Below, piece by piece: positions 1 to 64,000 of a DNA stretch of 64,000 nucleotides. The first letter of the stretch is position 1, and every line of letters begins with the position of its first letter. Location: contig JAGTTO010000001.1 of assembly GCA_018223435.1 (NCBI GenBank), positions 1,674,001 to 1,738,000 of the forward strand. The letters run 5' to 3'. The translations under genes and the position numbers were made by a program. The stretch comes from Lachnospiraceae bacterium Marseille-Q4251 (lineage in GTDB: Bacteria > Bacillota > Clostridia > Lachnospirales > Lachnospiraceae). The notes beneath the pieces are model-generated. The model ran no database searches, was not told where the DNA came from, and saw only the letters and a program-made list of their open reading frames with translations.

Positions 1-220
1 GGCCGATGGCGTTCATCATGCCGCCGTAAGTCTCTGCCACTCTCGGAGTCGCGTTTCCCGGCCAGGGCACGTTTGCCACGCCTTTCGTCACAACGGCGCC
101 CAGGCGGTTGAGATCCACAAATTCACTGTATTCTTCACCGGATCCAAAGGTTCCGGAGGCTGTCATCACCGGATTTTTCAGCTCCACACCGGCGATATTC
201 ACGCGCATATCTGTCATCAT
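1..220 (-). CDS. pyrD: Dihydroorotate dehydrogenase PyrD catalytic subunit, N-terminal part
   Basis: This is the first ~73 codons of the FMN-containing catalytic subunit, which oxidises dihydroorotate to orotate in pyrimidine synthesis. The reading frame opens MMTDMRVNIAG, then NPVMTASGTFGSG and TKGVAN, all typical of class 1B enzymes. The left window edge truncates it. The ATG at 220 overlaps the pyrK stop codon, and a GGAGGTGGAG ribosome site sits inside the pyrK end, so the two genes are translationally coupled. Coupling fits the PyrD-PyrK heterotetramer of class 1B enzymes, in which PyrK passes electrons to NAD. A second ATG at 217 is an equally possible start. Confidence 0.93.
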   Translation of the reverse strand, partial: MMTDMRVNIAGVELKNPVMTASGTFGSGEEYSEFVDLNRLGAVVTKGVANVPWPGNATPRVAETYGGMMNAIG

Positions 221-993
221 AACTCCACCTCCGTTGAAAGGAATACCGGTCCGTCTTTACATACCCGCTTGTTGTGGACGTGGGAATGACTGTCCACCTC
301 TTTGGACTTGCAGACGCAGCCAAGACAGGCTCCTACGCCGCAGGCCATCCGCTCCTCAAGAGAAAGCCAGCACTCGATGCCTTTTTCCTCTGCATAAGCT
401 TTCAGCGCCCGAAGCATCGGGGTGGGGCCGCAGGCATAGATCACATCGGCACTTAAGCCCTCCGCGCAGATTGCATCCAGCACATTTCCTTTGGTTCCGG
501 CGCTTCCGTCCTCGGTAGCGAGATAAACGGTTCCGTTTTTCGCAAGCTCCTCATTGAGGAAAAGCTCATCGCGGTAGCCCAGGATGATCTGCTTCTCTCC
601 TTTGAGTTCTCTGGAAAGTTCCAGCATGGGCGGAATACCGATGCCGCCGCCGATGAGGAAGGCTTTCTTTCCTTCTTCCATCCGATCCAGCGGAAAGCCA
701 TTTCCCAGGGGTCCAAGTATCTCGACCTCGTCTCCTTTGGAATAACCGGAAAATTCTGCGGTCCCTTTTCCGGCCACGCGGTAAACGATCCGGAGCTGTC
801 TTTCTTCTTTATTTACTTCACAGATGCTGATGGGTCTCGGGAGCAGACGGCTGCCATCCTGACAGTAAAGATTGATAAACTGTCCCGGCTTCGCCTCTCC
901 TGCCACCTGTTCGGTCTGAAGCCACAGGCTGAAGATCCCGGTTCCGATCCGCTCCTGGCTCACTACTTTTGCACATTCTTTAAATTTTGCCAC
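217..993 (-). CDS. pyrK: Dihydroorotate dehydrogenase electron-transfer subunit PyrK
   Basis: This 258-residue flavoprotein carries FAD and a [2Fe-2S] cluster and connects PyrD to NAD+. It has a ferredoxin-reductase-like FAD region (RLLPRPISICEV), an NAD-binding region (LIGGGIGIPPMLELSREL) and a C-terminal cysteine cluster with the CGVGACLGCVC pattern plus a later Cys, which are the usual four cluster ligands. Length matches the family. The start is GTG at 993, chosen because GGAGAG lies just upstream. It follows pyrF after 72 nt containing a hairpin (1016-1051) and overlaps pyrD. Confidence 0.95.
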   Translation of the reverse strand: MAKFKECAKVVSQERIGTGIFSLWLQTEQVAGEAKPGQFINLYCQDGSRLLPRPISICEVNKEERQLRIVYRVAGKGTAEFSGYSKGDEVEILGPLGNGFPLDRMEEGKKAFLIGGGIGIPPMLELSRELKGEKQIILGYRDELFLNEELAKNGTVYLATEDGSAGTKGNVLDAICAEGLSADVIYACGPTPMLRALKAYAEEKGIECWLSLEERMACGVGACLGCVCKSKEVDSHSHVHNKRVCKDGPVFLSTEVEL

Positions 994-1015
994 TTTTTTC
1001 TCTCCATACTCTGAT

Positions 1016-1051
1016 AACTGCCAGATGCATTTTTCAACACAACTGGCAGTT
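1016..1051. repeat. Intra-operon hairpin between pyrF and pyrK
   Basis: A 9-bp perfect inverted repeat (AACTGCCAG at 1016-1024, CTGGCAGTT at 1043-1051) lies in the only sizeable gap of the pyr operon. On the minus (coding) strand it has no following U-run, so it is more likely an mRNA processing or stability element than a terminator. On the plus strand it is followed by TCTTTTTT, so it could stop antisense transcription. Confidence 0.45.
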
Positions 1052-1065
1052 TCTTTTTTCTATAT

Positions 1066-1992
1066 TTATCTGTTTTTCAGTGCGCCATCGATATCTGCGA
1101 TCATATCTTCCACAGCGGCTCTGGAGGCCTCTGCGAAAGCAGCCTCGCCATACTTCGCATATTTCTCCTGCTTCCATGCGGCGATGATACCGCGGGAAGA
1201 GTTGACAATGGCTCCCAGTCCGTCTTCATTGAAGAAATGAACCAGATCCTTGCCTTTTCCGCCCTGTGCGCCGTAGCCCGGCACCAGGATGAAGGCCTTC
1301 GGCATGATTTTTCTCAGGATTTTACCCTGCTCCGGATAGGTAGCGCCGACAACAGCTCCTACATAGCTGTATTTGTCGCCCATGCATTCCTCGCCCCAGG
1401 CAGCGACATGCTCGCCCACGATCTCATAGAGGGGACGGCCGTCGATGAGACGGTCCTGAAACTCTCCGCTGGAGGGATTGGAGGTCTTCACCAGTACGAA
1501 AATACCTTTTTTCTCCTCTTTGCAGACGTCGATGAAGGGTTTGATGCCGTCGGTTCCGAGATAGGGGTTCACGGTAGCGAAATCCTCATCAAAACCGGCA
1601 AATTTCTGGCTTCCCACCTGTACTTTCCCCAGATGGCCTACTGCGTAAGCTGCGGAGGTGGAGCCGATATCGCCTCTCTTGACGTCGCCGATGACTACCA
1701 GATCTTTTTCCTTACAATAATCGACGGTCTTCTTGAAAGCGATGAGACCTTCGATACCGAACTGCTCGTACATGGCGATCTGCGGTTTCACCGCCGGGAT
1801 CAGGTCATAAACATGGTCTATGATCTCTTTGTTGTACTGCCAGATGGCCTCTCCGGCTCCCTTTAAGGTCTCGCCGTACTCTTTGAAGGCTTTTTCCTGA
1901 ATCTGTTTCGGAATGTAATTCAGCATGGGATCCAGGCCGACAACGATGGGTGCATGGGTTTTCTCGATTTTACTGATGAGTTTCTGAATCAT
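1066..1992 (-). CDS. pyrF: Orotidine 5'-phosphate decarboxylase (type 2)
   Basis: This enzyme decarboxylates OMP to UMP, the last step of the pathway. At 308 residues it is of the longer type-2 class. The catalytic Asp/Lys array is visible in DVKRGDIGSTSAAYA (DxKxxD pattern), and VGLDP near the N-terminus fits the phosphate/ribose site region. Start ATG at 1992 is preceded by AAGGAG. It is the second gene of the pyrC-pyrF-pyrK-pyrD operon, 24 nt after pyrC. Confidence 0.95.
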   Translation of the reverse strand: MIQKLISKIEKTHAPIVVGLDPMLNYIPKQIQEKAFKEYGETLKGAGEAIWQYNKEIIDHVYDLIPAVKPQIAMYEQFGIEGLIAFKKTVDYCKEKDLVVIGDVKRGDIGSTSAAYAVGHLGKVQVGSQKFAGFDEDFATVNPYLGTDGIKPFIDVCKEEKKGIFVLVKTSNPSSGEFQDRLIDGRPLYEIVGEHVAAWGEECMGDKYSYVGAVVGATYPEQGKILRKIMPKAFILVPGYGAQGGKGKDLVHFFNEDGLGAIVNSSRGIIAAWKQEKYAKYGEAAFAEASRAAVEDMIADIDGALKNR

Positions 1993-2016
1993 TGTTCTTT
2001 CTCCTTATTCTTCTAT

Positions 2017-3330
2017 TCACTGTTTCATCCGGTCAGCGGCATAAACGATTTTTCCGCCGCAGATGGTCATTTCCACCTCGCCGAAGACTTTTCTTCCGTG
2101 GAAGGGGGTATTTTTTCCCATGGAACGGAATTTATTCTTGTCAATCGTGTATTCCACTTCCGGATCGATGATGGTCACGTCCGCGATCTTGCCCTCAGCC
2201 AGATTTCCTTTGTCAATCCCTAAGATTCTGGCGGGATTGGTGCTCATCTTGGCTGCCATCTGAAGCGGAGTGATCACGCCGGGGCGCACCAGTTCGCTGA
2301 TGGTCAGCGGAACGGCGGTCTCCAGACCTACGATACCGAAGGGTGCGTTCTGCATCGTGCGGAGCTTCTCCTCCTCGCTGTGGGGCGCATGGTCCGTCGC
2401 GATGACATCCATGATATTGTCGTGAAGGCCCTGCTTTAAGGCTTCCACATCCTCTTTCGTACGGAGAGGCGGGTTCATCTTGTAGTTGGCGTCATTTCCC
2501 GGAATATCTGCGGAGGTCAGCGTAAAGTGATGGGGGCAGACCTCGGCGGAAACGTCCACGCCGTCGAGTTTGGCTGCTTTCACCATGCGGACGCTGTCCT
2601 TCGTGGAGCAGTGGCAGAGATGCAGTCTCGCTCCTGTCTCTTTTGCCAGCAGAATGTCTCGGGCCACAATCACATCCTCCACCGCATTGGTGATGCCCTT
2701 CCAGCCCTTGGCTGCCATGTCTTTATCTGCGTTCACCACGCCTCCTTCCACCATGTTGATATCCTCACAGTGGGCCAGCACCGGAATGTTCAGAGATTTG
2801 GCGATCTTCATAGCCTTCCGGTAAAGTCCGGAGTTCATGACGGATTTGCCGTCCTCGCTGATGGCGGGGGAACCGGCTTTTACCATACTCTCAATGTCAG
2901 AAAGTTCCTCGCCTCTCATGCCTTTTGTCACGGCTCCGGCCTGAAGCACGTTGATGAGGCCCAGCATTTTCGCCTTATTGTGTACATAGGAGACCCGGTG
3001 GCCTTCGTCCATGACCGGTTTCGTGTTGGGCATGGCCACAATCGTCGTGAAGCCGCCGTGGGCTGCTGCCTCAGCTCCCGTATCCACGGTCTCTTTATAG
3101 GTAAAGCCGGGGTCACGGAGATGTACATGCAGATCGATGAGTCCCGGCATCACATAACAGCCGGAAGCATCCACGACCCTGCAGTCTTCTCCGGAAGCAT
3201 CCGACTCTTCCTTATCCGTATTCTGTTCCTTTACTTTCCAAATTTTGCCGTCACGAATCCACAGGTCATAAAGACCATCGCGCTCATTTACCGGATCCAG
3301 AAGACGGCCGCCTTTGATCAAAATATCCAT
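2017..3330 (-). CDS. pyrC: Dihydroorotase (class I)
   Basis: Dihydroorotase cyclises carbamoyl-aspartate to dihydroorotate. The amidohydrolase metal ligands are recognisable: LHVHLRDPG (HxH), AHCED, LHLCHCS and ATDHAPHS, plus the family signature MPNTKPV. Length (437 residues from this start) is normal for class I. The start is ATG 3330; an in-frame GTG at 3336 lies only 5 nt after GGAGG, whereas the ATG is 11 nt from it. This is the first gene of the operon and is preceded by a sigma-A promoter at 3395-3423. No pyrR or pyrB is seen in the window. Confidence 0.95.
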   Translation of the reverse strand: MDILIKGGRLLDPVNERDGLYDLWIRDGKIWKVKEQNTDKEESDASGEDCRVVDASGCYVMPGLIDLHVHLRDPGFTYKETVDTGAEAAAHGGFTTIVAMPNTKPVMDEGHRVSYVHNKAKMLGLINVLQAGAVTKGMRGEELSDIESMVKAGSPAISEDGKSVMNSGLYRKAMKIAKSLNIPVLAHCEDINMVEGGVVNADKDMAAKGWKGITNAVEDVIVARDILLAKETGARLHLCHCSTKDSVRMVKAAKLDGVDVSAEVCPHHFTLTSADIPGNDANYKMNPPLRTKEDVEALKQGLHDNIMDVIATDHAPHSEEEKLRTMQNAPFGIVGLETAVPLTISELVRPGVITPLQMAAKMSTNPARILGIDKGNLAEGKIADVTIIDPEVEYTIDKNKFRSMGKNTPFHGRKVFGEVEMTICGGKIVYAADRMKQ

Positions 3331-3394
3331 ATACACTACATCCTCCCACTCTTATAGCAATGTCTCGTACTACAGATTTTTTTGCTCTGAATTT

Positions 3395-3423
3395 ATTCTA
3401 TCATAGGATAGTGGTGGGGGCAA
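3395..3423 (-). promoter_or_regulatory. Sigma-A promoter of the pyr operon
   Basis: Minus strand: -35 TTGCCC (3423-3418), 17-nt spacer, -10 TAGAAT (3400-3395). Transcription would start near 3388, about 58 nt before the pyrC start. No terminator/antiterminator pair typical of PyrR attenuation is visible in this short leader. Confidence 0.55.
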
Positions 3424-3461
3424 ACTTTTTCTTTTTCAAATTCACAGCAATTTTCCGCATT

Positions 3462-3490
3462 TGAAAAGGACGGGAAATTTTCCCGTCCTC
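3462..3490 (-). terminator. Terminator after the serine hydrolase gene
   Basis: GGACGGGA (3468-3475) pairs with TCCCGTCC (3481-3488) around a short loop, followed on the minus strand by UUUUC. It separates the 3504-5000 gene from the pyr promoter. Confidence 0.75.
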
Positions 3491-3503
3491 AGAGCACCGG
3501 CTT

Positions 3504-5000
3504 TTATTTTCTTTTTGCAACAATTGTCGGCATTTCCAGTTTGAAAGCCAGAGTATCTTCGTCTTCTATCGTTACCTGGTCTTCCTTAAAGTTAAACGTA
3601 AGTGTCTCTTTTCCGCAGGTCTCGATCTTACGCAGTTCGATAACAAGGACATTTTCCTGCTCCCACCAGGCGCTCGCCAATACCTGGCCAGCCAGCCTTC
3701 CCGGAATCAGATTCTGTCTTCTTGAGCCGTCCATTGCAGCCCAGAGATCGAAGGTTTCGTCTCCGTCATCTGTGGAAATACATAACGTATCACAGGTAAA
3801 ATGAAGCGTAAAACTTTGAACTGCCGACGGAAGCGGCGTTCCTCCCATAATCATTTCCACCCCGTCGCAGCCCAGATAAAAGTTTCCTTCTTCTACCTGA
3901 TAGCTGCTTCCATCTACTTTTTCCATGTACGGGCTGAAGGGATGATATTTCGGAGCGGGAAGAGAAAGAGCGCTCATACGTTTTTTCAATGCGTCCGACG
4001 CTGTCTTATTTTCCCCAGCTGCGGGATTTTTTCGGATTCTCTCAAGAAAAGCCCACATGGTATCCAGGATTGCCTGTGCCCAGTGTGCTCCCGATGCATT
4101 CTCGGTAATGGCAATGAGCATATCCAGATCCGGAACAACGATCGTGAACTGCCCCATCGCGCCGTCTGCACGGTATACGCCTTCGGGCTGGCACATCCAA
4201 ATCTGATAACCATAACCGACAAAGTTATCTCTGGCCTCCGGATTTCCGATCGCCTCTGTCGCCGACTCATTCTGAAGGCTGGTCGCCCGTTTCACATAGT
4301 CTTCCGCCAGAATCCTCTCATTGTCCCAGACTCCGCCATTCGCATAAAGCTTCATAAGGCGAAGATTATCCTCGGTGGTCGAAAACAGGCCGCCTCCGCC
4401 CATCTCCGTACCGTCCGGCATTTTGATCCAGCGATGGTTATCGGAAAGGATGCCGATCTTATCATACAGGCGGGGTTTCAGATATTCATGCAGTCCAAGT
4501 CCTGTTTTCTTTTTGATAATCGCTGCGAGAACCGAAGAACCCACACTGTTGTACATATAGGTCGTTCCGGGTTTGTGTTTTACCGGGGTATGAAGGAAAT
4601 CATGAAGCCAGTTTACCGTCGGTTCCGGCATCTCGTCCATTCCGCAGCCCATGCAAAGGACATCGTGGATTGTCAGAAGCTTCAGATTTTCTGAGGGGTT
4701 CTCCGGTGCTTCTTCCGGGAAAATATCAATCAGTCTTTCATCCAGCTTTAACAGGCCTTCGGTATACGCAATGCCAATCGCCGTCGCCGCATAGGTCTTG
4801 GAATGAGACTGCTGGCCATGGCGGATTCCGGGAGCATAGGGGCTCCACCAGCCTTCCGCACAAATTTTTCCATGCCTCATAATCATTAAGCCATGGGGTT
4901 CTGTGATCCCGCTCTCCAGCTGATCCAGAAGCCACTCGATGTCTTCCGAACAAATGCCGGCCTGTTCCGGTGTGATCCGTTCAAATTCTTTTCTTGTCAT
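3504..5000 (-). CDS. Serine hydrolase of the beta-lactamase/class C family
   Basis: This 498-residue protein belongs to the beta-lactamase/penicillin-binding-protein-like esterase family. The nucleophile motif SxxK is S65-H-S-K68, in the context SHSKTYAATAIG. The second motif normally written YxN appears as YNS in YMYNSVGSS, so the Asn is not in the usual position. A C-terminal extension of ~150 residues beyond the catalytic fold resembles the lipocalin-like or beta-rich tails common in this family. No signal peptide is seen, so a cytoplasmic esterase or amidase is more likely than antibiotic resistance. Start ATG 5000 follows ACAGGAGAGG. It is a single-gene unit ending in a terminator. Confidence 0.8.
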   Translation of the reverse strand: MTRKEFERITPEQAGICSEDIEWLLDQLESGITEPHGLMIMRHGKICAEGWWSPYAPGIRHGQQSHSKTYAATAIGIAYTEGLLKLDERLIDIFPEEAPENPSENLKLLTIHDVLCMGCGMDEMPEPTVNWLHDFLHTPVKHKPGTTYMYNSVGSSVLAAIIKKKTGLGLHEYLKPRLYDKIGILSDNHRWIKMPDGTEMGGGGLFSTTEDNLRLMKLYANGGVWDNERILAEDYVKRATSLQNESATEAIGNPEARDNFVGYGYQIWMCQPEGVYRADGAMGQFTIVVPDLDMLIAITENASGAHWAQAILDTMWAFLERIRKNPAAGENKTASDALKKRMSALSLPAPKYHPFSPYMEKVDGSSYQVEEGNFYLGCDGVEMIMGGTPLPSAVQSFTLHFTCDTLCISTDDGDETFDLWAAMDGSRRQNLIPGRLAGQVLASAWWEQENVLVIELRKIETCGKETLTFNFKEDQVTIEDEDTLAFKLEMPTIVAKRK

Positions 5001-5022
5001 AGTTTTTCCTCTCCTGTTCTAT

Positions 5023-5256
5023 TTATCTTTTTTTCTTATTTTTCAGGCGATATTTTCTCTTCAGGGCTTTTTCTTTCAGGCGGTATTTCTCTTTTGTCAG
5101 TTTTTCTTCCTGGCGGGCGTTCTCAGCCAGAATTTTTTTCCGGTATTTCCGGTAGAGCCGGCCTTCCTGAATGAGGGCTGCTCCGGCAAAGGCTGCGAAT
5201 ACCGTCGCCTGGAGCGCTGCGGTGAGCTGTTCTTTCTGCTTTTCTGTCAGATTCAT
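5023..5256 (-). CDS. Small basic hypothetical protein with coiled-coil tail
   Basis: A protein of 77 residues starting MNLTEKQKEQL. It has a short Ala-rich apolar stretch (AALQATVFAAFAGAAL) that could be a weak membrane segment, then a Lys/Arg/Glu-rich helical tail ending KNKKKR. I do not recognise a family. The ATG at 5256 was preferred over an upstream in-frame start because GGAGGTG lies directly before it. It ends 23 nt before the serine hydrolase start, so the two may be cotranscribed. Confidence 0.6.
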   Translation of the reverse strand: MNLTEKQKEQLTAALQATVFAAFAGAALIQEGRLYRKYRKKILAENARQEEKLTKEKYRLKEKALKRKYRLKNKKKR

Positions 5257-5359
5257 AGGGCACCTCCGTTTCTCATAGTTTTTCCTAACTGGTCTCATTA
5301 TACCATAATTTTCCCCTGGCTGTTACAGTTGAATTATGATTTTGGAAATGGTATGATAG

Positions 5360-5442
5360 AAGAGCAAGCGATTTACGCAGTAAATCAGCGGATTCTGAAT
5401 GTTTGAAGGATTGCGTGAGCTGCTCTGCAGCGTAGCAATCCG
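5360..5442 (+). repeat. Multi-hairpin repeat family 1, partial copy
   Basis: This holds the 3' two hairpins of the element that is complete at 13694-13881 and 13900-14086. GATTTAC (5370-5376) pairs with GTAAATC (5380-5386), and GGATTGC (5408-5414) pairs with GCAATCC (5435-5441) enclosing CTGC/GCAG. The outer GTCAAAAGGTC helix is absent. It lies just upstream of the 5475 gene and would be in its leader. Confidence 0.8.
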
Positions 5443-5474
5443 CAGGTACGACACACGAAGGGAGTTTCTGTTTT

Positions 5475-6428
5475 ATGACTGTGAAAAAAACGGCAGCCTC
5501 CACTCCTCTCTGGGGCGAGAAGCCTTATCGCTCCCTGGACTATGAGTATAAAAAACAGTACGGTGAAAAAATATACAAAGTCTCCTTAAACGGCGGTATG
5601 ACCTGTCCCAACCGTGACGGCACTGTGGGAAGCGGCGGCTGTATTTTCTGCAGCGCCGGAGGAAGCGGTGACTTCGCCGCGGACGCCCGCCTTTCCATCA
5701 GAGAACAGATCGAATCCCAGGAAGAAAAGCTCCGGACGAAGTTTCCGGCGAAGCATTTTGTGGCTTACTTCCAGGCTTATACCAACACTTATGCTCCGGT
5801 GGACTATCTCCGGAAAATTTTCACCGAGGCCATCACACACCCGGATATCGTAGCCCTTTCCATCGGCACCCGGCCTGACTGCCTGCCCGACGATGTACTT
5901 GATCTTCTTTCTTCCCTGAATGAGATCAAGCCCGTCACTATAGAGCTGGGCCTTCAGACCATCCATGAGAAAACGGCGGCTTTTATCCGCAGAGGCTACG
6001 CCCTTCCCTGTTTTGAAGAAGCGGTACAGAAGCTCAGAAGCTGCGGTATTTCCGTGGTTGTTCACACGATTCTTGGGCTTCCCGGCGAAACGGAGGAGGA
6101 TATGCTCGCTACGATCCGCTATCTCAATCACCAGGATATCCAGGGCATCAAGCTTCAGCTTCTTCACGTTCTGAAGGGGACCGATCTGGCTGCCTGGTAC
6201 GAAAACCCGGGCTTTCCCGTTTTTACCGAGGAGGAATATATCAATCTTGTGATCCGCTGCATCGACGAACTTTCACCGGATATCACGATTCACCGTCTCA
6301 CCGGAGACGGCCCCAAAGAGCTTCTCATTGCTCCGCTCTGGAGCAGCCGGAAGCGCTCAGTCCTCAATGAGATTCACCGGCAGCTGAAATTGCGCGGCTC
6401 CTGGCAGGGGAAATTTTTTCAACCATAA
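5475..6428 (+). CDS. YhcC-type radical SAM protein
   Basis: This radical SAM protein of the TIGR01212/YhcC family has 317 residues, normal for the group. The 4Fe-4S cysteines appear in the family's atypical spacing, CPNRDGTVGSGGCIFC (C-x11-C-x2-C), followed by GGSGDF. Conserved SIGTRPDCLPDDVLDLL and VELGLQT-like segments (here IELGLQTIHE) fit the SAM-binding barrel, and HTILGLPGETEEDM is also typical. The substrate is unknown to me. The next gene, DUF4364, starts only 10 nt downstream, so the two form an operon. The leader contains a family-1 repeat. Confidence 0.88.
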   Translation: MTVKKTAASTPLWGEKPYRSLDYEYKKQYGEKIYKVSLNGGMTCPNRDGTVGSGGCIFCSAGGSGDFAADARLSIREQIESQEEKLRTKFPAKHFVAYFQAYTNTYAPVDYLRKIFTEAITHPDIVALSIGTRPDCLPDDVLDLLSSLNEIKPVTIELGLQTIHEKTAAFIRRGYALPCFEEAVQKLRSCGISVVVHTILGLPGETEEDMLATIRYLNHQDIQGIKLQLLHVLKGTDLAAWYENPGFPVFTEEEYINLVIRCIDELSPDITIHRLTGDGPKELLIAPLWSSRKRSVLNEIHRQLKLRGSWQGKFFQP

Positions 6429-6438
6429 GGAGGGAACT

Positions 6439-6969
6439 ATGGCAGAACCTTTGACCTTATACAAACTCATCATTCTATATATGCTGAAAAAAGTGGATTT
6501 TCCGCTGACCAACGCCCAGATTTCTGAATTTGTGCTGGACCAGGAATACACCACATATTTCACACTCCAGCAGGCCATCTCGGAGCTGGTGGAGGCCGGG
6601 CTTATCCGTATGGAGACCATCCGGAATACTTCCCAGTATTACCTCACCGAGGACGGCGATATGACCCTCGGCTATTTCACTCAGAAGATCTCCGCCCCCA
6701 TCCGTGAGGACATCGACCGCTATATCCAGGAAAACAAAATGGCCCTCCGAAACGAAGTGGCCATTGTCGCTGACTATTATAAAAATACCGCAGGTGAATA
6801 TTCCGTCCACTGCGAAGTCAAGGAGAAAAAAGGCGACCTCCTGGATCTCACCATCAGCGTTCCCGACAAAGAGCAGGCCATCGCCATGTGCAACCACTGG
6901 GGCAAACGCTGCCAGGAAATCTACGAATACGTCATGGGGACACTACTTACAGAACCGAAATCCGAATAA
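6439..6969 (+). CDS. DUF4364 family protein (winged-helix-like regulator)
   Basis: A 176-residue protein matching the DUF4364 pattern of clostridia: MAEPLTLYKLIILYMLKKVD, then a winged-helix-like N-terminal half with FPLTNAQISEFVLD and ISELVEAGLI, and a C-terminal alpha/beta half. The N-terminal half suggests a DNA-binding transcription factor; the regulated genes are not known. GGAGGGAAC precedes the ATG. It is cotranscribed with the YhcC-type gene and ends at a shared bidirectional terminator. Confidence 0.82.
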   Translation: MAEPLTLYKLIILYMLKKVDFPLTNAQISEFVLDQEYTTYFTLQQAISELVEAGLIRMETIRNTSQYYLTEDGDMTLGYFTQKISAPIREDIDRYIQENKMALRNEVAIVADYYKNTAGEYSVHCEVKEKKGDLLDLTISVPDKEQAIAMCNHWGKRCQEIYEYVMGTLLTEPKSE

Positions 6970-7014
6970 AAAAATGCCAGGCATAAGCTGGAAAGCTTTG
7001 CCTGGTGTTTTTTT
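6966..7014. terminator. Bidirectional terminator between DUF4364 and rarA
   Basis: CCAGGCA (6977-6983) pairs with TGCCTGG (6999-7005) with an inner AAGC/GCTT helix, flanked by A7 on the left and T-rich sequence on the right, so it works in both directions for these convergent genes. Confidence 0.88.
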
Positions 7015-8326
7015 ATTCATGTATCCACTCCAGATACTTCTCAATCTCTTTCTCATACCCGTTTCCACTGGGGCGGTAGAATTTGGTGTCACCCAGTTCT
7101 TCGGGGAGGTAGCGCTGGCGGGAGAAGTGTTTGGGGAAGTCGTGGGCATATTCGTAGCCGATGCCGTGGCCCAGTTTGGCGGCGCCTGGGTAGTGGGCAT
7201 CTTTTAAGTGGACCGGAACTGTGGCCTTGCCGTTTTTCACGGCTTCCATAGCTTCAAAGATCGCGTTTGTGGCAGAATTGCTTTTGGGCGCAGTGGCCAC
7301 ATAGAGGGCGGCCTGGGCCAGAATCAGCTGGGATTCAGGCATGCCCACCCGCTCCACGGCCTGAGCTGCCGCCACAGCCACCTGAATGGCCTGGGGATCA
7401 GCGTTTCCCACATCCTCTGAGGCACAGATCATGATACGCCGGGCAATAAAGGTCACACTCTCCCCGGCATAGAGCATCCGGGCCAGATAATAGACCGCGG
7501 CATCGGGATCGGAGCCCCGCATACTCTTGATAAAGGCAGAGATCGTGTCGTAGTGGTTGTCCCCGGTCTTATCGTACTGCACCACCCGTTTCTGGATGCA
7601 CTCGGAAGCCACCTCCCGGGTGATGTGGATTTTTCCATCCGCGCTGCGTTCCGTCGTGAGCACCGCGAGCTCAATGGCATTGAGGGCTTTTCTCGCATCG
7701 CCCCCTGCAATATCTGCCAGGAACTCCTCCGCCTCCGGCTCCAGTACCGCGTCGTAGGAACCCATACCCCGCTCCTTATCATAGACGGCCCGGGTCAGAA
7801 GCACACCCACATCCTCCTTTGTCAGAGGCTTGAGTTCAAAGATCACCGACCGGGAAATCAGAGCGCTATTCACCTCGAAATACGGGTTCTCCGTCGTGGC
7901 TCCAATCAGAATCAGCGTTCCGTCCTCCACAAAGGGAAGAAGATAATCCTGCTGCCCCTTATTGAAGCGGTGAATCTCATCCACGAAAAGAATCGTTTTT
8001 TTCTGGTACATTCCGAGGGTATCCTTGGCTTTGGCCACGACCTCCTCCATGTCTTTTTTCCCAGCGGAAGTGGCGTTGATCTGGGTAAATTCCGCGCTGG
8101 TGGTGTTGGCGATGACCTTCGCCAGCGTAGTCTTTCCGGTTCCCGGCGGGCCATAAAAAATGATGGAACTCAGCTTGTCCGCCTTGATCGCGCGGTAGAG
8201 CATCTTGTCCTTTCCGATGATATGCTGCTGCCCCACCACCTCATCCAGGGTCCTCGGGCGTATTCTGGAAGCCAGAGGGGCTTCCTTTTTCATCGTATTG
8301 CTTCTTGCATATTCAAATAAATCCAT
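7013..8326 (-). CDS. rarA: Replication-associated recombination protein RarA (MgsA)
   Basis: An AAA+ ATPase of 437 residues that acts at stalled replication forks. Walker A is GPPGTGKTT at about residues 59-67, Walker B LFVDEIHRFNKGQQD, and sensor 1 LIGATTENP, all typical of the RarA/clamp-loader group. The C-terminal tetramerisation domain is present (GNADPQAIQVAVAAAQAVERVG, KDAHYPGAAKLGHGIGYEYAHD). Length is normal. Start ATG 8326 follows AGGAAGGA. The polysaccharide deacetylase gene lies 11 nt upstream, so they may share a transcript. Confidence 0.95.
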   Translation of the reverse strand: MDLFEYARSNTMKKEAPLASRIRPRTLDEVVGQQHIIGKDKMLYRAIKADKLSSIIFYGPPGTGKTTLAKVIANTTSAEFTQINATSAGKKDMEEVVAKAKDTLGMYQKKTILFVDEIHRFNKGQQDYLLPFVEDGTLILIGATTENPYFEVNSALISRSVIFELKPLTKEDVGVLLTRAVYDKERGMGSYDAVLEPEAEEFLADIAGGDARKALNAIELAVLTTERSADGKIHITREVASECIQKRVVQYDKTGDNHYDTISAFIKSMRGSDPDAAVYYLARMLYAGESVTFIARRIMICASEDVGNADPQAIQVAVAAAQAVERVGMPESQLILAQAALYVATAPKSNSATNAIFEAMEAVKNGKATVPVHLKDAHYPGAAKLGHGIGYEYAHDFPKHFSRQRYLPEELGDTKFYRPSGNGYEKEIEKYLEWIHE

Positions 8327-8337
8327 GACGTTCCTTC

Positions 8338-9033
8338 CTATTCCAATATCAGTTCATCCGCTGTCACAAACTGAAAGCCTCTGCTTTTCAGAGTATCGAT
8401 AATCTCAAGGGCCGCTTTCACCGAGGAAGCATAGCAGTCGTGAAGCAGGATCACATCCCCATCCTTCACCTTTTCCGTGCCCCGGCGCACTACATCGCTG
8501 ACATTCTCCGTAGTCCAGTCCAGAGTGTCCACAGTCCACAGTACGGGAAAAAGGGTCAGCCCGCACTCGAGGCTCTTATCCCACTCTCCGAAGGGCGGGC
8601 GTATGTATTCCGCAGGCTTTCCCGTGATCTCCTGAATCAGGTCGGAGGTTTTTCGAATCTCCTCGCAGGCCGCCTCAGGAGCCATACCAGAAAGTTTCAC
8701 ATGGCTGTAGGTATGATTTCCGATGAGATGCCCTTCCTCTGCCATGCGCCGGACGATCTCCTCCTTGCCGGAAATATTTTCCCCGATGAGAAAAAACGTC
8801 GCCTTCACGTCCCGCTCCTTCAGGCCGTCCAGAAGCAGCGGCGTATAGGTTTTATGGGGACCATCGTCAAAGGTGATGGCCACCCGGGGCGCCAGTTCCT
8901 CAGCACTCTCCGTCGCATTTTTCTCAGATACAGTCTCCACCGCATCCCTGCTCATCCAGACAGCGGCCGCACAGAGAAATACCGCCGTCAGCAAAATCAG
9001 ATATCCTTTTCCAGCCTTCATGCACACTGCCAT
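8338..9033 (-). CDS. Polysaccharide deacetylase (CE4), membrane anchored
   Basis: A 231-residue carbohydrate esterase family 4 protein. An N-terminal hydrophobic segment (YLILLTAVFLCAAAVW) anchors or exports it. NodB motifs are present: TFDDGP (base and metal Asp), HTYSH (metal His), RPPFGEWD and LLHDCY. It likely removes N-acetyl groups from peptidoglycan or a related surface glycan. The start is uncertain, because neither the first ATG (9033) nor an internal one (9021) has a strong ribosome site. It lies between rarA and a small membrane-protein gene. Confidence 0.88.
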   Translation of the reverse strand: MAVCMKAGKGYLILLTAVFLCAAAVWMSRDAVETVSEKNATESAEELAPRVAITFDDGPHKTYTPLLLDGLKERDVKATFFLIGENISGKEEIVRRMAEEGHLIGNHTYSHVKLSGMAPEAACEEIRKTSDLIQEITGKPAEYIRPPFGEWDKSLECGLTLFPVLWTVDTLDWTTENVSDVVRRGTEKVKDGDVILLHDCYASSVKAALEIIDTLKSRGFQFVTADELILE

Positions 9034-9058
9034 CCATCGTCTGTCAGTCTGATTATAT

Positions 9059-9092
9059 GAAAGAAAGGGCCGGCATATGCCGCCCTCCCTTT
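9059..9092 (-). terminator. Terminator after the 9094 membrane-protein gene
   Basis: GGGCGGC and GCCGGCCC form a short strong stem (around 9064-9082) followed on the minus strand by a CUUUCUUUC tail. The U-run is interrupted, so termination may be partial. Confidence 0.5.
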
Positions 9093-9093
9093 T

Positions 9094-9597
9094 TTACTGC
9101 TCGTCTTCTTCGTCATCCACCGGCTTTACCATAGCCGCTTTCTCACGGATAGAAACTTCTTTTTTCTGTACCGGAGCCTGTTTCTTATGAATTTTCTCCG
9201 GGTGCTGGAACTCCAGCCGGAATTTCTTCTTCGCACTCAGCGTGTAAGCGTAAACCACGAGGCCAATCATGCCGACATTGCTGGCGCCGCCCCGGCCTGC
9301 GAAGATGACAAATACCAGAATTCCCATATATCCGGCAAAATCCATGGCCGCATATTTCTTGTAGGCTTTCTTCTGATCCTCCGTGACGCCCTCAAGAAGC
9401 TTCGTGAGCTTCGGCTCCAGAATATCCGTCGCAGCCCAGTAGCCCACAAGGTACAGACAGGCAATCAGCTGAAACGCCCAGATTTTAAGCCAGCCCATGA
9501 GGGTGCCGCCGATCATGACGGCGATAACGACAATCAGGGCAAGCAACGTGATTATGCTGATCTTTTTGTGAATCTTTTTCCGTTCTTCCTTATCCAT
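9094..9597 (-). CDS. Small membrane protein, function unknown
   Basis: A 167-residue protein starting MDKEERKKIHKK. Two membrane segments are visible in the first half (IITLLALIVVIAVMIGGTLMG and AFQLIACLYLVGYWAA) and a third, weaker apolar region follows (YMGILVFVIFAG ... MIGLVVYAY). The C-terminal tail is charged, with PVDDEEDEQ at the end. No family is recognised. The ATG at 9597 has AGAAGGG upstream, whereas the in-frame ATG at 9630 has no ribosome site. It is followed by a weak terminator. Confidence 0.6.
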   Translation of the reverse strand: MDKEERKKIHKKISIITLLALIVVIAVMIGGTLMGWLKIWAFQLIACLYLVGYWAATDILEPKLTKLLEGVTEDQKKAYKKYAAMDFAGYMGILVFVIFAGRGGASNVGMIGLVVYAYTLSAKKKFRLEFQHPEKIHKKQAPVQKKEVSIREKAAMVKPVDDEEDEQ

Positions 9598-9675
9598 TTG
9601 TTTTCCCTTCTGCCGCCTTTCCGCGGCCATTTACTAAAGGAAAGGATAACACAGACAGTCCTAAAAGTAAAGCGA

Positions 9676-10218
9676 TCAGCGCCAGGAAAGAAGCTCTTCC
9701 ACGCTCTTTTTCTTCGGTGCTGCGGGAGCGCTTTCCGGATAGCCTGCTGCCAGAAGGGCGGAAACATTATCGCCCTCCGGAAGCTCCAGGATTTTTCCAA
9801 GAATCTCCTCGTCAAAAATGCCAAGCGTTACAGTGCCGACGCCGTACTCGTGGGCCGCCAGCATGAAGGTCTGGGAAGCGATGCCCGCGTCAAACATTTC
9901 CCACTTGTCCTTTTTGGAGGTGGTGTAGGAACCGTCCTTCTCATAACCGCAGATACCGGTCTTTGTCACAACGACGATCAGCACCGGGCAGGCGGAGATG
10001 ATATCTTTATTATGGGTAAAATTCATCGTAGCTTCTGTGGCAATCCGCTCCTTAAGGGCCGCGTCCTCCACGGCGATATACCTTACGGTCTGGGAATTTT
10101 TCCAGGAGGGAGCAAAGGCAGCCGCCTCCACGATCTGTTCCAACACTTCATGCGGAACCTTTTTATCCTCAAATTTCCGTACGCTTCGTCTTGTCTTGAT
10201 TCCATCAATTAACTGCAT
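9676..10218 (-). CDS. Nitroreductase family protein
   Basis: A 180-residue FMN-dependent NAD(P)H oxidoreductase of the nitroreductase fold. The N-terminal RRSVRKFEDKKVP motif binds the FMN phosphate, APSWKNSQTVRYI is the usual second FMN segment, and GVGTVTLGIF with the C-terminal LLAAGYP region completes the fold. The physiological substrate cannot be told from sequence. The ATG at 10218 is preceded by GGAGGAATTGATCG. It appears to be a single-gene unit. Confidence 0.88.
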   Translation of the reverse strand: MQLIDGIKTRRSVRKFEDKKVPHEVLEQIVEAAAFAPSWKNSQTVRYIAVEDAALKERIATEATMNFTHNKDIISACPVLIVVVTKTGICGYEKDGSYTTSKKDKWEMFDAGIASQTFMLAAHEYGVGTVTLGIFDEEILGKILELPEGDNVSALLAAGYPESAPAAPKKKSVEELLSWR

Positions 10219-10285
10219 CGATCAATTCCTCCTTTTTTGTTTTTATTATAGGTAACTTTTTCAGCAGTGTAAAGTCTTAAAACGC

Positions 10286-10322
10286 AGAAAAACCGCGTAC
10301 AGGATGTTGTCCTGCCGCGGCT
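10286..10322 (-). terminator. Terminator downstream of the LytTR gene; gap 10219-10546 otherwise empty
   Basis: CCGCG/CGCGG (10293-10297, 10316-10320) and CAGGA/TCCTG (10300-10304, 10310-10314) form a stem followed on the minus strand by GGUUUUUC. Apart from this, I see no gene in the 328-nt gap 10219-10546. Confidence 0.7.
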
Positions 10323-10546
10323 TTTCAGAACCTTATGTAGAGAAAACTCCCGGTTTTCCCCACAGCAACCGGCTGTCATAGCTGTACGCCTTAGACCCAT
10401 TGGCTTTGCGTCACTGCATTTCAACAGGTTTGCTGAATTTAAAGTTCTCTTTCCCTCTCGAGAAAGAGTATATCAGAAAAAATCAGCTCCTGCACAACTT
10501 TGGCACAATCGGCAGGATTTTAAGCACAATCGTCGTTTCGCCTTAC

Positions 10547-11275
10547 TTATTCGGCAAAATCTCCCTCTTTTCGACTGAGAAAATACCGATTATATGCGTC
10601 TATCAGCTCTTTTCTTCCACGCACCCGGATAGGGACCATATTTCCATTTTTCAGGATAAAATCTTCTTTCACGTCTGCCACCTGATCCATATTTACCAGG
10701 TAACTCTGATGACACCGCAGAAAACGCTTCTCTCCGATCCGGGACTCGATATCATTCAGTTTGTCCTGCGTCACAATCTCACTGCCATCTTTGAGATGGA
10801 GTGTGACGATATGACGGTTGCTGTCAATATAGAGGATATCATCGGTGTAGGGATAACGGAACTGCCGTCCCGTCTTTACTGCTACCCGGTTCCGGTCACC
10901 GGTTTTCAGTGTTTTCTCCAGAAGACGTACCAACTGAGATGCAGAAAAGGGCTTGAGGATATAGCCGGAAGCTTCCACTTCGTAACTTTCGACTGCAAAA
11001 TCAGGAGACATGGTCAGAAAAACGATGGGCGCCGTGCAGGAAAGCGCTCGAAGTTTCACTGCCGTTTCCATACCGTTAATTCCGTTCATAAAAATATCCA
11101 GGAACAGAAGATCCATTCCCAGATATCCTTCTTCCACATCCGCTGTCAGCGATTCTCCTGAACTATATTCCTCTACAAGAGCCTCTTCCCCGCGGTCGTC
11201 AAAATATTTTTCCAGAAAATGTCTCAATATGCTCCGATCAATCTCTACATCATCACATATTACGATCTTTTTCAT
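10547..11275 (-). CDS. LytTR-family response regulator (orphan)
   Basis: A 242-residue AgrA/ComE-type regulator. The N-terminal receiver domain has the acidic pair DD (residues 8-9), phospho-acceptor Asp60 in LLFLDIF and the KPF motif. The C-terminal LytTR DNA-binding domain is clear: IETHxHxVTLHL-like (here IDSNRHIVTLHL), RFLRCHQSYLVNMDQV and VPIRVRGRKELIDAYNRYF. No histidine kinase lies next to it, so its partner is encoded elsewhere. The TGAGGG ribosome site precedes ATG 11275. Confidence 0.9.
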   Translation of the reverse strand: MKKIVICDDVEIDRSILRHFLEKYFDDRGEEALVEEYSSGESLTADVEEGYLGMDLLFLDIFMNGINGMETAVKLRALSCTAPIVFLTMSPDFAVESYEVEASGYILKPFSASQLVRLLEKTLKTGDRNRVAVKTGRQFRYPYTDDILYIDSNRHIVTLHLKDGSEIVTQDKLNDIESRIGEKRFLRCHQSYLVNMDQVADVKEDFILKNGNMVPIRVRGRKELIDAYNRYFLSRKEGDFAE

Positions 11276-11396
11276 CTTATCGCCCTCAGTATTCTGTAGT
11301 CTCTAGTGGGAAAAGGTCCCGCTTTCCCCACTTTTTTCGATTATAGCATATCTGTCCGGGCAAAGTCAAAAAGATTTATATAACTGCAAAGCATTC

Positions 11397-12014
11397 TCAT
11401 TCCAGAGGTTTTTCCTGATTTTTCCGCTTCCGGAGTTCCTCCACTGCCTCCCGCACTGCGGCTTCCTCTTCCTCTCGGGTGATCTTTTTGGCCAACCGGA
11501 CCGTGTGAATCAGATTGGTCAATAGAATCACAGACAGGGGCAGAAGGATTACCGGGATAAAGATCAGTGGATTGGCGGCCAGACGTGAGATCTTTCCGAG
11601 GATCAGGGAAGAACAGATCACCTTTCCCACCAGATACTCAGACTGCACGTCGTAGGCATCTGCCACGTTGTTGGCATCTCCCTTGGTCTGGTAAATGTAG
11701 CCGTCTCCCTCTTTTTCCACGGACACAACCCGATGGGTATTTACCGCGCCGTCCAGAGCCGGATCCAGGGAATAGAAAGAAATCACATTTCCCTCCCGGA
11801 TCTCAGCGGGGTCGGTTTTCTTCACAACGATGAGGGTGTCCACCTCGTAGGTGGGGGCCATGCTTCCCGTCGTCACACGGAGCACCGTGTAGCCTAAGAC
11901 TGACGGGGCCTTTCCCGGCTTCGTCATGAGGACGATACAGAGAACGGCCACTGCCGCCGCGATGATGGCTATGGACAAAAAATTGATCAGGGCAAAGATT
12001 ACTTTTTTCACCAT
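11397..12014 (-). CDS. sipW: Signal peptidase I of the SipW/ER type
   Basis: A 205-residue membrane peptidase with an N-terminal transmembrane helix and a second apolar segment near the C-terminus (IFIPVILLPLSVILL). The nucleophile is Ser51 in TTGSMAPTY, and the general base is a His (NTHRVV) in place of the Lys of bacterial signal peptidases, which marks the archaeal/ER-like SipW class. A KGDANN segment supplies the conserved Asp. In Bacillus such enzymes process biofilm matrix proteins; no TasA-like gene is seen here. The start lies 2 nt after the stop of the coiled-coil gene, so translation is coupled. Confidence 0.88.
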   Translation of the reverse strand: MVKKVIFALINFLSIAIIAAAVAVLCIVLMTKPGKAPSVLGYTVLRVTTGSMAPTYEVDTLIVVKKTDPAEIREGNVISFYSLDPALDGAVNTHRVVSVEKEGDGYIYQTKGDANNVADAYDVQSEYLVGKVICSSLILGKISRLAANPLIFIPVILLPLSVILLTNLIHTVRLAKKITREEEEAAVREAVEELRKRKNQEKPLE

Positions 12015-12016
12015 GG

Positions 12017-13594
12017 TCAGTCCTCTTTTGAATTTTTCCGGCCACGGCGTTCTCTTAAAGAATCGACGATGTAGCGGGAAAGGGTGTTGGCTTCCGCCTT
12101 CGACTCGGCTTTCTCCCGTGCTTTCTCTGCTTTTTCCAGAGCTTTCTCCATCTTTTTCAGCCGGGCTTCCAGCTCGGCCTTGGCCTCTTCCATCTCTTTT
12201 AACTGCCGCTGGGCTGTCTTGGCCTCGTTTCGCGCCTTCGCCGTTGCGGAATCTGCTTCCCGGCGGAGTTTTTCCATGGCCTGACCGGACTCGCAGCGAA
12301 CCTTCTCCAGAGCCGCGTCTGCTTCCCGGCGGGCTTTCTCAGCCTGGGAATCGGCGGATTTCCTGGCGGCTTTCTGCACAGCCTCAATCTCCTGCTTTGC
12401 TTTTTCGTGGGCAGCTTCGATCTCCTGCGCAGCACTCTCACGGGCAACCGCCACGGCTTCTTCGGCTTCTTTCTTCGCGGCTTCTACCTCTTCCTTTGCT
12501 TCCTGGCGGGCTAAGACTACATTTTCTTTCGCCTCTTTCTCACTCTGGAGACGGGCTTCCTCGGCCTCTCTCGCCTGCTTCTTCGCATGACGGGTCTCCT
12601 CGCCGGCGGCGGCGAGCGCTTCCTGGCTCTCGTTCAACTGCTGCTGGACCATGTCAAGCTGCATCTCCGTATCCACCCGCATCTGATCCAGATATTCCAT
12701 CTGGCCGGTAAGACTTTCCACCTGACCGTTGAGATCCGAGACAGTCCGCTCCAGTGTTTCCCTCTGCTCGGTCTCCTTCTGAAGCTTCTCTTCCGCCTCG
12801 ATCTGAGCCTGGGTCACTTCCTCCACGAAGACCTTCCGGATCTCCACGTCAGGAATGTTCCGGTCCTCTACGATCTCCTCTTTAATCTCTTTGATAAATT
12901 TCGGCTTCACCGGCTCCCGGTGTTCCTCGGCGAGCTCTGTCATCCGCCGGGGATCTGCCTCCAGAAGGCTCTTGAACACTGTATAATTCGTGATGAGGTT
13001 TGTATACATCTGTAAAAGGTACTCTTCATCGAATTCCAGCGCGGAATCCTGCTCCTCAATCGTATAACCTACCTCATCGTAGCTCTCGATAAACTGCCAC
13101 AGCTTGTAACAGGTACGGTAGCTCGGGTCCTTCATCATAAGGTTGGTTCGCTGGATCGGGCTTCGCACCATCGCACAGCCTGCCATGAGCTCACAGAAAG
13201 AACTGCTCCTTAAATTCCGAACCATACGGCGCAGACGGTCGATCCGTTTGAAGACTTCCATATGGTCGCTGTCATTTTCCGCATAACTCTGACGATTCTT
13301 GATCGTCATTTCTATCTTGTAGGAAATCTCCTCGTAGGCGTCGTCCACCTTGCTCTCCATGCTCATGGTATTACAGGTTTCATCACCGGTAGACCAGAAG
13401 ATGACATCCGTCCGTTTATCTACGAAGGTGAAGAGCCGCTGAATCAGATGATAAACAAAACGGTTCTCATAAAGGTCATAGCTTTCCTCTGTGGAAACAT
13501 TCAGGATCCTGGTGGGCTGAATCTCGCCATCCTCATCGCTGGCAATAAACCTGACTGATAGGCGCGTCAAAAGCGAGACGCATCTTCGTCCCAT
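12017..13594 (-). CDS. Long coiled-coil protein with DUF2357-like N-terminus, 5' end probably frameshifted
   Basis: A 525-residue protein. The N-terminal ~220 residues resemble the DUF2357 group (STEESYDLYENRFVYHLIQRLFTFV). Residues ~255-510 are an almost continuous Ala/Glu/Lys-rich coiled coil, and the C-terminus is basic. The ORF start at 13594 has no well-placed ribosome site. A better one (CAGGAG) precedes an ATG at 13619 that reads MAGALQIKHGTKMRLAFDAP and then stops after 28 codons in a different frame, suggesting a small deletion near 13559. The function is unknown. It is translationally coupled to sipW, which may mean that both act at the cell envelope; this is inference. Confidence 0.65.
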   Translation of the reverse strand: MGRRCVSLLTRLSVRFIASDEDGEIQPTRILNVSTEESYDLYENRFVYHLIQRLFTFVDKRTDVIFWSTGDETCNTMSMESKVDDAYEEISYKIEMTIKNRQSYAENDSDHMEVFKRIDRLRRMVRNLRSSSFCELMAGCAMVRSPIQRTNLMMKDPSYRTCYKLWQFIESYDEVGYTIEEQDSALEFDEEYLLQMYTNLITNYTVFKSLLEADPRRMTELAEEHREPVKPKFIKEIKEEIVEDRNIPDVEIRKVFVEEVTQAQIEAEEKLQKETEQRETLERTVSDLNGQVESLTGQMEYLDQMRVDTEMQLDMVQQQLNESQEALAAAGEETRHAKKQAREAEEARLQSEKEAKENVVLARQEAKEEVEAAKKEAEEAVAVARESAAQEIEAAHEKAKQEIEAVQKAARKSADSQAEKARREADAALEKVRCESGQAMEKLRREADSATAKARNEAKTAQRQLKEMEEAKAELEARLKKMEKALEKAEKAREKAESKAEANTLSRYIVDSLRERRGRKNSKED

Positions 13595-13693
13595 GTTTTA
13601 TCTGTAAAGCTCCTGCCATTTTTCTTCTCCTGTAAGTTTCTCTATCCGCGTAATATCAGCAGTTTCCTGCTAATTTATTATATGATGATGCCA

Positions 13694-13881
13694 GGGTCAA
13701 AAGGTCAAAAAGCCGTTCATGCTTGCATGATAAGGCTTTTGAACTTGGGACCCGCCAAACATGAGAAAGCAGCGATTTACGCAGTAAATCAGCGGATTTC
13801 GAATGTTTATAGAATTGCGGGAGCTGCTTTGCAGCGGAGCAATTCGTAGGCATCAGTTGGGGGCAAAAGACCTTTTGACCC
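13694..13881 (+). repeat. Multi-hairpin repeat family 1, complete copy 1
   Basis: This is a 188-nt element bounded by GGGTCAAAAGGTC (13694-13706) and its exact reverse complement (13869-13881). Inside are, in order: an AAAAGCC/GGCTTTT arm capped by TCATG-CTTG-CATGA, a helix AAACAT/ATGTTT enclosing the GATTTAC/GTAAATC hairpin, and a GAATTGC/GCAATTC hairpin with an inner GCTGC/GCAGC. No open reading frame is conserved. A second copy follows directly. Confidence 0.9.
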
Positions 13882-13899
13882 CAACATCATATGATACCA

Positions 13900-14086
13900 G
13901 TGTCAAAAGGTCAAAAAGCTGTTCGTGCTTGCACGATAAGGCTTTTGAACTTGGGACACGCCAAATATGAGAAAGTAGCGATTTACGCAGTAAATCAACG
14001 GATTTCGAATATTTGGAGGATTGCGGAAGCTGCGTAGCAGCGTAGCAATCCGGGTATCAAATGAGTGTCAAAAGACCTTTTGACAC
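13900..14086 (+). repeat. Multi-hairpin repeat family 1, complete copy 2
   Basis: This 187-nt tandem copy is offset by about 206 nt from the first. Its outer helix is GTGTCAAAAGGTC/GACCTTTTGACAC; the inner ones are TCGTG/CACGA, CCAAATAT/ATATTTGG, GATTTAC/GTAAATC and GGATTGC/GCAATCC. Where it differs from copy 1 inside the helices, both partners have usually changed together. ATATGAT-type flanks occur before, between and after the two copies. Confidence 0.9.
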
Positions 14087-14181
14087 TCATATCATTATAT
14101 TCTATATGATACACCAGACAAATTCAAGACTTTCATCTCCAAGAAAATGACATTTTTCGGTCCAAAAACGAAAGATTTTTC

Positions 14182-14229
14182 AAAAAAATGACTTCCGAAA
14201 GCCTTTTCGCTTCGAAAGTCACTTTTTTG
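14182..14229 (-). terminator. Terminator after the LtaS-like gene
   Basis: TGACTTCCGAAAGC (14189-14202) pairs with GCTTCGAAAGTCA (14209-14221) with one mismatch, followed by U7 on the minus strand. A T6 on the plus side makes it potentially bidirectional. Confidence 0.85.
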
Positions 14230-14231
14230 CC

Positions 14232-16262
14232 TTATTTCTTTTTCTCTGTTTCCTCAGAAGCCGCCACATACCGGTACGGTATCGTCGTGCTCAGTTCTGC
14301 CTGAGAAACCGTAATCAGGGTGCCGTCCTCTGGTGCCGCCTCGGGAACCACCAGGGTCTCAGGATCCAGGTAAAGGGTGTCCATTTTTTCATCTCCTATA
14401 TGGACCACACTGTAGCGCGTGAAGTTTTCGCCCCGAACCTTCATGACATGGTCGTAGGTCACGTTCACAGCATCCAGCTGCACCGGCGACAGGCCCATCG
14501 TCATATTTGAGGGGTAATAGGGATTCTCTTCGCCATAGCAGATCTGATCTCCGTAGAGAATGTCATACTCCAGCTCCTTTAATTTTGCCAGGTAATCTTC
14601 TTCTGTCAGACTCCCCTCCGCCATCTGCTTCTGGCCGTTTTGGTGATAGGCGTTCACAACTCCGTCCGTGATGCCGAGAGCGGAAAGCACCTCAGACCCC
14701 ACCTCATAGGCCTCCCGGTCTCCGCCGTCAAAAGTGAGGCCCGTGTTGTTCCAGATGAAATAGCAGGTGTCGTAGATCGTTCCGGATTTCAGCATATCAT
14801 CGGTAAGATCCAGGCTCGGGCAGTGATCCCCGTACATAACGAGGATCGTGGGCTCCCGCCGTTTCCGGAGCATGTTCCAGAGATCTCCCACAAACTGGTC
14901 CACCTCGTAGATCTGATTCGCGTAATAATTGATCTGGTTCAGATAATTCTCGTCCTCTATCACACTGCTGGTGGCAGTCACATGATGCTCGTATTCGACA
15001 TCCGGCTCGGAAGGATAACTTCCATGAGACTGCACAGCAACCGCGAAAACGAAATCTTTTTCCGCTGTGGCGCTTAAGGCCTTCTCAATCTCACCTGTCA
15101 GCACGGAATCCTTGGACCATTCCATCGCAGTGTAACCCTCGGGCCACATATACTCCACAGAATCAAACACGTCAAAGCCCAGATTCGGGTAAACCAGATT
15201 CCGCTCATAAAAGCTTCCCTCATGGTCGTGGATCGCATAGGCTTTGTAACCGTAGGATTTCAGGTTGTAGGCCAGAGATTCGCAGGTTTTTTCCTTCAAA
15301 ACCGTTTTGTAGGGGTACTCGCCGATGCCAAAATCATCGATGTTCATGCCGGTGAGCATCTCAAACTCCGAGTTTACGGTTCCCGCGCCGATGACTGGTA
15401 CGCTTAAGAAACCGGAAGCGCATCTCTTGGAAAGCTGCGTGAAATTCGGCAGGGGATTTTCGGAAAATTCAATGTCTTTCAAACGGTTCACATCGAAGAA
15501 AGATTCCAGCTGGACGACCACAATATTCGGCCGGTTGGAATCAAACACTTCCCCGTCTCCCAGAGCTTCGTCCGTCAGCCCCTCGATGGCCTCGGTGGAA
15601 TACTCCTCCGGCCGGCTGATGCCCACGTCGATGAGGCTGGCGCCAAAGCAGTAAAGGAAACCATTTCTCTTATAGGACTGGGAAAGTTCCCGGAATTTCG
15701 TCTCCAGAAGCTCCGTCTTCTGTCCGACAAAAATGAGTCCCCAGGCAGCCAGGAAGGTGCAGAGAATCGCCGTCACGGAATACGGAAGTTTCGGTCTTTT
15801 TTTCACCGCCGGAATACGGAAAGCCAGCACCGCCAGCACGACGATGACCAGTACCAGAAGGGCCACCAGGGCAGCCAGGGCCAGAAGGCTTAAATATTTC
15901 GAGGCCACGTTTACGCCATCCTTCAGGAGCAGAAGATCGCTGCTGGTAAAAGGCGTCACCCGGAAGGTCAGGATCACACCGTTGATGATTCCCAGAGTCA
16001 GCCAGAAAAGCGTAAACAGAACCAGAAGGCTCTTCTGTTTCCTAAACAGCAGAGCCAGGGAATAGCTGCAGCCCACGATCAGCGCATTGACCAGAAAGGA
16101 ATAGGGGTGCTGAAAAAGGAACAGAATCCCGGCGATCAGGGAATGGCGGCAGATGCTCTCGACGACCAGCACTGTCACCACCGCATGGAGCGGAAGCAGG
16201 ATCGCCGAATTTTCCGGCAGACGCAACTTTTTAAAAGGCAACTTTTTATGTAATTTTTTCAT
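14232..16262 (-). CDS. LtaS-like phosphoglycerol transferase (sulfatase fold)
   Basis: This membrane enzyme resembles lipoteichoic acid synthase. About five transmembrane helices occupy the first ~200 residues, followed by an extracytoplasmic alkaline-phosphatase-like domain. Catalytic landmarks are PNIVVVQLESF (metal Glu), GAGTVNSEFEMLTG (nucleophile Thr), AIHDHEGSFYERN and VMYGDHCPSL (metal Asp/His). It would polymerise glycerol-phosphate or modify a surface glycan. The ATG at 16262 was chosen; the same frame runs to a TTG at 16292 overlapping the GH32 stop. Homologues with similar architecture also act on other cell-wall polymers, so the exact product is unsure. Confidence 0.85.
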   Translation of the reverse strand: MKKLHKKLPFKKLRLPENSAILLPLHAVVTVLVVESICRHSLIAGILFLFQHPYSFLVNALIVGCSYSLALLFRKQKSLLVLFTLFWLTLGIINGVILTFRVTPFTSSDLLLLKDGVNVASKYLSLLALAALVALLVLVIVVLAVLAFRIPAVKKRPKLPYSVTAILCTFLAAWGLIFVGQKTELLETKFRELSQSYKRNGFLYCFGASLIDVGISRPEEYSTEAIEGLTDEALGDGEVFDSNRPNIVVVQLESFFDVNRLKDIEFSENPLPNFTQLSKRCASGFLSVPVIGAGTVNSEFEMLTGMNIDDFGIGEYPYKTVLKEKTCESLAYNLKSYGYKAYAIHDHEGSFYERNLVYPNLGFDVFDSVEYMWPEGYTAMEWSKDSVLTGEIEKALSATAEKDFVFAVAVQSHGSYPSEPDVEYEHHVTATSSVIEDENYLNQINYYANQIYEVDQFVGDLWNMLRKRREPTILVMYGDHCPSLDLTDDMLKSGTIYDTCYFIWNNTGLTFDGGDREAYEVGSEVLSALGITDGVVNAYHQNGQKQMAEGSLTEEDYLAKLKELEYDILYGDQICYGEENPYYPSNMTMGLSPVQLDAVNVTYDHVMKVRGENFTRYSVVHIGDEKMDTLYLDPETLVVPEAAPEDGTLITVSQAELSTTIPYRYVAASEETEKKK

Positions 16263-16272
16263 AACAGGTATC

Positions 16273-17733
16273 TTATTTTTCCTCCAAAACAATCTCTTTG
16301 GCAGTCACATCCATGACGGCCTCGCCGTCGCTTTCAAAGAAGATGCCTTCCGCCTCGTTCTCCGTATAGATGAGGGCTGAAAAGACCTTCGCTCCGCCCT
16401 CAGCAAAAATCTCCACCGTATAACGGTCCATCAGAATCCGAAGAGAAAGTTCCTCCTCCGCTTTCACCGCCATACTCCGGTTGTGAACGATATTCCAGTG
16501 AACGCCGGAGTAAGTCCGGTCAAAAGTAAGAACCTCCGCTTTCCGGTCGTAGGTGATCGTACTGTAATGCTTCTCTCCCGCCGCCAGGTAAAGCGTCCAT
16601 TTATCGTAAGCTTTTCCCTTTACCGTGACAGAAAGATCGATCATTCTGCCCTGTATACAGGTCAGCGCCTGTTTTTTCCCGATGGAAACGTCTGTATACA
16701 CGGCTTTTTCCTTCAGGTAATTTTCCAGTTCCCGTACCGGGCGCTGGCAGAGACGGCCATTTTCCAGAAACAGCTCTCTCGGGATGCTTAAAATGCCGCA
16801 CCAGGGGAAGCCCTCCGGCAGGAAAGCCTTCTCGCAGGACTGCATCCAACCGATGATAACTCTTCGGCCATCCGCCGTTTCCATGGTCTGGGGCGCGTAG
16901 AAATCCAGACCGTAATCAAGGCTTCTGGCTGTCTCCCGTTCAAACTTCATTGTTTTCGGATCATAGGTCCCGGTGAGGACAATGCAGTTATTTCCCGGGT
17001 GAAATTCCAGGCCTTCCGCCTCCATTCCGATGGGAGAAACTGTCAGAATCCACTTATCTCCCAGCGGGAAGAAATCCGGGCACTCCCACATGATGCCGAG
17101 CTTCCCGTAACTCTTGTCCAGAATCGTCTCAAACTTCCAGTTTCTAAGATCCACGGAGCTGAAAAGAGCTGCCTCTCCGCCGTTTTCCTCCGCACAGCAG
17201 CCGACAATCACATAGTAAAGATTTCCGTCCTTCCAGACCTTGGGGTCCCTGAAATTCCTCTGATCGTAGCCTTCCGGCAGAAGGGAGGCCGGAATCACCG
17301 GATTTTCCGGAGCTTTCTCGTAATTCAGGCCGTCTCCCACAGCCAGGCACTGGGTCTGATGTTCCTCGCCGCCGATAATTTTCACGCCCGTGTAGAGCAG
17401 ATACTGCTTTCCGTCTTTTACAATGGCGCTTCCGGAGAAAACGCCGAAATCGTCATAGTCCTGATCCGGAGCCATGGCTGCGGGCAGATACTCCCAATGG
17501 AGAAAATCGCTGCTCTTCGCATGACCCCAGTGCATGCTGTTCCACCGGGTTTCGTAGGGGTAATACTGGAAAAAGAGATGATGCTCTCCTTTATAATCGG
17601 AAAAACCGTTGGGATCGTTCATCCAGCCCACGGGATTCGTAAAATGAACCGCCGGCCGGGGAACGCCGCCCTCCTTTGCTTTCTCCAGGGCACGTTTTTC
17701 CTGTTGTCTCGCCTTCTCTAATAATGTACTCAT
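16273..17733 (-). CDS. GH32 sucrose(-6-phosphate) hydrolase
   Basis: A 486-residue glycoside hydrolase family 32 enzyme. The nucleophile Asp40 lies in WMNDPNG, the RDP motif is in FRDPKVW, and the acid/base Glu is in WECPDFF. A C-terminal beta-sandwich is present. No signal peptide is found, which favours cytoplasmic hydrolysis of sucrose, sucrose-6-phosphate or short fructans. The start at 17733 was chosen because GGAGG lies just before it; the open frame runs 56 codons further upstream, but that part overlaps the spore-coat gene. No sugar transporter or scrR is adjacent, so the substrate form is uncertain. Confidence 0.9.
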   Translation of the reverse strand: MSTLLEKARQQEKRALEKAKEGGVPRPAVHFTNPVGWMNDPNGFSDYKGEHHLFFQYYPYETRWNSMHWGHAKSSDFLHWEYLPAAMAPDQDYDDFGVFSGSAIVKDGKQYLLYTGVKIIGGEEHQTQCLAVGDGLNYEKAPENPVIPASLLPEGYDQRNFRDPKVWKDGNLYYVIVGCCAEENGGEAALFSSVDLRNWKFETILDKSYGKLGIMWECPDFFPLGDKWILTVSPIGMEAEGLEFHPGNNCIVLTGTYDPKTMKFERETARSLDYGLDFYAPQTMETADGRRVIIGWMQSCEKAFLPEGFPWCGILSIPRELFLENGRLCQRPVRELENYLKEKAVYTDVSIGKKQALTCIQGRMIDLSVTVKGKAYDKWTLYLAAGEKHYSTITYDRKAEVLTFDRTYSGVHWNIVHNRSMAVKAEEELSLRILMDRYTVEIFAEGGAKVFSALIYTENEAEGIFFESDGEAVMDVTAKEIVLEEK

Positions 17734-17819
17734 ATGCCTTTTCCTCCACACAAACGGCAGCGCCTCCTTACCGGACGCGCCGCCCATTGATACCAATATA
17801 ATGGAAGTTCTTCTCAGAG

Positions 17820-19391
17820 TCAAGACCTCTGAACAGGGATATTTTTCAGAATGATGAGACGGGTTCCCGGCATGGCTTCCTCTGTCTCCAGATGGTTCCA
17901 CTCACGGATTTTTTCCGGCGTCGTGAGGCAGGAGCGCGCGATGTCCCAGAGCGTGTCGCCCTCCTGGACAAGATACCCCACAATACCCGGCATTTCCTGG
18001 ATTCTGGCGAGATCCAGCTCTTTTTCCTGAACGTCTGTCAGGAAAAAGCCCTTCTCCTCCCGGGCCACGAAAGCATTGAGACTGACCCCGGCCTTCACCT
18101 CGATCTCCTCGCTGTCGATCATGGCGGCGGAGAGCTGTTCCAGACCGGCGTGGAGGCTGAAGCGACAGTTTCCTCCGGCGTTTTCCACCTCGATCAAATG
18201 AGAAAAAGGCACATCTCCTTCCATGACCGCGAAGGGCATACTGTCGTCGGAAGTCACATAGAGAATCGAGACCTCCACGGCTCCCTCCACCTGGATGCCC
18301 TGATCCGTCATCCAGGCTTCATCAATCCGGACCTCCCCCTTACTGTGGCAGAACTGAAGCATCCGCGGGGCCTCCGGATTCATCCGGATCCGGTCAACTG
18401 CCCGGCATTTGGAGAAATTTCGGATGGCCAGGCTCTCGTAGGCCTCCTCCCGGCAGACCGGAAGCAGCTCCTTTTCCGGGGTGTAGACATCTTTTAAAAT
18501 CTCCACCGTGTCTTCCTCGTAGAGGCGGATGTTAACGTTCAGGACCGCCTCCGCCTGGATGTTCCGCTCTTCCCCGTCGTAGTCGGGAACAGCCTCCAGA
18601 TGAACGCTCAGAAGCGAAACCTCCACATCCGGAAGCTGCCTCGGACTCGCGCCGGAGCACTCCAGACTCTGCTGGAAGGGAAGCGAAGCCTCCATCCACT
18701 CCCGGGACTTTTTCTCCCCGTCTGCCTCATAGAGAAGGAAGAGGAAAAGTTCGCCCCTGATATCCAGAGACCCTTCCTGAACCCGCACATCCGCGCCCCG
18801 AAGCTCCACGCTGTCCCACAGAATCTCGCCGATGTTGGGCTTGCTGGAGGGAAGGGAAAGTTCCTCCTTCACCCGGATGATGTCTTTGTTCCGGACTGCC
18901 AGGGAAATGGGCGTCACCCGCGTGCTTCTCGTGCTGATCGAGGCTTCCCCGTGAAGCTCGACTCCCGCCTGCACATCGTAGAGCTCTTCCAGCTCCGCCT
19001 CAAAGGAAATCAGGGCCTGCACGCTGAATTTCCTGGAATTGATAAGCCTTACTTTGAGATCCTCCAGCTCCTGCCGCACATCCACACTGTCGCCGGCCGC
19101 CGCCCCGGGAAGCAGTAATTTTTCTTCAAAGGGAAATTCCGCCTGGATCCGGCAGAGCCTCCGCTCATCTCCTTCGGACACATACAGGATATGTACCTCC
19201 AGAGTTCCGGAAAGCTGCACCTGGCCTTCCGTGGTCCGTACCTCCTCCAGCTTCACCTCGCCCCGCTTCTGGATCAGCCCCGCGGCATCCGGCTTTTTGT
19301 CGGGAATGTTGAAATCCTCCGAGAGGGTCATCCGGTTCTCCCCGTACGCCTTCCGGCGGCTCATATGAATGTTTTTCTTCAAAAGTTCCAC
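17820..19391 (-). CDS. SPOCS (DUF3794)/LysM spore-coat-type protein
   Basis: A 523-residue protein with repeated SPOCS/DUF3794 modules and a C-terminal LysM domain (VQEGDTLWDIARSCLTTPEKIREWN ... PGTRLIILK). Repeats are recognisable by recurring EVRTTEGQVQLSGTLEVHILYVS-like and EAWMTDQGIQVEGAVEVSILYVT-like segments. SPOCS-LysM proteins assemble around the forespore in clostridia. A GTG start at 19391 follows GGGGAGG at good spacing. A sigma-E-type promoter at 19449-19478 lies upstream and fits mother-cell expression. Confidence 0.87.
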   Translation of the reverse strand: MELLKKNIHMSRRKAYGENRMTLSEDFNIPDKKPDAAGLIQKRGEVKLEEVRTTEGQVQLSGTLEVHILYVSEGDERRLCRIQAEFPFEEKLLLPGAAAGDSVDVRQELEDLKVRLINSRKFSVQALISFEAELEELYDVQAGVELHGEASISTRSTRVTPISLAVRNKDIIRVKEELSLPSSKPNIGEILWDSVELRGADVRVQEGSLDIRGELFLFLLYEADGEKKSREWMEASLPFQQSLECSGASPRQLPDVEVSLLSVHLEAVPDYDGEERNIQAEAVLNVNIRLYEEDTVEILKDVYTPEKELLPVCREEAYESLAIRNFSKCRAVDRIRMNPEAPRMLQFCHSKGEVRIDEAWMTDQGIQVEGAVEVSILYVTSDDSMPFAVMEGDVPFSHLIEVENAGGNCRFSLHAGLEQLSAAMIDSEEIEVKAGVSLNAFVAREEKGFFLTDVQEKELDLARIQEMPGIVGYLVQEGDTLWDIARSCLTTPEKIREWNHLETEEAMPGTRLIILKNIPVQRS

Positions 19392-19448
19392 AAAAAAACC
19401 TCCCCTGCATCTAACGTGCTCCGGAAAATGCTCTCCGGAAACCGTTAC

Positions 19449-19478
19449 AGTTTATGCAGAAAAGGTTTTTCCTATGAC
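19449..19478 (-). promoter_or_regulatory. Sigma-E-type sporulation promoter
   Basis: Minus strand: GTCATAGG (19478-19471), 14-nt spacer, CATAAACT (19456-19449). This is close to the known sigma-E consensus (GTCATATT, about 13-14 nt, CATACAAT) and sits 57 nt before the GTG of the SPOCS/LysM gene. Confidence 0.6.
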
Positions 19479-19479
19479 C

Positions 19480-19893
19480 TCAGTCGAAAAACACTTCCTG
19501 TTCAAGCCAGGGAAGTTTGACCACCACATAAGGACAGGAGGGTTCTTTCGGGATCTCTTCTCCCGCATCCGGTCCCATGAGGGTGGAAGAAAAATGAATG
19601 CCGTCCTCCGCAAGGATCAGCTGATCCACGGCGATGCTGCAGCCCCCGGTCTCCTGCTTCCCGTAACCGCGAATGATGTAAAGATAATCGCCGATCCGGT
19701 AGCTGATCATCATCTCGGATTCCTTGTTGGCCTCGAGGATCGTCTTCAGCTCATCCGGAACATCCTCCGCCGGTACCACCGTGAAATCCAGGGGCTCGCC
19801 GGTAATCTCCTTTTTCTCCGTCAGTGTACAGCCCGCCAGAAGGAGTGTCAGGCCTAAGCTTAAGGTAAAAAGCCAGGTAAGCCATTTTTTCAA
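19480..19893 (-). CDS. Lipoprotein with PrcB-like domain
   Basis: A 137-residue exported protein. The signal peptide ends in a lipobox LLAG-C22. The mature part includes GYGKQETGGCSIAVDQLILAEDGIHF, which resembles the C-terminal domain of PrcB-type proteins (protease-complex accessory in spirochaetes). Its role here is unknown. The start is a TTG at 19893 preceded by AAGGCGG. It sits 99 nt after pabC and could be the last gene of that transcript. Confidence 0.7.
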   Translation of the reverse strand: MKKWLTWLFTLSLGLTLLLAGCTLTEKKEITGEPLDFTVVPAEDVPDELKTILEANKESEMMISYRIGDYLYIIRGYGKQETGGCSIAVDQLILAEDGIHFSSTLMGPDAGEEIPKEPSCPYVVVKLPWLEQEVFFD

Positions 19894-19992
19894 TCAAAAA
19901 ACCGCCTTGTCTTGTCTTCTTTTCAGAGTATGCGGGTGGGGGAGATTCTATGCGCCAGAGAGACAGCTCCGAGGTCTGCTCAAAAGCTACTC

Positions 19993-20763
19993 TCACTTGT
20001 AAGCGGCTTTGTATACAAAATCCTCGTACTTCGCCATCCAGCTTTCTGTCACCTTTCGGCTCTGAAATTCCACTTCTCCCAGCGCCGTCACCGGCATGAT
20101 GCCCATGAGGGAATTGGTCACGAAACATTCCTCGAAATCCTTCACATCCTCGGGCAGGATCCGCCGTTCCACCACCGGTTTTCCCTCTTTTTCAGCGTTT
20201 TCCAGCACCCAGCGGCGCAGAATTCCGGGCAGGAGGCCGGAGTCCACTTCCGGTGTATACAGAATTCCATCCTTCACAAAAAAGATATTGGAGGTGGCGC
20301 CCTCAGCGATCTCCCCTCTGGTATTCAGGAAAATCGGCTCCTGGATTTCCGTACCACGAACCGCCCTTTTCTCCAGAATACAGTCCCCGTAGTTCAGGGA
20401 TTTCCGGTAGGTAAGGGGCGAGGTCTCGTTTCGCCGGACTTTGGAATAGGCCAGACGGAAGCCTTTCTCATAGTCTGCCGGGCCATAGTGGTTCTCTCTC
20501 GTGAGAAAAAGGATATTCTCCGAGGAGGCCACGATCTTCAGCACGCCTTTTTCCGGGCAGTCTTTTTCAGAGAGAATTTTTTCCACATTTTCGGCGCTGC
20601 AGGGAAAAGTTATCCCCAAAAGACGACAAGAATCCACCAATCTTTCCAGATGCCAGTCCAGAAGAAGGGGCTGTCCCTTCTCCACAGCGATGGTCTCAAA
20701 AAAGCCCAGGCCGAAAAAGTAGCCCTCATCCGAAGTAAAAGTCTTGTTTTCCTCCATTGTCAT
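19993..20763 (-). CDS. pabC: Aminotransferase class IV, likely aminodeoxychorismate lyase
   Basis: A PLP-dependent class IV enzyme of about 256 residues. It likely releases pyruvate from aminodeoxychorismate to give p-aminobenzoate. Visible landmarks are GYFFGLGFFETIAV at the N-terminus, the catalytic Lys region SLNYGDCILEKRAV, EPIFLNTRGEIAEGATSNIFFVKDG (the conserved Glu/Asn segment) and VTNSLMGIMPV. Translation restarts at the pabB stop codon, with GTG 20766, ATG 20763 and ATG 20757 all possible starts. Context with pabA and pabB decides against a branched-chain aminotransferase. Confidence 0.88.
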   Translation of the reverse strand: MTMEENKTFTSDEGYFFGLGFFETIAVEKGQPLLLDWHLERLVDSCRLLGITFPCSAENVEKILSEKDCPEKGVLKIVASSENILFLTRENHYGPADYEKGFRLAYSKVRRNETSPLTYRKSLNYGDCILEKRAVRGTEIQEPIFLNTRGEIAEGATSNIFFVKDGILYTPEVDSGLLPGILRRWVLENAEKEGKPVVERRILPEDVKDFEECFVTNSLMGIMPVTALGEVEFQSRKVTESWMAKYEDFVYKAAYK

Positions 20764-22343
20764 CACTCCATAGCCTGAAGAAGGGCTTTCGCCTTCTGCA
20801 GGGTCTCTTCATATTCAAATTCCAGGTCCGATTCACAGGTAATGCCGCCGCCCACGCCCAGGTGATAAACGCCGTCCTGGTAGACCGCGGTCCGGATCAC
20901 GATATTGAGGTCACAGTCCCCGGAGAGGGAGAGATAACCCATGGATCCTGTATACAGGTTTCTGCTGCTGTGCTCAAGCTCATCAATGATCTCCATGGCC
21001 CGAAGCTTAGGCGCGCCGGTGATGGAACCGCCCGGGAAAGCCGCCTCGATGAGATCCATCACCGTGAGTTCCGGCTTTAAATCTCCCTCCACGTTGGAGA
21101 TGAGGTGGAAGACGGTGGCATACTCTTCCACAGTGAAGAGCTCTGTCACCTTCACGGAGCCCGGCACGGAAACCCGGTTGAGGTCGTTCCGCTCCAGATC
21201 CACGATCATCAGAAGCTCGCTCTTGTCTTTCTCCGAGGCCTCGAGCTCTGCCCGGAGAAGCGCGTCCTCCTCCGGTGTCTCGCCCCGTTTTCTCGTGCCC
21301 TTGATGGGCCGGGTGACAATGTGATGGTCCTTTACCTTCAGGAAACGCTCCGGTGAGGCCGCCACCACCTGGAAATTGCCGTAGTTGAAGAAGCCGCCGA
21401 AGGGGGAGGGGTTGTTTTTCCGGAGAGTTCTGAAAACTTCATAGGGAGCTTTTGGGCTCTCGATCGCCAGCTGGCGGGTCATGTTGGCGATGTAGATGTC
21501 GCCCTCGATGATGTACTGGATCATCCGGTCGATGGCACCTTTGTAGTCCTCGTGGGTGAAATCCGGGGTGATTTTGAGGTGCGGGTGGGAGACGTGAGGT
21601 ATAGGTGTTTCCTCAACTAATCCGTCGCCTCTATTCTCACTGTCGGTATAAGCATTCCCAGACACCGCATGAGCCTGTTTCGGATCTGCCATACTGTCAG
21701 TTTCATCACATACCAGGTCAGCTAAAGTCGAATCCTCTCTAGAACCAGACTTTTCAACTACAATCTGATTTTCGCGCAATCTGAAAGCTTCGCCCGTATT
21801 AACGTTTTCTATCACACAGCCAGCATTATCACCAGCCAGCCCGGCTGCCCCTCTCACCAGCTCTTCCACTTCCGCCAGCGCCTCTTCCGGCTTCACAGTC
21901 TCACCATTGGCTACTGTATACAAAACCTTCTCCCTTGTATCCTCAATGAGAAACACATCATAAAACACAAGCACCGCATCCGGCATATCCACGCTGTTCT
22001 TGTGCCGTGTTTTCACGTCCTCTTTTTTTCTGCCATATTCATAGGAAAAATAGCCGATGGCTCCCGCCGTCAACGGTAATTCCGTCGGATTCTCCTGCCG
22101 GTGTTCTTTTAAATAAGTCCGCACATACTCCTCGAAGCCGATTTCACTTTCCACGCCATTGACGGTGAATTTTTCCCCTTTCACCAGCTTGAGATAAGGC
22201 TTTAAGCCCAGGATCGAATAGCGCCCCAGCTCATTTTCCAGGGAGGAATCAAGGAAGGCCGTGTCTTCTTTTTCATAAAAACGCCCGTAGGCAAAGATCT
22301 CTGCCAGGGGAATATAGGTTTCAAGCGCTCTTGGTAACTGCAT
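20763..22343 (-). CDS. pabB: Aminodeoxychorismate synthase component I
   Basis: A 526-residue chorismate-utilising enzyme. The motif TRPIKGTRKRG carries the Lys that distinguishes PabB from anthranilate synthase (PIAGT). Other conserved parts are LMIVDLERNDLNRVS, FPGGSITGAPK and GVGGGITCESD. Between the N-terminal domain and the catalytic core lies an extra linker of roughly 80 residues (about positions 170-250), polar and poorly conserved-looking, with a more A/T-rich DNA sequence than its surroundings. The gene overlaps the end of pabA by 23 nt and the start of pabC. Confidence 0.92.
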   Translation of the reverse strand: MQLPRALETYIPLAEIFAYGRFYEKEDTAFLDSSLENELGRYSILGLKPYLKLVKGEKFTVNGVESEIGFEEYVRTYLKEHRQENPTELPLTAGAIGYFSYEYGRKKEDVKTRHKNSVDMPDAVLVFYDVFLIEDTREKVLYTVANGETVKPEEALAEVEELVRGAAGLAGDNAGCVIENVNTGEAFRLRENQIVVEKSGSREDSTLADLVCDETDSMADPKQAHAVSGNAYTDSENRGDGLVEETPIPHVSHPHLKITPDFTHEDYKGAIDRMIQYIIEGDIYIANMTRQLAIESPKAPYEVFRTLRKNNPSPFGGFFNYGNFQVVAASPERFLKVKDHHIVTRPIKGTRKRGETPEEDALLRAELEASEKDKSELLMIVDLERNDLNRVSVPGSVKVTELFTVEEYATVFHLISNVEGDLKPELTVMDLIEAAFPGGSITGAPKLRAMEIIDELEHSSRNLYTGSMGYLSLSGDCDLNIVIRTAVYQDGVYHLGVGGGITCESDLEFEYEETLQKAKALLQAME

Positions 22344-22923
22344 GCTCTTCCCTCCATTCCTCTGCGATCTTCACAAAATTTTCCAGAAGTTCGTGGCCAT
22401 ACTCGCTGAGTACCGCCTCCGGATGGAATTGTACACCGTATACAGGAAAGCCCGTATGCTCCACCGCCATAACGGCCCCGTCCTCCGAGCGGGCCGTCAC
22501 TTTGAGACAGGAAGGAAGTTCTCCCTTCGCCGCCAGGGAATGATACCTGGTCACAGAGAATTTCTCCGGCAGTCCCCGAAAAATTCCCTCTCCCGTATTG
22601 ATGATCGGTGTCACTTTTCCGTGCATGGGGCGGGCTCCTTTTTCCACCCGGCCGTCGTATTTCTCCACAATGACCTGATGCCCCAGGCAGACACCTAAAA
22701 TGGGGATTTCACCGGCGAACCGATCCAGAAGCGCGTGGGAGAGATGGGCCTCTGAGGGCTTTCCCGGACCCGGGGAAATGATAATCCCCTCGGGGTTCAT
22801 GGCCTCCACCTCTGCCACCGTGATCTGGTCGGCCCTTTTTACCAGGATTTCCCGTCCCAGCTCTTTCACATAAGCGGACAGGTTATATACAAACGAATCA
22901 TAATTGTCCAGCATAAAATACAT
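22321..22923 (-). CDS. pabA: Aminodeoxychorismate/anthranilate synthase glutamine amidotransferase
   Basis: A 200-residue class I glutamine amidotransferase. MYFMLDNYDSFVYNL opens the protein, ISPGPGKPSEA forms the oxyanion region, the nucleophile Cys is in GVCLGHQ and the His/Glu of the triad is in VQFHPEAVL. It passes ammonia to PabB. In some clostridia one copy also serves TrpE. AGGAGG precedes the ATG. It is the first gene of the pabA-pabB-pabC operon, with a consensus promoter at 23008-23036. Confidence 0.93.
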   Translation of the reverse strand: MYFMLDNYDSFVYNLSAYVKELGREILVKRADQITVAEVEAMNPEGIIISPGPGKPSEAHLSHALLDRFAGEIPILGVCLGHQVIVEKYDGRVEKGARPMHGKVTPIINTGEGIFRGLPEKFSVTRYHSLAAKGELPSCLKVTARSEDGAVMAVEHTGFPVYGVQFHPEAVLSEYGHELLENFVKIAEEWREEHAVTKSA

Positions 22924-23007
22924 AGACTTATCCTCCTTTTCTGGCTAAACGCAGTTTTTTCCGAGTCGTTTATCCTTCAAGAAGGTCCGTAACTGGAATC
23001 TTTCCTT

Positions 23008-23036
23008 AGAATACCTGTTTTGGCTTTCGCTGTCAA
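23008..23036 (-). promoter_or_regulatory. Sigma-A promoter of the pab operon
   Basis: Minus strand: -35 TTGACA (23036-23031), 17-nt spacer, -10 TATTCT (23013-23008). It is divergent from the plsC promoter 17 nt away. Confidence 0.75.
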
Positions 23037-23052
23037 CCTTTCATTCTTTCCC

Positions 23053-23081
23053 TTGAATCCCGCTTGTTCATAAGGTATACT
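23053..23081 (+). promoter_or_regulatory. Sigma-A promoter of plsC
   Basis: Plus strand: -35 TTGAAT (23053-23058), 17-nt spacer, -10 TATACT (23076-23081). The start point near 23088 would place the whole 140-nt family-2 hairpin in the plsC leader. Confidence 0.65.
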
Positions 23082-23100
23082 GGATAGGATAGCATATTTT

Positions 23101-23240
23101 GTAACTATTCAGAGCCGCACCTCGATTTCGCTTCATCTCGTTGTGGCTTCTCGCCAAATAGATTTCCAGTCAAAAGTGTTCGTTCATGCAAGCATGACTC
23201 ACACTTTTGACTGAAAATCTGCTTGGCTCTGAATAGTTAC
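23101..23240 (+). repeat. Long palindromic repeat family 2, copy A
   Basis: A 140-nt element bounded by GTAACTATTCAGAGCC and its exact reverse complement. Inside, GCCAA..AGATTT plus CAGTCAAAAGTGT pair with ACACTTTTGACTG plus AAATCT..TTGGC, giving a long arm tipped by TCATGCAAGCATGA. A shorter unpaired segment (CTCGATTTCGCTTCATCTC) sits on the other side. A near-identical copy in inverse orientation lies at 56734-56877. Confidence 0.9.
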
Positions 23241-23284
23241 CATATTACTTTGTGCGGCGGATTCCGCACAGAAACGGAGGAAAC

Positions 23285-24025
23285 ATGATTCGTTTGATCC
23301 TTGTCCTGTTCGCGGTGGTGGCTTTTCTGATTCTCTCCATCCCAATTCTCATTGTGGAATGGCTCATCGGCAAGAAAAACCCGAAGCTTCGTGATGAAAG
23401 CTCTCTTCATATCGTTCAGTTTATGTTCCGGCTGATCCAGTGGCTTGCGGGAACGAAGGTCACTGTCATCGGTGAGGAGAATGTCCCGAAAAATATCCCG
23501 GTACTCTACATCGGAAACCACCGGAGCTTTTTTGACATTGTCATCACCTATGCCCGCTGTCCCCGGCTCACCGGCTATGTGGCCAAAGACAGCATGAAGA
23601 AGGTTCCCCTTCTCTCCGTCTGGATGGAGCGCCTCTACTGCCTCTTCCTGAACCGCACCGATATCAAGGAAGGCTTAAAGACCATCCTCACCGGCATTGA
23701 GCAGATCAAAAACGGCATTTCGATGTGTATTTTCCCGGAGGGCACCCGAAACAAAGGCGACGACGAGACCAAGCTTCTCCCCTTCAAGGAAGGAAGCTTC
23801 AAGATGGCTGAGAAGACCGGCTGTCCCATCATCCTCATGAGCATGAACAACACGTCTGCCATCCTGGAGGACCATTTTCCCTTCATCCGCTCCACCCATG
23901 TGGTACTGGAGTACAGCAAGCCCATCTATCCGAAGGAGCTTTCCAAAGAGGAACGGAAATTCCTGGGCGCCTACTGTGAGAAACAGCTCACGGAAATGGT
24001 GACACGCAATCAGAAACTGCTCTGA
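23285..24025 (+). CDS. plsC: 1-acyl-sn-glycerol-3-phosphate acyltransferase
   Basis: A 246-residue membrane acyltransferase that converts lysophosphatidate to phosphatidate. The N-terminal hydrophobic helix (LILVLFAVVAFLILSIPILI) precedes the catalytic NHRSFFD (HX4D type) and the substrate motif FPEGTR. ATG 23285 follows CGGAGGAAAC and is preferred over an upstream in-frame start at 23252. The family-2 repeat occupies most of the 5' leader. A terminator follows at 24102-24132. Confidence 0.92.
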   Translation: MIRLILVLFAVVAFLILSIPILIVEWLIGKKNPKLRDESSLHIVQFMFRLIQWLAGTKVTVIGEENVPKNIPVLYIGNHRSFFDIVITYARCPRLTGYVAKDSMKKVPLLSVWMERLYCLFLNRTDIKEGLKTILTGIEQIKNGISMCIFPEGTRNKGDDETKLLPFKEGSFKMAEKTGCPIILMSMNNTSAILEDHFPFIRSTHVVLEYSKPIYPKELSKEERKFLGAYCEKQLTEMVTRNQKLL

Positions 24026-24101
24026 TCCGACACATTTATGTCAAACTTTTCAAGTATACTGTAGACAAGAGTGCTCTTTTTACGGGCAAGAATCCTGTCA
24101 T

Positions 24102-24132
24102 AAAAAACGAGCCCGAAAAGCTCGTTTTTTTA
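24102..24132 (+). terminator. Terminator after plsC
   Basis: CGAGC (24108-24112) pairs with GCTCG (24120-24124), extended by A6/T7 pairing, with the T-run downstream. It lies directly before the two-component operon; a TATACT box at 24054-24059 upstream of it could make it an attenuator instead. Confidence 0.8.
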
Positions 24133-24154
24133 TTTCGGGGAAAGGGAGGTTTTT

Positions 24155-24847
24155 ATGAAAAACACAAGAAATCTCATTCTGATCGTGGAGGACGATGAGA
24201 AACTCCGGCAGACCCTCGAGGACTTTCTTACAGCCAATCATTTTGCCGTGCTTACCGCTGTCGACGGAGAACAGGCGCTTACCTTATATTATGCGAACAA
24301 TCATCTCATCGATCTGATCCTTCTGGACGGCATGCTGCCGGGGATGGACGGTTTCGAGGTCTTAAAGACCATCCGCCAGTACTCCGACGTGCCCATTATC
24401 ATGCTCACCGCCAGAGAATCCGAGGAGGACCAGCTCACCGGCCTCACCAACGGGGCAGACAATTATATCACCAAGCCCTTCCGTCTCCGGGTTCTCAAGG
24501 CACACATGGACGTGCTTCTAAAGAGAAACAACCGGGCGGCTGCAGGCGAAATCGAGGCCGGGAAGCTTCGTCTTGAGCAGGCTTCCCAGCGGGCCTTCGC
24601 GGATGAGGTTCCCTTAAATCTCACCCCGAAGGAATTTGCCCTTCTCCTCTATTTCGTTCAGAACCGGGATCTCGTGCTAACCCGGGAGGTCATTCTCGAC
24701 GCGGTCTGGGGCTTCGACTATCAGGGAGATATCCGCACCGTGGATACCCTTGTGAAACAGCTTCGGAAAAAACTTCCCGATTCCTGCCCTTATATCCAGT
24801 CCATCTACGGCGTGGGCTATCGCTTTGAGGTGACGGACCATGAATAA
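24155..24847 (+). CDS. OmpR-family response regulator
   Basis: A 230-residue two-domain regulator. The receiver domain has VEDDE, phospho-acceptor Asp58 in LILLDGMLP, the Thr switch in IIMLTARE and Lys in ITKPF. The C-terminal winged helix shows LTPKEFALLLYFVQNRDLVLTREVILDAVWG and RTVDTLVKQLRKKL. GGGAGG precedes the ATG. The kinase gene overlaps its last 8 nt, so the pair is coupled. The target genes are unknown; there is no transporter next to it. Confidence 0.92.
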   Translation: MKNTRNLILIVEDDEKLRQTLEDFLTANHFAVLTAVDGEQALTLYYANNHLIDLILLDGMLPGMDGFEVLKTIRQYSDVPIIMLTARESEEDQLTGLTNGADNYITKPFRLRVLKAHMDVLLKRNNRAAAGEIEAGKLRLEQASQRAFADEVPLNLTPKEFALLLYFVQNRDLVLTREVILDAVWGFDYQGDIRTVDTLVKQLRKKLPDSCPYIQSIYGVGYRFEVTDHE

Positions 24848-26279
24848 ACTTCGCGCCGAGATCGTTCTCTTTATCGACCTTTTTCTCGTCCTTCTTCTGG
24901 GCGGGATTCTGCTTTTTTACAGCCTTTTCGCGGACAACTATTATATCTCCCGAAAAAAGCACCAGATCAACGAGGCCTATGCGTTTATTGAGACACTGGA
25001 TCTCAGTGATCTTGGCAGCGAAGATGAGGAAACCTTTCTTCCTCTGGCAGAGTCCTCCTACACAGTCATCATCTGTGACGCTGCTTTCCAGACGCTCTAC
25101 AGCTCCAATGCGAAGTCCAACGGTTCCATGCTTCAGGACCAGATCCGGAAAAAAGCGGACTCTTACACGGAAAAAGCGGAGGCCGGCTATTTTCCCGAGC
25201 TGACCGGTCAGCCTATCTCTCTTCGCGGCCTTATCAGCCAGGATGACGGTACTTTTTACGTTCTAATCCATGAAAACACCAGAACGCTTCACAGCGGCAT
25301 CCGTTATGCCAGACAGATTCTGGGGGATCTCCTCCTTCTTGCGATTTTCTCAGGAACGATCTTTGCCCTGCTGCTTTCGGAGTGGATCACCAGGCCTCTG
25401 GCCCAAATCCGTCAGCTTATCCAGCGCATGATGAATAACGACTTCTCCAAACACCTTCCCGAGCAGAGCCGCCTCAACGAGCTTGGAGAACTTTCCTCGG
25501 AGATCAACCTCATGGAGGACAAGATCCAGCAGAATATCAACGACCTGAATAACTACAACTATCTTTTGCTTCGGCAGAACCGGGATATGGCTGAGTTTGA
25601 AGATATGAGGAAAAAGCTCGTGAGCAACATCACCCATGAGCTGAAAACGCCCCTCGCCATCATTTCCAGCCAGGTGGAACTCCTCCAGTACGAATACGAC
25701 GAGACGAAAAAGGACTACTATTTCACTTCGATCCTGGAGGAGACGGACAAGATGAGCCGCCTTATCAGCTCGATTTTGCAAAATTCCAGGATGGAAAACA
25801 AAATCCAGCAGGCTTCCCTTCGCTGGACCAGCCTCTCGGACCTTCTTCTCGACCTGAAGCCCAAGTATGAGAGCTGGCTCGCCTCCCTCAAAATCCGGTT
25901 CACCGCTTTCATTGAGGAGGACTGCATGGCTTATCTTGATCCCCAGCAGATCGAGCAGGCCGTCAACAACTATATGATGAACGCCACCCGCTACACGAAG
26001 CCCGGTCGTTCCGTACGCCTAAGCCTCTCTTCCACGGAGGACAGTTTCTACCTCTCGGTATACAACGACGGTCCCCGGCTTCCGGAGGCAGAACTTACCA
26101 AGGTCTGGACCGGTTTCTATCAGAGCGGCGAAAAACGGAAGAATGGCTCCACGGAGATCGGCATGGGGCTTTACATTGTCAAAGATATCATGAACCATCA
26201 CCAGGGTTCCTGCGGCGCGCTGAACCGGGAAGCCGGAGTTGAATTTTGGATGTGCTTTCCGAAAAATCCCGTTGTATAA
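24840..26279 (+). CDS. Sensor histidine kinase
   Basis: A 479-residue membrane kinase. Two transmembrane helices (about residues 8-28 and 160-185) enclose an extracellular sensor region of ~130 residues. HAMP-type linker ITRPLAQIRQLIQRM follows, then the H-box SNITHELKTPLAIIS, N-box EQAVNNYMMNATRYT and G-box STEIGMGLYIVKDIM. The architecture is that of the partner of the overlapping OmpR-type regulator. The stimulus cannot be inferred. Confidence 0.92.
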   Translation: MNKLRAEIVLFIDLFLVLLLGGILLFYSLFADNYYISRKKHQINEAYAFIETLDLSDLGSEDEETFLPLAESSYTVIICDAAFQTLYSSNAKSNGSMLQDQIRKKADSYTEKAEAGYFPELTGQPISLRGLISQDDGTFYVLIHENTRTLHSGIRYARQILGDLLLLAIFSGTIFALLLSEWITRPLAQIRQLIQRMMNNDFSKHLPEQSRLNELGELSSEINLMEDKIQQNINDLNNYNYLLLRQNRDMAEFEDMRKKLVSNITHELKTPLAIISSQVELLQYEYDETKKDYYFTSILEETDKMSRLISSILQNSRMENKIQQASLRWTSLSDLLLDLKPKYESWLASLKIRFTAFIEEDCMAYLDPQQIEQAVNNYMMNATRYTKPGRSVRLSLSSTEDSFYLSVYNDGPRLPEAELTKVWTGFYQSGEKRKNGSTEIGMGLYIVKDIMNHHQGSCGALNREAGVEFWMCFPKNPVV

Positions 26280-26330
26280 AAAAAGTCCACGGATCTGCAG
26301 TTTTTATCCCGCAGGTCCGTGGATTTTTTC
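26277..26330. terminator. Bidirectional terminator between kinase and murF
   Basis: GTCCACGGATCTGC (26285-26298) pairs with GCAGGTCCGTGGAT (26311-26324), flanked by A-rich and T6 runs, serving both convergent genes. Confidence 0.9.
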
Positions 26331-26338
26331 CATTTGTC

Positions 26339-27709
26339 TTATAAGGTCTGAAGCTTCTCCACGACTTTCTCAAAGTGCATCGCGTGGGAGGCTTTCACGA
26401 GGATCGTATCTCCGGTCTGAACGAGCTTCGGAAGGGTCTTAAGGAGAGCGTCGAGAGTCGGGATCGAGAGGACTTCGCCGCAGCCGCCTCCCTCAAAGGC
26501 AGCCTCGGCCATGTGACGGCTCCGCTCGCCGACGCAGATCAGAAGATCAATCGCGTTCTGGGAGGCGTGCGCGCCGACGCCTGCGTGAAGCTCCAGCTCG
26601 TTTTCGCCCAGCTCAAACATATCGCCGAGGATCGCAACCTTTCTGCCCTCTGCATCCATGAGGATATCGAGGGAGGCCATCATGGCCACGGGGCTTGCGT
26701 TGTAGCAGTCGTCCACGATGAGCATGCCGTTGTGCTCGATCATATGGAAACGGCCGTTCAGAGCCTCGACTTTCTCAATGCCGCGCTTGATCTCTTCGAG
26801 AGAAAGACCAAGCTCCAGGCCCACTGCGGTGCCTGCAAGGGCGTTCATGACCATATGGCGGCCCGGAAGGGGCACATGGACTGAGATATTGCCCTGGGGT
26901 GTATGAATCTGGCAAACGGTGCCTCTGAGGCCTTTGGAGACCAGCTCATCGGCACAGATCTCTCTTCCGGATTCCAAACCGAAGAAAGTGGGTGCAATTC
27001 CCTTCACCTCATGAAGCGTGGAAAGCTTGTCATCGTCGCCGTTCAGGACAATTTTTCCATCCTCAGCGATGAAATCGAAGATCTCTGATTTCGCCCGGAG
27101 GATGCCGTCCCGGTCATGGAGAAACTCCAGATGGCACTGGCCGATGTTTGTCATGACACAGATGTCCGGTCTCGCGATTTTACTCAGACGGTGCATCTCG
27201 CCAAAATCGCTGATTCCCATCTCGAGAACGGCGATCTCGTCCTCCTCTGTCAGGCGGAAGACCGTGAGGGGCAGGCCCAGTTCATTGTTAAAGTTTCCGA
27301 GGGTCTTTAAGACCCTGTATTTCTCGGAGAGAACAGAGGCGATCATCTCTTTCGTGCTGGTCTTTCCCACGCTTCCGGTGATGCCCACCACCTTGGCAGA
27401 GAGCTGCTGGCGGTAAAACTCCGCAATGTCCTTGATGGCCTGCAGGGTGGATTCCGTGAGAATGTAGTTTCCTTTCGCCTCCGGAAGCTCCTGCTCGGAC
27501 AGCACGCAGAGGGCGTCTTTTTCAAAAACACTGTCCACGAAATCGTGGCCGTCCACTCTCTCGCCCCGGATGGCGATGAAGAGACAGCCCGGCTCTGCCT
27601 TCCGGCTGTCTGTGGTGATGGAGAGGACTTCTTTGTTCTGATCTTCTTCGTTTCCGTGATAGGTTCCGCCGCAGGCAGCAGCGATGTTGGCAAGGGTCAT
27701 GTTTTTCAT
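26339..27709 (-). CDS. murF: UDP-MurNAc-tripeptide--D-Ala-D-Ala ligase MurF
   Basis: A 456-residue Mur ligase that adds D-Ala-D-Ala to the peptidoglycan precursor. The ATP-binding loop is GITGSVGKTSTKEM, the central domain has TLGNFNNELGLPLT and LEMGISDFGEM, and the C-terminal domain has DDCYNASPVAMMASLD. Length is normal. It starts 19 nt after ddl, whose product makes its substrate, and is the last gene of an L,D-transpeptidase-ddl-murF cluster. Confidence 0.95.
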   Translation of the reverse strand: MKNMTLANIAAACGGTYHGNEEDQNKEVLSITTDSRKAEPGCLFIAIRGERVDGHDFVDSVFEKDALCVLSEQELPEAKGNYILTESTLQAIKDIAEFYRQQLSAKVVGITGSVGKTSTKEMIASVLSEKYRVLKTLGNFNNELGLPLTVFRLTEEDEIAVLEMGISDFGEMHRLSKIARPDICVMTNIGQCHLEFLHDRDGILRAKSEIFDFIAEDGKIVLNGDDDKLSTLHEVKGIAPTFFGLESGREICADELVSKGLRGTVCQIHTPQGNISVHVPLPGRHMVMNALAGTAVGLELGLSLEEIKRGIEKVEALNGRFHMIEHNGMLIVDDCYNASPVAMMASLDILMDAEGRKVAILGDMFELGENELELHAGVGAHASQNAIDLLICVGERSRHMAEAAFEGGGCGEVLSIPTLDALLKTLPKLVQTGDTILVKASHAMHFEKVVEKLQTL

Positions 27710-27728
27710 GAATTTTTCCTCCTGTCTT

Positions 27729-28766
27729 TTACTGACGTCTCACTCTTAAGGATACCTCGATGAGTTTCTCGCAGAGCTCACCGAAATTCATGCCCAGAAC
27801 CGCTGCTTCCTGGGGAAGAAGGCTGGTGGGTGTCATGCCCGGAAGGGTGTTTGCCTCCAGGCAGTACATGCTGTGGTCCTCATTCATCATGAAGTCCATG
27901 CGGGCGTAATTCTCCAACTGAAGGGCATGGAAAGCTCTCACGGCATATTCCTGCATTTTGGCGGTGTCGGTCTCGGAAAGCTCTGCCGGGCAGGTTTCGA
28001 TGGTGCTTCCTGCCTGATATTTGTTCTTGTAATCGTAGAAGCCGTGGATCGGAGCGATCTCGATGATCGGATAAGCCACACCGTCCACAACGCCGACGGA
28101 GAACTCACGGCCTTTGATGTACTGCTCCAGAACCACTACATCGTCGTAGGTGAAGGCTTCCGCAAGGGCGGTCTCATACTCTTCCTGAGTATTGACAATG
28201 TAAACGCCGACGCTGGAACCGCCGCAGCTTGCTTTCACCACGCAGGGAAGGGAAAGACCGTACTCCCAGAGCTCTTTCGTGGGCTCGCCTTTTTTCAGGA
28301 TTGCGCCTGCCGGGGTCGGAACGCCGCTCTCCAGGAAAAGTTTTTTGGAAAGGCTCTTATCCATAGCGATGGCGCTTCCGAGATAGCCGCTTCCGGTGTA
28401 GATGATGCCGAGAAGATCAAAGGCAGCCTGGACTTTTCCGTCCTCGCCGTTCTTTCCGTGAAGCCCTAAGAATACAACGTCTGCAGCCTTGCAGAGTTCC
28501 AGAACTTTTGGTCCAAAGAACTCCTTGCCGGATGCCTGCATCTCCCTGATCTTGTCGTCAAAGCTTCTCATATAGGCGGCAGCGGCGTCCACGTCGTACT
28601 CGCCCTCAAAAGCAGTCGCCGGATCCAGAGTGTCATTTCCACAATATACGTCCACAAGGATGGCCTGATGGCCTCTCTCTCTTAAGGCCTTGCAGATTCC
28701 GGTTCCTGATACGATGGAAATCTCTCTCTCTGTGCTGGTTCCTCCTGCTAAAACTACAATCTTCAT
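27729..28766 (-). CDS. ddl: D-alanine--D-alanine ligase
   Basis: A 345-residue ATP-grasp ligase. The N-terminal domain opens KIVVLAGGTSTEREIS. The ATP-grasp core has PCVVKASCGGSSVGVY, YIKGREFSVGVVDG and the metal/substrate segment ARMDFMMNEDHSMYCLEANTLPGM. The omega-loop YDYKNKY carries the Tyr expected of D-Ala-D-Ala rather than D-Lac ligases, which predicts vancomycin-sensitive precursors. AGGAGG precedes the start. It lies upstream of murF. Confidence 0.95.
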   Translation of the reverse strand: MKIVVLAGGTSTEREISIVSGTGICKALRERGHQAILVDVYCGNDTLDPATAFEGEYDVDAAAAYMRSFDDKIREMQASGKEFFGPKVLELCKAADVVFLGLHGKNGEDGKVQAAFDLLGIIYTGSGYLGSAIAMDKSLSKKLFLESGVPTPAGAILKKGEPTKELWEYGLSLPCVVKASCGGSSVGVYIVNTQEEYETALAEAFTYDDVVVLEQYIKGREFSVGVVDGVAYPIIEIAPIHGFYDYKNKYQAGSTIETCPAELSETDTAKMQEYAVRAFHALQLENYARMDFMMNEDHSMYCLEANTLPGMTPTSLLPQEAAVLGMNFGELCEKLIEVSLRVRRQ

Positions 28767-28844
28767 AATATCCTCCTAAAATTCCTTTCTATTTTACAGA
28801 CACTCAGCCGGAAGTGAGACACCTCCGGCTGTCATTTCTCTTTG

Positions 28845-30449
28845 TCAGTTGATGGTCACTACGCCGTCTCCATTGGAATCGTAGCTTCCTGTATTCTCGT
28901 CCCAGGTCGTGCCGTCGCTGCCTGTGCTGTCCCCGGCTGTGGTTCCATCCGTGGTTCCGGAGGAAGCGTCCGCCGTTCCGGCGAGCTCCTGCTCCACGTT
29001 CCGGGTCTCCGCCGGCTGCTCGTAAGCCTGCGTGCCCTGACCTAAGTTCGTCCCTGCATTATAGCACACAATGGGCGTTCCTGCATCAATATTTTCATAG
29101 ATCGTCTTGGCATTGGCCCAGGGCGTATTGATACAGCCGTGGGAACCGCTGCTCTGGTAGAGGTTTCCGCCGAACGCGCCGCGCCACTTGGCATCATGGA
29201 TTCCCACGCCGCCGTAGAAGGGCATCCAGAAATCCACCGGAGTCTTGTAGTCCTCACCCTTTAAGATCGCGTTGGTCTCTTTATAATAGAGAGCGAAAAT
29301 GCCCACCGGGGAACCCATATCCTTGCTGGTATTTCCGGTCACGACCAGTGTGTCCACCAGAAGCTGGCCATCCTTATAAAACCACATGCGCTGGTTCGTG
29401 TAATCGATCTCCACATAGGTATCTCCGATGCCGTTGGAGGTTCTGGCGACACCCATCTTGAGCCACAGCGGCTCCCTCACCACAGACTCGCCTTTCAGCA
29501 GAAATTCTTTTAATTTCTCTACCTCAGAAACCTGATCCAGCTCCCAGCCGTAATCACAGCTGTTGACCGTGATTGTCTCTCCGAGGGCCGTTGTGAATGG
29601 CACGTCTTTTTCATAGGTGTCATATTTCTCCGCGAGTCCTGCCACATAGTCACTGATCCGCTCGTCGCTGAAGGTCACGTCTCCATTGTCAGCCACGGTC
29701 ATCCAGCTCTTGATTGTCGAGGCATCCAGAACCTCTCTGCTGTCACCGAAAGCATAGGTCACGGTCATCTTGGAATATTTCACCAGCGTGTTATAGCGGG
29801 CCACAAGATTTTCATCCTTGGAGGTGATGGACGGCTTCTCATAGCAGTCTCCCGCCTCCAGATCCACGCTCTTGAGCCCCTGGCTGGCTGCCTCGGAGAG
29901 AAGCGTCAGCACTTTGTCTTTGTTCAGGCGGTTTCCTTCGACCTCCGGAACCAGCTCGTAACTTGTGCCGTTCTCTTTGATATAGGCATCCTCGGGATCG
30001 GTGATATTCGCTTCCTGGAAGCATTCCAGCTTGTCCATGGCCATTTTCAGAAAGCTTTCGTCGTAGGAAGTTTCCACCACCATGGAGTGATCCTCCGGAT
30101 GGAAAAAAGCGTACATCCAGTTGAAGGAATTCTGCGCCTCCTGAAGCTCCTGCACCGCTCCTGTGGATACATAGGAAAAATCAATGGCAGAACCGTCGAT
30201 GACTTCCTCCGCTCCGCCCCGCTCCGTGATCGTGATCTGGTAGTCCGTCACAGAATCGGCGATTCTTTTTTCCACTTCATCCACGGTCATTCCCGAACAG
30301 TCCTCCCCGTTAATATAGGAGCCCGGGAAAAACCGGTCTTTATAATATACGCCCACGGCCAGGTAAGCCGCGGCCATGATCAGTAAAAAGATACTGACAA
30401 TCAGGATAAAAATCCTCGATCTTCTTGCGTGTCTGGCTGATCTTGTCAT
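28845..30449 (-). CDS. L,D-transpeptidase (YkuD) with PG-binding domain
   Basis: A 534-residue cell-wall enzyme. An N-terminal transmembrane helix (FILIVSIFLLIMAAAYLAVGVYY) is followed by a ~250-residue domain of the PG_binding_4 type and the YkuD catalytic domain with HDAKWRGAFGG and the nucleophile motif SHGCINTP. It would form meso-DAP 3-3 crosslinks. The last ~60 residues are Thr/Gly/Asp-rich and low complexity. It is the first gene of a wall cluster with ddl and murF; a GC-rich hairpin without U-run lies in the 78-nt gap before ddl. Confidence 0.92.
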   Translation of the reverse strand: MTRSARHARRSRIFILIVSIFLLIMAAAYLAVGVYYKDRFFPGSYINGEDCSGMTVDEVEKRIADSVTDYQITITERGGAEEVIDGSAIDFSYVSTGAVQELQEAQNSFNWMYAFFHPEDHSMVVETSYDESFLKMAMDKLECFQEANITDPEDAYIKENGTSYELVPEVEGNRLNKDKVLTLLSEAASQGLKSVDLEAGDCYEKPSITSKDENLVARYNTLVKYSKMTVTYAFGDSREVLDASTIKSWMTVADNGDVTFSDERISDYVAGLAEKYDTYEKDVPFTTALGETITVNSCDYGWELDQVSEVEKLKEFLLKGESVVREPLWLKMGVARTSNGIGDTYVEIDYTNQRMWFYKDGQLLVDTLVVTGNTSKDMGSPVGIFALYYKETNAILKGEDYKTPVDFWMPFYGGVGIHDAKWRGAFGGNLYQSSGSHGCINTPWANAKTIYENIDAGTPIVCYNAGTNLGQGTQAYEQPAETRNVEQELAGTADASSGTTDGTTAGDSTGSDGTTWDENTGSYDSNGDGVVTIN

Positions 30450-30496
30450 GCTTTTTTCTTCTGCCCCTTTTCTTTAGAATAGTCCCCTCTTTTCTC

Positions 30497-30536
30497 TACG
30501 AATTGCTCCGCTGCTATGCAGCTCTCGCAATTTTCC
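30497..30536 (-). repeat. Multi-hairpin repeat family 1, 3' hairpin only
   Basis: On the minus strand AATTGCGAGAGCTGC and GCAGCGGAGCAATT form the terminal hairpin of family 1 (AATTGC/GCAATT at 30527-30532/30501-30506, GCTGC/GCAGC inside, loop ATA). It lies in the leader of the L,D-transpeptidase gene. The rest of the element is absent. Confidence 0.65.
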
Positions 30537-30615
30537 GGAAATGCTACGCTTCTTATTCTAACATGTATCCCCGAAATGTAAATACTCTGTAACAAATTTC
30601 AGATTTTCTTAAGCA

Positions 30616-30646
30616 AACAAAAAGCCCGGAAACCCGGGCTTTTTGT
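30616..30646 (-). terminator. Terminator after the aminotransferase gene
   Basis: AGCCCGG (30623-30629) pairs with CCGGGCT (30634-30640) with flanking A5/T5 on each side. Confidence 0.88.
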
Positions 30647-30652
30647 ACAGTC

Positions 30653-31939
30653 TTATTTTTCTTCGAGGATCTTGTCGATGCTCACCAGTTTGACGCAGAG
30701 AACGAAGAGCTCCACAGCCACAGCCAGCTCCTCCGGTGTCGGATAGGAAGGAGCGATACGGATGTTGCTGTCCTGGGGGTCCTTTCCGTATGGGAAGGTT
30801 GCTCCTGCAGGAGTCATCACAAGGCCTGCCTCTTTTGCTTTCGCCACGATGGCTTTCGCACAGCCCGGAAGCGCGTCAAAGGAGATGAAGTATCCTCCGC
30901 GGGGCTCCAGCCAGGAACCGATCTCCAGGCCACCCAGCTCGTTCTTCAGACCATTTAAAACGGTCTCGAACTTCGGTCTTAAGATATCGGCGTGCTTTCT
31001 CATATGAAGCACCATGCCGTGGATATCCTTGAAGAAACGCACATGACGCAGCTGGTTCAGCTTGTCATGGCCGATGGTCTGAATCGTCATCTGCTGTTTG
31101 ATGAAGTCGATATTTCTCTTGGAAGCGCCGATGGCTGCCACACCGGAACCAGGGAAGCTTACCTTGGATGTGGAACAGAACTTGAAGACCATATCCGGGT
31201 TTCCTTCCTGCTTGCAGGCCATGAGGATCTCAATCAGGTTATCCTGCTTGTCCTCATAGAGGTGATGGATGCCGTAAGCGTTGTCCCAGTAGATACGGAA
31301 GTCCTCTGCTGCCGGTTTCAGTCTGGCGAAACGGAGCACGGTCTCATCGGAATAGGTGATACCCTGCGGGTTGGAATACTTCGGCACACACCAGATTCCT
31401 TTGACTGACGGGTCGTTGTTGACATACTGCTCTACCAGATCCATATCCGGGCCGCTCTCGGTCATCGGAATGTTGATCATCTTGATGCCAAAATACTCGG
31501 TGATGGCAAAATGACGGTCATAACCAGGTACCGGACAGAGGAATTTTACCTCGTCCAACTTGCACCAGGGAGTGCTTCCGCACACGCCATGAGTCATGGA
31601 ACGGGCTACGGTATCGTACATTACGTTCAGACTGGAGTTTCCGTAAATGATGATATTGTCCGGTGAAACCTCTGTCATATCAGCCAGAAGCTCTTTTGCC
31701 TCCGGAATACCGTCCAGCACACCGTAGTTCCGGCAGTCTACGCCAACGGAGCATCTCAAATCTGTCGTGCTGTTCAGTACGTCCATCATTCCCATAGACA
31801 GATTCAGCTGGGCCTCGGAAGGCTTACCGCGAGACATATCCAGTTTCAATCCTTTTCCCTTGATCTCCTGAAATTTTGCTTCCAGAAGCTCTTTTTCCTG
31901 TAACAGTTCCTCTCTTGACCGGTCTTTATATGCTGTCAT
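30653..31939 (-). CDS. Class I aminotransferase of the Asp_aminotransf (PF12897-type) group
   Basis: A 428-residue PLP enzyme of the subgroup proposed as aspartate aminotransferase (type Ic). Typical features are LDMSRGKPSEAQLNLSMGM, NYGVLDGIPEAKELLADM, IIYGNSSLNVMYDT, WCVPKYSNPQGITYSDE and the PLP Lys segment FCSTSKVSFPGSGVA. Assignment to aspartate transamination rests on the family, not on residues I can test. A promoter at 32029-32057 drives it and a terminator follows, so it is monocistronic. Confidence 0.88.
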   Translation of the reverse strand: MTAYKDRSREELLQEKELLEAKFQEIKGKGLKLDMSRGKPSEAQLNLSMGMMDVLNSTTDLRCSVGVDCRNYGVLDGIPEAKELLADMTEVSPDNIIIYGNSSLNVMYDTVARSMTHGVCGSTPWCKLDEVKFLCPVPGYDRHFAITEYFGIKMINIPMTESGPDMDLVEQYVNNDPSVKGIWCVPKYSNPQGITYSDETVLRFARLKPAAEDFRIYWDNAYGIHHLYEDKQDNLIEILMACKQEGNPDMVFKFCSTSKVSFPGSGVAAIGASKRNIDFIKQQMTIQTIGHDKLNQLRHVRFFKDIHGMVLHMRKHADILRPKFETVLNGLKNELGGLEIGSWLEPRGGYFISFDALPGCAKAIVAKAKEAGLVMTPAGATFPYGKDPQDSNIRIAPSYPTPEELAVAVELFVLCVKLVSIDKILEEK

Positions 31940-32028
31940 TTTCGTCCTCCTCTATCGTTCTTCTGTGTCGCCATGTAAAATACAGCTGTCCGATGCAGAC
32001 ACACTTTTCCACATGTTCACTAGCTGTC

Positions 32029-32057
32029 ATTTTAGTACGTCACAGTAGTCACGTCAA
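32029..32057 (-). promoter_or_regulatory. Sigma-A promoter of the aminotransferase
   Basis: Minus strand: -35 TTGACG (32057-32052), 17-nt spacer, -10 TAAAAT (32034-32029). The leader is about 85 nt. Confidence 0.65.
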
Positions 32058-32147
32058 GACTTTTGTGTTTCTGGTGACGAATTTTCAGCGTTTTTTATAA
32101 TAAGGAGGAACTTTTACGGAATCCTCTGTCTTTTTTTTACATACAGT

Positions 32148-32606
32148 TCAGACGTAGTCCTCCACCACACACAGCCGGTTCTGGTCCGGGAAATAGAGAA
32201 GAAAAAGCTCCTTCGTGCTGCCCCGTTTCACCAGGGTAAAATACTGGTACTCCCCGTTAAAATTTACCTCATACCCTTTGGCGATATCCATATCCCGGAG
32301 GAGTGCGTCGATCTTCCGCTCCACCAGCATATTTCTTCCCCGGTGCCAGGCTACGGCCTTCTGTATCGCTGAAGTATCCTGGTACCGAAATACATGGTAG
32401 CGGACGCCCTTCCCGGCGAAGCTGGAACCGATCGCCTCGTTGTAAACTTCCCATTCTGTGGCAGGAAGAATGATGCCCCATTCCTCCCGGATGCTCTTGA
32501 TATACGTTTCCTTCGGAGTGTATGCCCTCGAAAGCACTGCCATCGCCAGCACGAGGATCACGCAGGCTCTCAGCATAAAAATTCTTCGTCCCCTTACCAT
32601 AATCAT
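32148..32606 (-). CDS. Exported small protein, function unknown
   Basis: A 152-residue protein with an N-terminal hydrophobic segment after basic residues (RGRRIFMLRACVILVLAMAVLSRA), followed by a soluble domain of ~120 residues ending CVVEDYV. No family is recognised. The start may be the first ATG or one a few codons later. It is flanked by aminotransferase and YitT genes but shares no clear transcript with either. Confidence 0.6.
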   Translation of the reverse strand: MIMVRGRRIFMLRACVILVLAMAVLSRAYTPKETYIKSIREEWGIILPATEWEVYNEAIGSSFAGKGVRYHVFRYQDTSAIQKAVAWHRGRNMLVERKIDALLRDMDIAKGYEVNFNGEYQYFTLVKRGSTKELFLLYFPDQNRLCVVEDYV

Positions 32607-32843
32607 AACGCACGCCTCCTTTCTTCAAGGCTGTTTGTCTGTTGCCCGTTCTGCCTATATTTTACTGAATTTCAAGTCCCAAAGTCCGCACCGACGTGTA
32701 AACAAGCTGTAAACAAAATCTTAGCTTTTTCCGAAGACAGGGCTTCTTTCTTAAGAAAATGTGGAGACGGTGGTTTTTTGCCATGAGATGTATTATAATA
32801 AAACGCAGTGAGTGCAAAAACAAAAGAAGAGAGGGTAACTGTT

Positions 32844-33710
32844 ATGTTCAAGCAACATCCAAAAGTGTGGAATGCCGTCCGTGAGTACGGGATTATTACC
32901 GTGGCGACGCTGATCATGGTAATCGGTATCTATGTTTTCAAGTTTCCAAACAACTTTTCCTTCGGAGGGGTCTCCGGTATGGCCGTCCTTCTGGCGAAGC
33001 TGACCTCCATCAGCGCCGGAAACTGGACCTTTCTCCTGAATATGGCTCTCCTGGTGCTGGGCTTCCTTTTTCTCGGAAAATCCTTCGGCATCAAGACCGT
33101 CTATGTCAGCGTGCTGATGTCCGTGGCCTTGAGCGGCATGGAAAAGATCCTGCCGATGTCCCATCCCCTGACCACCCAGCCTGTGCTGGAGCTGATCTTC
33201 GCGATCTTCCTGCCGGCCTTGAGCGCAGCCATCCTCTTTGACATCGGCGCTTCCGGCGGCGGTACGGATATTCTGGCCATGATCCTGAAGAAATATACCA
33301 GCTTCAACATCGGTTCCGCCCTTTTCGTGGTGGATCTTCTCATCACCGTGGCCGCCTGTTTCATCTTTGACCCCACGACCGGTCTTTTCTCTTTCACCGG
33401 CCTGATGGCGAAGTCCCTCGTTATCGACGGCGTCATTGAGAACATCAACCTCTGTAAATATTTCACGATCGTCTGTGACGAGCCGGATCCCATCTGCGAT
33501 TTCATCCACGACGCCCTGAACCGAAGCGCCACGATCTTCAAGGGTGAGGGCACCTACACCCATCAGCAGAAATTCATCATCCTGACAGTCATGAAACGAA
33601 GCCAGGCCGTCCAGCTTCGGAATTTCCTGAAAAAGAACGACCCCGGCGCTTTTATGATGATCACCAACAGCAGTGAGATCATCGGAAAAGGCTTCCGCGG
33701 ATTCAACTGA
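32844..33710 (+). CDS. YitT family membrane protein with DUF2179 domain
   Basis: A 288-residue protein with about five transmembrane helices (residues ~10-180) and a C-terminal cytoplasmic DUF2179 domain (FKGEGTYTHQQKFIILTVMKRSQAVQLRNFLKKNDPGAFMMI in pieces). FPNNFSFGGVSGMAVLLAKL and DIGASGGGTDILAMILKKYT are family signatures. The function of YitT proteins is unsettled; transport has been proposed. ATG 32844 has GAGAGGG upstream and is preferred to an in-frame GTG at 32808. Confidence 0.85.
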   Translation: MFKQHPKVWNAVREYGIITVATLIMVIGIYVFKFPNNFSFGGVSGMAVLLAKLTSISAGNWTFLLNMALLVLGFLFLGKSFGIKTVYVSVLMSVALSGMEKILPMSHPLTTQPVLELIFAIFLPALSAAILFDIGASGGGTDILAMILKKYTSFNIGSALFVVDLLITVAACFIFDPTTGLFSFTGLMAKSLVIDGVIENINLCKYFTIVCDEPDPICDFIHDALNRSATIFKGEGTYTHQQKFIILTVMKRSQAVQLRNFLKKNDPGAFMMITNSSEIIGKGFRGFN

Positions 33711-33721
33711 ATCGTTTCCTG

Positions 33722-33772
33722 TAAAAAAGAACAGCCCTTCCGCTTGAAACGGAACTGACTGTTCTCTTTTTA
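33722..33772. terminator. Bidirectional terminator between YitT and MarR genes
   Basis: AGAACAG (33728-33734) pairs with CTGTTCT (33759-33765) with an inner CCG/CGG, flanked by A6 and T5. Confidence 0.75.
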
Positions 33773-33775
33773 TCA

Positions 33776-34216
33776 TTATGTCGTCAGATTTTTTCTTATT
33801 TTTCCCAGAAGGAAGATTAACTGGTCTATCTCTTCTTCGGTCATTCCCTGCACCAGCAGTTTTTCCATGGTCTGGATATGATCCCGAAATTCATAGTAGA
33901 GATCCTCGCCCTGGTTCGTGAGAAGGATCTGCTTCAGTCTGGCATCCGTCGGAACGGAGACCCGGACGATATAGCCCTTCTTCTCCATCAGCTGGAGGAT
34001 TCCGGTCACGGTAGAACGGGTGATGTTGAAATCACGTTCCAGATCCCGCTGGCAGATCTCCTGCCCCTTATGATCGTGGAGATAACGGATCACCCAGGTC
34101 TGCACCGGGCTGACGTCACCCATATTTCGCTGACGTTTCTCTTCATCAATCTTTCTTCCGATCATATTGCTGAGGACGTGGATTTCATGACCCACTTCTC
34201 TTCTATCTCTCCCCAT
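33776..34216 (-). CDS. MarR family transcriptional regulator
   Basis: A 146-residue winged-helix regulator. The DNA-binding core is GQEICQRDLERDFNITRSTVTGILQLMEKKGYIVRVSVPTDARLKQILLT. The N- and C-terminal helices form the dimer interface. Ligand unknown. No transporter or enzyme is divergent from it; cytidine deaminase and serine acetyltransferase lie upstream on the same strand. A palindrome in its own leader (34242-34269) suggests autoregulation. Confidence 0.9.
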   Translation of the reverse strand: MGRDRREVGHEIHVLSNMIGRKIDEEKRQRNMGDVSPVQTWVIRYLHDHKGQEICQRDLERDFNITRSTVTGILQLMEKKGYIVRVSVPTDARLKQILLTNQGEDLYYEFRDHIQTMEKLLVQGMTEEEIDQLIFLLGKIRKNLTT

Positions 34217-34241
34217 GAAATCACCCTCCTTTTCTTTTTTG

Positions 34242-34269
34242 TTCGGTTACAAACAATATTATTACCGAA
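34242..34269. promoter_or_regulatory. Probable MarR operator
   Basis: TTCGGT (34242-34247) and ACCGAA (34264-34269) form a dyad separated by 16 A/T-rich bases containing AATATT. It lies 26-53 nt upstream of the marR start, where a repressor would block transcription. Confidence 0.5.
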
Positions 34270-34299
34270 TTAGAGGATTGTCAAGAGATTTTCCCGAAT

Positions 34300-34752
34300 T
34301 TATTTTTTCTTCAGGTTCGCACTCCCAAAGCCCAGCGGCAAAATCTCTTTTAAGGTATAAATCTCATATTTTTCGGGGGTTCCGAGGAGGATCTCGAAGG
34401 TCCCGGGATCACAGAACTCCATCATGACCTGGCGGCAAATGCCGCAGGGGGCACAGATGTCGCAGTCCGGGCCTTTGACAGTTTCCGGGCCGCCCATGAT
34501 AGCGATGGCCTTAAAGTTCCGCTCTCCTTCATAGACTGCCTTGAAAAATGCAGTCCGCTCCGCGCAGACACTGGGACTGTAAGCCGCGTTCTCAATGTTG
34601 CAACCCTGGTAAACTTTTCCCTCTTTTGTTAAAAGGGCCGCTCCCACATGAAAATGGGAGTAGGGGGTGTAGGCGTGATCCCTGGCCTCCATGGCTCCCT
34701 TTAAAAGCTCTGCCGCCTGTTCCGGGGTGAGCACTGATTTTGCTTTATCCAT
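34300..34752 (-). CDS. cdd: Cytidine deaminase
   Basis: A 150-residue zinc enzyme of nucleoside salvage. The catalytic motifs are CAERTAFFKAV (Cys ligand and catalytic Glu) and CAPCGICRQVM (two Cys ligands). HVGAALLTKEGKVYQGCNIEN is the usual substrate region. GAAAGGTGGAA precedes ATG 34752. It starts 21 nt after the serine acetyltransferase gene and so may be cotranscribed. Confidence 0.93.
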   Translation of the reverse strand: MDKAKSVLTPEQAAELLKGAMEARDHAYTPYSHFHVGAALLTKEGKVYQGCNIENAAYSPSVCAERTAFFKAVYEGERNFKAIAIMGGPETVKGPDCDICAPCGICRQVMMEFCDPGTFEILLGTPEKYEIYTLKEILPLGFGSANLKKK

Positions 34753-34773
34753 AGGAAAATTCCACCTTTCTTT

Positions 34774-35733
34774 TTAGTCGGTCTCTTTCCGGTTGAAGAA
34801 GCCTTCCTGTCCAAGTTCTCCAACCTTTCCGGAACGATCCTTAAACTGAAGCTCCGGGTTCTTAATGCTGACCCTCATATTGGCGGGCACGGAAGAAGTG
34901 ATAAACGCGTTACTTCCAATGACGGCGCCCTGGCCGATGACGGTCTCCCCGCCTAAGATAGAAGCTCCGGAATAAACGGTCACATTGTCCTCCAGGGTCG
35001 GGTGACGCTTCGTATGGCGAAGGCTCTGGCCGCCGCGGGTGGAAAGCGCACCGAGGGTCACGCCCTGGTAGATCTTGACATTTTTTCCGATTTTCGTCGT
35101 CTCACCGACTACAACGCCGGTACCGTGGTCGATGAAGAAATATTCGCCAATCGTGGCACCCGGGTGGATATCTATACCGGTGAGGCCGTGGGCATACTCG
35201 GTCATCATACGTGGAATCAGAGGCACACCGAGAAGGAAGAGTTCGTGAGCCAGGCGGTTCACAAAGATCGCGTAGAGACCCGGGTAGGAAAGGATGATCT
35301 CATCCGTATTGTAGGCTGCCGGGTCGCCGTCGTAGCCTGCCTGGACGTCGGTCATCAGCACCTCCCGGACGGCCGGAATCCGGGCCAGGAACTGATTTAC
35401 CAGAGAAGCGGCCTCCTCCAGGGCTGCCTCGGGGCTTGCCGGCGGATTTTCTTCCCGGTGCTGCAGGGCACGGGCGGTCTGTTTCGTCAGGTTGTAGTGA
35501 ATGTCCTCGAGGATCTCTCCCACATGGTAGGACAGAGAATTCTGCTTGAGGTTTCTGGTCTCAAAATATCCCGGGAAAATGATCTTCCGGATATTCTCCA
35601 GGATCTCCAGAACGATGGCGCGGTTGATGCGGTTGGTAGAATCAATGTTCCGGATCAGCGGATATTTCTCATAGCTGTCCAGAATCCCTTCCACCAGACT
35701 GTTTAAGGGACGGTCTAAGATTTCCTTTTTCAT
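34774..35733 (-). CDS. cysE: Serine O-acetyltransferase (EpsC type)
   Basis: A 319-residue enzyme that makes O-acetylserine for cysteine synthesis. The N-terminal helical domain is longer than in enterobacterial CysE, typical of EpsC-type enzymes. The left-handed beta-helix is visible in IDIHPGATIGEYFFIDHGTGVVVGETTKIG and later hexapeptides, with catalytic Asp/His in DIHPGA and DHGTG. No cysK is adjacent. A terminator upstream isolates it from the two-component genes. Confidence 0.92.
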   Translation of the reverse strand: MKKEILDRPLNSLVEGILDSYEKYPLIRNIDSTNRINRAIVLEILENIRKIIFPGYFETRNLKQNSLSYHVGEILEDIHYNLTKQTARALQHREENPPASPEAALEEAASLVNQFLARIPAVREVLMTDVQAGYDGDPAAYNTDEIILSYPGLYAIFVNRLAHELFLLGVPLIPRMMTEYAHGLTGIDIHPGATIGEYFFIDHGTGVVVGETTKIGKNVKIYQGVTLGALSTRGGQSLRHTKRHPTLEDNVTVYSGASILGGETVIGQGAVIGSNAFITSSVPANMRVSIKNPELQFKDRSGKVGELGQEGFFNRKETD

Positions 35734-35768
35734 CGGGCGATTTACTCCTTTTCTTTGATTTATACGGG

Positions 35769-35800
35769 TAAAAAAACGCCGGATAGGAACTATCCAGCAT
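35769..35800 (-). terminator. Terminator between response regulator and cysE
   Basis: GCCGGATAG (35778-35786) pairs with CTATCCAGC (35790-35798), with U7 following on the minus strand. Confidence 0.8.
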
Positions 35801-35827
35801 ACATCGTTTCATCTTCTCTTATTATAT

Positions 35828-35866
35828 GAAAAAGAGCTGCTTTTCGCAACTCTTTTTCTTTTTGCT
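35828..35866. terminator. Terminator directly after the response-regulator gene
   Basis: GAAAAAGAGCTGC (35828-35840) pairs with GCAACTCTTTTTC (35846-35858) with one mismatch. Together with 35769-35800 it gives a double stop. Confidence 0.7.
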
Positions 35867-35870
35867 TTAT

Positions 35871-36560
35871 TCAGATCTTAAACCGATATCCCACGCCCCA
35901 GATCGTCTCGATGTACTGGGGTTTGGCGGTGTTTTTCTCGATCTTCTCGCGGATCTTCTTGATATGTACGGTGACGGTGGCGATATCTCCGACGGACTCC
36001 ATATCCCAGATCTCCCGGAAGAGCTCTTCCTTCGTAAATACATGGTTCGGATTTTCCGCAAGGAAGGTTAAGAGATCGAACTCCTTGGTCGTAAAGTTCT
36101 TCTCCCCGCCGTCTACCCAGACCCGGCGGGCGGTCTTGTCAATCTTGATGCCGCGGATCTCGATGATGTCATTTTTCTGGGCGTTGCTGCCTACCAGCCG
36201 GTCGTAGCGGGCCATATGGGCTTTTACTCGCGCCACCAGCTCGCTGGGGCTGAAGGGTTTTGTCATATAGTCGTCGGCTCCGAGGCCCAGGCCACGGATT
36301 TTGTCGATGTCGTCTTTTTTCGCGGAAACCATGATGATCGGCGTATTTTTATGATTGCGGATCTCCTTGCAGATCTCAAAACCATCCATCTCCGGCAGCA
36401 TCAGATCCAGGATAAAGAGATCGTAATCCGTCTCCAGTGCGCGTTTCAGTCCCACATCCCCCCGGTTCTCGATCTCCACCTCAAAGCCGCTGAGCTCCAG
36501 ATAGTCTTTTTCCAGGTCTGCAATGGCCTCTTCATCCTCGATAATCAATATTTTACTCAT
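35871..36560 (-). CDS. OmpR-family response regulator
   Basis: A 229-residue regulator with receiver motifs IEDEE, phospho-acceptor Asp52 in FILDLMLP, IIMVSAKKDD and MTKPFSPSELVAR, and a C-terminal winged helix with FTTKEFDLLTFLAENPNHVFTKEELFREIW and VTVHIKKIREKIE. Its ATG overlaps the last 8 nt of the kinase gene, and its CAGGAGG ribosome site lies inside the kinase end. The kinase-first gene order is less common than the reverse. Confidence 0.92.
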   Translation of the reverse strand: MSKILIIEDEEAIADLEKDYLELSGFEVEIENRGDVGLKRALETDYDLFILDLMLPEMDGFEICKEIRNHKNTPIIMVSAKKDDIDKIRGLGLGADDYMTKPFSPSELVARVKAHMARYDRLVGSNAQKNDIIEIRGIKIDKTARRVWVDGGEKNFTTKEFDLLTFLAENPNHVFTKEELFREIWDMESVGDIATVTVHIKKIREKIEKNTAKPQYIETIWGVGYRFKI

Positions 36561-38046
36561 TTATTATAGGCACCTCCTGATATTTTCTAAGTACAAAATA
36601 CATCACAGTTCCAGCTCCGAGCTTGCTGTTGGCCCAGATCTTTCCGCCGTGGTCCTCGATGATCTTTTTTACAATGGAAAGACCGATGCCGCTGCCTCCC
36701 TTGGAAGAGTTCCGGGAGGAATCTGTCCGGTAGAAACGGTCGAAAATGTTCGGCAGATCCTTGGCGGCGATGCCTTTTCCGTTGTCCTCGATCTCCACCT
36801 GGATGAAGTCGCCCACATCCCGCACCCGGATGCTGATATAGCCCTTCTGCTTGTCCAGATATTTGATTGAGTTGCTGATGATGTTGTTGATGACACGCTT
36901 GATCTGCTCCGCATCGGCGATGACCAGCGTATCCTTGTCCACATAATTAAAATAGGAAAGCTCAATGTTTTTCGACTCCAGCTCCAGTCCCACATCCTCC
37001 ACACAGTCGTCAAAATAGTCGGAAACATTGATCTTGGCGAAATTGTAGGGAATCCGGTTCGTGTCGATCTTGGAGTAAAAGGTCAGCTCATTGATGAGCC
37101 GGTCCATATCGTTGGCTTTGTTATAGACGGTCCTTATGTATTTGTCCATTTTCTCCGGCGTATCCGCCACGCCATCCATGATGCCCTCCACATAGCCCTT
37201 GATAGCTGTGATGGGGGTCTTCAAATCATGGGAAATATTGCTGATGAGCTCTTTGTTTTCCTTGTCGTAGGCTTCCTTTTCCGCATTGGAATCCCGAAGG
37301 CGCTGGCGCATCTCCTCGAAATCCCGGCAAAGGCCGCTGAACTCATCCTTGCCCTCCACCTTCAGCTCAAAATCCAGATCGCCGTCCTTGATATGCTGGG
37401 TGGCCTCCCGAAGCTTCTGCAGGGGAGTGTTGATGCCCCGGTAAATCCAGGCCGACAAAAGCGCTCCTGTCAGCACCAGGATCATCAGAATGGCAATCAG
37501 CATATCCCACACCAGCTTCTTCAGCTCCGGCATTGTATTGCTCACGGAGGTGATGATAAAGGCACTTCCCTGATCCCCATCGGAAAAGATCATATCTACC
37601 TGTTTCACATAGGCCTGCACGTCCTGAGCAATGTAGGTTCCGTCCGCCTTGTAAACGGAGGCCCCGTAAGAGGGAAGCTCCCGGAAAAGTCTCAGGTTCG
37701 CATCGCTGGCTCCGGAATAATAAAGGCTCTTGCCTTTTCGCACGATCAGATAGGAGGACTTGTCCTGCAGTTCCGCGTTCAGCGTATCGAGATAGGTAGT
37801 ATCGAGATAGGCGTCCGCATTCTCCTCCGCCTTGATCGACATCTCATCGAAAACGTCCTCTGTCGCTTCATTGAGCATCTGCAGGGTATTCGCCAGACTT
37901 TCATAACTGATATCTGTAATTCCCAGCTTCGCTTTCAGCGCATTAACCTGTATATGGCTGAAACCGGCGAAGGCGAGCAGGGCCAGTATCAGCGGAACGC
38001 AGGCAATCACGAAAAAAGCGGTTATCAGTCTTGTTTTCAGCTTCAT
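36553..38046 (-). CDS. Sensor histidine kinase
   Basis: A 497-residue kinase. An N-terminal helix (LITAFFVIACVPLILALLAFAGF) and a second one (LVWDMLIAILMILVLTGALLSAW) bracket an extracellular domain. HAMP linker (NTPLQKLREATQHIKDGDLD), H-box SNISHDLKTPITAIKGYVEG, N-box QIKRVINNIISNSIKYL and G-boxes DNGKGIAAKDLPNIFDRFYR and GSGIGLSIVKKIIEDHGG are complete. ATG 38046 follows GAAAGGGGCAG and is preferred over 38076. It pairs with the overlapping regulator. Confidence 0.92.
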   Translation of the reverse strand: MKLKTRLITAFFVIACVPLILALLAFAGFSHIQVNALKAKLGITDISYESLANTLQMLNEATEDVFDEMSIKAEENADAYLDTTYLDTLNAELQDKSSYLIVRKGKSLYYSGASDANLRLFRELPSYGASVYKADGTYIAQDVQAYVKQVDMIFSDGDQGSAFIITSVSNTMPELKKLVWDMLIAILMILVLTGALLSAWIYRGINTPLQKLREATQHIKDGDLDFELKVEGKDEFSGLCRDFEEMRQRLRDSNAEKEAYDKENKELISNISHDLKTPITAIKGYVEGIMDGVADTPEKMDKYIRTVYNKANDMDRLINELTFYSKIDTNRIPYNFAKINVSDYFDDCVEDVGLELESKNIELSYFNYVDKDTLVIADAEQIKRVINNIISNSIKYLDKQKGYISIRVRDVGDFIQVEIEDNGKGIAAKDLPNIFDRFYRTDSSRNSSKGGSGIGLSIVKKIIEDHGGKIWANSKLGAGTVMYFVLRKYQEVPIINE

Positions 38047-38252
38047 GATTCTGCCCCTTTCCAGTCTGTTATTCACTTTATTGCTTATTTTAACATACCT
38101 CCGCTTTCATTTCATCTAAACAAAAGGGCGGAAATATGAAATTTTTCTAAAAACTTGTTTTGACCCGGCTCCCTTCCTGTGATACACCGAGAAAGAGGGG
38201 GAGTTTCTCATGAAAAAACGGATAAAAAAACACTTTGACTTTGATGCCCGTC

Positions 38253-38336
38253 ATGAACGAACACCTGGCCAAGCCGCTGGATTCCGGCCAGCTCATCGAA
38301 AAACTGAAATTATACGCTTCCAGAAAACAGGTATAA
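38253..38336 (+). pseudogene. Remnant of a receiver-domain (hybrid kinase) 3' end
   Basis: Reading from ATG 38253 gives 27 codons, MNEHLAKPLDSGQLIEKLKL and then YASRKQV, ended by TAA. This is the typical last helix and Lys-Pro motif of a receiver domain at the end of hybrid kinases (compare [16 protein letters not shown] in the 50767-54957 protein). The rest of the gene is gone. Just upstream, ATG 38210 has a GAGGGGGAG ribosome site but reads in a different frame, so the locus looks like a deletion scar joining a gene start to this tail. Confidence 0.6.
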
Positions 38337-38383
38337 AAATAACCGCCGTGAGCTTTGATAAACAACTCACGGCGGTATTTTTA
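38334..38383. terminator. Terminator after lacZ
   Basis: ACCGCCGTGAG (38342-38352) pairs exactly with CTCACGGCGGT (38366-38376), with T-rich sequence on both sides. Confidence 0.88.
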
Positions 38384-38400
38384 TGTTTTCACTGTACTGA

Positions 38401-41367
<2,967 letters not shown>

Positions 41368-42570
41368 TTATTTTCTCTTGATCCACATGCCGTTGGTGAA
41401 ATCGGGAATTGCCACCGGCTGTCCGCCGAGAGCGATGGACTGCTCTGCCAGAGCGGAAATGCTCATCCAGGCTGCCAGGTCATAAACGTCGATGGGCACA
41501 TCGGTCTGATCCTGTACGCTCTTGATGAAGTCGCAGAATACCAGCCAGTCCATGCCGCCGTGACCTTCCTTGACGCCCTCTTCCATGTATTTTTTCCATA
41601 CGGGGTGATCGTATTTCTCACGGTATTCTTCCACATTGCCCCAGTGCTTTTTCCACTCGAAATGATCTTTTGCGTGCTCCTCGCCGTCGATGAAGAGGGA
41701 CTGGTTGTCCTCGAAATACATACCCTTGGTTCCCTGTACGGTGAAGCCTCTGGAGTAGTATCTCGGGAGGGTGGTGTCCAGAGTCAGAAGAATGGTCTCG
41801 CCGTTGGCACAGGTAATGATGGTGTTTACCACGTCGCCCTGATGGAACTCGGTGTTCATCAGCACTTCGTCGTCTGCCTTGTTGTTTTTGATGTATTCCT
41901 TCAGGCCTGCTGCCTTGGAAGCCATGGAGGTCAGGGTCAGCATGCGGTTTCCGCGGTTGATGTGGAGAACTTTTGCGATGGGTCCCAGCTCATGGGTCGG
42001 ATAGTTCTCGGTATTTCTGTGGATATAGTTGTCCAGACGGTAATGACGGTTCTCTCTTCCGAAAGCAACCTCGTCGCGGAGGTCGTGCTTATAGCCGCCC
42101 TCGCAGTGAACGATGGTTCCGAGAACGCCCTGCTCTGCCATGTTGGAAACCATCATCTCGTCACGGCCGTAGACGCAGTTCTCCATCAGCATCACCGGCA
42201 CATGGGTCCGCTCGTAGGCCTCAACGATCTTCCAGCACTCCTGTACGCTGTAGGCGCCGCCGACCTCACAGCCCACATATTTTCCGGCTTCCATCGCCTC
42301 GATGGCGATGTTCAGATGATTCTCCCAGGAAGTGCAGAGGATCACAGCGTCCACCTCAGGCATTGCAAGAATCTCTTTATAATTCTGTGTGGTCAGCGGA
42401 CGGGGACGGCCTGCTTCCTCGACGGCCTTGGCTGCTTCCTGGCAGCGATCCTCATAGACATCGCAGACAGCTGCAAACTCCACATCCTCATGATGCACAA
42501 AAACCAGTTTCAAAAGGCCCATGCCACGGCCTCCGAGACCGATCAGACCTAATTTTACTTTTTTTCCCAT
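41368..42570 (-). CDS. Gfo/Idh/MocA-family enzyme resembling GH109 alpha-N-acetylgalactosaminidase
   Basis: A 400-residue NAD-binding protein. The N-terminal Rossmann motif is GLIGLGGRGMG. The C-terminal half resembles GH109 rather than ordinary dehydrogenases: MLMENCVYGRDEMMVSNM, VHCEGGYKHDLRD, NYPTHELGPIAKVLHINRG (His193 at the position of the GH109 catalytic His), GHGGMDW and VYDLAAWMSISALAE with IPDFTNGMW at the end. GH109 enzymes use bound NAD to remove alpha-GalNAc, for example from blood-group A. Its place between a GH110-like gene and lacZ supports this, but a plain oxidoreductase remains possible. No signal peptide. Confidence 0.75.
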   Translation of the reverse strand: MGKKVKLGLIGLGGRGMGLLKLVFVHHEDVEFAAVCDVYEDRCQEAAKAVEEAGRPRPLTTQNYKEILAMPEVDAVILCTSWENHLNIAIEAMEAGKYVGCEVGGAYSVQECWKIVEAYERTHVPVMLMENCVYGRDEMMVSNMAEQGVLGTIVHCEGGYKHDLRDEVAFGRENRHYRLDNYIHRNTENYPTHELGPIAKVLHINRGNRMLTLTSMASKAAGLKEYIKNNKADDEVLMNTEFHQGDVVNTIITCANGETILLTLDTTLPRYYSRGFTVQGTKGMYFEDNQSLFIDGEEHAKDHFEWKKHWGNVEEYREKYDHPVWKKYMEEGVKEGHGGMDWLVFCDFIKSVQDQTDVPIDVYDLAAWMSISALAEQSIALGGQPVAIPDFTNGMWIKRK

Positions 42571-42610
42571 GATAAGTCCTCCTCTTTTCAGTCGGTTATG
42601 ACGCTATCGT

Positions 42611-42640
42611 ATCATACCTTTTTTACAAAAAAAATGTCAC
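42611..42640 (-). promoter_or_regulatory. Internal promoter for the GH109-like/lacZ pair
   Basis: Minus strand: -35 GTGACA (42640-42635), 18-nt A/T-rich spacer, -10 TATGAT (42616-42611). It lies in the 101-nt gap after the GH110-like gene and could allow separate expression. Confidence 0.5.
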
Positions 42641-42671
42641 AATAAGCATATTTTTTATAACATCGGACAGG

Positions 42672-44345
42672 TTATTTGTTCCGGTATTCCCCCACGTCCT
42701 GAAGCTTCACCCAGGTCTCTTCGCTGCCCGGGGCGGTGACTTTGTTTTCGGCAAAAACGACAGTCTGGACATTTTTCACATTGAGAAGTTCCCCGTCTGC
42801 ACTAGTAAATTCGTTGTCCCGGATCTCCAGATACTGATGGAGCTTCTGATCTTTTTCCACTTCCCGCACTGGCGTATCCACCTGGATCACACCCTGGCCC
42901 CAGCATTTCACATGGTCGCAGTCGTCAAAGCGGTTGTTTTCCACAACGATATGCTTCGTGGCTCCTGACTCAAACCAGTCTGCCGCATCTCCGGAAATTA
43001 AAACCGCTGTTCCTGAGGTATGGAAGTAATTGTTCTTCACCACTACATTTCCGGCACTGGTGAGCAGGAAGCCTCTGGCCCGGTTGTTCTGCACGATACA
43101 ACCCTCAATGAGCACATTCGGCACATAGCTGACATTCTCGATGCTGTCTTTTTCCTTGATACCCTCCGGAAGTTTTTCTGCAAATTTCACATAAGTGAAA
43201 TCTTTGTTCAGAGTGATGATCTCCTCCGTCCGGCTCTCGCCCATGGAAAGAAGGGATTCATAGCGGACAAAGGAGAAGTGGTCTCCGCTTTTACCCACAG
43301 GCACACCCTTCTGCTGATGATGAACCAGTTCCACCAGAAGTTCCTTTTCGCTCAAAACTTTTTTCACCTGGGCATAAATGCCGTGGATATTCACGGCGTC
43401 ATCCAGTTGGCGCTCAAAGAGGCAGTCCTTGATGTGGATGAGTCCCCGGCAATAAACAAAGTGGGTGGCATCCGCAGCCAAGGAGAACCAGTGGCCGCTT
43501 CCCGCCTTTCCGGTAACCTGTACCCGGTCCAGGGTGACGTTTTCTGTAAACTGAGCCGTCACGCCCATACCGGCACAGTGATAGATCTTCACATCACGGA
43601 AGGTAACGTCTTTGCTGGAGGTCACATAGGTGGCCGGATAGTTTCTCGGATGATGCCGGAGAACAATAATATGGCCCGGTGTGTAACCATCAAAGGATTT
43701 CATGTCACCTGCTCCGTCCAGAGTCACTTCCACCAGTCCCTCCTCCAGCTCTTTCCAGTTTCCATAGTTGGAATCCGGCCGGATATCAAAGCCCATCTCA
43801 TAAGGTCCTTCCGATGGCTCGCCCTTTTCCGGATCCACTTCCATCCAGAAGGGAATCTCCTCACAGAAATTTTCCCCGGTGAAAAAAATCCGCTGATGAG
43901 CTACATAATAAGGAAAGCGCTCTTTATCAATGCGAAGCTGCATGGACGGGCCATTGACGGAGACAATGCTTCCCTCGGAGTAAGCCGGGCGCTCGTAATT
44001 GATGGAAAAGCCCTCCAGGATAATATCCTCGCTGTGCTCGAAGTAAAAAGCCAGAAGCTCCGTATGAAAAATGAAGTCACTGTTTTTTCCTCGTACTGTC
44101 AGATGAGCACAGTCCGTAAGATCGAAGGCGATCCGCTTGATGGTATCCTCATCATGGTTGGAAATGCATAAGGTTCGTTCAAAAGCATAATCCGGATAGA
44201 AATGATAAGTTCCTTCTTCAAAAAGGATCTCCGCCGGTTCTTCGTTTTTCCGGCACTCCTCCAGGATTCCCCGCAGGCGCAGCATATTCATCTGGTCTTT
44301 TTCTCCGGAAAGGATTCCATAGTCTCTTACATGAAATGTTTTCAT
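42672..44345 (-). CDS. Parallel beta-helix protein resembling GH110 alpha-1,3-galactosidase
   Basis: A 557-residue right-handed beta-helix protein. Repeating segments of the form HLTVRGKNSDF, VTFRDVKIYHC, VTLDRVQVTG, HIKDCLFERQLDDAVNIHGIY, VLIEGCIVQNNRARG and VVVKNNYFHTSG build the helix. The ADATHF...GLIHIKDCLF...DD(315-316)AVNIHG(319-322)IY block matches the pattern of GH110 enzymes, which remove the alpha-1,3-galactose of blood-group B. No signal peptide is present, unlike the secreted Bacteroides enzymes. A polysaccharide lyase or other beta-helix hydrolase is the alternative. It follows the ABC permease genes. Confidence 0.7.
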   Translation of the reverse strand: MKTFHVRDYGILSGEKDQMNMLRLRGILEECRKNEEPAEILFEEGTYHFYPDYAFERTLCISNHDEDTIKRIAFDLTDCAHLTVRGKNSDFIFHTELLAFYFEHSEDIILEGFSINYERPAYSEGSIVSVNGPSMQLRIDKERFPYYVAHQRIFFTGENFCEEIPFWMEVDPEKGEPSEGPYEMGFDIRPDSNYGNWKELEEGLVEVTLDGAGDMKSFDGYTPGHIIVLRHHPRNYPATYVTSSKDVTFRDVKIYHCAGMGVTAQFTENVTLDRVQVTGKAGSGHWFSLAADATHFVYCRGLIHIKDCLFERQLDDAVNIHGIYAQVKKVLSEKELLVELVHHQQKGVPVGKSGDHFSFVRYESLLSMGESRTEEIITLNKDFTYVKFAEKLPEGIKEKDSIENVSYVPNVLIEGCIVQNNRARGFLLTSAGNVVVKNNYFHTSGTAVLISGDAADWFESGATKHIVVENNRFDDCDHVKCWGQGVIQVDTPVREVEKDQKLHQYLEIRDNEFTSADGELLNVKNVQTVVFAENKVTAPGSEETWVKLQDVGEYRNK

Positions 44346-44378
44346 AGTCGTTTTCCTTTCTTTTTTCCATTGTAGTCA

Positions 44379-44406
44379 AATACCCCGCTGCATGCAACGG
44401 GGTATT
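44379..44406 (-). terminator. Hairpin after the permease gene
   Basis: AATACCCCG (44379-44387) pairs exactly with CGGGGTATT (44398-44406). There is no proper U-run, so it may act as partial terminator or 3'-end protector between transporter and glycosidase genes. Confidence 0.5.
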
Positions 44407-44416
44407 CTGATTCTTT

Positions 44417-45343
44417 TTATTCTTTTACGGAACCTACCAGCACACCTTTCACGAAATATTTCTGAAGGAAAGGATACACCAGAAGGATCGGCACGGTAGT
44501 TACGATGATGGTGGCGTATTTAATGATCTCCTGCAGAAGCACGGAATCTGCGGTAACGCCTACGCTGCTGGAGAGCAGAGCGTCCATATCCTCCTGTTTC
44601 ACCAGAAGCTCCCGAAGGAACATCTGTAAGGGATAGAGATCTCTTCTCTTCTGAAGGTAAACCAGAGCGTTGTACCACTCACCCCATTTTCCTACGGCGT
44701 AGAAAAGGGTGATGGTGGCCAGAGCCGCCTTGGAAAGGGGCAGGGTGATCTTCGTCAGCATCGTAAAATGGTTCGCTCCGTCGAGAGCCGCCGACTCATA
44801 AAGGCTCTCGGGCACGGACTCAAATGAGGTTCGAAGAACAATCATATTGTAAACACTGAGCATTCCGGGTACGATCATGGCCCATATGGTATTGGTCAAG
44901 CCCAGTTTCTGGACGACCAGAAAGGTAGGAACCATACCGCCACTGAAGAACATTGTGAAAATGATAAACAGCATGATGGGTTTCTTTAAGAGAAATCCCT
45001 TTCTGGACAGCGGGTAAGCGCCCAGGATCGTGATGCCCATACTGCAAGCCGTTCCGACTACCACATAAAAGATCGTATTCCGGAAACCCAGCCAGATATT
45101 TGCCGAATTCAGTACTGCCTCATAGCCTCTGGTGGAAAAGCCTGCGGGCTTCCAGAGAAGCCCCGTCACTTTTCCAAATTCCACCGGATCACTCAAGGAG
45201 GCGAACAGTACATACAGAAGGGGATAAAGCGTAATCAGCATCAGAAGGACCATGAAGCAGTTATTTACCACCCGGAAGATTTTCTCTCCCCGGCCCACGA
45301 TCATGCGTCCGCTCTCCTCCATTTCTTTGTTTTTTCTTCTCAT
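44417..45343 (-). CDS. Sugar ABC transporter permease (CUT1, LplC/MalG-like)
   Basis: A 308-residue permease with six predicted membrane helices. The EAA loop that contacts the ATPase is ESLYESAALDGANHFTMLTKITLPLSKAA. The family is the polysaccharide/oligosaccharide CUT1 group. No ATPase gene is in the cluster; such systems often share one MsmK-type ATPase encoded elsewhere. It starts 15 nt after the other permease gene. Confidence 0.92.
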   Translation of the reverse strand: MRRKNKEMEESGRMIVGRGEKIFRVVNNCFMVLLMLITLYPLLYVLFASLSDPVEFGKVTGLLWKPAGFSTRGYEAVLNSANIWLGFRNTIFYVVVGTACSMGITILGAYPLSRKGFLLKKPIMLFIIFTMFFSGGMVPTFLVVQKLGLTNTIWAMIVPGMLSVYNMIVLRTSFESVPESLYESAALDGANHFTMLTKITLPLSKAALATITLFYAVGKWGEWYNALVYLQKRRDLYPLQMFLRELLVKQEDMDALLSSSVGVTADSVLLQEIIKYATIIVTTVPILLVYPFLQKYFVKGVLVGSVKE

Positions 45344-45358
45344 TGTAAGCTCCTCCTT

Positions 45359-46297
45359 TTACCAGAGACTGTTTCCGTTCACCTTCTGACTCAGCTTGTT
45401 GGCTCCTGTCAGAAGGATCAGGTTGATCACGGAATTGAAAAGCCCAACCGCCGTGGAATAGCTGTAGTTCATCTCCTCGAAACCTTTGCGGTATACGAAG
45501 GTGGAAATGATATCGGAGGTCTCGTATGTAACCGGTGACTGGATCAGGAAGGCTTTCTCCCAGCCAATGTTCATCAGACCGCCCACAGCCATAATAAACA
45601 TGATGATGATGATCGGCAGCATACCCGGAAGGGTTACATGCCAGATCTGTTTCAGCTTGTTCGCTCCATCGATACGGGCTGCCTCATAGAGCTGCGGGTT
45701 GATGCCGGTAATGGCCGCCAGGTAGACGATGGAACCCCAGCCGAAGCTCTGCCAGATATCGGAGATGATGTAGATTGCCCGGAAACAGTGCGGATCCGCG
45801 ATCAGGCTTCCCTGATGTCCCGTGAGGGAATTGACAATCTGTGTGATAAAACCATCGCTGTTGGTGAACACCAGTATTAAACTGGCAATCACCACAGTGG
45901 TGATAAAGTGGGGCAGATAAGTAATGGTCTGAACCACTTTTTTGAAACGCATGTTTACGACTTCATTTAAGAGAATCGCAAAGATAATCGGAGCGCTGAA
46001 GCCGAAGAGAAGATTCAATCCACTGATCATCAGTGTGTTCTTCAGCGTCCTCCCGAAGAATACGGAGCCTACAAACTCTTTGAAGTATTTAAGACCTACC
46101 CAGTCACTTCCCAAGATACCAAGTCTCGGTTTAAAGTTTTTGAATGCGATGATAACTCCGTACATCGGGGCGTAACAGAAGATGATCAGATAGATCAGTA
46201 CCGGCAATAGCATCACATACAACAGCCAGTTCTTCTGAAAATCTGTTTTAAGTCTCTGAGAAAGCGGTTCTGCTTTCTTTTTCCGACTGGATTTCAT
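45359..46297 (-). CDS. Sugar ABC transporter permease (CUT1, LplB/MalF-like)
   Basis: A 312-residue permease with about six membrane helices. The EAA loop is PQLYEAARIDGANKLKQIWHVTLPGMLP. N-terminal LLYVMLLPVLIYLIIFCYAPMYG and KNFKPRLGILGSDWVGLKYFKEF are characteristic of the LplB subgroup. It lies 21 nt after the solute-binding protein gene and forms the import complex with it and the next permease. Confidence 0.92.
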   Translation of the reverse strand: MKSSRKKKAEPLSQRLKTDFQKNWLLYVMLLPVLIYLIIFCYAPMYGVIIAFKNFKPRLGILGSDWVGLKYFKEFVGSVFFGRTLKNTLMISGLNLLFGFSAPIIFAILLNEVVNMRFKKVVQTITYLPHFITTVVIASLILVFTNSDGFITQIVNSLTGHQGSLIADPHCFRAIYIISDIWQSFGWGSIVYLAAITGINPQLYEAARIDGANKLKQIWHVTLPGMLPIIIIMFIMAVGGLMNIGWEKAFLIQSPVTYETSDIISTFVYRKGFEEMNYSYSTAVGLFNSVINLILLTGANKLSQKVNGNSLW

Positions 46298-46318
46298 GAC
46301 ATCAGCGCCCCCTTTTTC

Positions 46319-47923
46319 TTATCTTGCGTTGTAACGATCCAGTGCAGCCTGCTCAACAGCGATCAGGTCTTCAATGTGCATGTCTTTCAGATTCTGCTGG
46401 AAGGTCTCGAAGTTGTCGAGAGGCTCTTTGCCCATAACGAATTTCAGCAGGCTCTCTTTTACATAGGTATCAACGTCTGCCTGATAGGAGCTTCTGGTCT
46501 CAGCCTCTTCAGTGTTGTAGAGGATGAAGTTAGACAGAGTCTGGGAAGTTCCCTGCTCTTTCCAGAGGGTCAGCGCATCCGGCTGGCAGCCTTTGTTGTA
46601 TTTCTTGGTCAGGATGTAGTTGAGGTCAGTATCTTCGAAGGTGTGCCACTGCTGCGGAGCTGCGCCAAGGAGCTCATCGGTGGAAGCGTCACTTGCCATA
46701 GCGTTGATTACAGGAACACCATCTTCCATATGATAGCCAACGCCCTCTTCGCCGTTTGCCAGCTCAAGGTCGATGTCATCCAGATACAGAGCATCCAGAA
46801 GAGCGATGCAGGCTTCTACGTTCTTGCAGTCTGCGGTGATGTATTTGTAGTCGCCCAGGCCTCTGCTGCTGCTGCGAAGTGCTGCCTGAGTGTCACCCTC
46901 GTTCAGTACGGGAGCCGGAGCCGCGATCAGAGCTTTGCTCTCATCTTCGCTCTCAGTGGTTACATAATAGGTAGTTCCGTAGGTGTAAAGGTGAGTCATA
47001 GCGGTTCCTACTCTGTCGGAGGAATCAAGGGACATGATGTCGTTCTCGGTCTGAGTTGTGAAGTCCGGATTGATGTAACCAGCCTCATACCACTGATTTA
47101 ACAGAGTCAGGTAATCTTTGTAGGAATCCTCGTAAGGTCCGAAAGCAACGGTTCCGTCATCTTTAATATAGTAGTCATTCGCTGCAACGCCGTAAGCGGA
47201 AGAGAACATGTTGGTGGTGAACAGCGGTCCTAAGTCGTTTCCGCCGGAAGCATGAACAGCCAGCGGGTACTCAACGCCGTTGTCTTTCATAGCCTGGAAC
47301 AGAGCTGTCCACTGATCAATGGTGGTCGGAACGTCCATGCCGGTTGCTTCCAGATAATCTTTACGAATCAGGGGACCGGTGAAGGTCAGGTCTGCTTCTT
47401 CGCTTCCGCAGATCTTAGCGCCCAGACGGATGATACGGCCTTCGTCATCAGTAACTGCTTTTTTCAGGAACTCATCATCTTTGATCAGGTTGTAAAAGTT
47501 CGGGGTGTACTCTTCTCCAATATAATCGGTGTAATCATAGAGAACGCCGTCTGTGTATGCCATCTCAACGCCGCCGGGATAGTAGAGGTCGATACCGCCG
47601 CAGAAGATCATATCTGGAAGAGTGGAGTCAGCCATCATAATTGTGAAGTTGTCCTGTGCCTGACCTACCGGCGGATGGATGAACTCAAATTTGCAATTGA
47701 ACTTTTCCTCAATGTCTTTGATCACATGGTACTCACCCATATCACTGGTGGCCTGTGCGTTGTTGCTGGTCATATTAAACCAGATCGTTATGGTCTCGCC
47801 GCCGAGATCCGGATACCCCTGCTCGTTTCTCGGACACGGATCTGCGGAAACCGCTCCTGCAAGGCTTCCTACTGCCATGAGAGCTGCCAGTACGCTGGCG
47901 GTGACTTTCTTTCTTCTTACCAT
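46319..47923 (-). CDS. Extracellular sugar-binding protein of the CUT1 transporter
   Basis: A 534-residue solute-binding protein, large as in the LplA group that binds oligosaccharides. A signal peptide (basic MVRRKK, apolar VTASVLAALMAVGSLAGA) ends near AVSA-DP. No lipobox Cys is placed after it, which is unusual for a Gram-positive binding protein, so it may be released or held by the permease. The mature part starts ETITIWFNMTSNNAQ. AGGAGG precedes the ATG. It is the first gene of the glycan operon. Confidence 0.9.
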   Translation of the reverse strand: MVRRKKVTASVLAALMAVGSLAGAVSADPCPRNEQGYPDLGGETITIWFNMTSNNAQATSDMGEYHVIKDIEEKFNCKFEFIHPPVGQAQDNFTIMMADSTLPDMIFCGGIDLYYPGGVEMAYTDGVLYDYTDYIGEEYTPNFYNLIKDDEFLKKAVTDDEGRIIRLGAKICGSEEADLTFTGPLIRKDYLEATGMDVPTTIDQWTALFQAMKDNGVEYPLAVHASGGNDLGPLFTTNMFSSAYGVAANDYYIKDDGTVAFGPYEDSYKDYLTLLNQWYEAGYINPDFTTQTENDIMSLDSSDRVGTAMTHLYTYGTTYYVTTESEDESKALIAAPAPVLNEGDTQAALRSSSRGLGDYKYITADCKNVEACIALLDALYLDDIDLELANGEEGVGYHMEDGVPVINAMASDASTDELLGAAPQQWHTFEDTDLNYILTKKYNKGCQPDALTLWKEQGTSQTLSNFILYNTEEAETRSSYQADVDTYVKESLLKFVMGKEPLDNFETFQQNLKDMHIEDLIAVEQAALDRYNAR

Positions 47924-47988
47924 AATAACTTCCTCCTTTTCATTTTCGGCTCCTTTTTGTTCGAGCCTCCCGTTTGGTTGGTGAGTCC

Positions 47989-48018
47989 ACTATAGCATTT
48001 TCTGTTCTTATTCGTAAA
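47989..48018 (-). promoter_or_regulatory. Promoter of the glycan ABC/glycosidase operon
   Basis: Minus strand: -35 TTTACG (48018-48013), 18-nt spacer, -10 TATAGT (47994-47989). The weak -35 fits an activator-dependent promoter. A partial catabolite-repression-like sequence (TGAATACGTTTTAT) lies at 48050-48063. Confidence 0.5.
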
Positions 48019-48020
48019 TA

Positions 48021-48050
48021 AACACATTTTGCACAGTTTTATCACTTTTT
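48021..48050 (-). promoter_or_regulatory. Phased direct repeats upstream of the glycan-operon promoter
   Basis: Three CAC-N-TTTT-like blocks (CAC at 48023, 48032 and 48043) are spaced by 9-11 bp, that is about one helical turn, ending just next to the -35. This is the place and form expected for an AraC-type activator site. The neighbouring AraC gene is the obvious candidate, by inference. Confidence 0.4.
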
Positions 48051-48218
48051 GAATACGTTTTATAGAGCATTTTTGCTAAAAGCTCTCGTTTTTACTTTCA
48101 TTTTCTTCCGGGCGTCCTGATTTTTTGCCGAATTCCCCTGTTTTTTCCTTATATTATTTTATGCACTTTCTACAGCCAGATGGCGTATTTTTGCCAGATT
48201 GTCAACAATTTCTGACAT

Positions 48219-48267
48219 AAAAAAGGAGAATATCAGAAATTGATCATCCCGATATTCTCTCTTTTTG
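48219..48267. terminator. Terminator after the AraC gene
   Basis: GAGAATATC (48226-48234) pairs exactly with GATATTCTC (48251-48259), with A6 and T5 flanks. It closes the AraC transcript inside the 405-nt gap 47924-48328, which otherwise holds only the operon promoter and repeats. Confidence 0.85.
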
Positions 48268-48328
48268 CTGTTCTGACCGGCTTACCCGGGTAAAAATTCA
48301 CTCTTTTGTGCAAACTGACAAGGCTGCT

Positions 48329-50269
48329 TCAGACCTCTGTTTTTGCCCCCAGACTCTCCCGGTACTGGCCCGGCGTCATGCCCTCATACTTCTTGAACAC
48401 CCGGATAAAGGTGGTGATATTGCAGAAACCGCTTCTCACTGCCACATCCCGGATCTTGACCTCCGGGGAATTTTTCAGCATATCCTTGGCCAACTCCACA
48501 CGGCTCTGATGGATGTACTCCAGCACGCCGGCGCCCATCTGATGTTTGAAATATCTGGAGAGATGGGATGGGGTCACGCCCACCTGCTCCGCGATGCCGT
48601 TGACCGAGAGGTTCTCATCGGAAAGATTTTTCCGGATGATCTCCATGATCCGGTCAATCGAGCAGATCTCATTTTCTTCTGTCTTATCCTGAATCTCTTT
48701 GTTGACAAATTTAAGCCGTACTTCCTCGTAGCCCTTATGAACTGCCTCCAGGCTCTGGCCGCTCTCGCTTAGGTAGCAGTTGCAGAAGACCTTCTCCTCC
48801 TCGGCCAGGATCTCTTTCATCCGGTCACGCTCCCCGGAAAGCAGCTGGCGGAAGCTCTCGCCCGTCTCACTGTCCCCGTTCAGCACACAGAAGAAGCCGT
48901 CCTTTCCTTCCAGCACATAGAACTGCTTAAGCTCCGGGAAACATTCCTGGATGTACTCCATAAGGATCTCCCGCTTATCAGCCTCCTGTACCACAGTCTC
49001 CAGAGCCTCACTGTCCACTTCTGTCTCCTCGAAGACGCAGAGAAGCACCGCATAAAAGCCGCCGCCAAAGCCCAGCTCCTGTTTCAGCTCTTCCGTCTCA
49101 GGCAGACTGCCCTGGAAGAGAAGCTGTCCCAGGTGAAGCTCCTTCATATTCGCCTCGTACTGGCGGATTTTTTCGTTCATCTCCTGCCGGGTCCGGATCG
49201 TCTTTTTCACATAGATCTCCAGATCTCCCAGCTCATCCATAACCCCGCTCTGTTCCAGCTCCTGATCCGAAGCTTTTACGGTATTGAGAAGATACTGGAT
49301 CGGCAGATAGTTCCGCTTGGCCACCAGGAAGGACAGGATCACGAGAAGCGCCGCTCCCAGAACGGAAAGGGTGATGCCGAAGCCCTTGGCAAAAGCCGTG
49401 GCCGAATAGCTGACACCCTTCAGCGTCGCATAGACCAGGGTAAGACCTGTCTTCGCCGACCGGGAAAAGGAGAGCTTGTAGCCTTTTTCCCCGATCTGAA
49501 TCTCGGAAATATTATTTTCCTGGCAGTTCTGGAGCTCCAGCGCCAGCTCGTCGCCCTGACCCGAGAGGGTTCCGATGACCAGGCCGTTATCGGAGAACAC
49601 GAAAGCTTCCTCGCCGCCGCGAAGGCTCAGACCTTTCAGCAGGTCCTCCAGATAATCGTTGCTCAGCACCACCACCGCTCTGGCCGTATTGAGGCTTCCC
49701 GTATTGCTCAGCTGGGTGGAGATGATATTTTTCTGCTCTCCGTCCGCGCCTTTAATCGTCTGAAAATGGCCCATAATACCGCTGTTCAGGGCCTCCAGCC
49801 ATTCGTCGTAGCTGCAGGCATATTTGTCCGCCTGGAAATTTTTGCTTTCTTTTCCGCCGCTCGCGCTGGAGATCACATACTCATATCCCGGAAAATAGAA
49901 ATAAATTTCTTCTATATTATTGTATCCGGAAATGATGGTCCGGAGCCGGTCGAAAACTTCCCACTCGCTGTAGTAATCCCGCTCGGACTTTCTCACATAG
50001 GAAAGAATCGTCTCGTCGGATTTGAGCTTCGTCGTGACCATGTAGGCCTGCTGAAAATCCTGATCCACCTGATTCAAAACCCTGCTGACGGTCCGGCTCT
50101 CAAAATCCCCGGCGAGCCGGTCCATCATATGCAGGGACGCCACCTCCGCGGCGACGATGATCACGATAGAGACCGGCAGAAGCATCAGTATCGATTTGAA
50201 AATCGAACGGAAGGTCTTGGATCCTAAGCGCAGTTTCGGATTCTGTCTTATTGCTTTTTCTTTGTTCAT
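48329..50269 (-). CDS. Membrane-bound AraC-family regulator
   Basis: A 646-residue protein. Two transmembrane helices (near the N-terminus, SILMLLPVSIVIIVAAEVA, and mid-protein, GFGITLSVLGAALLVILSFLVA) enclose an extracellular sensor of ~260 residues. The cytoplasmic part ends in an AraC DNA-binding domain with two helix-turn-helices (VNGIAEQVGVTPSHLSRYFKH and IRDVAVRSGFCNITTFIRVFKKYEGMTPGQYR). Such YesN/YtdP-like proteins sense sugars outside and activate adjacent CUT1 operons. ATG 50269 with GGGGGAA upstream is preferred; the open frame continues to 50365 through a hairpin repeat. Confidence 0.9.
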   Translation of the reverse strand: MNKEKAIRQNPKLRLGSKTFRSIFKSILMLLPVSIVIIVAAEVASLHMMDRLAGDFESRTVSRVLNQVDQDFQQAYMVTTKLKSDETILSYVRKSERDYYSEWEVFDRLRTIISGYNNIEEIYFYFPGYEYVISSASGGKESKNFQADKYACSYDEWLEALNSGIMGHFQTIKGADGEQKNIISTQLSNTGSLNTARAVVVLSNDYLEDLLKGLSLRGGEEAFVFSDNGLVIGTLSGQGDELALELQNCQENNISEIQIGEKGYKLSFSRSAKTGLTLVYATLKGVSYSATAFAKGFGITLSVLGAALLVILSFLVAKRNYLPIQYLLNTVKASDQELEQSGVMDELGDLEIYVKKTIRTRQEMNEKIRQYEANMKELHLGQLLFQGSLPETEELKQELGFGGGFYAVLLCVFEETEVDSEALETVVQEADKREILMEYIQECFPELKQFYVLEGKDGFFCVLNGDSETGESFRQLLSGERDRMKEILAEEEKVFCNCYLSESGQSLEAVHKGYEEVRLKFVNKEIQDKTEENEICSIDRIMEIIRKNLSDENLSVNGIAEQVGVTPSHLSRYFKHQMGAGVLEYIHQSRVELAKDMLKNSPEVKIRDVAVRSGFCNITTFIRVFKKYEGMTPGQYRESLGAKTEV

Positions 50270-50296
50270 ACATATTCCCCCGATACAAGAAAAGAC

Positions 50297-50341
50297 GTAA
50301 CTGTTCAGTACCTCGCGGAACAGTGGCTTCTGAACAGTTAC
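50297..50341 (-). repeat. Palindromic repeat family 2, mini copy
   Basis: GTAACTGTTCAG (50297-50308) and CTGAACAGTTAC (50330-50341) form a perfect 12-bp stem around 21 nt. The ends match family 2 except for one A-U to G-C pair swap; the interior of the long copies is missing. It lies in the AraC leader. Confidence 0.75.
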
Positions 50342-50342
50342 G

Positions 50343-50392
50343 AAAAGACACCGGAAACAGTCCATCTTCTGTCCCGGTGTCTCCTTTTTTTA
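50343..50392. terminator. Terminator after the HPt gene
   Basis: AGACACCGG (50346-50354) pairs with CCGGTGTCT (50374-50382); U4 follows on the minus strand and T7 on the plus strand. It separates the signalling genes from araC. Confidence 0.75.
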
Positions 50393-50395
50393 CGC

Positions 50396-50746
50396 TTATT
50401 CCACCTCTGCGATCAGACGGATGATTTCCTCATAATCCTTCTTGATCTTCTCAAAGGCTTCATCGATGCCCTCGCTGCTGCCGTGACGTGTGATCTCCAC
50501 GAGAACCTGGGTGTGCTCGAAGAGGGGCTTCAGTCCCAGATTGGCAGCCACGCCCTTGAGGGTATGGGACTGGCGGAAGATCATCTCAATATCCCTGGCC
50601 TCCATAGCCTTCTCCAGCTCACTGAAGGTTTTATCCGTGCTGAATTTCTTCAGGAACCGTAAAACCAGAGCCTCGCTGCCTGCCAAGCGCTCCAGTACCT
50701 CTTCATAATTCTGTCCGATGGTTTCATAAAATTCTTTTGCTGTCAT
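50396..50746 (-). CDS. Histidine phosphotransfer (HPt) protein
   Basis: A 116-residue four-helix HPt protein. The phospho-accepting His61 is in IFRQSHTLKGVAANLGL, and the surrounding LEKAMEARDIE and LFEHTQVLVEITRH helices fit the fold. ATG 50746 with GGAAGGGA upstream is preferred over 50770, which would overlap the hybrid gene stop. It probably exchanges phosphate with the receivers of the adjacent hybrid protein. Confidence 0.88.
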   Translation of the reverse strand: MTAKEFYETIGQNYEEVLERLAGSEALVLRFLKKFSTDKTFSELEKAMEARDIEMIFRQSHTLKGVAANLGLKPLFEHTQVLVEITRHGSSEGIDEAFEKIKKDYEEIIRLIAEVE

Positions 50747-50766
50747 CTTCACATTCCCTTCCTTTA

Positions 50767-53700
50767 TCAATATCTGCCGCTCCAGGTCATTTCTCCCGGA
50801 TTCTGCTCGTGGCTGCGGATCAGTTCCACCAGTGTGCGGAACAGCCGCTTGGGGTCGATAGGTTTCGCCAGGTGGGCATTCATTCCGGCCGCCTTACTCT
50901 TGTTCACGTCGTCGTCGAAGGCGTTGGCCGTCATGGCAATGATGGGAATGTTTGCCGCATCTTTATTACTCAGGTTCCGGATGCTTCTGGATGCTGTGAG
51001 GCCGTCCATGATCGGCATGCGGATATCCATAAGGATCGCGTCATAGTAGCCTTCCTCGGATTTGGCCAATTTTTCAAGAGCCCGAAGGCCATTCTCTGCC
51101 ACATCCACGTCCGCTCCCTTGCTCTTTAAGAGAAGCTGGGCTACCTCAGTATTGATGGCGTTGTCCTCCGCCAGAAGGATACGCTTGCCGGAAAGATCAA
51201 ATTCTTCCTCCTCCGGCTCTTCTTTTTCCGCTTCCTTGATTCCCAGGGCCTGATTGAAGGCGGAAATCAGGGAAGAACGGAACATCGGCTTGTTCATCAG
51301 GAGGTTAACGCCGGCCAGCTTGGCCTCCTGCTCAATGCTGGCCCAGTCGTAGGCCGTCATAATGATGATCGTCACGTCAGCGCCCACAACCTTGCGGATT
51401 TCTCTGGCGGTCTCGATGCCGTCCATGCCGGGCATTTTCCAGTCGATCAGGATCATATCGTAATCCTTGTGCTCTTTCCGGTAAAATTTCACCCGTTCCA
51501 CGGCTTTCTGGCCGCTGTCCACCCACTCGGCGGTGACGCCCATATCGTGAAGGGTTGCCACGGTGTTCTCACAGACTGCTACATCGTCGTCCACAACGAG
51601 GGTTTTCAGCTTGGTAAAATTGTATCCCTGCCTGCTTTTTTTCCCGTACTGTTTCTCCTCGTAAATACAGTCCGCCACAACCTCGTCTTTGCCGAGGGAC
51701 TGGGCCGCGATGGCGCTCATACCAATGATCGCGTTCATCGGGGTACGGATCTCGTGGCTCATCCGGGACAGGAAGTCGGATTTCGCCGCGTTGGCCAGCT
51801 CCGCTGCTTCGAGAGCCGCAGCCAGCTCCTGCCGCCGGCTGTTTTCCTGTAGCGCCACGTCGGTCACGTCCACGCGGGACATGCCCACACGCTCCAGCTC
51901 CCTAGAAATATAAAAGAGCTGATATTTTTTCGTCCGGCGGATGCCTTTTTCATCGGTCAGCTCCAGAAGGAAACTGTAGCTCTCCTGATGTTCCAGCTGC
52001 TTGCGGATGTTGTCAGGCGACAGATTCTCAAGATAAATACTCCGATTCTCCTCGTCCATGAAACGGTCAGCCACCTTCCAGATCTCATCGGCGAAAACGC
52101 CTTCGCTCAAGGCATTTTCTTTACACTGGTCACTGACTGCCACAACGCGATGCCGTCCGGTCTTGAGATCGATGTCGCAGATCAGGTCGTACTCCATCTC
52201 CGTCACTTTGCGGAAAAGAAGCTCCTGCGCCTTCTGCTCGGTCACATTCAGCGTGTAGAAGAAGCAGATCACATCGCCGCCCTCCGGATTCAGACAGAGG
52301 CGGAAATCGGTGCTTCCGTAAAAGACCGTATTGTTGTCTCTTCTCCGCTGGAACTCAAAATGGTAGTCCTGCTTGCCGGTGTAAAAGCTCTCGAGAACTT
52401 TTTCCCGCTGCATGATCTGACGCACTCTCATGCGGTCCGCCGGATCCACAGCCGAGTCTGCAAAATGCTCCATCGTGGTCTCGAAGCTCTCGCCAACCTT
52501 GGCCGGAACCACGTCAGCGGTCATGACACAGCTCTCCATCCGGTCCGCAGTGAGGTTGATGCGGCCCTGAGCGCCGCCCTCAGAGAAGGGAAGAAGCGTA
52601 AAATAGCTCAGTTCCTTTTCGTAGAGCTCTTTCTCCTTCTGTTCCCGCTTCTTATCCTCGGTGATATCCATGCAGACCGCCATCCGGCCCTCCCGGCCGT
52701 CCTCAGTCTCGATACAGCAGCCCGTATCATGAATCCAGATATAGGTGCCGTCCTTCTTCTTCATCCGATAGTCCGTGGAGTAACGGCCCTGTTTGTTGAG
52801 CCCTTCTTCCACCTGGTGCTCCTTGAACTGATTCTCCCGGGCCTTATTGTTGAGATAGGTCTCGTCTGCCCGCTCTCTGCGGAGCATCTTCTCCACACGG
52901 AGACGGAAACTTCTGCCCAGCCGGGTATCGAAGACAAAATCGTCCGCCCCCATCTCCAGCGCTTCCTCCTCCGTATGCTCATCCTCATCTCCCATGACGA
53001 GAACCGGCGTCTTCCAGACCTTCTTTTCCCGCTGGATACTCTTCCATACGGAATTGTCCCGGTCGCGGACAGCTGCCATGCTGACGAGGAAGGCGGAAAT
53101 CCGGTTTCCAAAGCCCTCTATATTCCGCAAAACTTCTGCCTCGTTGACAGCAGTCACCAGTTCATAACTGTCTTCAAAAAGCTTTTCCAGCTGCTGCCTC
53201 TCCTCTTCCCGGTTATCCACCAGAAGAAGGATGCCTTTTTTCTCCTTTTTCTCGCCGATGAGCTGGAAGGTCTGGTCCTTTTTCTCCTGCTCAGGGATCT
53301 GCTGACGAAGCAGCGCCTCAAAATCAGCCGGATCCATGGGCTTCGCGAGATAATAACCCTGAATATAATCGCAGCCCAGATTTCGTAAATGCTCCAGCTG
53401 CTCCTTCGTCTCCACGCCCTCGGCAACAACGCTTAGATTCAGCCAGTGAGCCAGACCGATGATATAGCGGAGGGTTCTGCGGCTCTCGGGCATCTCCATC
53501 TCCGTCCGGATAAACTGCATGTCGAGCTTCAGGATATCCATCGGCATCCGGTTCAGCATATTTAAGGAAGAATAACCGCTTCCGAAATCGTCCATCTCCA
53601 CAACAAAACCTTTTTCCCTCAGTCTGGTTACGTTCTGGATAATGTCCTCCGGGCTTTCCGTGTACACGGACTCTGTGATCTCCAGATGGAGTCTTTTTGG

Positions 53701-54957
53701 CGCGATATTGTAACGCTTCACCAGATCCAGCAGGGTATCCACAAGATTTACATTATAAACGTCGGCCCTGGAAACGTTGATCGAGATATTGACGGGCTCC
53801 AGGCCATCTTTGTCCCACTGCTGCATCAGCTGGCAGACCTTTTCCCACACACACTGGTCCAGCTTGGTGATGAAGCCGTTTCTCTCAAAAAGCGGGATGA
53901 AAACCGCTGGGGACTGCATGCCCCATTCCGGATGACACCAGCGCACCAGAGCCTCGGCATCGGTGAAAAGGCCTCCGGCCGCCTTGTATTTCGGCTGGAG
54001 CTTCACCTGGAACTGTCCCTGCTCCAGCGCCTCCTCCATGCAGTCCAGGATTGCCTGATCCCGAAGCATCTCACTTCTAAGCTTATCATCATAGAAGGCA
54101 TAATACCGGCCGTACTGGCCCTTGATGCTTCTCGCCCCCTGGAGCGCCCAGTCGTACATCTGCTCCACGGAAATCTTCCGGTCTCCGGTCTGATAGATAC
54201 CCCACTTGATGACGATGTTGCTGATGCCGCATTTTTCCCTGGTCTCTGCCGTCAGAGCCTCATACAGTTCGTCACTGTATCCTTCCGTATGCTCAATCAT
54301 GCTGACAAACTGATCCGCATGGAAACGGCTGCAGATACCACCTAAGGTATCCGTGGACTTCTGACAGATCCCGCCCATGGTCTTCAGCACTTTGTTTCCG
54401 CCCTGCATGCCGAAGGCATCATTGATCAGCTTGAAATTCTCCACATCCGAACAGATGATATCGTAAGTTTTGTCCGGATTGGAGCGAAGGATTTTCTCCG
54501 CCTGCTGACAGAAATATTCCTTGCTGAGAAGCCCGGTGGTCCGGTCCTTCTGGAAAAGGTTGAGCATCGTCGCATTTTCCCTCAGATGGATGATGCTGGC
54601 CACACGCCGGAGGATCACCTTCGCCTTATAGGGCTTGGCCACGAAATCCGAAGCGCCGCACTCCAGAGCTGCAATCTCGTCATTTTCTCCCTCATTCTGG
54701 GTCGTGACAATAACCGGAATGGACGCGATTGCCGGATTTGCTTTCAATGCATCCAGGAACTCATACCCATTCATCACCGGCATCACGATATCCAGAAGAA
54801 TTAAAGATACCGCTTCTTTCTCTCTTTCCAGGATCTCCAGGCCGACTTTTCCGTTCTCTGCCTCCAGAGTTTCATATTGAGAAGACAGGATCTCCACCAG
54901 AAGTGCCCGGTTAAATTCATTATCCTCTACTATTAAAATCTTTTTACGCAAACCCAT
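50767..54957 (-). CDS. Giant hybrid signalling protein: REC-GGDEF-EAL-PAS-HisKA(no ATPase)-REC-REC
   Basis: A 1396-residue cytoplasmic protein. Domains in order: receiver (~5-125, LILLDIVMP); GGDEF-like (~135-290) with degenerate motif RFHADQF; EAL (~305-550) with intact [22 protein letters not shown] and AEGVET, so probably an active c-di-GMP phosphodiesterase; degenerate receiver (~570-690, Ser in place of Asp); PAS regions (~700-1040); H-box [14 protein letters not shown] (His1068); then directly two receivers (Asp1172, Asp1311). The HATPase domain normally between H-box and receivers is missing. It is cotranscribed with the HPt gene. Confidence 0.9.
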
Positions 54958-55058
54958 GCTCTCTTTCCTTTACCTGTTTTTATCTGAATAACTTTCGTCC
55001 ACCTATTCTGCCTGTTTGTTTTCGAGGCGAAACCTGCTCCGCTCCACATCAAGGTTTT

Positions 55059-55087
55059 ATTCTAACATATTTAAAACTATCCGTCAC
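55059..55087 (-). promoter_or_regulatory. Promoter of the hybrid/HPt genes
   Basis: Minus strand: -35 GTGACG (55087-55082), 17-nt spacer, -10 TAGAAT (55064-55059). It faces away from the fucosidase promoter. Confidence 0.5.
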
Positions 55088-55134
55088 TGAAAAAAGTAAA
55101 AAAATGTCAGACGCGAGAAATTTTTCCGTTTTCT

Positions 55135-55172
55135 GAACATTCTAATGAACATAGGGCAAAATAATTGAACAT
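55135..55172. promoter_or_regulatory. GAACAT direct repeats between divergent promoters
   Basis: GAACAT occurs at 55135-55140, 55147-55152 and 55167-55172 (12 and 20 nt apart), midway between the divergent promoters of the signalling and fucosidase genes. It could be a shared regulator site. Confidence 0.35.
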
Positions 55173-55189
55173 ATTTTTGAAAATAGTGA

Positions 55190-55218
55190 ATGACTTTTTA
55201 ACACATCTATGCTATGAT
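55190..55218 (+). promoter_or_regulatory. Promoter of the GH29 fucosidase
   Basis: Plus strand: -35 ATGACT (55190-55195), 17-nt spacer, -10 TATGAT (55213-55218). The 5' leader is about 68 nt. Confidence 0.55.
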
Positions 55219-55292
55219 GCAAGTGACTCGCTTTCTGCCATTTCCGCGGAAAGCTTTACCTGAAAATATGATGTGTAAAGGAGTTTACGAAA

Positions 55293-56690
55293 ATGAGTAC
55301 AACCGAGAACACCGAAGAAAAAGAGCAGGACATCGTCGTTCAGGGTGTCCATAACTACAGCGCTGCCGAGACCTACTGCCGCCCCGAGGAGCCGATCCTT
55401 CAGGAGAAGCTGGAATGGTTCCAGGATCAGAAGCTGGCCCTCATGATGCACTGGGGTCTCTACTGTGAGCTGGGCATGGTTGCTTCCTGGGCTTTAAGCG
55501 ACAAGGATGCTGACTGGTCCCGCCACCAGGTCAACTGGACCGACGACGGAGAGACTTTCAAGAAACAGTATTTCGGTCTGAACAAATCCTTCAACCCCGT
55601 GCGTTTCCAGCCGGAGGAGTGGGCACAGATGGCTGAGGACTGCGGTTTCCGCTATCTTCTTCTGACCACGAAGCACCACGACGGTTTCTGTCTCTGGGAT
55701 ACCGCCTACACTGATTACAAAGTTACCGCTGAGGACTGCCCCTTCCACGAGAACGAGCATGCGGATATCGTAAAATCCATGTTCGACGCTTTCCGTGAGA
55801 AAGGCATCGGCATCGGCGCTTACTTCTCCAAAGCAGACTGGCACTGTCAGGATTACTGGAATCCGGAGCTTCGCAAAGACGGCCTGACTTCCCGCGGACC
55901 TTCCTATGATCCCAAGGATCATCCGGAAATGTGGAGCCGTTTCCAGGAGTTCACGAAGAATCAGGTTCTGGAGCTCTGCAAGAACTACGGAAAACTCGAT
56001 ATCCTCTGGTTCGACGCCGGCTGGGTATGCAAGGATAACGGCCAGGACATCGATCTCGGCGGCATCGTGGATGAAGCCAGAAAAATTCAGCCCTGGATTC
56101 TCTCCGTTGACCGTACCATCGGAGGCCCCTACGAGAACTATGTGACACCGGAGCTCTGCATTCCTGAGGAGCCCTTATTCGTGCCCTGGGAGAGCTGCCT
56201 GACTCTGGGCGCTGATTTCACCTACGAGTACGGCGACCGCTACAAAACTCCCCGTGAGCTGGTCAACCTCCTTGTGAACATCGTTGCCAAGGGCGGAAAT
56301 ATGGCCCTCAACGTAAGCCCGCAGCCCGACGGCCGTATTCCGGTTGACGCCAGAGAGAGCCTCTTTGGTTTCGGTCAGTGGATGAAGACCTACGGCGAGG
56401 CCATCTACGGAACCAGAATCTGTGCTCCGTACCAGAGCGGAAACCTGTCCTTCACTCAGAAGGGTGACAAGGTCTATGCGATCCGTCTCTATCCGGTAGC
56501 TCAGGAATCCGTGGAGTCCAGGATCTTCGTTCCCTACACCGGAAAGATCTCCGAGATCCATATGCTGGACAGCGGAAAAGAAGTTTCCTTCACCGAGACT
56601 GAGGGCGGCCTGACTCTGACCGTTCCCGCAGGATACCGCCAGGGTACCGCTCCGATCGCTCTTGTGTTTGAGATGAAAAAAGCAGAGTAA
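55293..56690 (+). CDS. GH29 alpha-L-fucosidase
   Basis: A 465-residue glycoside hydrolase family 29 enzyme. Landmarks are MMHWGLYCELGMVASWA, TTKHHDGFCLWDTAYTDYKV and the nucleophile Asp241 in LDILWFDAGW. No signal peptide, so it works on imported sugars. It would remove alpha-linked fucose from host-type glycans; GH29 mostly cuts alpha-1,3/1,4 but some members cut alpha-1,2 links. AAAGGAG precedes the ATG. It is monocistronic with its own promoter and terminator and stands divergent from the signalling genes. Confidence 0.92.
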   Translation: MSTTENTEEKEQDIVVQGVHNYSAAETYCRPEEPILQEKLEWFQDQKLALMMHWGLYCELGMVASWALSDKDADWSRHQVNWTDDGETFKKQYFGLNKSFNPVRFQPEEWAQMAEDCGFRYLLLTTKHHDGFCLWDTAYTDYKVTAEDCPFHENEHADIVKSMFDAFREKGIGIGAYFSKADWHCQDYWNPELRKDGLTSRGPSYDPKDHPEMWSRFQEFTKNQVLELCKNYGKLDILWFDAGWVCKDNGQDIDLGGIVDEARKIQPWILSVDRTIGGPYENYVTPELCIPEEPLFVPWESCLTLGADFTYEYGDRYKTPRELVNLLVNIVAKGGNMALNVSPQPDGRIPVDARESLFGFGQWMKTYGEAIYGTRICAPYQSGNLSFTQKGDKVYAIRLYPVAQESVESRIFVPYTGKISEIHMLDSGKEVSFTETEGGLTLTVPAGYRQGTAPIALVFEMKKAE

Positions 56691-56702
56691 TATATGGTAT
56701 GT

Positions 56703-56733
56703 AAAAATCCCGTCAAACTGACGGGATTTTTTT
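56703..56733 (+). terminator. Terminator after the fucosidase gene
   Basis: AATCCCGTCA (56706-56715) pairs exactly with TGACGGGATT (56719-56728), followed by T7. A family-2 repeat starts at the next base. Confidence 0.9.
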
Positions 56734-56877
56734 GTAACTATTCAGAGCCAAGCAGATTTTCAGGAAAAGTGTGAGTCATGCTTGCATGAACGAACACTTT
56801 TTTCTGGAAATCTATTTGGCGAGAAGCCACAATGAAATGAAGCGCAGCGGAATCGAGTTGAGGCTCTGAATAGTTAC
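56734..56877 (-). repeat. Long palindromic repeat family 2, copy B
   Basis: A 144-nt copy in inverse orientation to the one at 23101-23240, with the same GTAACTATTCAGAGCC ends and the TCATGCAAGCATGA tip. The central arm is less perfectly paired than in copy A. It starts immediately after the fucosidase terminator and its other end supplies the stop codon of the alpha-mannosidase. Confidence 0.9.
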
Positions 56878-59609
56878 CGGCGCAGGATCAGGGTCAGGAT
56901 CTCGTATGGGCGGAGGGTATGTTTGTAGGCGGAAATTTCGCCGGTGGATTCCGTTTCCGGGAGTCTTTCAAGCTCTTCCTCGATGACGTTGCTCAGGAAA
57001 GCTTTTTCTGCCCAGGCCGGCTTCGTCACAGTGAGGCGCTGGGGCTTATCGCTGTGGTTGACGAAACGGAGAACCAGATCGTTTTCTCCCTCGGGCGTCT
57101 TCTCGCTCTCTCTTGCCTTGAGGGCGGTGAGCTCGATTCCTTCTCCGCTCCAGCTGAGATTGCTGTATTCTGCGGGAAGGCTGCCTTTGTGGGCGTCGGT
57201 CACGACCGCCAGAAGGCTCGTCTGGAACTGGGCTCCCTCTTTGATCGTCTCATAGAGCTTTCCTTTTTCAAAAGGGTAAATTCCATAGCGGGCGGTATGG
57301 GTTCCCGGAAGCTGGGCCTTCGGCGTCGGGAACACGCCCCAGTCTCCCATCTCTCCCACAGCCCGAAGCAGGGTGATGGCGATGGCATTGTCCTCTTCCG
57401 GCAGGATCTCATACTCATAGAGGCCGAAGTTTGCAGCGAGAAGGCCGCCCTTCTCATCTTCCATAGCTGTGAAACGCTGCTGATGCTCACAGCCGCTGGG
57501 ATTTTTCCACTCGGCACTGTGATGATTGTTCCGTTTCACAAGCTCGAAGGGGCAGTCCGCGAAGTGCTGCTCCGTGGCAAGACCGGTGGGCAGAATCACC
57601 CGTACCCGGTGGTCTTTGGCCAGATTCTCGAAGGTAGTCTCGGCACTGACGCCTTTTCCGTTCTTCTCAAGGGAAAGCTTTGTGGTGAGAACGAGGGGAA
57701 CTGTTTTTTCACTGCGGCCTGCTTTTCTTCCGAAGAAGTCGCTGCAGCGTCGCCGCTCCTCAGCCAGGATCTCATCGGCGCTCTCCGGAATCTCGATGCG
57801 GCTCTCGATGCGGTAAACAGCCCGGTACGGCAGATCCTCCTCCAGCGTGATCTTCGCCGGAGTGCCCTTGGTCACAATGGGAGTCGTGTTTTTCGGCCGC
57901 ACATAGAGGTACTCGTTTCCGATGTCCCCGGTGTCCTCAAAATAGCCCAGCGGACCGTAGGTTCTGCCGGAATTTTTCTCCGTCAGGGTATAGGTGCCGT
58001 CTTTCAGAATTTCTACTTTGAGGAAGGCATTTTCCATCGTGTTTTCGCCGGTGACGAGGCTGGTCTTCTCTTTCGTCGGCGCGGCTTTCTTCAGCTGATA
58101 GAGGCGATGCCCCAGAGCCGGAACCTTCTCCGCCTCGAAGGTCACGCGAAGCTGTCTTGCCATGTAGGGCTCGCGGAAACGGTCGTCCGGCAGGAAGTAA
58201 CCAAAGTTCGCGCCCAGATCCTCCACCTTCGCCGGGATCTCGTTTCCATCGGCGTCTTTCAGGACAAATTCCGGAAGGGACAGAGCCTTCATCCGGTCGT
58301 AGCCATTCCAGATGAAACGGTCGTAATCCAGCTCATAGTCAAGAATGGCTTCCACGAGGCCGCTGCGCTCCCAGCCGCTGGGATTGAAGACAATAAAAGG
58401 AAGGCCTCCGGCGTTTTCCGTATCGATCTGATCTGCCAGATATTTCGCGCTCTCCTCCGTCACGGTCTCGGCCACCTGGCGGCTCTTGTCGAAACGGGTC
58501 TTCATCTCGTCGTTGACCGCGTCCACACTGCAGCCGCAGATGCTGTCATGAGGATGGTTCTGCATGAGCTTTTTCCAGCTGTAGCGCAGAAGATCCTCGG
58601 GATATTCCTTACCGGCCAGGGCTGCCAGAGCTGCCAGGGGCTCCGCCTCTTTTTCGAGGGCAGCCTCGCCCCGGCGGTTCTCTTTTTTCAATTCCACATG
58701 GGAGGAGCAGGTGTTTACCAGAGTCCAGAAGCCGTCGGTTTCCTGGCTCGTGAGCTCGCCGCGGACCGTGGAAAGACTGTTTGTGGGATTTTCTTCCAGA
58801 TCCTTTTCTACTGCCTGAACGTAGGTCTCAAAATCGGAATGGATAAAATCGATATCGGGATAGAGCTTCCGGGCCGTCTCGATGGCGTCTCCCAGATCCT
58901 TCTGCACAGGCTGATGGTCGCAGCCGTTCATGAAGAGAAGCTGGCTGGTTCCGGCAAAGCGCTTCGCCGCCTTGAAGCGCTGATCCCAGTATTCCTTCGC
59001 CTCCTCCGGCTCCACGGGAATCTCCGCCCCATTGTTGTACCAGTTGGCGAAGAGGATGCCCAGAAGGCCGCTGCCGTCCATGGACTCCCAGTTCATCTCG
59101 GAATAGGTAGATTCGTAAGCTCCGCCCTCTTTCGCTTCATTATTAAATCCCACAGGCTTCACGCCGCGACCGAAAGCCACCGCCTTCATACCGGCCTGCT
59201 TGAGAAGCTGGGGCATCTGACCTGCGTTTCCGAAGGCATCCGGGAAATAGCCCACCGGGCAGAGGCCGCCGAACTCTTTCGCCTCCCGCATGCCGGTGAG
59301 GAGGTTTCGCACGGCCGCCTCACCGCTGGTCAGGAACTCATCCTGAAGGATGTACCAGGGGCCCACATGGAAACGGCCTTCCTGCACATATTTTTTCAGT
59401 TTTTCCCGGTTCTCCGGGCGGATCTCCAGATAGTCGTCCAGAACGATGGTCTGCCCGTCCAGATGGAAATTCCGGTAACGCTCATCCTTTTCAAAAAGCT
59501 CCATGGCGTTATCCATCAGTTCGATGAGTTTGACTCTGTGTTTCTCAAAAGGTAAATACCACTCCCGGTCCCAGTGGGAATGAGAGATGATGTGTACGGT
59601 TGTCTTCAT
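56874..59609 (-). CDS. GH38 alpha-mannosidase
   Basis: A 911-residue alpha-mannosidase. The zinc site is HSHWDREW at the N-terminus, the nucleophile is Asp124 in GYFPDAFGNAGQMPQ, and the middle domain has NHPHDSICGCSVDAVNDEM. No signal peptide. It would trim alpha-mannose from imported N-glycan fragments or mannosides. ATG 59609 (GAGGATCAT upstream) was chosen; the open frame runs 90 codons further, but a promoter at 59718-59746 lies inside that stretch. The TAA stop is formed by the end of a family-2 repeat. Confidence 0.92.
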   Translation of the reverse strand: MKTTVHIISHSHWDREWYLPFEKHRVKLIELMDNAMELFEKDERYRNFHLDGQTIVLDDYLEIRPENREKLKKYVQEGRFHVGPWYILQDEFLTSGEAAVRNLLTGMREAKEFGGLCPVGYFPDAFGNAGQMPQLLKQAGMKAVAFGRGVKPVGFNNEAKEGGAYESTYSEMNWESMDGSGLLGILFANWYNNGAEIPVEPEEAKEYWDQRFKAAKRFAGTSQLLFMNGCDHQPVQKDLGDAIETARKLYPDIDFIHSDFETYVQAVEKDLEENPTNSLSTVRGELTSQETDGFWTLVNTCSSHVELKKENRRGEAALEKEAEPLAALAALAGKEYPEDLLRYSWKKLMQNHPHDSICGCSVDAVNDEMKTRFDKSRQVAETVTEESAKYLADQIDTENAGGLPFIVFNPSGWERSGLVEAILDYELDYDRFIWNGYDRMKALSLPEFVLKDADGNEIPAKVEDLGANFGYFLPDDRFREPYMARQLRVTFEAEKVPALGHRLYQLKKAAPTKEKTSLVTGENTMENAFLKVEILKDGTYTLTEKNSGRTYGPLGYFEDTGDIGNEYLYVRPKNTTPIVTKGTPAKITLEEDLPYRAVYRIESRIEIPESADEILAEERRRCSDFFGRKAGRSEKTVPLVLTTKLSLEKNGKGVSAETTFENLAKDHRVRVILPTGLATEQHFADCPFELVKRNNHHSAEWKNPSGCEHQQRFTAMEDEKGGLLAANFGLYEYEILPEEDNAIAITLLRAVGEMGDWGVFPTPKAQLPGTHTARYGIYPFEKGKLYETIKEGAQFQTSLLAVVTDAHKGSLPAEYSNLSWSGEGIELTALKARESEKTPEGENDLVLRFVNHSDKPQRLTVTKPAWAEKAFLSNVIEEELERLPETESTGEISAYKHTLRPYEILTLILRR

Positions 59610-59717
59610 ATGATCCTCGCTTTCCGTCCATCGTTTTTCCGGCGGCGTTATGATATTGGCAGTCCCTGCAAATCGTTTTAATACAAGGCCGCCTGTGCAA
59701 TTTCGCATCGTGCTGTC

Positions 59718-59746
59718 AGTGTAACACAGTTTTTGGTCTGCGTCAC
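59718..59746 (-). promoter_or_regulatory. Promoter of the alpha-mannosidase
   Basis: Minus strand: -35 GTGACG (59746-59741), 17-nt spacer, -10 TACACT (59723-59718). The leader is about 100 nt. Confidence 0.55.
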
Positions 59747-59877
59747 CCGGTTTTCTGAAGGAACTTTTCGCTCCTGCTTTCGGACAAAAAGTCTTATTTG
59801 CAGGACTCTCCGGCGCAATGCGATCCTGCTCGGATTTTTTTGTGTAACAAGTAATTCCAACGGATTTTCCTGTTAAC

Positions 59878-59924
59878 AAGAAAACCCCGGAACTGTAGCT
59901 TTCTCAGCCACAGTTCCGGGGTAT
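59878..59924 (-). terminator. Terminator after the P-loop kinase-like gene
   Basis: ACCCCGGAACTGT (59884-59896) pairs exactly with ACAGTTCCGGGGT (59910-59922), followed by UUUUC on the minus strand. Confidence 0.85.
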
Positions 59925-59941
59925 ATATTTTTTCAAATAAT

Positions 59942-60562
59942 TCAGCCTACCTGCTGAAGGGAATCCTCGTTCATGGTTTCATCCAGAATGGAAACACATT
60001 TCTTCATGGAATTCTCAAATTCTTTCTCATTGTTATTCTTGAAGATAATGAGGGAATCTTTGGCTCCCGGACGTTTGAGGTTCTCGGGAATCTCAAAGTT
60101 ACAGCCTGCGATGTACTCATCCCAGTGCTCCAGCTTCCAGGTATCTCTGTCAGAGTTTCTGTCGATCATGCGCTTATGAACGATCTCCGGAGAGGTCTCA
60201 ACCCAGACAACCACGAGGGTGGCGTTTTTCTCAGCGAGCTTTTTCTCCAGGCCTTTGATGTAGTCCATATCGCGGATCTCGCGGGTAAAGGGGGCATTGA
60301 TCAGCACTTTGTCCTCATAATCCAGAGCTTCCAGAGCCAGATCCACAACACAGTCATACTCGTAATCGCGGATGTTGTCCTCGAAGAACTGGCTGCTGCG
60401 GTTGTAGGGCTGATTCGCCACTTTGAAAATCTGCTTGGAAAGGGTGATGAGCGTATCTTTATCCAGATATACTACATGCTCCAGACGTGCTGCAAGTGCT
60501 TTTGAAATGTAAGTTTTTCCGCATGCGGGCGGAGAAGTAACCAGTATCAGTTTCTTAACCAT
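59942..60562 (-). CDS. P-loop kinase-like ATP-binding protein
   Basis: A 206-residue P-loop protein. Walker A is the N-terminal SPPACGKT, followed by VVYLDKDTL. An Arg-rich lid region (KRMIDRNSDRDTWKLEHWDEY) resembles small-molecule kinases of the gluconokinase/zeta-toxin-like group. The substrate is not evident; its position among glycosidase genes could suggest a sugar, by inference only. ATG 60562 follows AAGGAAGGA. It has a strong promoter and a long structured leader. Confidence 0.75.
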   Translation of the reverse strand: MVKKLILVTSPPACGKTYISKALAARLEHVVYLDKDTLITLSKQIFKVANQPYNRSSQFFEDNIRDYEYDCVVDLALEALDYEDKVLINAPFTREIRDMDYIKGLEKKLAEKNATLVVVWVETSPEIVHKRMIDRNSDRDTWKLEHWDEYIAGCNFEIPENLKRPGAKDSLIIFKNNNEKEFENSMKKCVSILDETMNEDSLQQVG

Positions 60563-60816
60563 TGTAATGTCCTTCCTTAGTAATAATAGCAATGCCCGTA
60601 GTCCTGCACCATGCTGCCGCTCTCTGGCACCGCAAATATATGTCAAGGCAGATACGCTAAGCCTTCCCGTGTCTGCCGCTTATCATGGTTATCGAACCGG
60701 AAGCTTCCAACTCAGGTTCCACCCTCCCCAGTGTAAACCTGTAGGCTCAAAAAAATCATCAGGAAATCGTTTTCCGAATTCCTGAATAATCTATTGTTCC
60801 CTGCTTCTTTTGTTCT
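60563..60816 (-). ncRNA. Structured leader or small RNA upstream of the kinase-like gene
   Basis: About 254 nt between a consensus promoter and the 60562 start. On the minus strand: an attenuator-like hairpin (TCAGGAA/TTCCTGA, 60785-60759, with inner TCG/CGA) followed by U7 at 60755-60749; CAGGTT/AACCTG (60741-60713); GGTTCGATAACC; and GGCAGA/TCTGCC (60677-60647). No ORF is convincing. It may be a riboswitch-like leader or a free-standing RNA; I cannot match it to a known family with certainty. Confidence 0.45.
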
Positions 60817-60822
60817 TGCTAT

Positions 60823-60851
60823 GTTATAGCACTTGATTTTTCCGCTGTCAA
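60823..60851 (-). promoter_or_regulatory. Strong consensus sigma-A promoter
   Basis: Minus strand: -35 TTGACA (60851-60846), exactly 17-nt spacer, -10 TATAAC (60828-60823). The -10 lies in a TGCTATAACATAGCA palindrome. It is among the best-matching promoters in the window. Confidence 0.8.
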
Positions 60852-60883
60852 GCAGAAGAAATGGATTTTTTGTTAAATTTTTG

Positions 60884-61069
60884 TTAATCTCGGGGTTCCG
60901 CCCCATATACCTGTCCCGCGGAGATTTTTTCCACGGTCTCCATGGAAACCCCTGTGATGGCAGAAATCTCCTCCAGCGAGTATTTCCCCGTTTTCATCAT
61001 GTATTCTACGATGGACTTTTCGCCCTGCTCCATTCCATTCTGAAAAATCATCTCCCCAAAACCTGTCAT
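60884..61069 (-). CDS. Small HTH-like protein or 3' remnant of an Rpn/PD-(D/E)XK-type gene
   Basis: A 61-residue ORF. The second half, SLEEISAITGVSMETVEKI, resembles the small C-terminal helix-turn-helix seen at the end of Rpn-type nuclease proteins, and EQGEKSIVEYMM resembles their linker. GGAAGGAGG stands at ideal distance before the ATG, so it is probably translated. The same frame stays open upstream for ~45 codons, which would also fit a gene that has lost its 5' part. Function unknown. Confidence 0.45.
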   Translation of the reverse strand: MTGFGEMIFQNGMEQGEKSIVEYMMKTGKYSLEEISAITGVSMETVEKISAGQVYGAEPRD

Positions 61070-61103
61070 TGTTTTTGCCTCCTTCCGAAAGGATTCTGAC
61101 CAC

Positions 61104-61405
61104 TGAATCTTTGAATAGCCTGCTATTTTCTCTACATCAGAAGTTTTCTGCTTCTGCTGTGCCGAGGAGGCTCTGCTTTTCTGCCTCAGAAGTCTCCTCT
61201 ATTTTTGTTTGTCTGTTCTCGCATTGGAAATTTCTAAGACTGCGAACGCAGCGAATAAAGAAATGAGAGTGTCTCACAAAGAAATGTTTAGAAATAAAAT
61301 GCTTATATATATCATAACATGTTTTTTGCAATTTTTCACGCAATTTTTTCAAAAAAAGACAGCCCGCCGCAAACTCATTCTTGCCGCAGGCTGTCTTTTT
61401 AAATT
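61104..61405. other. Intergenic region with no recognised gene
   Basis: This 302-nt gap contains the open upstream frame of the small ORF, an A/T-rich stretch (TTATATATATCATAACATG, 61303-61321) that may hold its promoter, and the terminator at 61351-61402. Nothing else is recognised. Confidence 0.5.
61351..61402. terminator. Terminator after the GH1 gene
   Basis: AAAGACAGCC (61355-61364) pairs exactly with GGCTGTCTTT (61389-61398), flanked by A7 and T5. Confidence 0.85.
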
Positions 61406-62770
61406 TTACAGAATCTCTCCGTTGGAAGCGATCACATTTTTATAGAAGAGACCGGAATCTTTCACGGTGCGTTTCTGGGTCTGGTAGTCTACATAGACCA
61501 TGCCGAAACGCTCGGAGTAGCCGTAGGCCCACTCAAAGTTGTCCATGAGGGACCAGGCAAAGTAACCGCGAAGGTCTACGCCGTCGGCGGCTGCTTTTTT
61601 GAACTCTCTTAAGTAGCGGTGCATGAAGTCCACACGGCTCGCGTCATGAACCTTTCCGTCCAGGGATACCCAGTCATGGGAGGACATGCCGTTCTCGGTC
61701 ACATAGAAAGGTTTCTGGTAACGCTCATAGAGGAATTTCGGAGCCCAGTAGAGAACTTCCGGAGTCACCGGCCACTGGATGGCGGTCTTCGGGAAGCCCG
61801 GATAACGGTCCACACGGACCGGATTGCCGTTTTCATCTGCCCGTACCGGTACGGCGTTGTACATGTTCTGTCCGTAGAAATCCAGCGGCTGGGAAATCAG
61901 CTCCAGATCCTTCTCCGCATTTTTCGGGAAATACTGGCCGAAGCTCTTCATGATATCCTCCGGATACTGGCCTAAGAAAACCGGATCGGCACAGAAGGCC
62001 ACATCCCAGCTTGCTGCACGGATATCTGCCTCGGGAAGGGAGAAGTTTGCTTTTCTCGCTGCCTCGATATCCTCCTTGGAATCGGTTGCCGGATAATAGA
62101 GGGCGCCGCAGGGAGCCATTCCGATTTCCACCGGGCGGACTGCTGCCTCACGGATGGCCTGTACGCCGCGACCATGAGCCTTCAGAACGTTGTGCCAGAT
62201 ACTGAAGTAATCATAAGGGCCAACTTTCAGTCCCGGTGCGTGCTCGCCGGTCACATAGCCCAGGCCGACGGTACACTGGGGCTCGTTGAAGGTGAAGAAA
62301 TGGCTGACACGGTCAGAAAAATGAGCGGCCATCAGCTTCGCATACTCATAGAACCATTCCGGAGACTGAGGATTCAGCCAGCCGCCTTTCTGATGAAGGG
62401 CGTAGGGAAGATCCCAGTGATAGAGAGTCATATAGGGCTCAATACCGTTCTCGATCAGGCAGTTTACGAGGTTATCGTAATAAGCGAGGCCTTTCTCATT
62501 GACTTTCCCGGTTCCTTCCGGCAGGATGCGGGCCCAGTTTACGGAAAAACGATAGGCTTTCAGGCCCAGCTCCTTCATGATGGCCACATCTTCTTTGTAG
62601 CGGTGATACTGGTCGCAGGCCACATCGCCTGTGTGGTGCTCATAGACATGACCATCCTCTTTGCAGAATACATCCCAGATATTCAGTCCCTTGCCGTCCT
62701 CGTAGGCGGCTCCTTCCACCTGATAGGAAGCGGTAGCCGCTCCCCATACAAAATCCTTTCTGAAGCTCAT
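61406..62770 (-). CDS. GH1 beta-glucosidase/beta-galactosidase
   Basis: A 454-residue family 1 enzyme. The acid/base is Glu163 in FTFNEPQC and the nucleophile Glu359 in FYVTENGMSSHD. WAYGYSERFGMVYVDYQTQKR near the C-terminus carries the Glu common in enzymes acting on unphosphorylated glucosides. No signal peptide. AAAGGAG precedes the ATG. It follows the GH2 beta-mannosidase-like gene after 84 nt, with only a short palindrome between. Confidence 0.93.
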   Translation of the reverse strand: MSFRKDFVWGAATASYQVEGAAYEDGKGLNIWDVFCKEDGHVYEHHTGDVACDQYHRYKEDVAIMKELGLKAYRFSVNWARILPEGTGKVNEKGLAYYDNLVNCLIENGIEPYMTLYHWDLPYALHQKGGWLNPQSPEWFYEYAKLMAAHFSDRVSHFFTFNEPQCTVGLGYVTGEHAPGLKVGPYDYFSIWHNVLKAHGRGVQAIREAAVRPVEIGMAPCGALYYPATDSKEDIEAARKANFSLPEADIRAASWDVAFCADPVFLGQYPEDIMKSFGQYFPKNAEKDLELISQPLDFYGQNMYNAVPVRADENGNPVRVDRYPGFPKTAIQWPVTPEVLYWAPKFLYERYQKPFYVTENGMSSHDWVSLDGKVHDASRVDFMHRYLREFKKAAADGVDLRGYFAWSLMDNFEWAYGYSERFGMVYVDYQTQKRTVKDSGLFYKNVIASNGEIL

Positions 62771-62823
62771 TTGTGTATGTCTCCTTTCTTATCCTGGACA
62801 GCTTTCTGTCCTCTTTTTCCGGA

Positions 62824-62841
62824 GTCAAAAGATCTTTTGAC
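62824..62841. repeat. Perfect palindrome resembling the end of repeat family 1
   Basis: GTCAAAAGATCTTTTGAC is an 18-bp perfect palindrome between the GH2 and GH1 genes, followed by CCCC as in the right end of the complete copy at 13694-13881. It may be a solo end or remnant; chance similarity is not excluded. Confidence 0.45.
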
Positions 62842-62854
62842 CCCAGCTTCTTTT

Positions 62855-64000
62855 TTATGCATAAGTATGATATACATCGTAAACGCGGATCTCCGGCTTC
62901 ACTCCCGGAACAACGCCTTTCACCGGATGCAGGACCTTCGCATTTCCGTCTGTCATAGCCAGGACGTTGCTGTCCCAGATGATATCCTCGTTGACGCCCT
63001 CGACCATGCAGTAGGGAGCAAAGCTCTTGGCAGAGATCGTCACAGTGCCGTCCTCAGCGCAGGAAACGGTAAGCTCCGGGTCCTTGAGTTCCAGATGTTT
63101 CACGGGAACGAAGGTCTCAAACTCGCAGCGCTCCTCAGTTTTTCCGGTCTCTTTGTCGGTAACTTTGTATTCCATGGTGACAAAGACCTGCTCGCTGCGG
63201 CTCTCGATCAGCTCGGAAAAATCCTTCGTGAGAAGGTCCACAGCGGAAAGCGGAGCCACGGTTCCGGAAACGGTCTCCTCATAGAGCACCTTGAAATCCA
63301 GATCCTTAAGGCTTACTTTTACCTCCACAGCGGCTTCTTTCAGACTCTCGTTGGAGATCCAGAAGCCCATGGTGTTGCCCTCTTTGCGGATGCTTCCGGC
63401 TACGGCCTCGTTGAAGACGCGGGCCATATAGTGAAGCGCCTTGTATCTTCCATAATAATCCATGCTGGACCAGGAAGCCACGGGCCAGTTGTCGTTGAAC
63501 TGCCAGTAAATGCTTCCCATACATCTGCCGCGGTTTCTTCTCCAGTGCTCGGTAGCCACCTTCATCGCATAACCCTGGAGGATCTGGCTTAAGAAGGTGA
63601 GGCCGGAGAGATCTCTCGGGTAACGGAAGGTCTCGGAGAGATAATAGAGAATCTTTCCGTTGGCTGCCGGGTTCTTCTGATGGCTCTCCATGACTTTGGA
63701 GAAGAGGTTCCGGTCTTTTTCCTCGGTGAAGGTCTCAATCGTCTTGATGGAAGGCAGAGACTGGAAACCGAACTCAGAGCAGAAACGGAAATAGTGGTTC
63801 AGATACTCGCTGAAGGGCAGCTGGCCGTGCCATACGTCCCAGTAGTGAGCATCTCCGCGGTTGTCGTCGTTGGGCTTGTCAAAGCTTCCGCCTGAGGACG
63901 GGGAAGAGGGCCAGTAGAAGGTATCCGGCGCGGTCTCTTTCACCACGTTGGCGAGAAGGTACTCGAACTGAATGAGGTAATCTCTCTTGAGAGAAGGCGC
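62855..64000 (-). CDS. GH2 beta-mannosidase-like enzyme, C-terminal part
   Basis: The frame is open to the right window edge, giving 381 residues of the C-terminal part, starting in PSLKRDYLIQFEYLLANVVK. Landmarks of GH2 beta-mannosidases are YWPSSPSSGG, the WDVWHG block, the nucleophile Glu in FCSEFGFQSLPS and GSIYWQFNDNWPVASWSSMDYYGRYKALHY. It removes beta-linked mannose, for example from the N-glycan core. It lies upstream of the GH1 gene on the same strand, and with the GH38 gene suggests use of mannose-containing glycans. Confidence 0.88.
   Translation of the reverse strand, partial: APSLKRDYLIQFEYLLANVVKETAPDTFYWPSSPSSGGSFDKPNDDNRGDAHYWDVWHGQLPFSEYLNHYFRFCSEFGFQSLPSIKTIETFTEEKDRNLFSKVMESHQKNPAANGKILYYLSETFRYPRDLSGLTFLSQILQGYAMKVATEHWRRNRGRCMGSIYWQFNDNWPVASWSSMDYYGRYKALHYMARVFNEAVAGSIRKEGNTMGFWISNESLKEAAVEVKVSLKDLDFKVLYEETVSGTVAPLSAVDLLTKDFSELIESRSEQVFVTMEYKVTDKETGKTEERCEFETFVPVKHLELKDPELTVSCAEDGTVTISAKSFAPYCMVEGVNEDIIWDSNVLAMTDGNAKVLHPVKGVVPGVKPEIRVYDVYHTYA

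Follow-up and report, generated by a model that had tools for sequence, protein, structure and literature searches.

Results

RF01699 as a probable mobile element

The best explanation of the Rfam family RF01699 ("Clostridiales-1 RNA") as a whole is that it is a MITE, a non-autonomous DDE-type transposon, and we consider this reading highly probable. Under this reading, what Rfam lists as an sRNA gene is a mobile element that has exact ends, a target preference and a duplication length, and the annotation of RF01699 matches in Lachnospiraceae-type genomes changes accordingly. The family and its fold were already known; the mobile-element reading is new as far as the literature searches reach, which include the main text of Weinberg et al. 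2010 (PMC2864571), where Clostridiales-1 RNA is listed and where the words "transposon", "inverted repeat" and "mobile" each occur 0 times.

Two successive insertions in the window

In the window (the whole 64,000-nucleotide stretch of DNA that was analysed), two complete RF01699-type elements were arranged head-to-tail, spanning 13687-14093. The younger, copy 1 (13687..13888, plus strand), is 202 bp long and reads GATGCC...ACATC; the older, copy 2 (13893..14093, plus strand), is 201 bp long and reads GATACC...ATATC. The ends of both were taken from the flanking 7-bp repeats. The left terminal inverted repeat of copy 1 (13687..13706, plus strand) matched the reversed right end (13869-13888) at 17/20 positions, and the two ends of copy 2 matched at 18/20. 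The copies were 89% identical to each other over 162 nt. Analysis with cmscan assigned copy 1 to RF01699 with 128.0 bits over 13686-13855 and copy 2 with 126.9 bits over 13892-14059 (gathering score 48), and both matches covered the full model, positions 1-166. Rfam catalogues RF01699 as an sRNA gene, and its match stops short of the 3' hairpin that carries the right inverted repeat.

Perfect 7-bp target-site duplications were observed for each copy. For copy 1, ATATGAT is present at 13680..13686 and at 13889..13895, and the last 3 bases of the right repeat are the first 3 of copy 2. For copy 2, ATTATAT is present on the right at 14094..14100 and on the left at 13677..13683, split off from its element by the insertion of copy 1. 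In-silico removal of copy 1 together with one ATATGAT gave an uninterrupted copy 2, with ATTATAT directly before GATACC and on both sides of the element. Because the removal restores these flanks, copy 2 probably inserted first, in the AT-rich spacer, which would have duplicated ATTATAT, and copy 1 later inserted across the left boundary of copy 2, which would have duplicated ATATGAT. The chance of a perfect 7-mer match at the local base composition is about 1.6e-4, and that of two such matches is about 2.5e-8. The pair in the window represents two insertions in succession, with the later one nested in the earlier.

The initial annotation had placed the repeat at 13694..14086, which is slightly narrow for the two elements and for flanking repeats that extend out to 13677 and 14100. 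Its statement that no ORF is present agreed with the window ORF list, in which no ORF of at least 80 aa, the size on which our statement of coding capacity rests, overlapped either copy. It had further suggested that the repeat may be a novel family of structured RNA or else a mobile element of non-autonomous type. The family was already known as RF01699, but mobility was supported by the target-site duplications and the nested insertion. The window copies present several features of a MITE, namely short length, absence of ORFs of at least 80 aa, terminal inverted repeats and two 7-bp duplications, and high dispersed copy number was found in relatives.

The pair is flanked by two minus-strand ORFs, 12017-13594 without a Pfam match and 14232-16292 of sulfatase type. 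For the protein of the former, five related loci were found in MAGs titled Lachnospiraceae (2), Eubacteriales (1) and Collinsella (2). The first of these loci belongs to the genome G001, and because a very similar RF01699 copy (L006) is present there, the host of the window is probably a Lachnospiraceae-type bacterium. A third copy (5367..5446, plus strand) is decayed, 5'-truncated and without the 5' hairpin; its RF01699 match (5283-5451) scored 42.8 bits, under the 48-bit cut-off. As it lies about 30 bp before ORF 5475-6428, it may sit in the leader of that gene. A hairpin at 62821-62850 resembled the 3' hairpin of the element (83% over 30 nt), but RF01699 did not reach its gathering score at this position. 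Elsewhere in the window, a c-di-GMP-I riboswitch (RF01051, 60 bits, 10361-10444, minus strand) was detected upstream of a nitroreductase-family ORF (9676-10218, minus strand), and an ORF with a weak AgrB match (9094-9630, minus strand) lies near a LytTR response regulator (10547-11275, minus strand), possibly an agr-like signalling locus.

Target-site duplications in related genomes

Duplications were surveyed in G043 and G276, with 25 loci from each and 54 aligned copies, 34 with a recognisable 3' end and 20 without. Perfect duplications flanked 28 of the 34 two-ended copies, 22 of them 7 bp and 6 of them 8 bp long, and four of the other six copies came within one mismatch of a 7- or 8-bp duplication. 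When left and right flanks were taken from different copies as a control, a match of at least 7 was found in only 4/616 combinations. The explanation of the copies as decayed IS ends, which had been named as the outcome that would go against the first proposal, is not supported by these counts, and no parent IS was found in the searches described below. The approximate consensus of the 7-bp duplications is A T W W T A T, with a target preference of AT-N(3-4)-AT.

Duplications of at least 7 were also found in other genomes, in 11/26 copies when one best copy was taken per genome (control, 13/650; 4 of 30 loci, L132, L135, L141 and L154, were dropped as short) and in 7/28 best copies of a second genome set (control, 8/756; 1 of 29 loci, L337, was dropped). 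A perfect duplication of at least 7 was absent in the other 15/26 and 21/28 best copies, which include copies with other starts such as AAGCCC. Deletion derivatives of 77 bp (L241) and 28 bp (L397), each with both ends, kept the duplications ATAGAAT and ATATTGT, respectively. Head-to-tail neighbours appear to be common, since 7 of the 34 two-ended copies adjoin another copy at a shared duplication. At one orthologous site, the congeners G304 and G306 share one flank of a G043 copy (782 bp, 82% identical), and no element match was found in the 3.7 kb around that site in either genome. This empty site is supporting rather than base-exact, because the alignment ends about 30 bp short of the element and the flank identity is 82%.

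Duplications of 7-8 bp combined with inverted ends are marks of DDE transposase action, and therefore a DDE transposase probably acts on the element in trans. Such a cut-and-paste enzyme would recognise ends of the type GATRYNRGGGTCAAAAGGTC and make a staggered cut of 7-8 bp.

Two other modes of movement were weighed against these data. Palindromic sequence, intergenic location and high copy number would also be expected of a REP/BIME-type element, for which a Y1 (HUH) transposase would be the mover. Y1 transposition leaves no target duplication, so the precise duplications contradict elements of REP/BIME, REP/RAYT or IS200/IS605 type. A PF01797 match was obtained in 5 of the 6 genomes searched, and none was found in G237 despite its 31 copies. 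We regard this origin as exceedingly improbable. A SINE-like retroelement, which would move by reverse transcription of its structured RNA into nicked AT-rich DNA, would account for the RNA-like folded body and for the AT-rich target with flanking duplications; the perfect duplications are exclusively 7 or 8 bp long, inverted repeats are present at both ends, and the deletion derivatives keep both ends, all of which make it a highly improbable origin.

Of 47 sites with a duplication, 14 had an outward promoter-like pair at the left end, in which the target duplication serves as the -10, and 1 had such a pair at the right end. Pre-insertion targets overlapped a -10-like site in 8/47 cases, compared to 15/334 control AT 7-mers. 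The outward-promoter idea is only a lead because the -35 part is weak (mostly ATGACC).

Spread and copy number

Matches to RF01699 at E 0.001 or better were found in 161 of 299 genomes of the family of G001, with at most 9 candidates scored per genome, and exceeded the cut-off in 130; 14 control genomes had 0 matches. Fuller scoring of six positive genomes picked for their matches gave 110 (G043), 95, 92, 31 (G237), 20 and 15 matches, and 30 further positive genomes had 1 to 44 each. In G001, 13 of the 21 matches exceeded the cut-off, and one of its copies, L006, was very similar to copy 1. With crude ORF calls, 73 of 92 copies lay outside ORFs of at least 80 aa, and the orientations of neighbours were ++ 23, -- 19, -+ 22 and +- 9, which indicates no clear strand preference. 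Plasmid matches to the element were not found. Partial matches were present in 13 records of faecal origin that are named "Bacteriophage sp." and lack annotation, and viral contigs contained none of the exact end patterns; these 13 records are probably bacterial fragments.

These numbers bear on whether RF01699 could be an ordinary trans-acting sRNA gene that was locally duplicated in the window. Rfam types the family as "Gene; sRNA", with its function listed as unknown, its covariation is strong, and a table of PMC2864571 scores it "probably RNA", not cis-regulatory and not a riboswitch. Up to 110 matches per genome, the 7-8-bp target duplications and the nested insertion are against an sRNA gene, and a simple sigma-70 consensus scan of 13560-14260 gave four promoter-like sites, none of them on the plus strand. 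As a complete account, an sRNA gene is contradicted by the duplications, and we regard it as very unlikely.

Conservation of the fold

Both copies are predicted to form a closing stem, P1, that encloses hairpins P2, P3 and P4 and is followed by a separate hairpin, P5. In copy 1 (all on the plus strand), P2 (13694..13753) has the outer helix GGGTC/GACCC, the inner helix TCATG/CATGA and the loop CTTG; P3 (13757..13808) has AAACAT/ATGTTT, a GA/GA internal loop (13763-13764 and 13801-13802) and the inner helix GATTTAC/GTAAATC; and P4 (13812..13845) has GAATTGC/GCAATTC with a purine-rich internal loop. The predicted pairs of P2 and P4 are conserved. P5 (13856..13885), which the Rfam match does not cover, contains the greater part of the right terminal inverted repeat. 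The fold z-scores of copies 1 and 2 were -9.47 and -9.57, respectively, against 200 dinucleotide shuffles each.

The initial annotation had reported paired changes in copy 2 (GTGTC/GACAC, TCGTG/CACGA, AAATAT/ATATTT and GGATTGC/GCAATCC) with GATTTAC/GTAAATC invariant, and had argued from them that the fold is maintained. All five stem statements were found in the sequence, P5 was absent from its list, and the wider alignments covaried in accordance with its argument. The left end of copy 2 differs by one G-to-T change (GGGTC to GTGTC), and matching changes are present in three further places, namely the P2 partner, the right end and the other arm of P5, so that four places are coordinated.

We examined an alignment of 25 sequences, consisting of the 2 window copies, 1 G043 copy and 22 of 26 loci. 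Changes on both sides were present in 23 of 40 pairs, pairing cells amounted to 96.6% compared to 83.2% in shuffles, and sliding the partners by 1-3 columns lowered pairing to 34-44%; the structure was derived from the same alignment, which tilts these measures. Among the five measures, only the count of further pair types showed no excess (46 versus 44.9 in shuffles; 201/500). In an alignment from 54 genomes, Watson-Crick double changes were found in 43 of 46 column pairs, the columns having been picked by Watson-Crick pairing alone. As judged by these sequence comparisons, the fold of RF01699 is conserved.

The paired changes could also have arisen in a transposon through correction of its palindromes at the DNA level, by template switching or hairpin repair, with no selection on RNA. 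We regard this origin of the changes as a real, if somewhat doubtful, possibility. It agrees with helix cells that are almost all Watson-Crick (2234, versus 59 G-U, 36 A-C and 149 other in the 54 genomes) and with the lack of a clear orientation bias toward host transcription. On the Rfam strand, however, more G-U was found in 20 column pairs and more A-C in 8, and isolated mismatches were G-U in 31 cases versus A-C in 8, an excess that speaks against DNA-level correction but is tilted by the relatedness of the rows and by the strand-specific model used to find them. The GA/GA internal loop of P3, which would read TC/TC on the opposite strand, was kept in 48/54 genomes, and this also speaks against correction.

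A purely RNA reading meets difficulties of its own, since G-U pairs are rare, the copies show no clear orientation bias and unpaired columns were overall not more conserved than paired ones (13/73 unpaired and 21/92 paired columns were at least 90% conserved). The G-U excess and the GA/GA loop modestly favour the Rfam strand as the folded strand; the preference is only modest because the sequences share ancestry and a strand-specific model was used to collect them.

A P3-like module, ATGAGCAAGNAGCGAAGCGGATTGCGAA (at most 1 mismatch), was present in 32 of the 299 genomes (e.g., at the loci L373, L369 and L370), with 30 occurrences in G001 and 26 in G021, and the reversed-pattern control gave 0 matches among those listed. 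Because L033 and L034 carry ATGAGCAAGNAGCGAAGCGGATTGCGAA inside repeats with other ends, the module may be common to several mobile repeat families.

Search for an autonomous partner

An autonomous partner with the same ends was not found by searches for PF01797, PF00872, PF01609 and PF01610 in the genomes searched or by searches for the end patterns. PF00872 had no match in G043, which carries 110 copies. The fetched loci of PF00872, PF01609 and PF01610 matches held no element with RF01699-type ends, and no inward pair of ends was present at five PF01610 loci. The multi-copy IS256-type and DDE_Tnp_1 elements whose ends allowed a comparison have ends that differ from those of RF01699. The end-pattern searches revealed no autonomous element among the matches listed, a set that leaves out 2 counted sites in G043 and 7 in G276.

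Several candidates were rejected. At L229, an inward pair 1.58 kb apart (2003-3583) encloses a MatE-family gene and no transposase, and was therefore taken as two decayed copies. A transposase at L290 (595-2468) is bracketed by family ends and a 7-bp repeat, but the 1790-bp core was also found in three further locations that lack these flanks (identities of 100%, 100% and 91%), indicating that another IS, of 1790 bp and with a 526-aa DDE transposase, inserted into an RF01699 copy and split it. A set of 20 atypical end-pattern sites, examined together with at most about 5 kb of sequence to one side, gave 5 inward pairs, three of them 45 to 204 bp long. The inward pairs at L400 (4.0 kb) and L404 (1.5 kb) had no matching flanking repeats and enclosed transporter, glycosidase or two-component genes.

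Discussion

A possible role for the interior

If only the ends are needed for transposition, the conservation of the interior fold is left without a reason, and this counts against the MITE explanation, as do the failure of the searches to reveal an autonomous partner and the copies in which a 3' end was not recognisable or a perfect duplication was absent. The fold may be kept because the element is single-stranded at some step, most likely as RNA read from neighbouring promoters. A more specific proposal is that RF01699 is a transposon whose interior works as a functional strand-specific RNA: the transcribed fold and the conserved purine internal loops would be needed for mobilisation or host tolerance, both transcript ends would lie in local hairpins, and an outward promoter would be completed by the left end upon insertion at AT-N(3-4)-AT. 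Taken with all its parts, this proposal is unlikely. Why a transposon that moves by its ends should retain a covarying body of several hairpins in dozens of species is a testable question.

Comparison with known repeats

PMC3446304 likens the bcr1-bcr3 repeats of the Bacillus cereus group to MITEs in both structure and function, and a length of 167 bp is given for Bcr1 in PMC2267715. Like RF01699, they are by description intergenic, repeated, fold-prone and MITE-like, and they differ from it in belonging to another bacterial group. The target duplication of bcr1 is 5 bp, compared to 7-8 bp for RF01699. The Correia/NEMIS elements of Neisseria and the pneumococcal RUP and BOX elements are, like RF01699, short dispersed intergenic elements, some of them with inverted ends, but they differ from it in their hosts, their ends and their target duplications.
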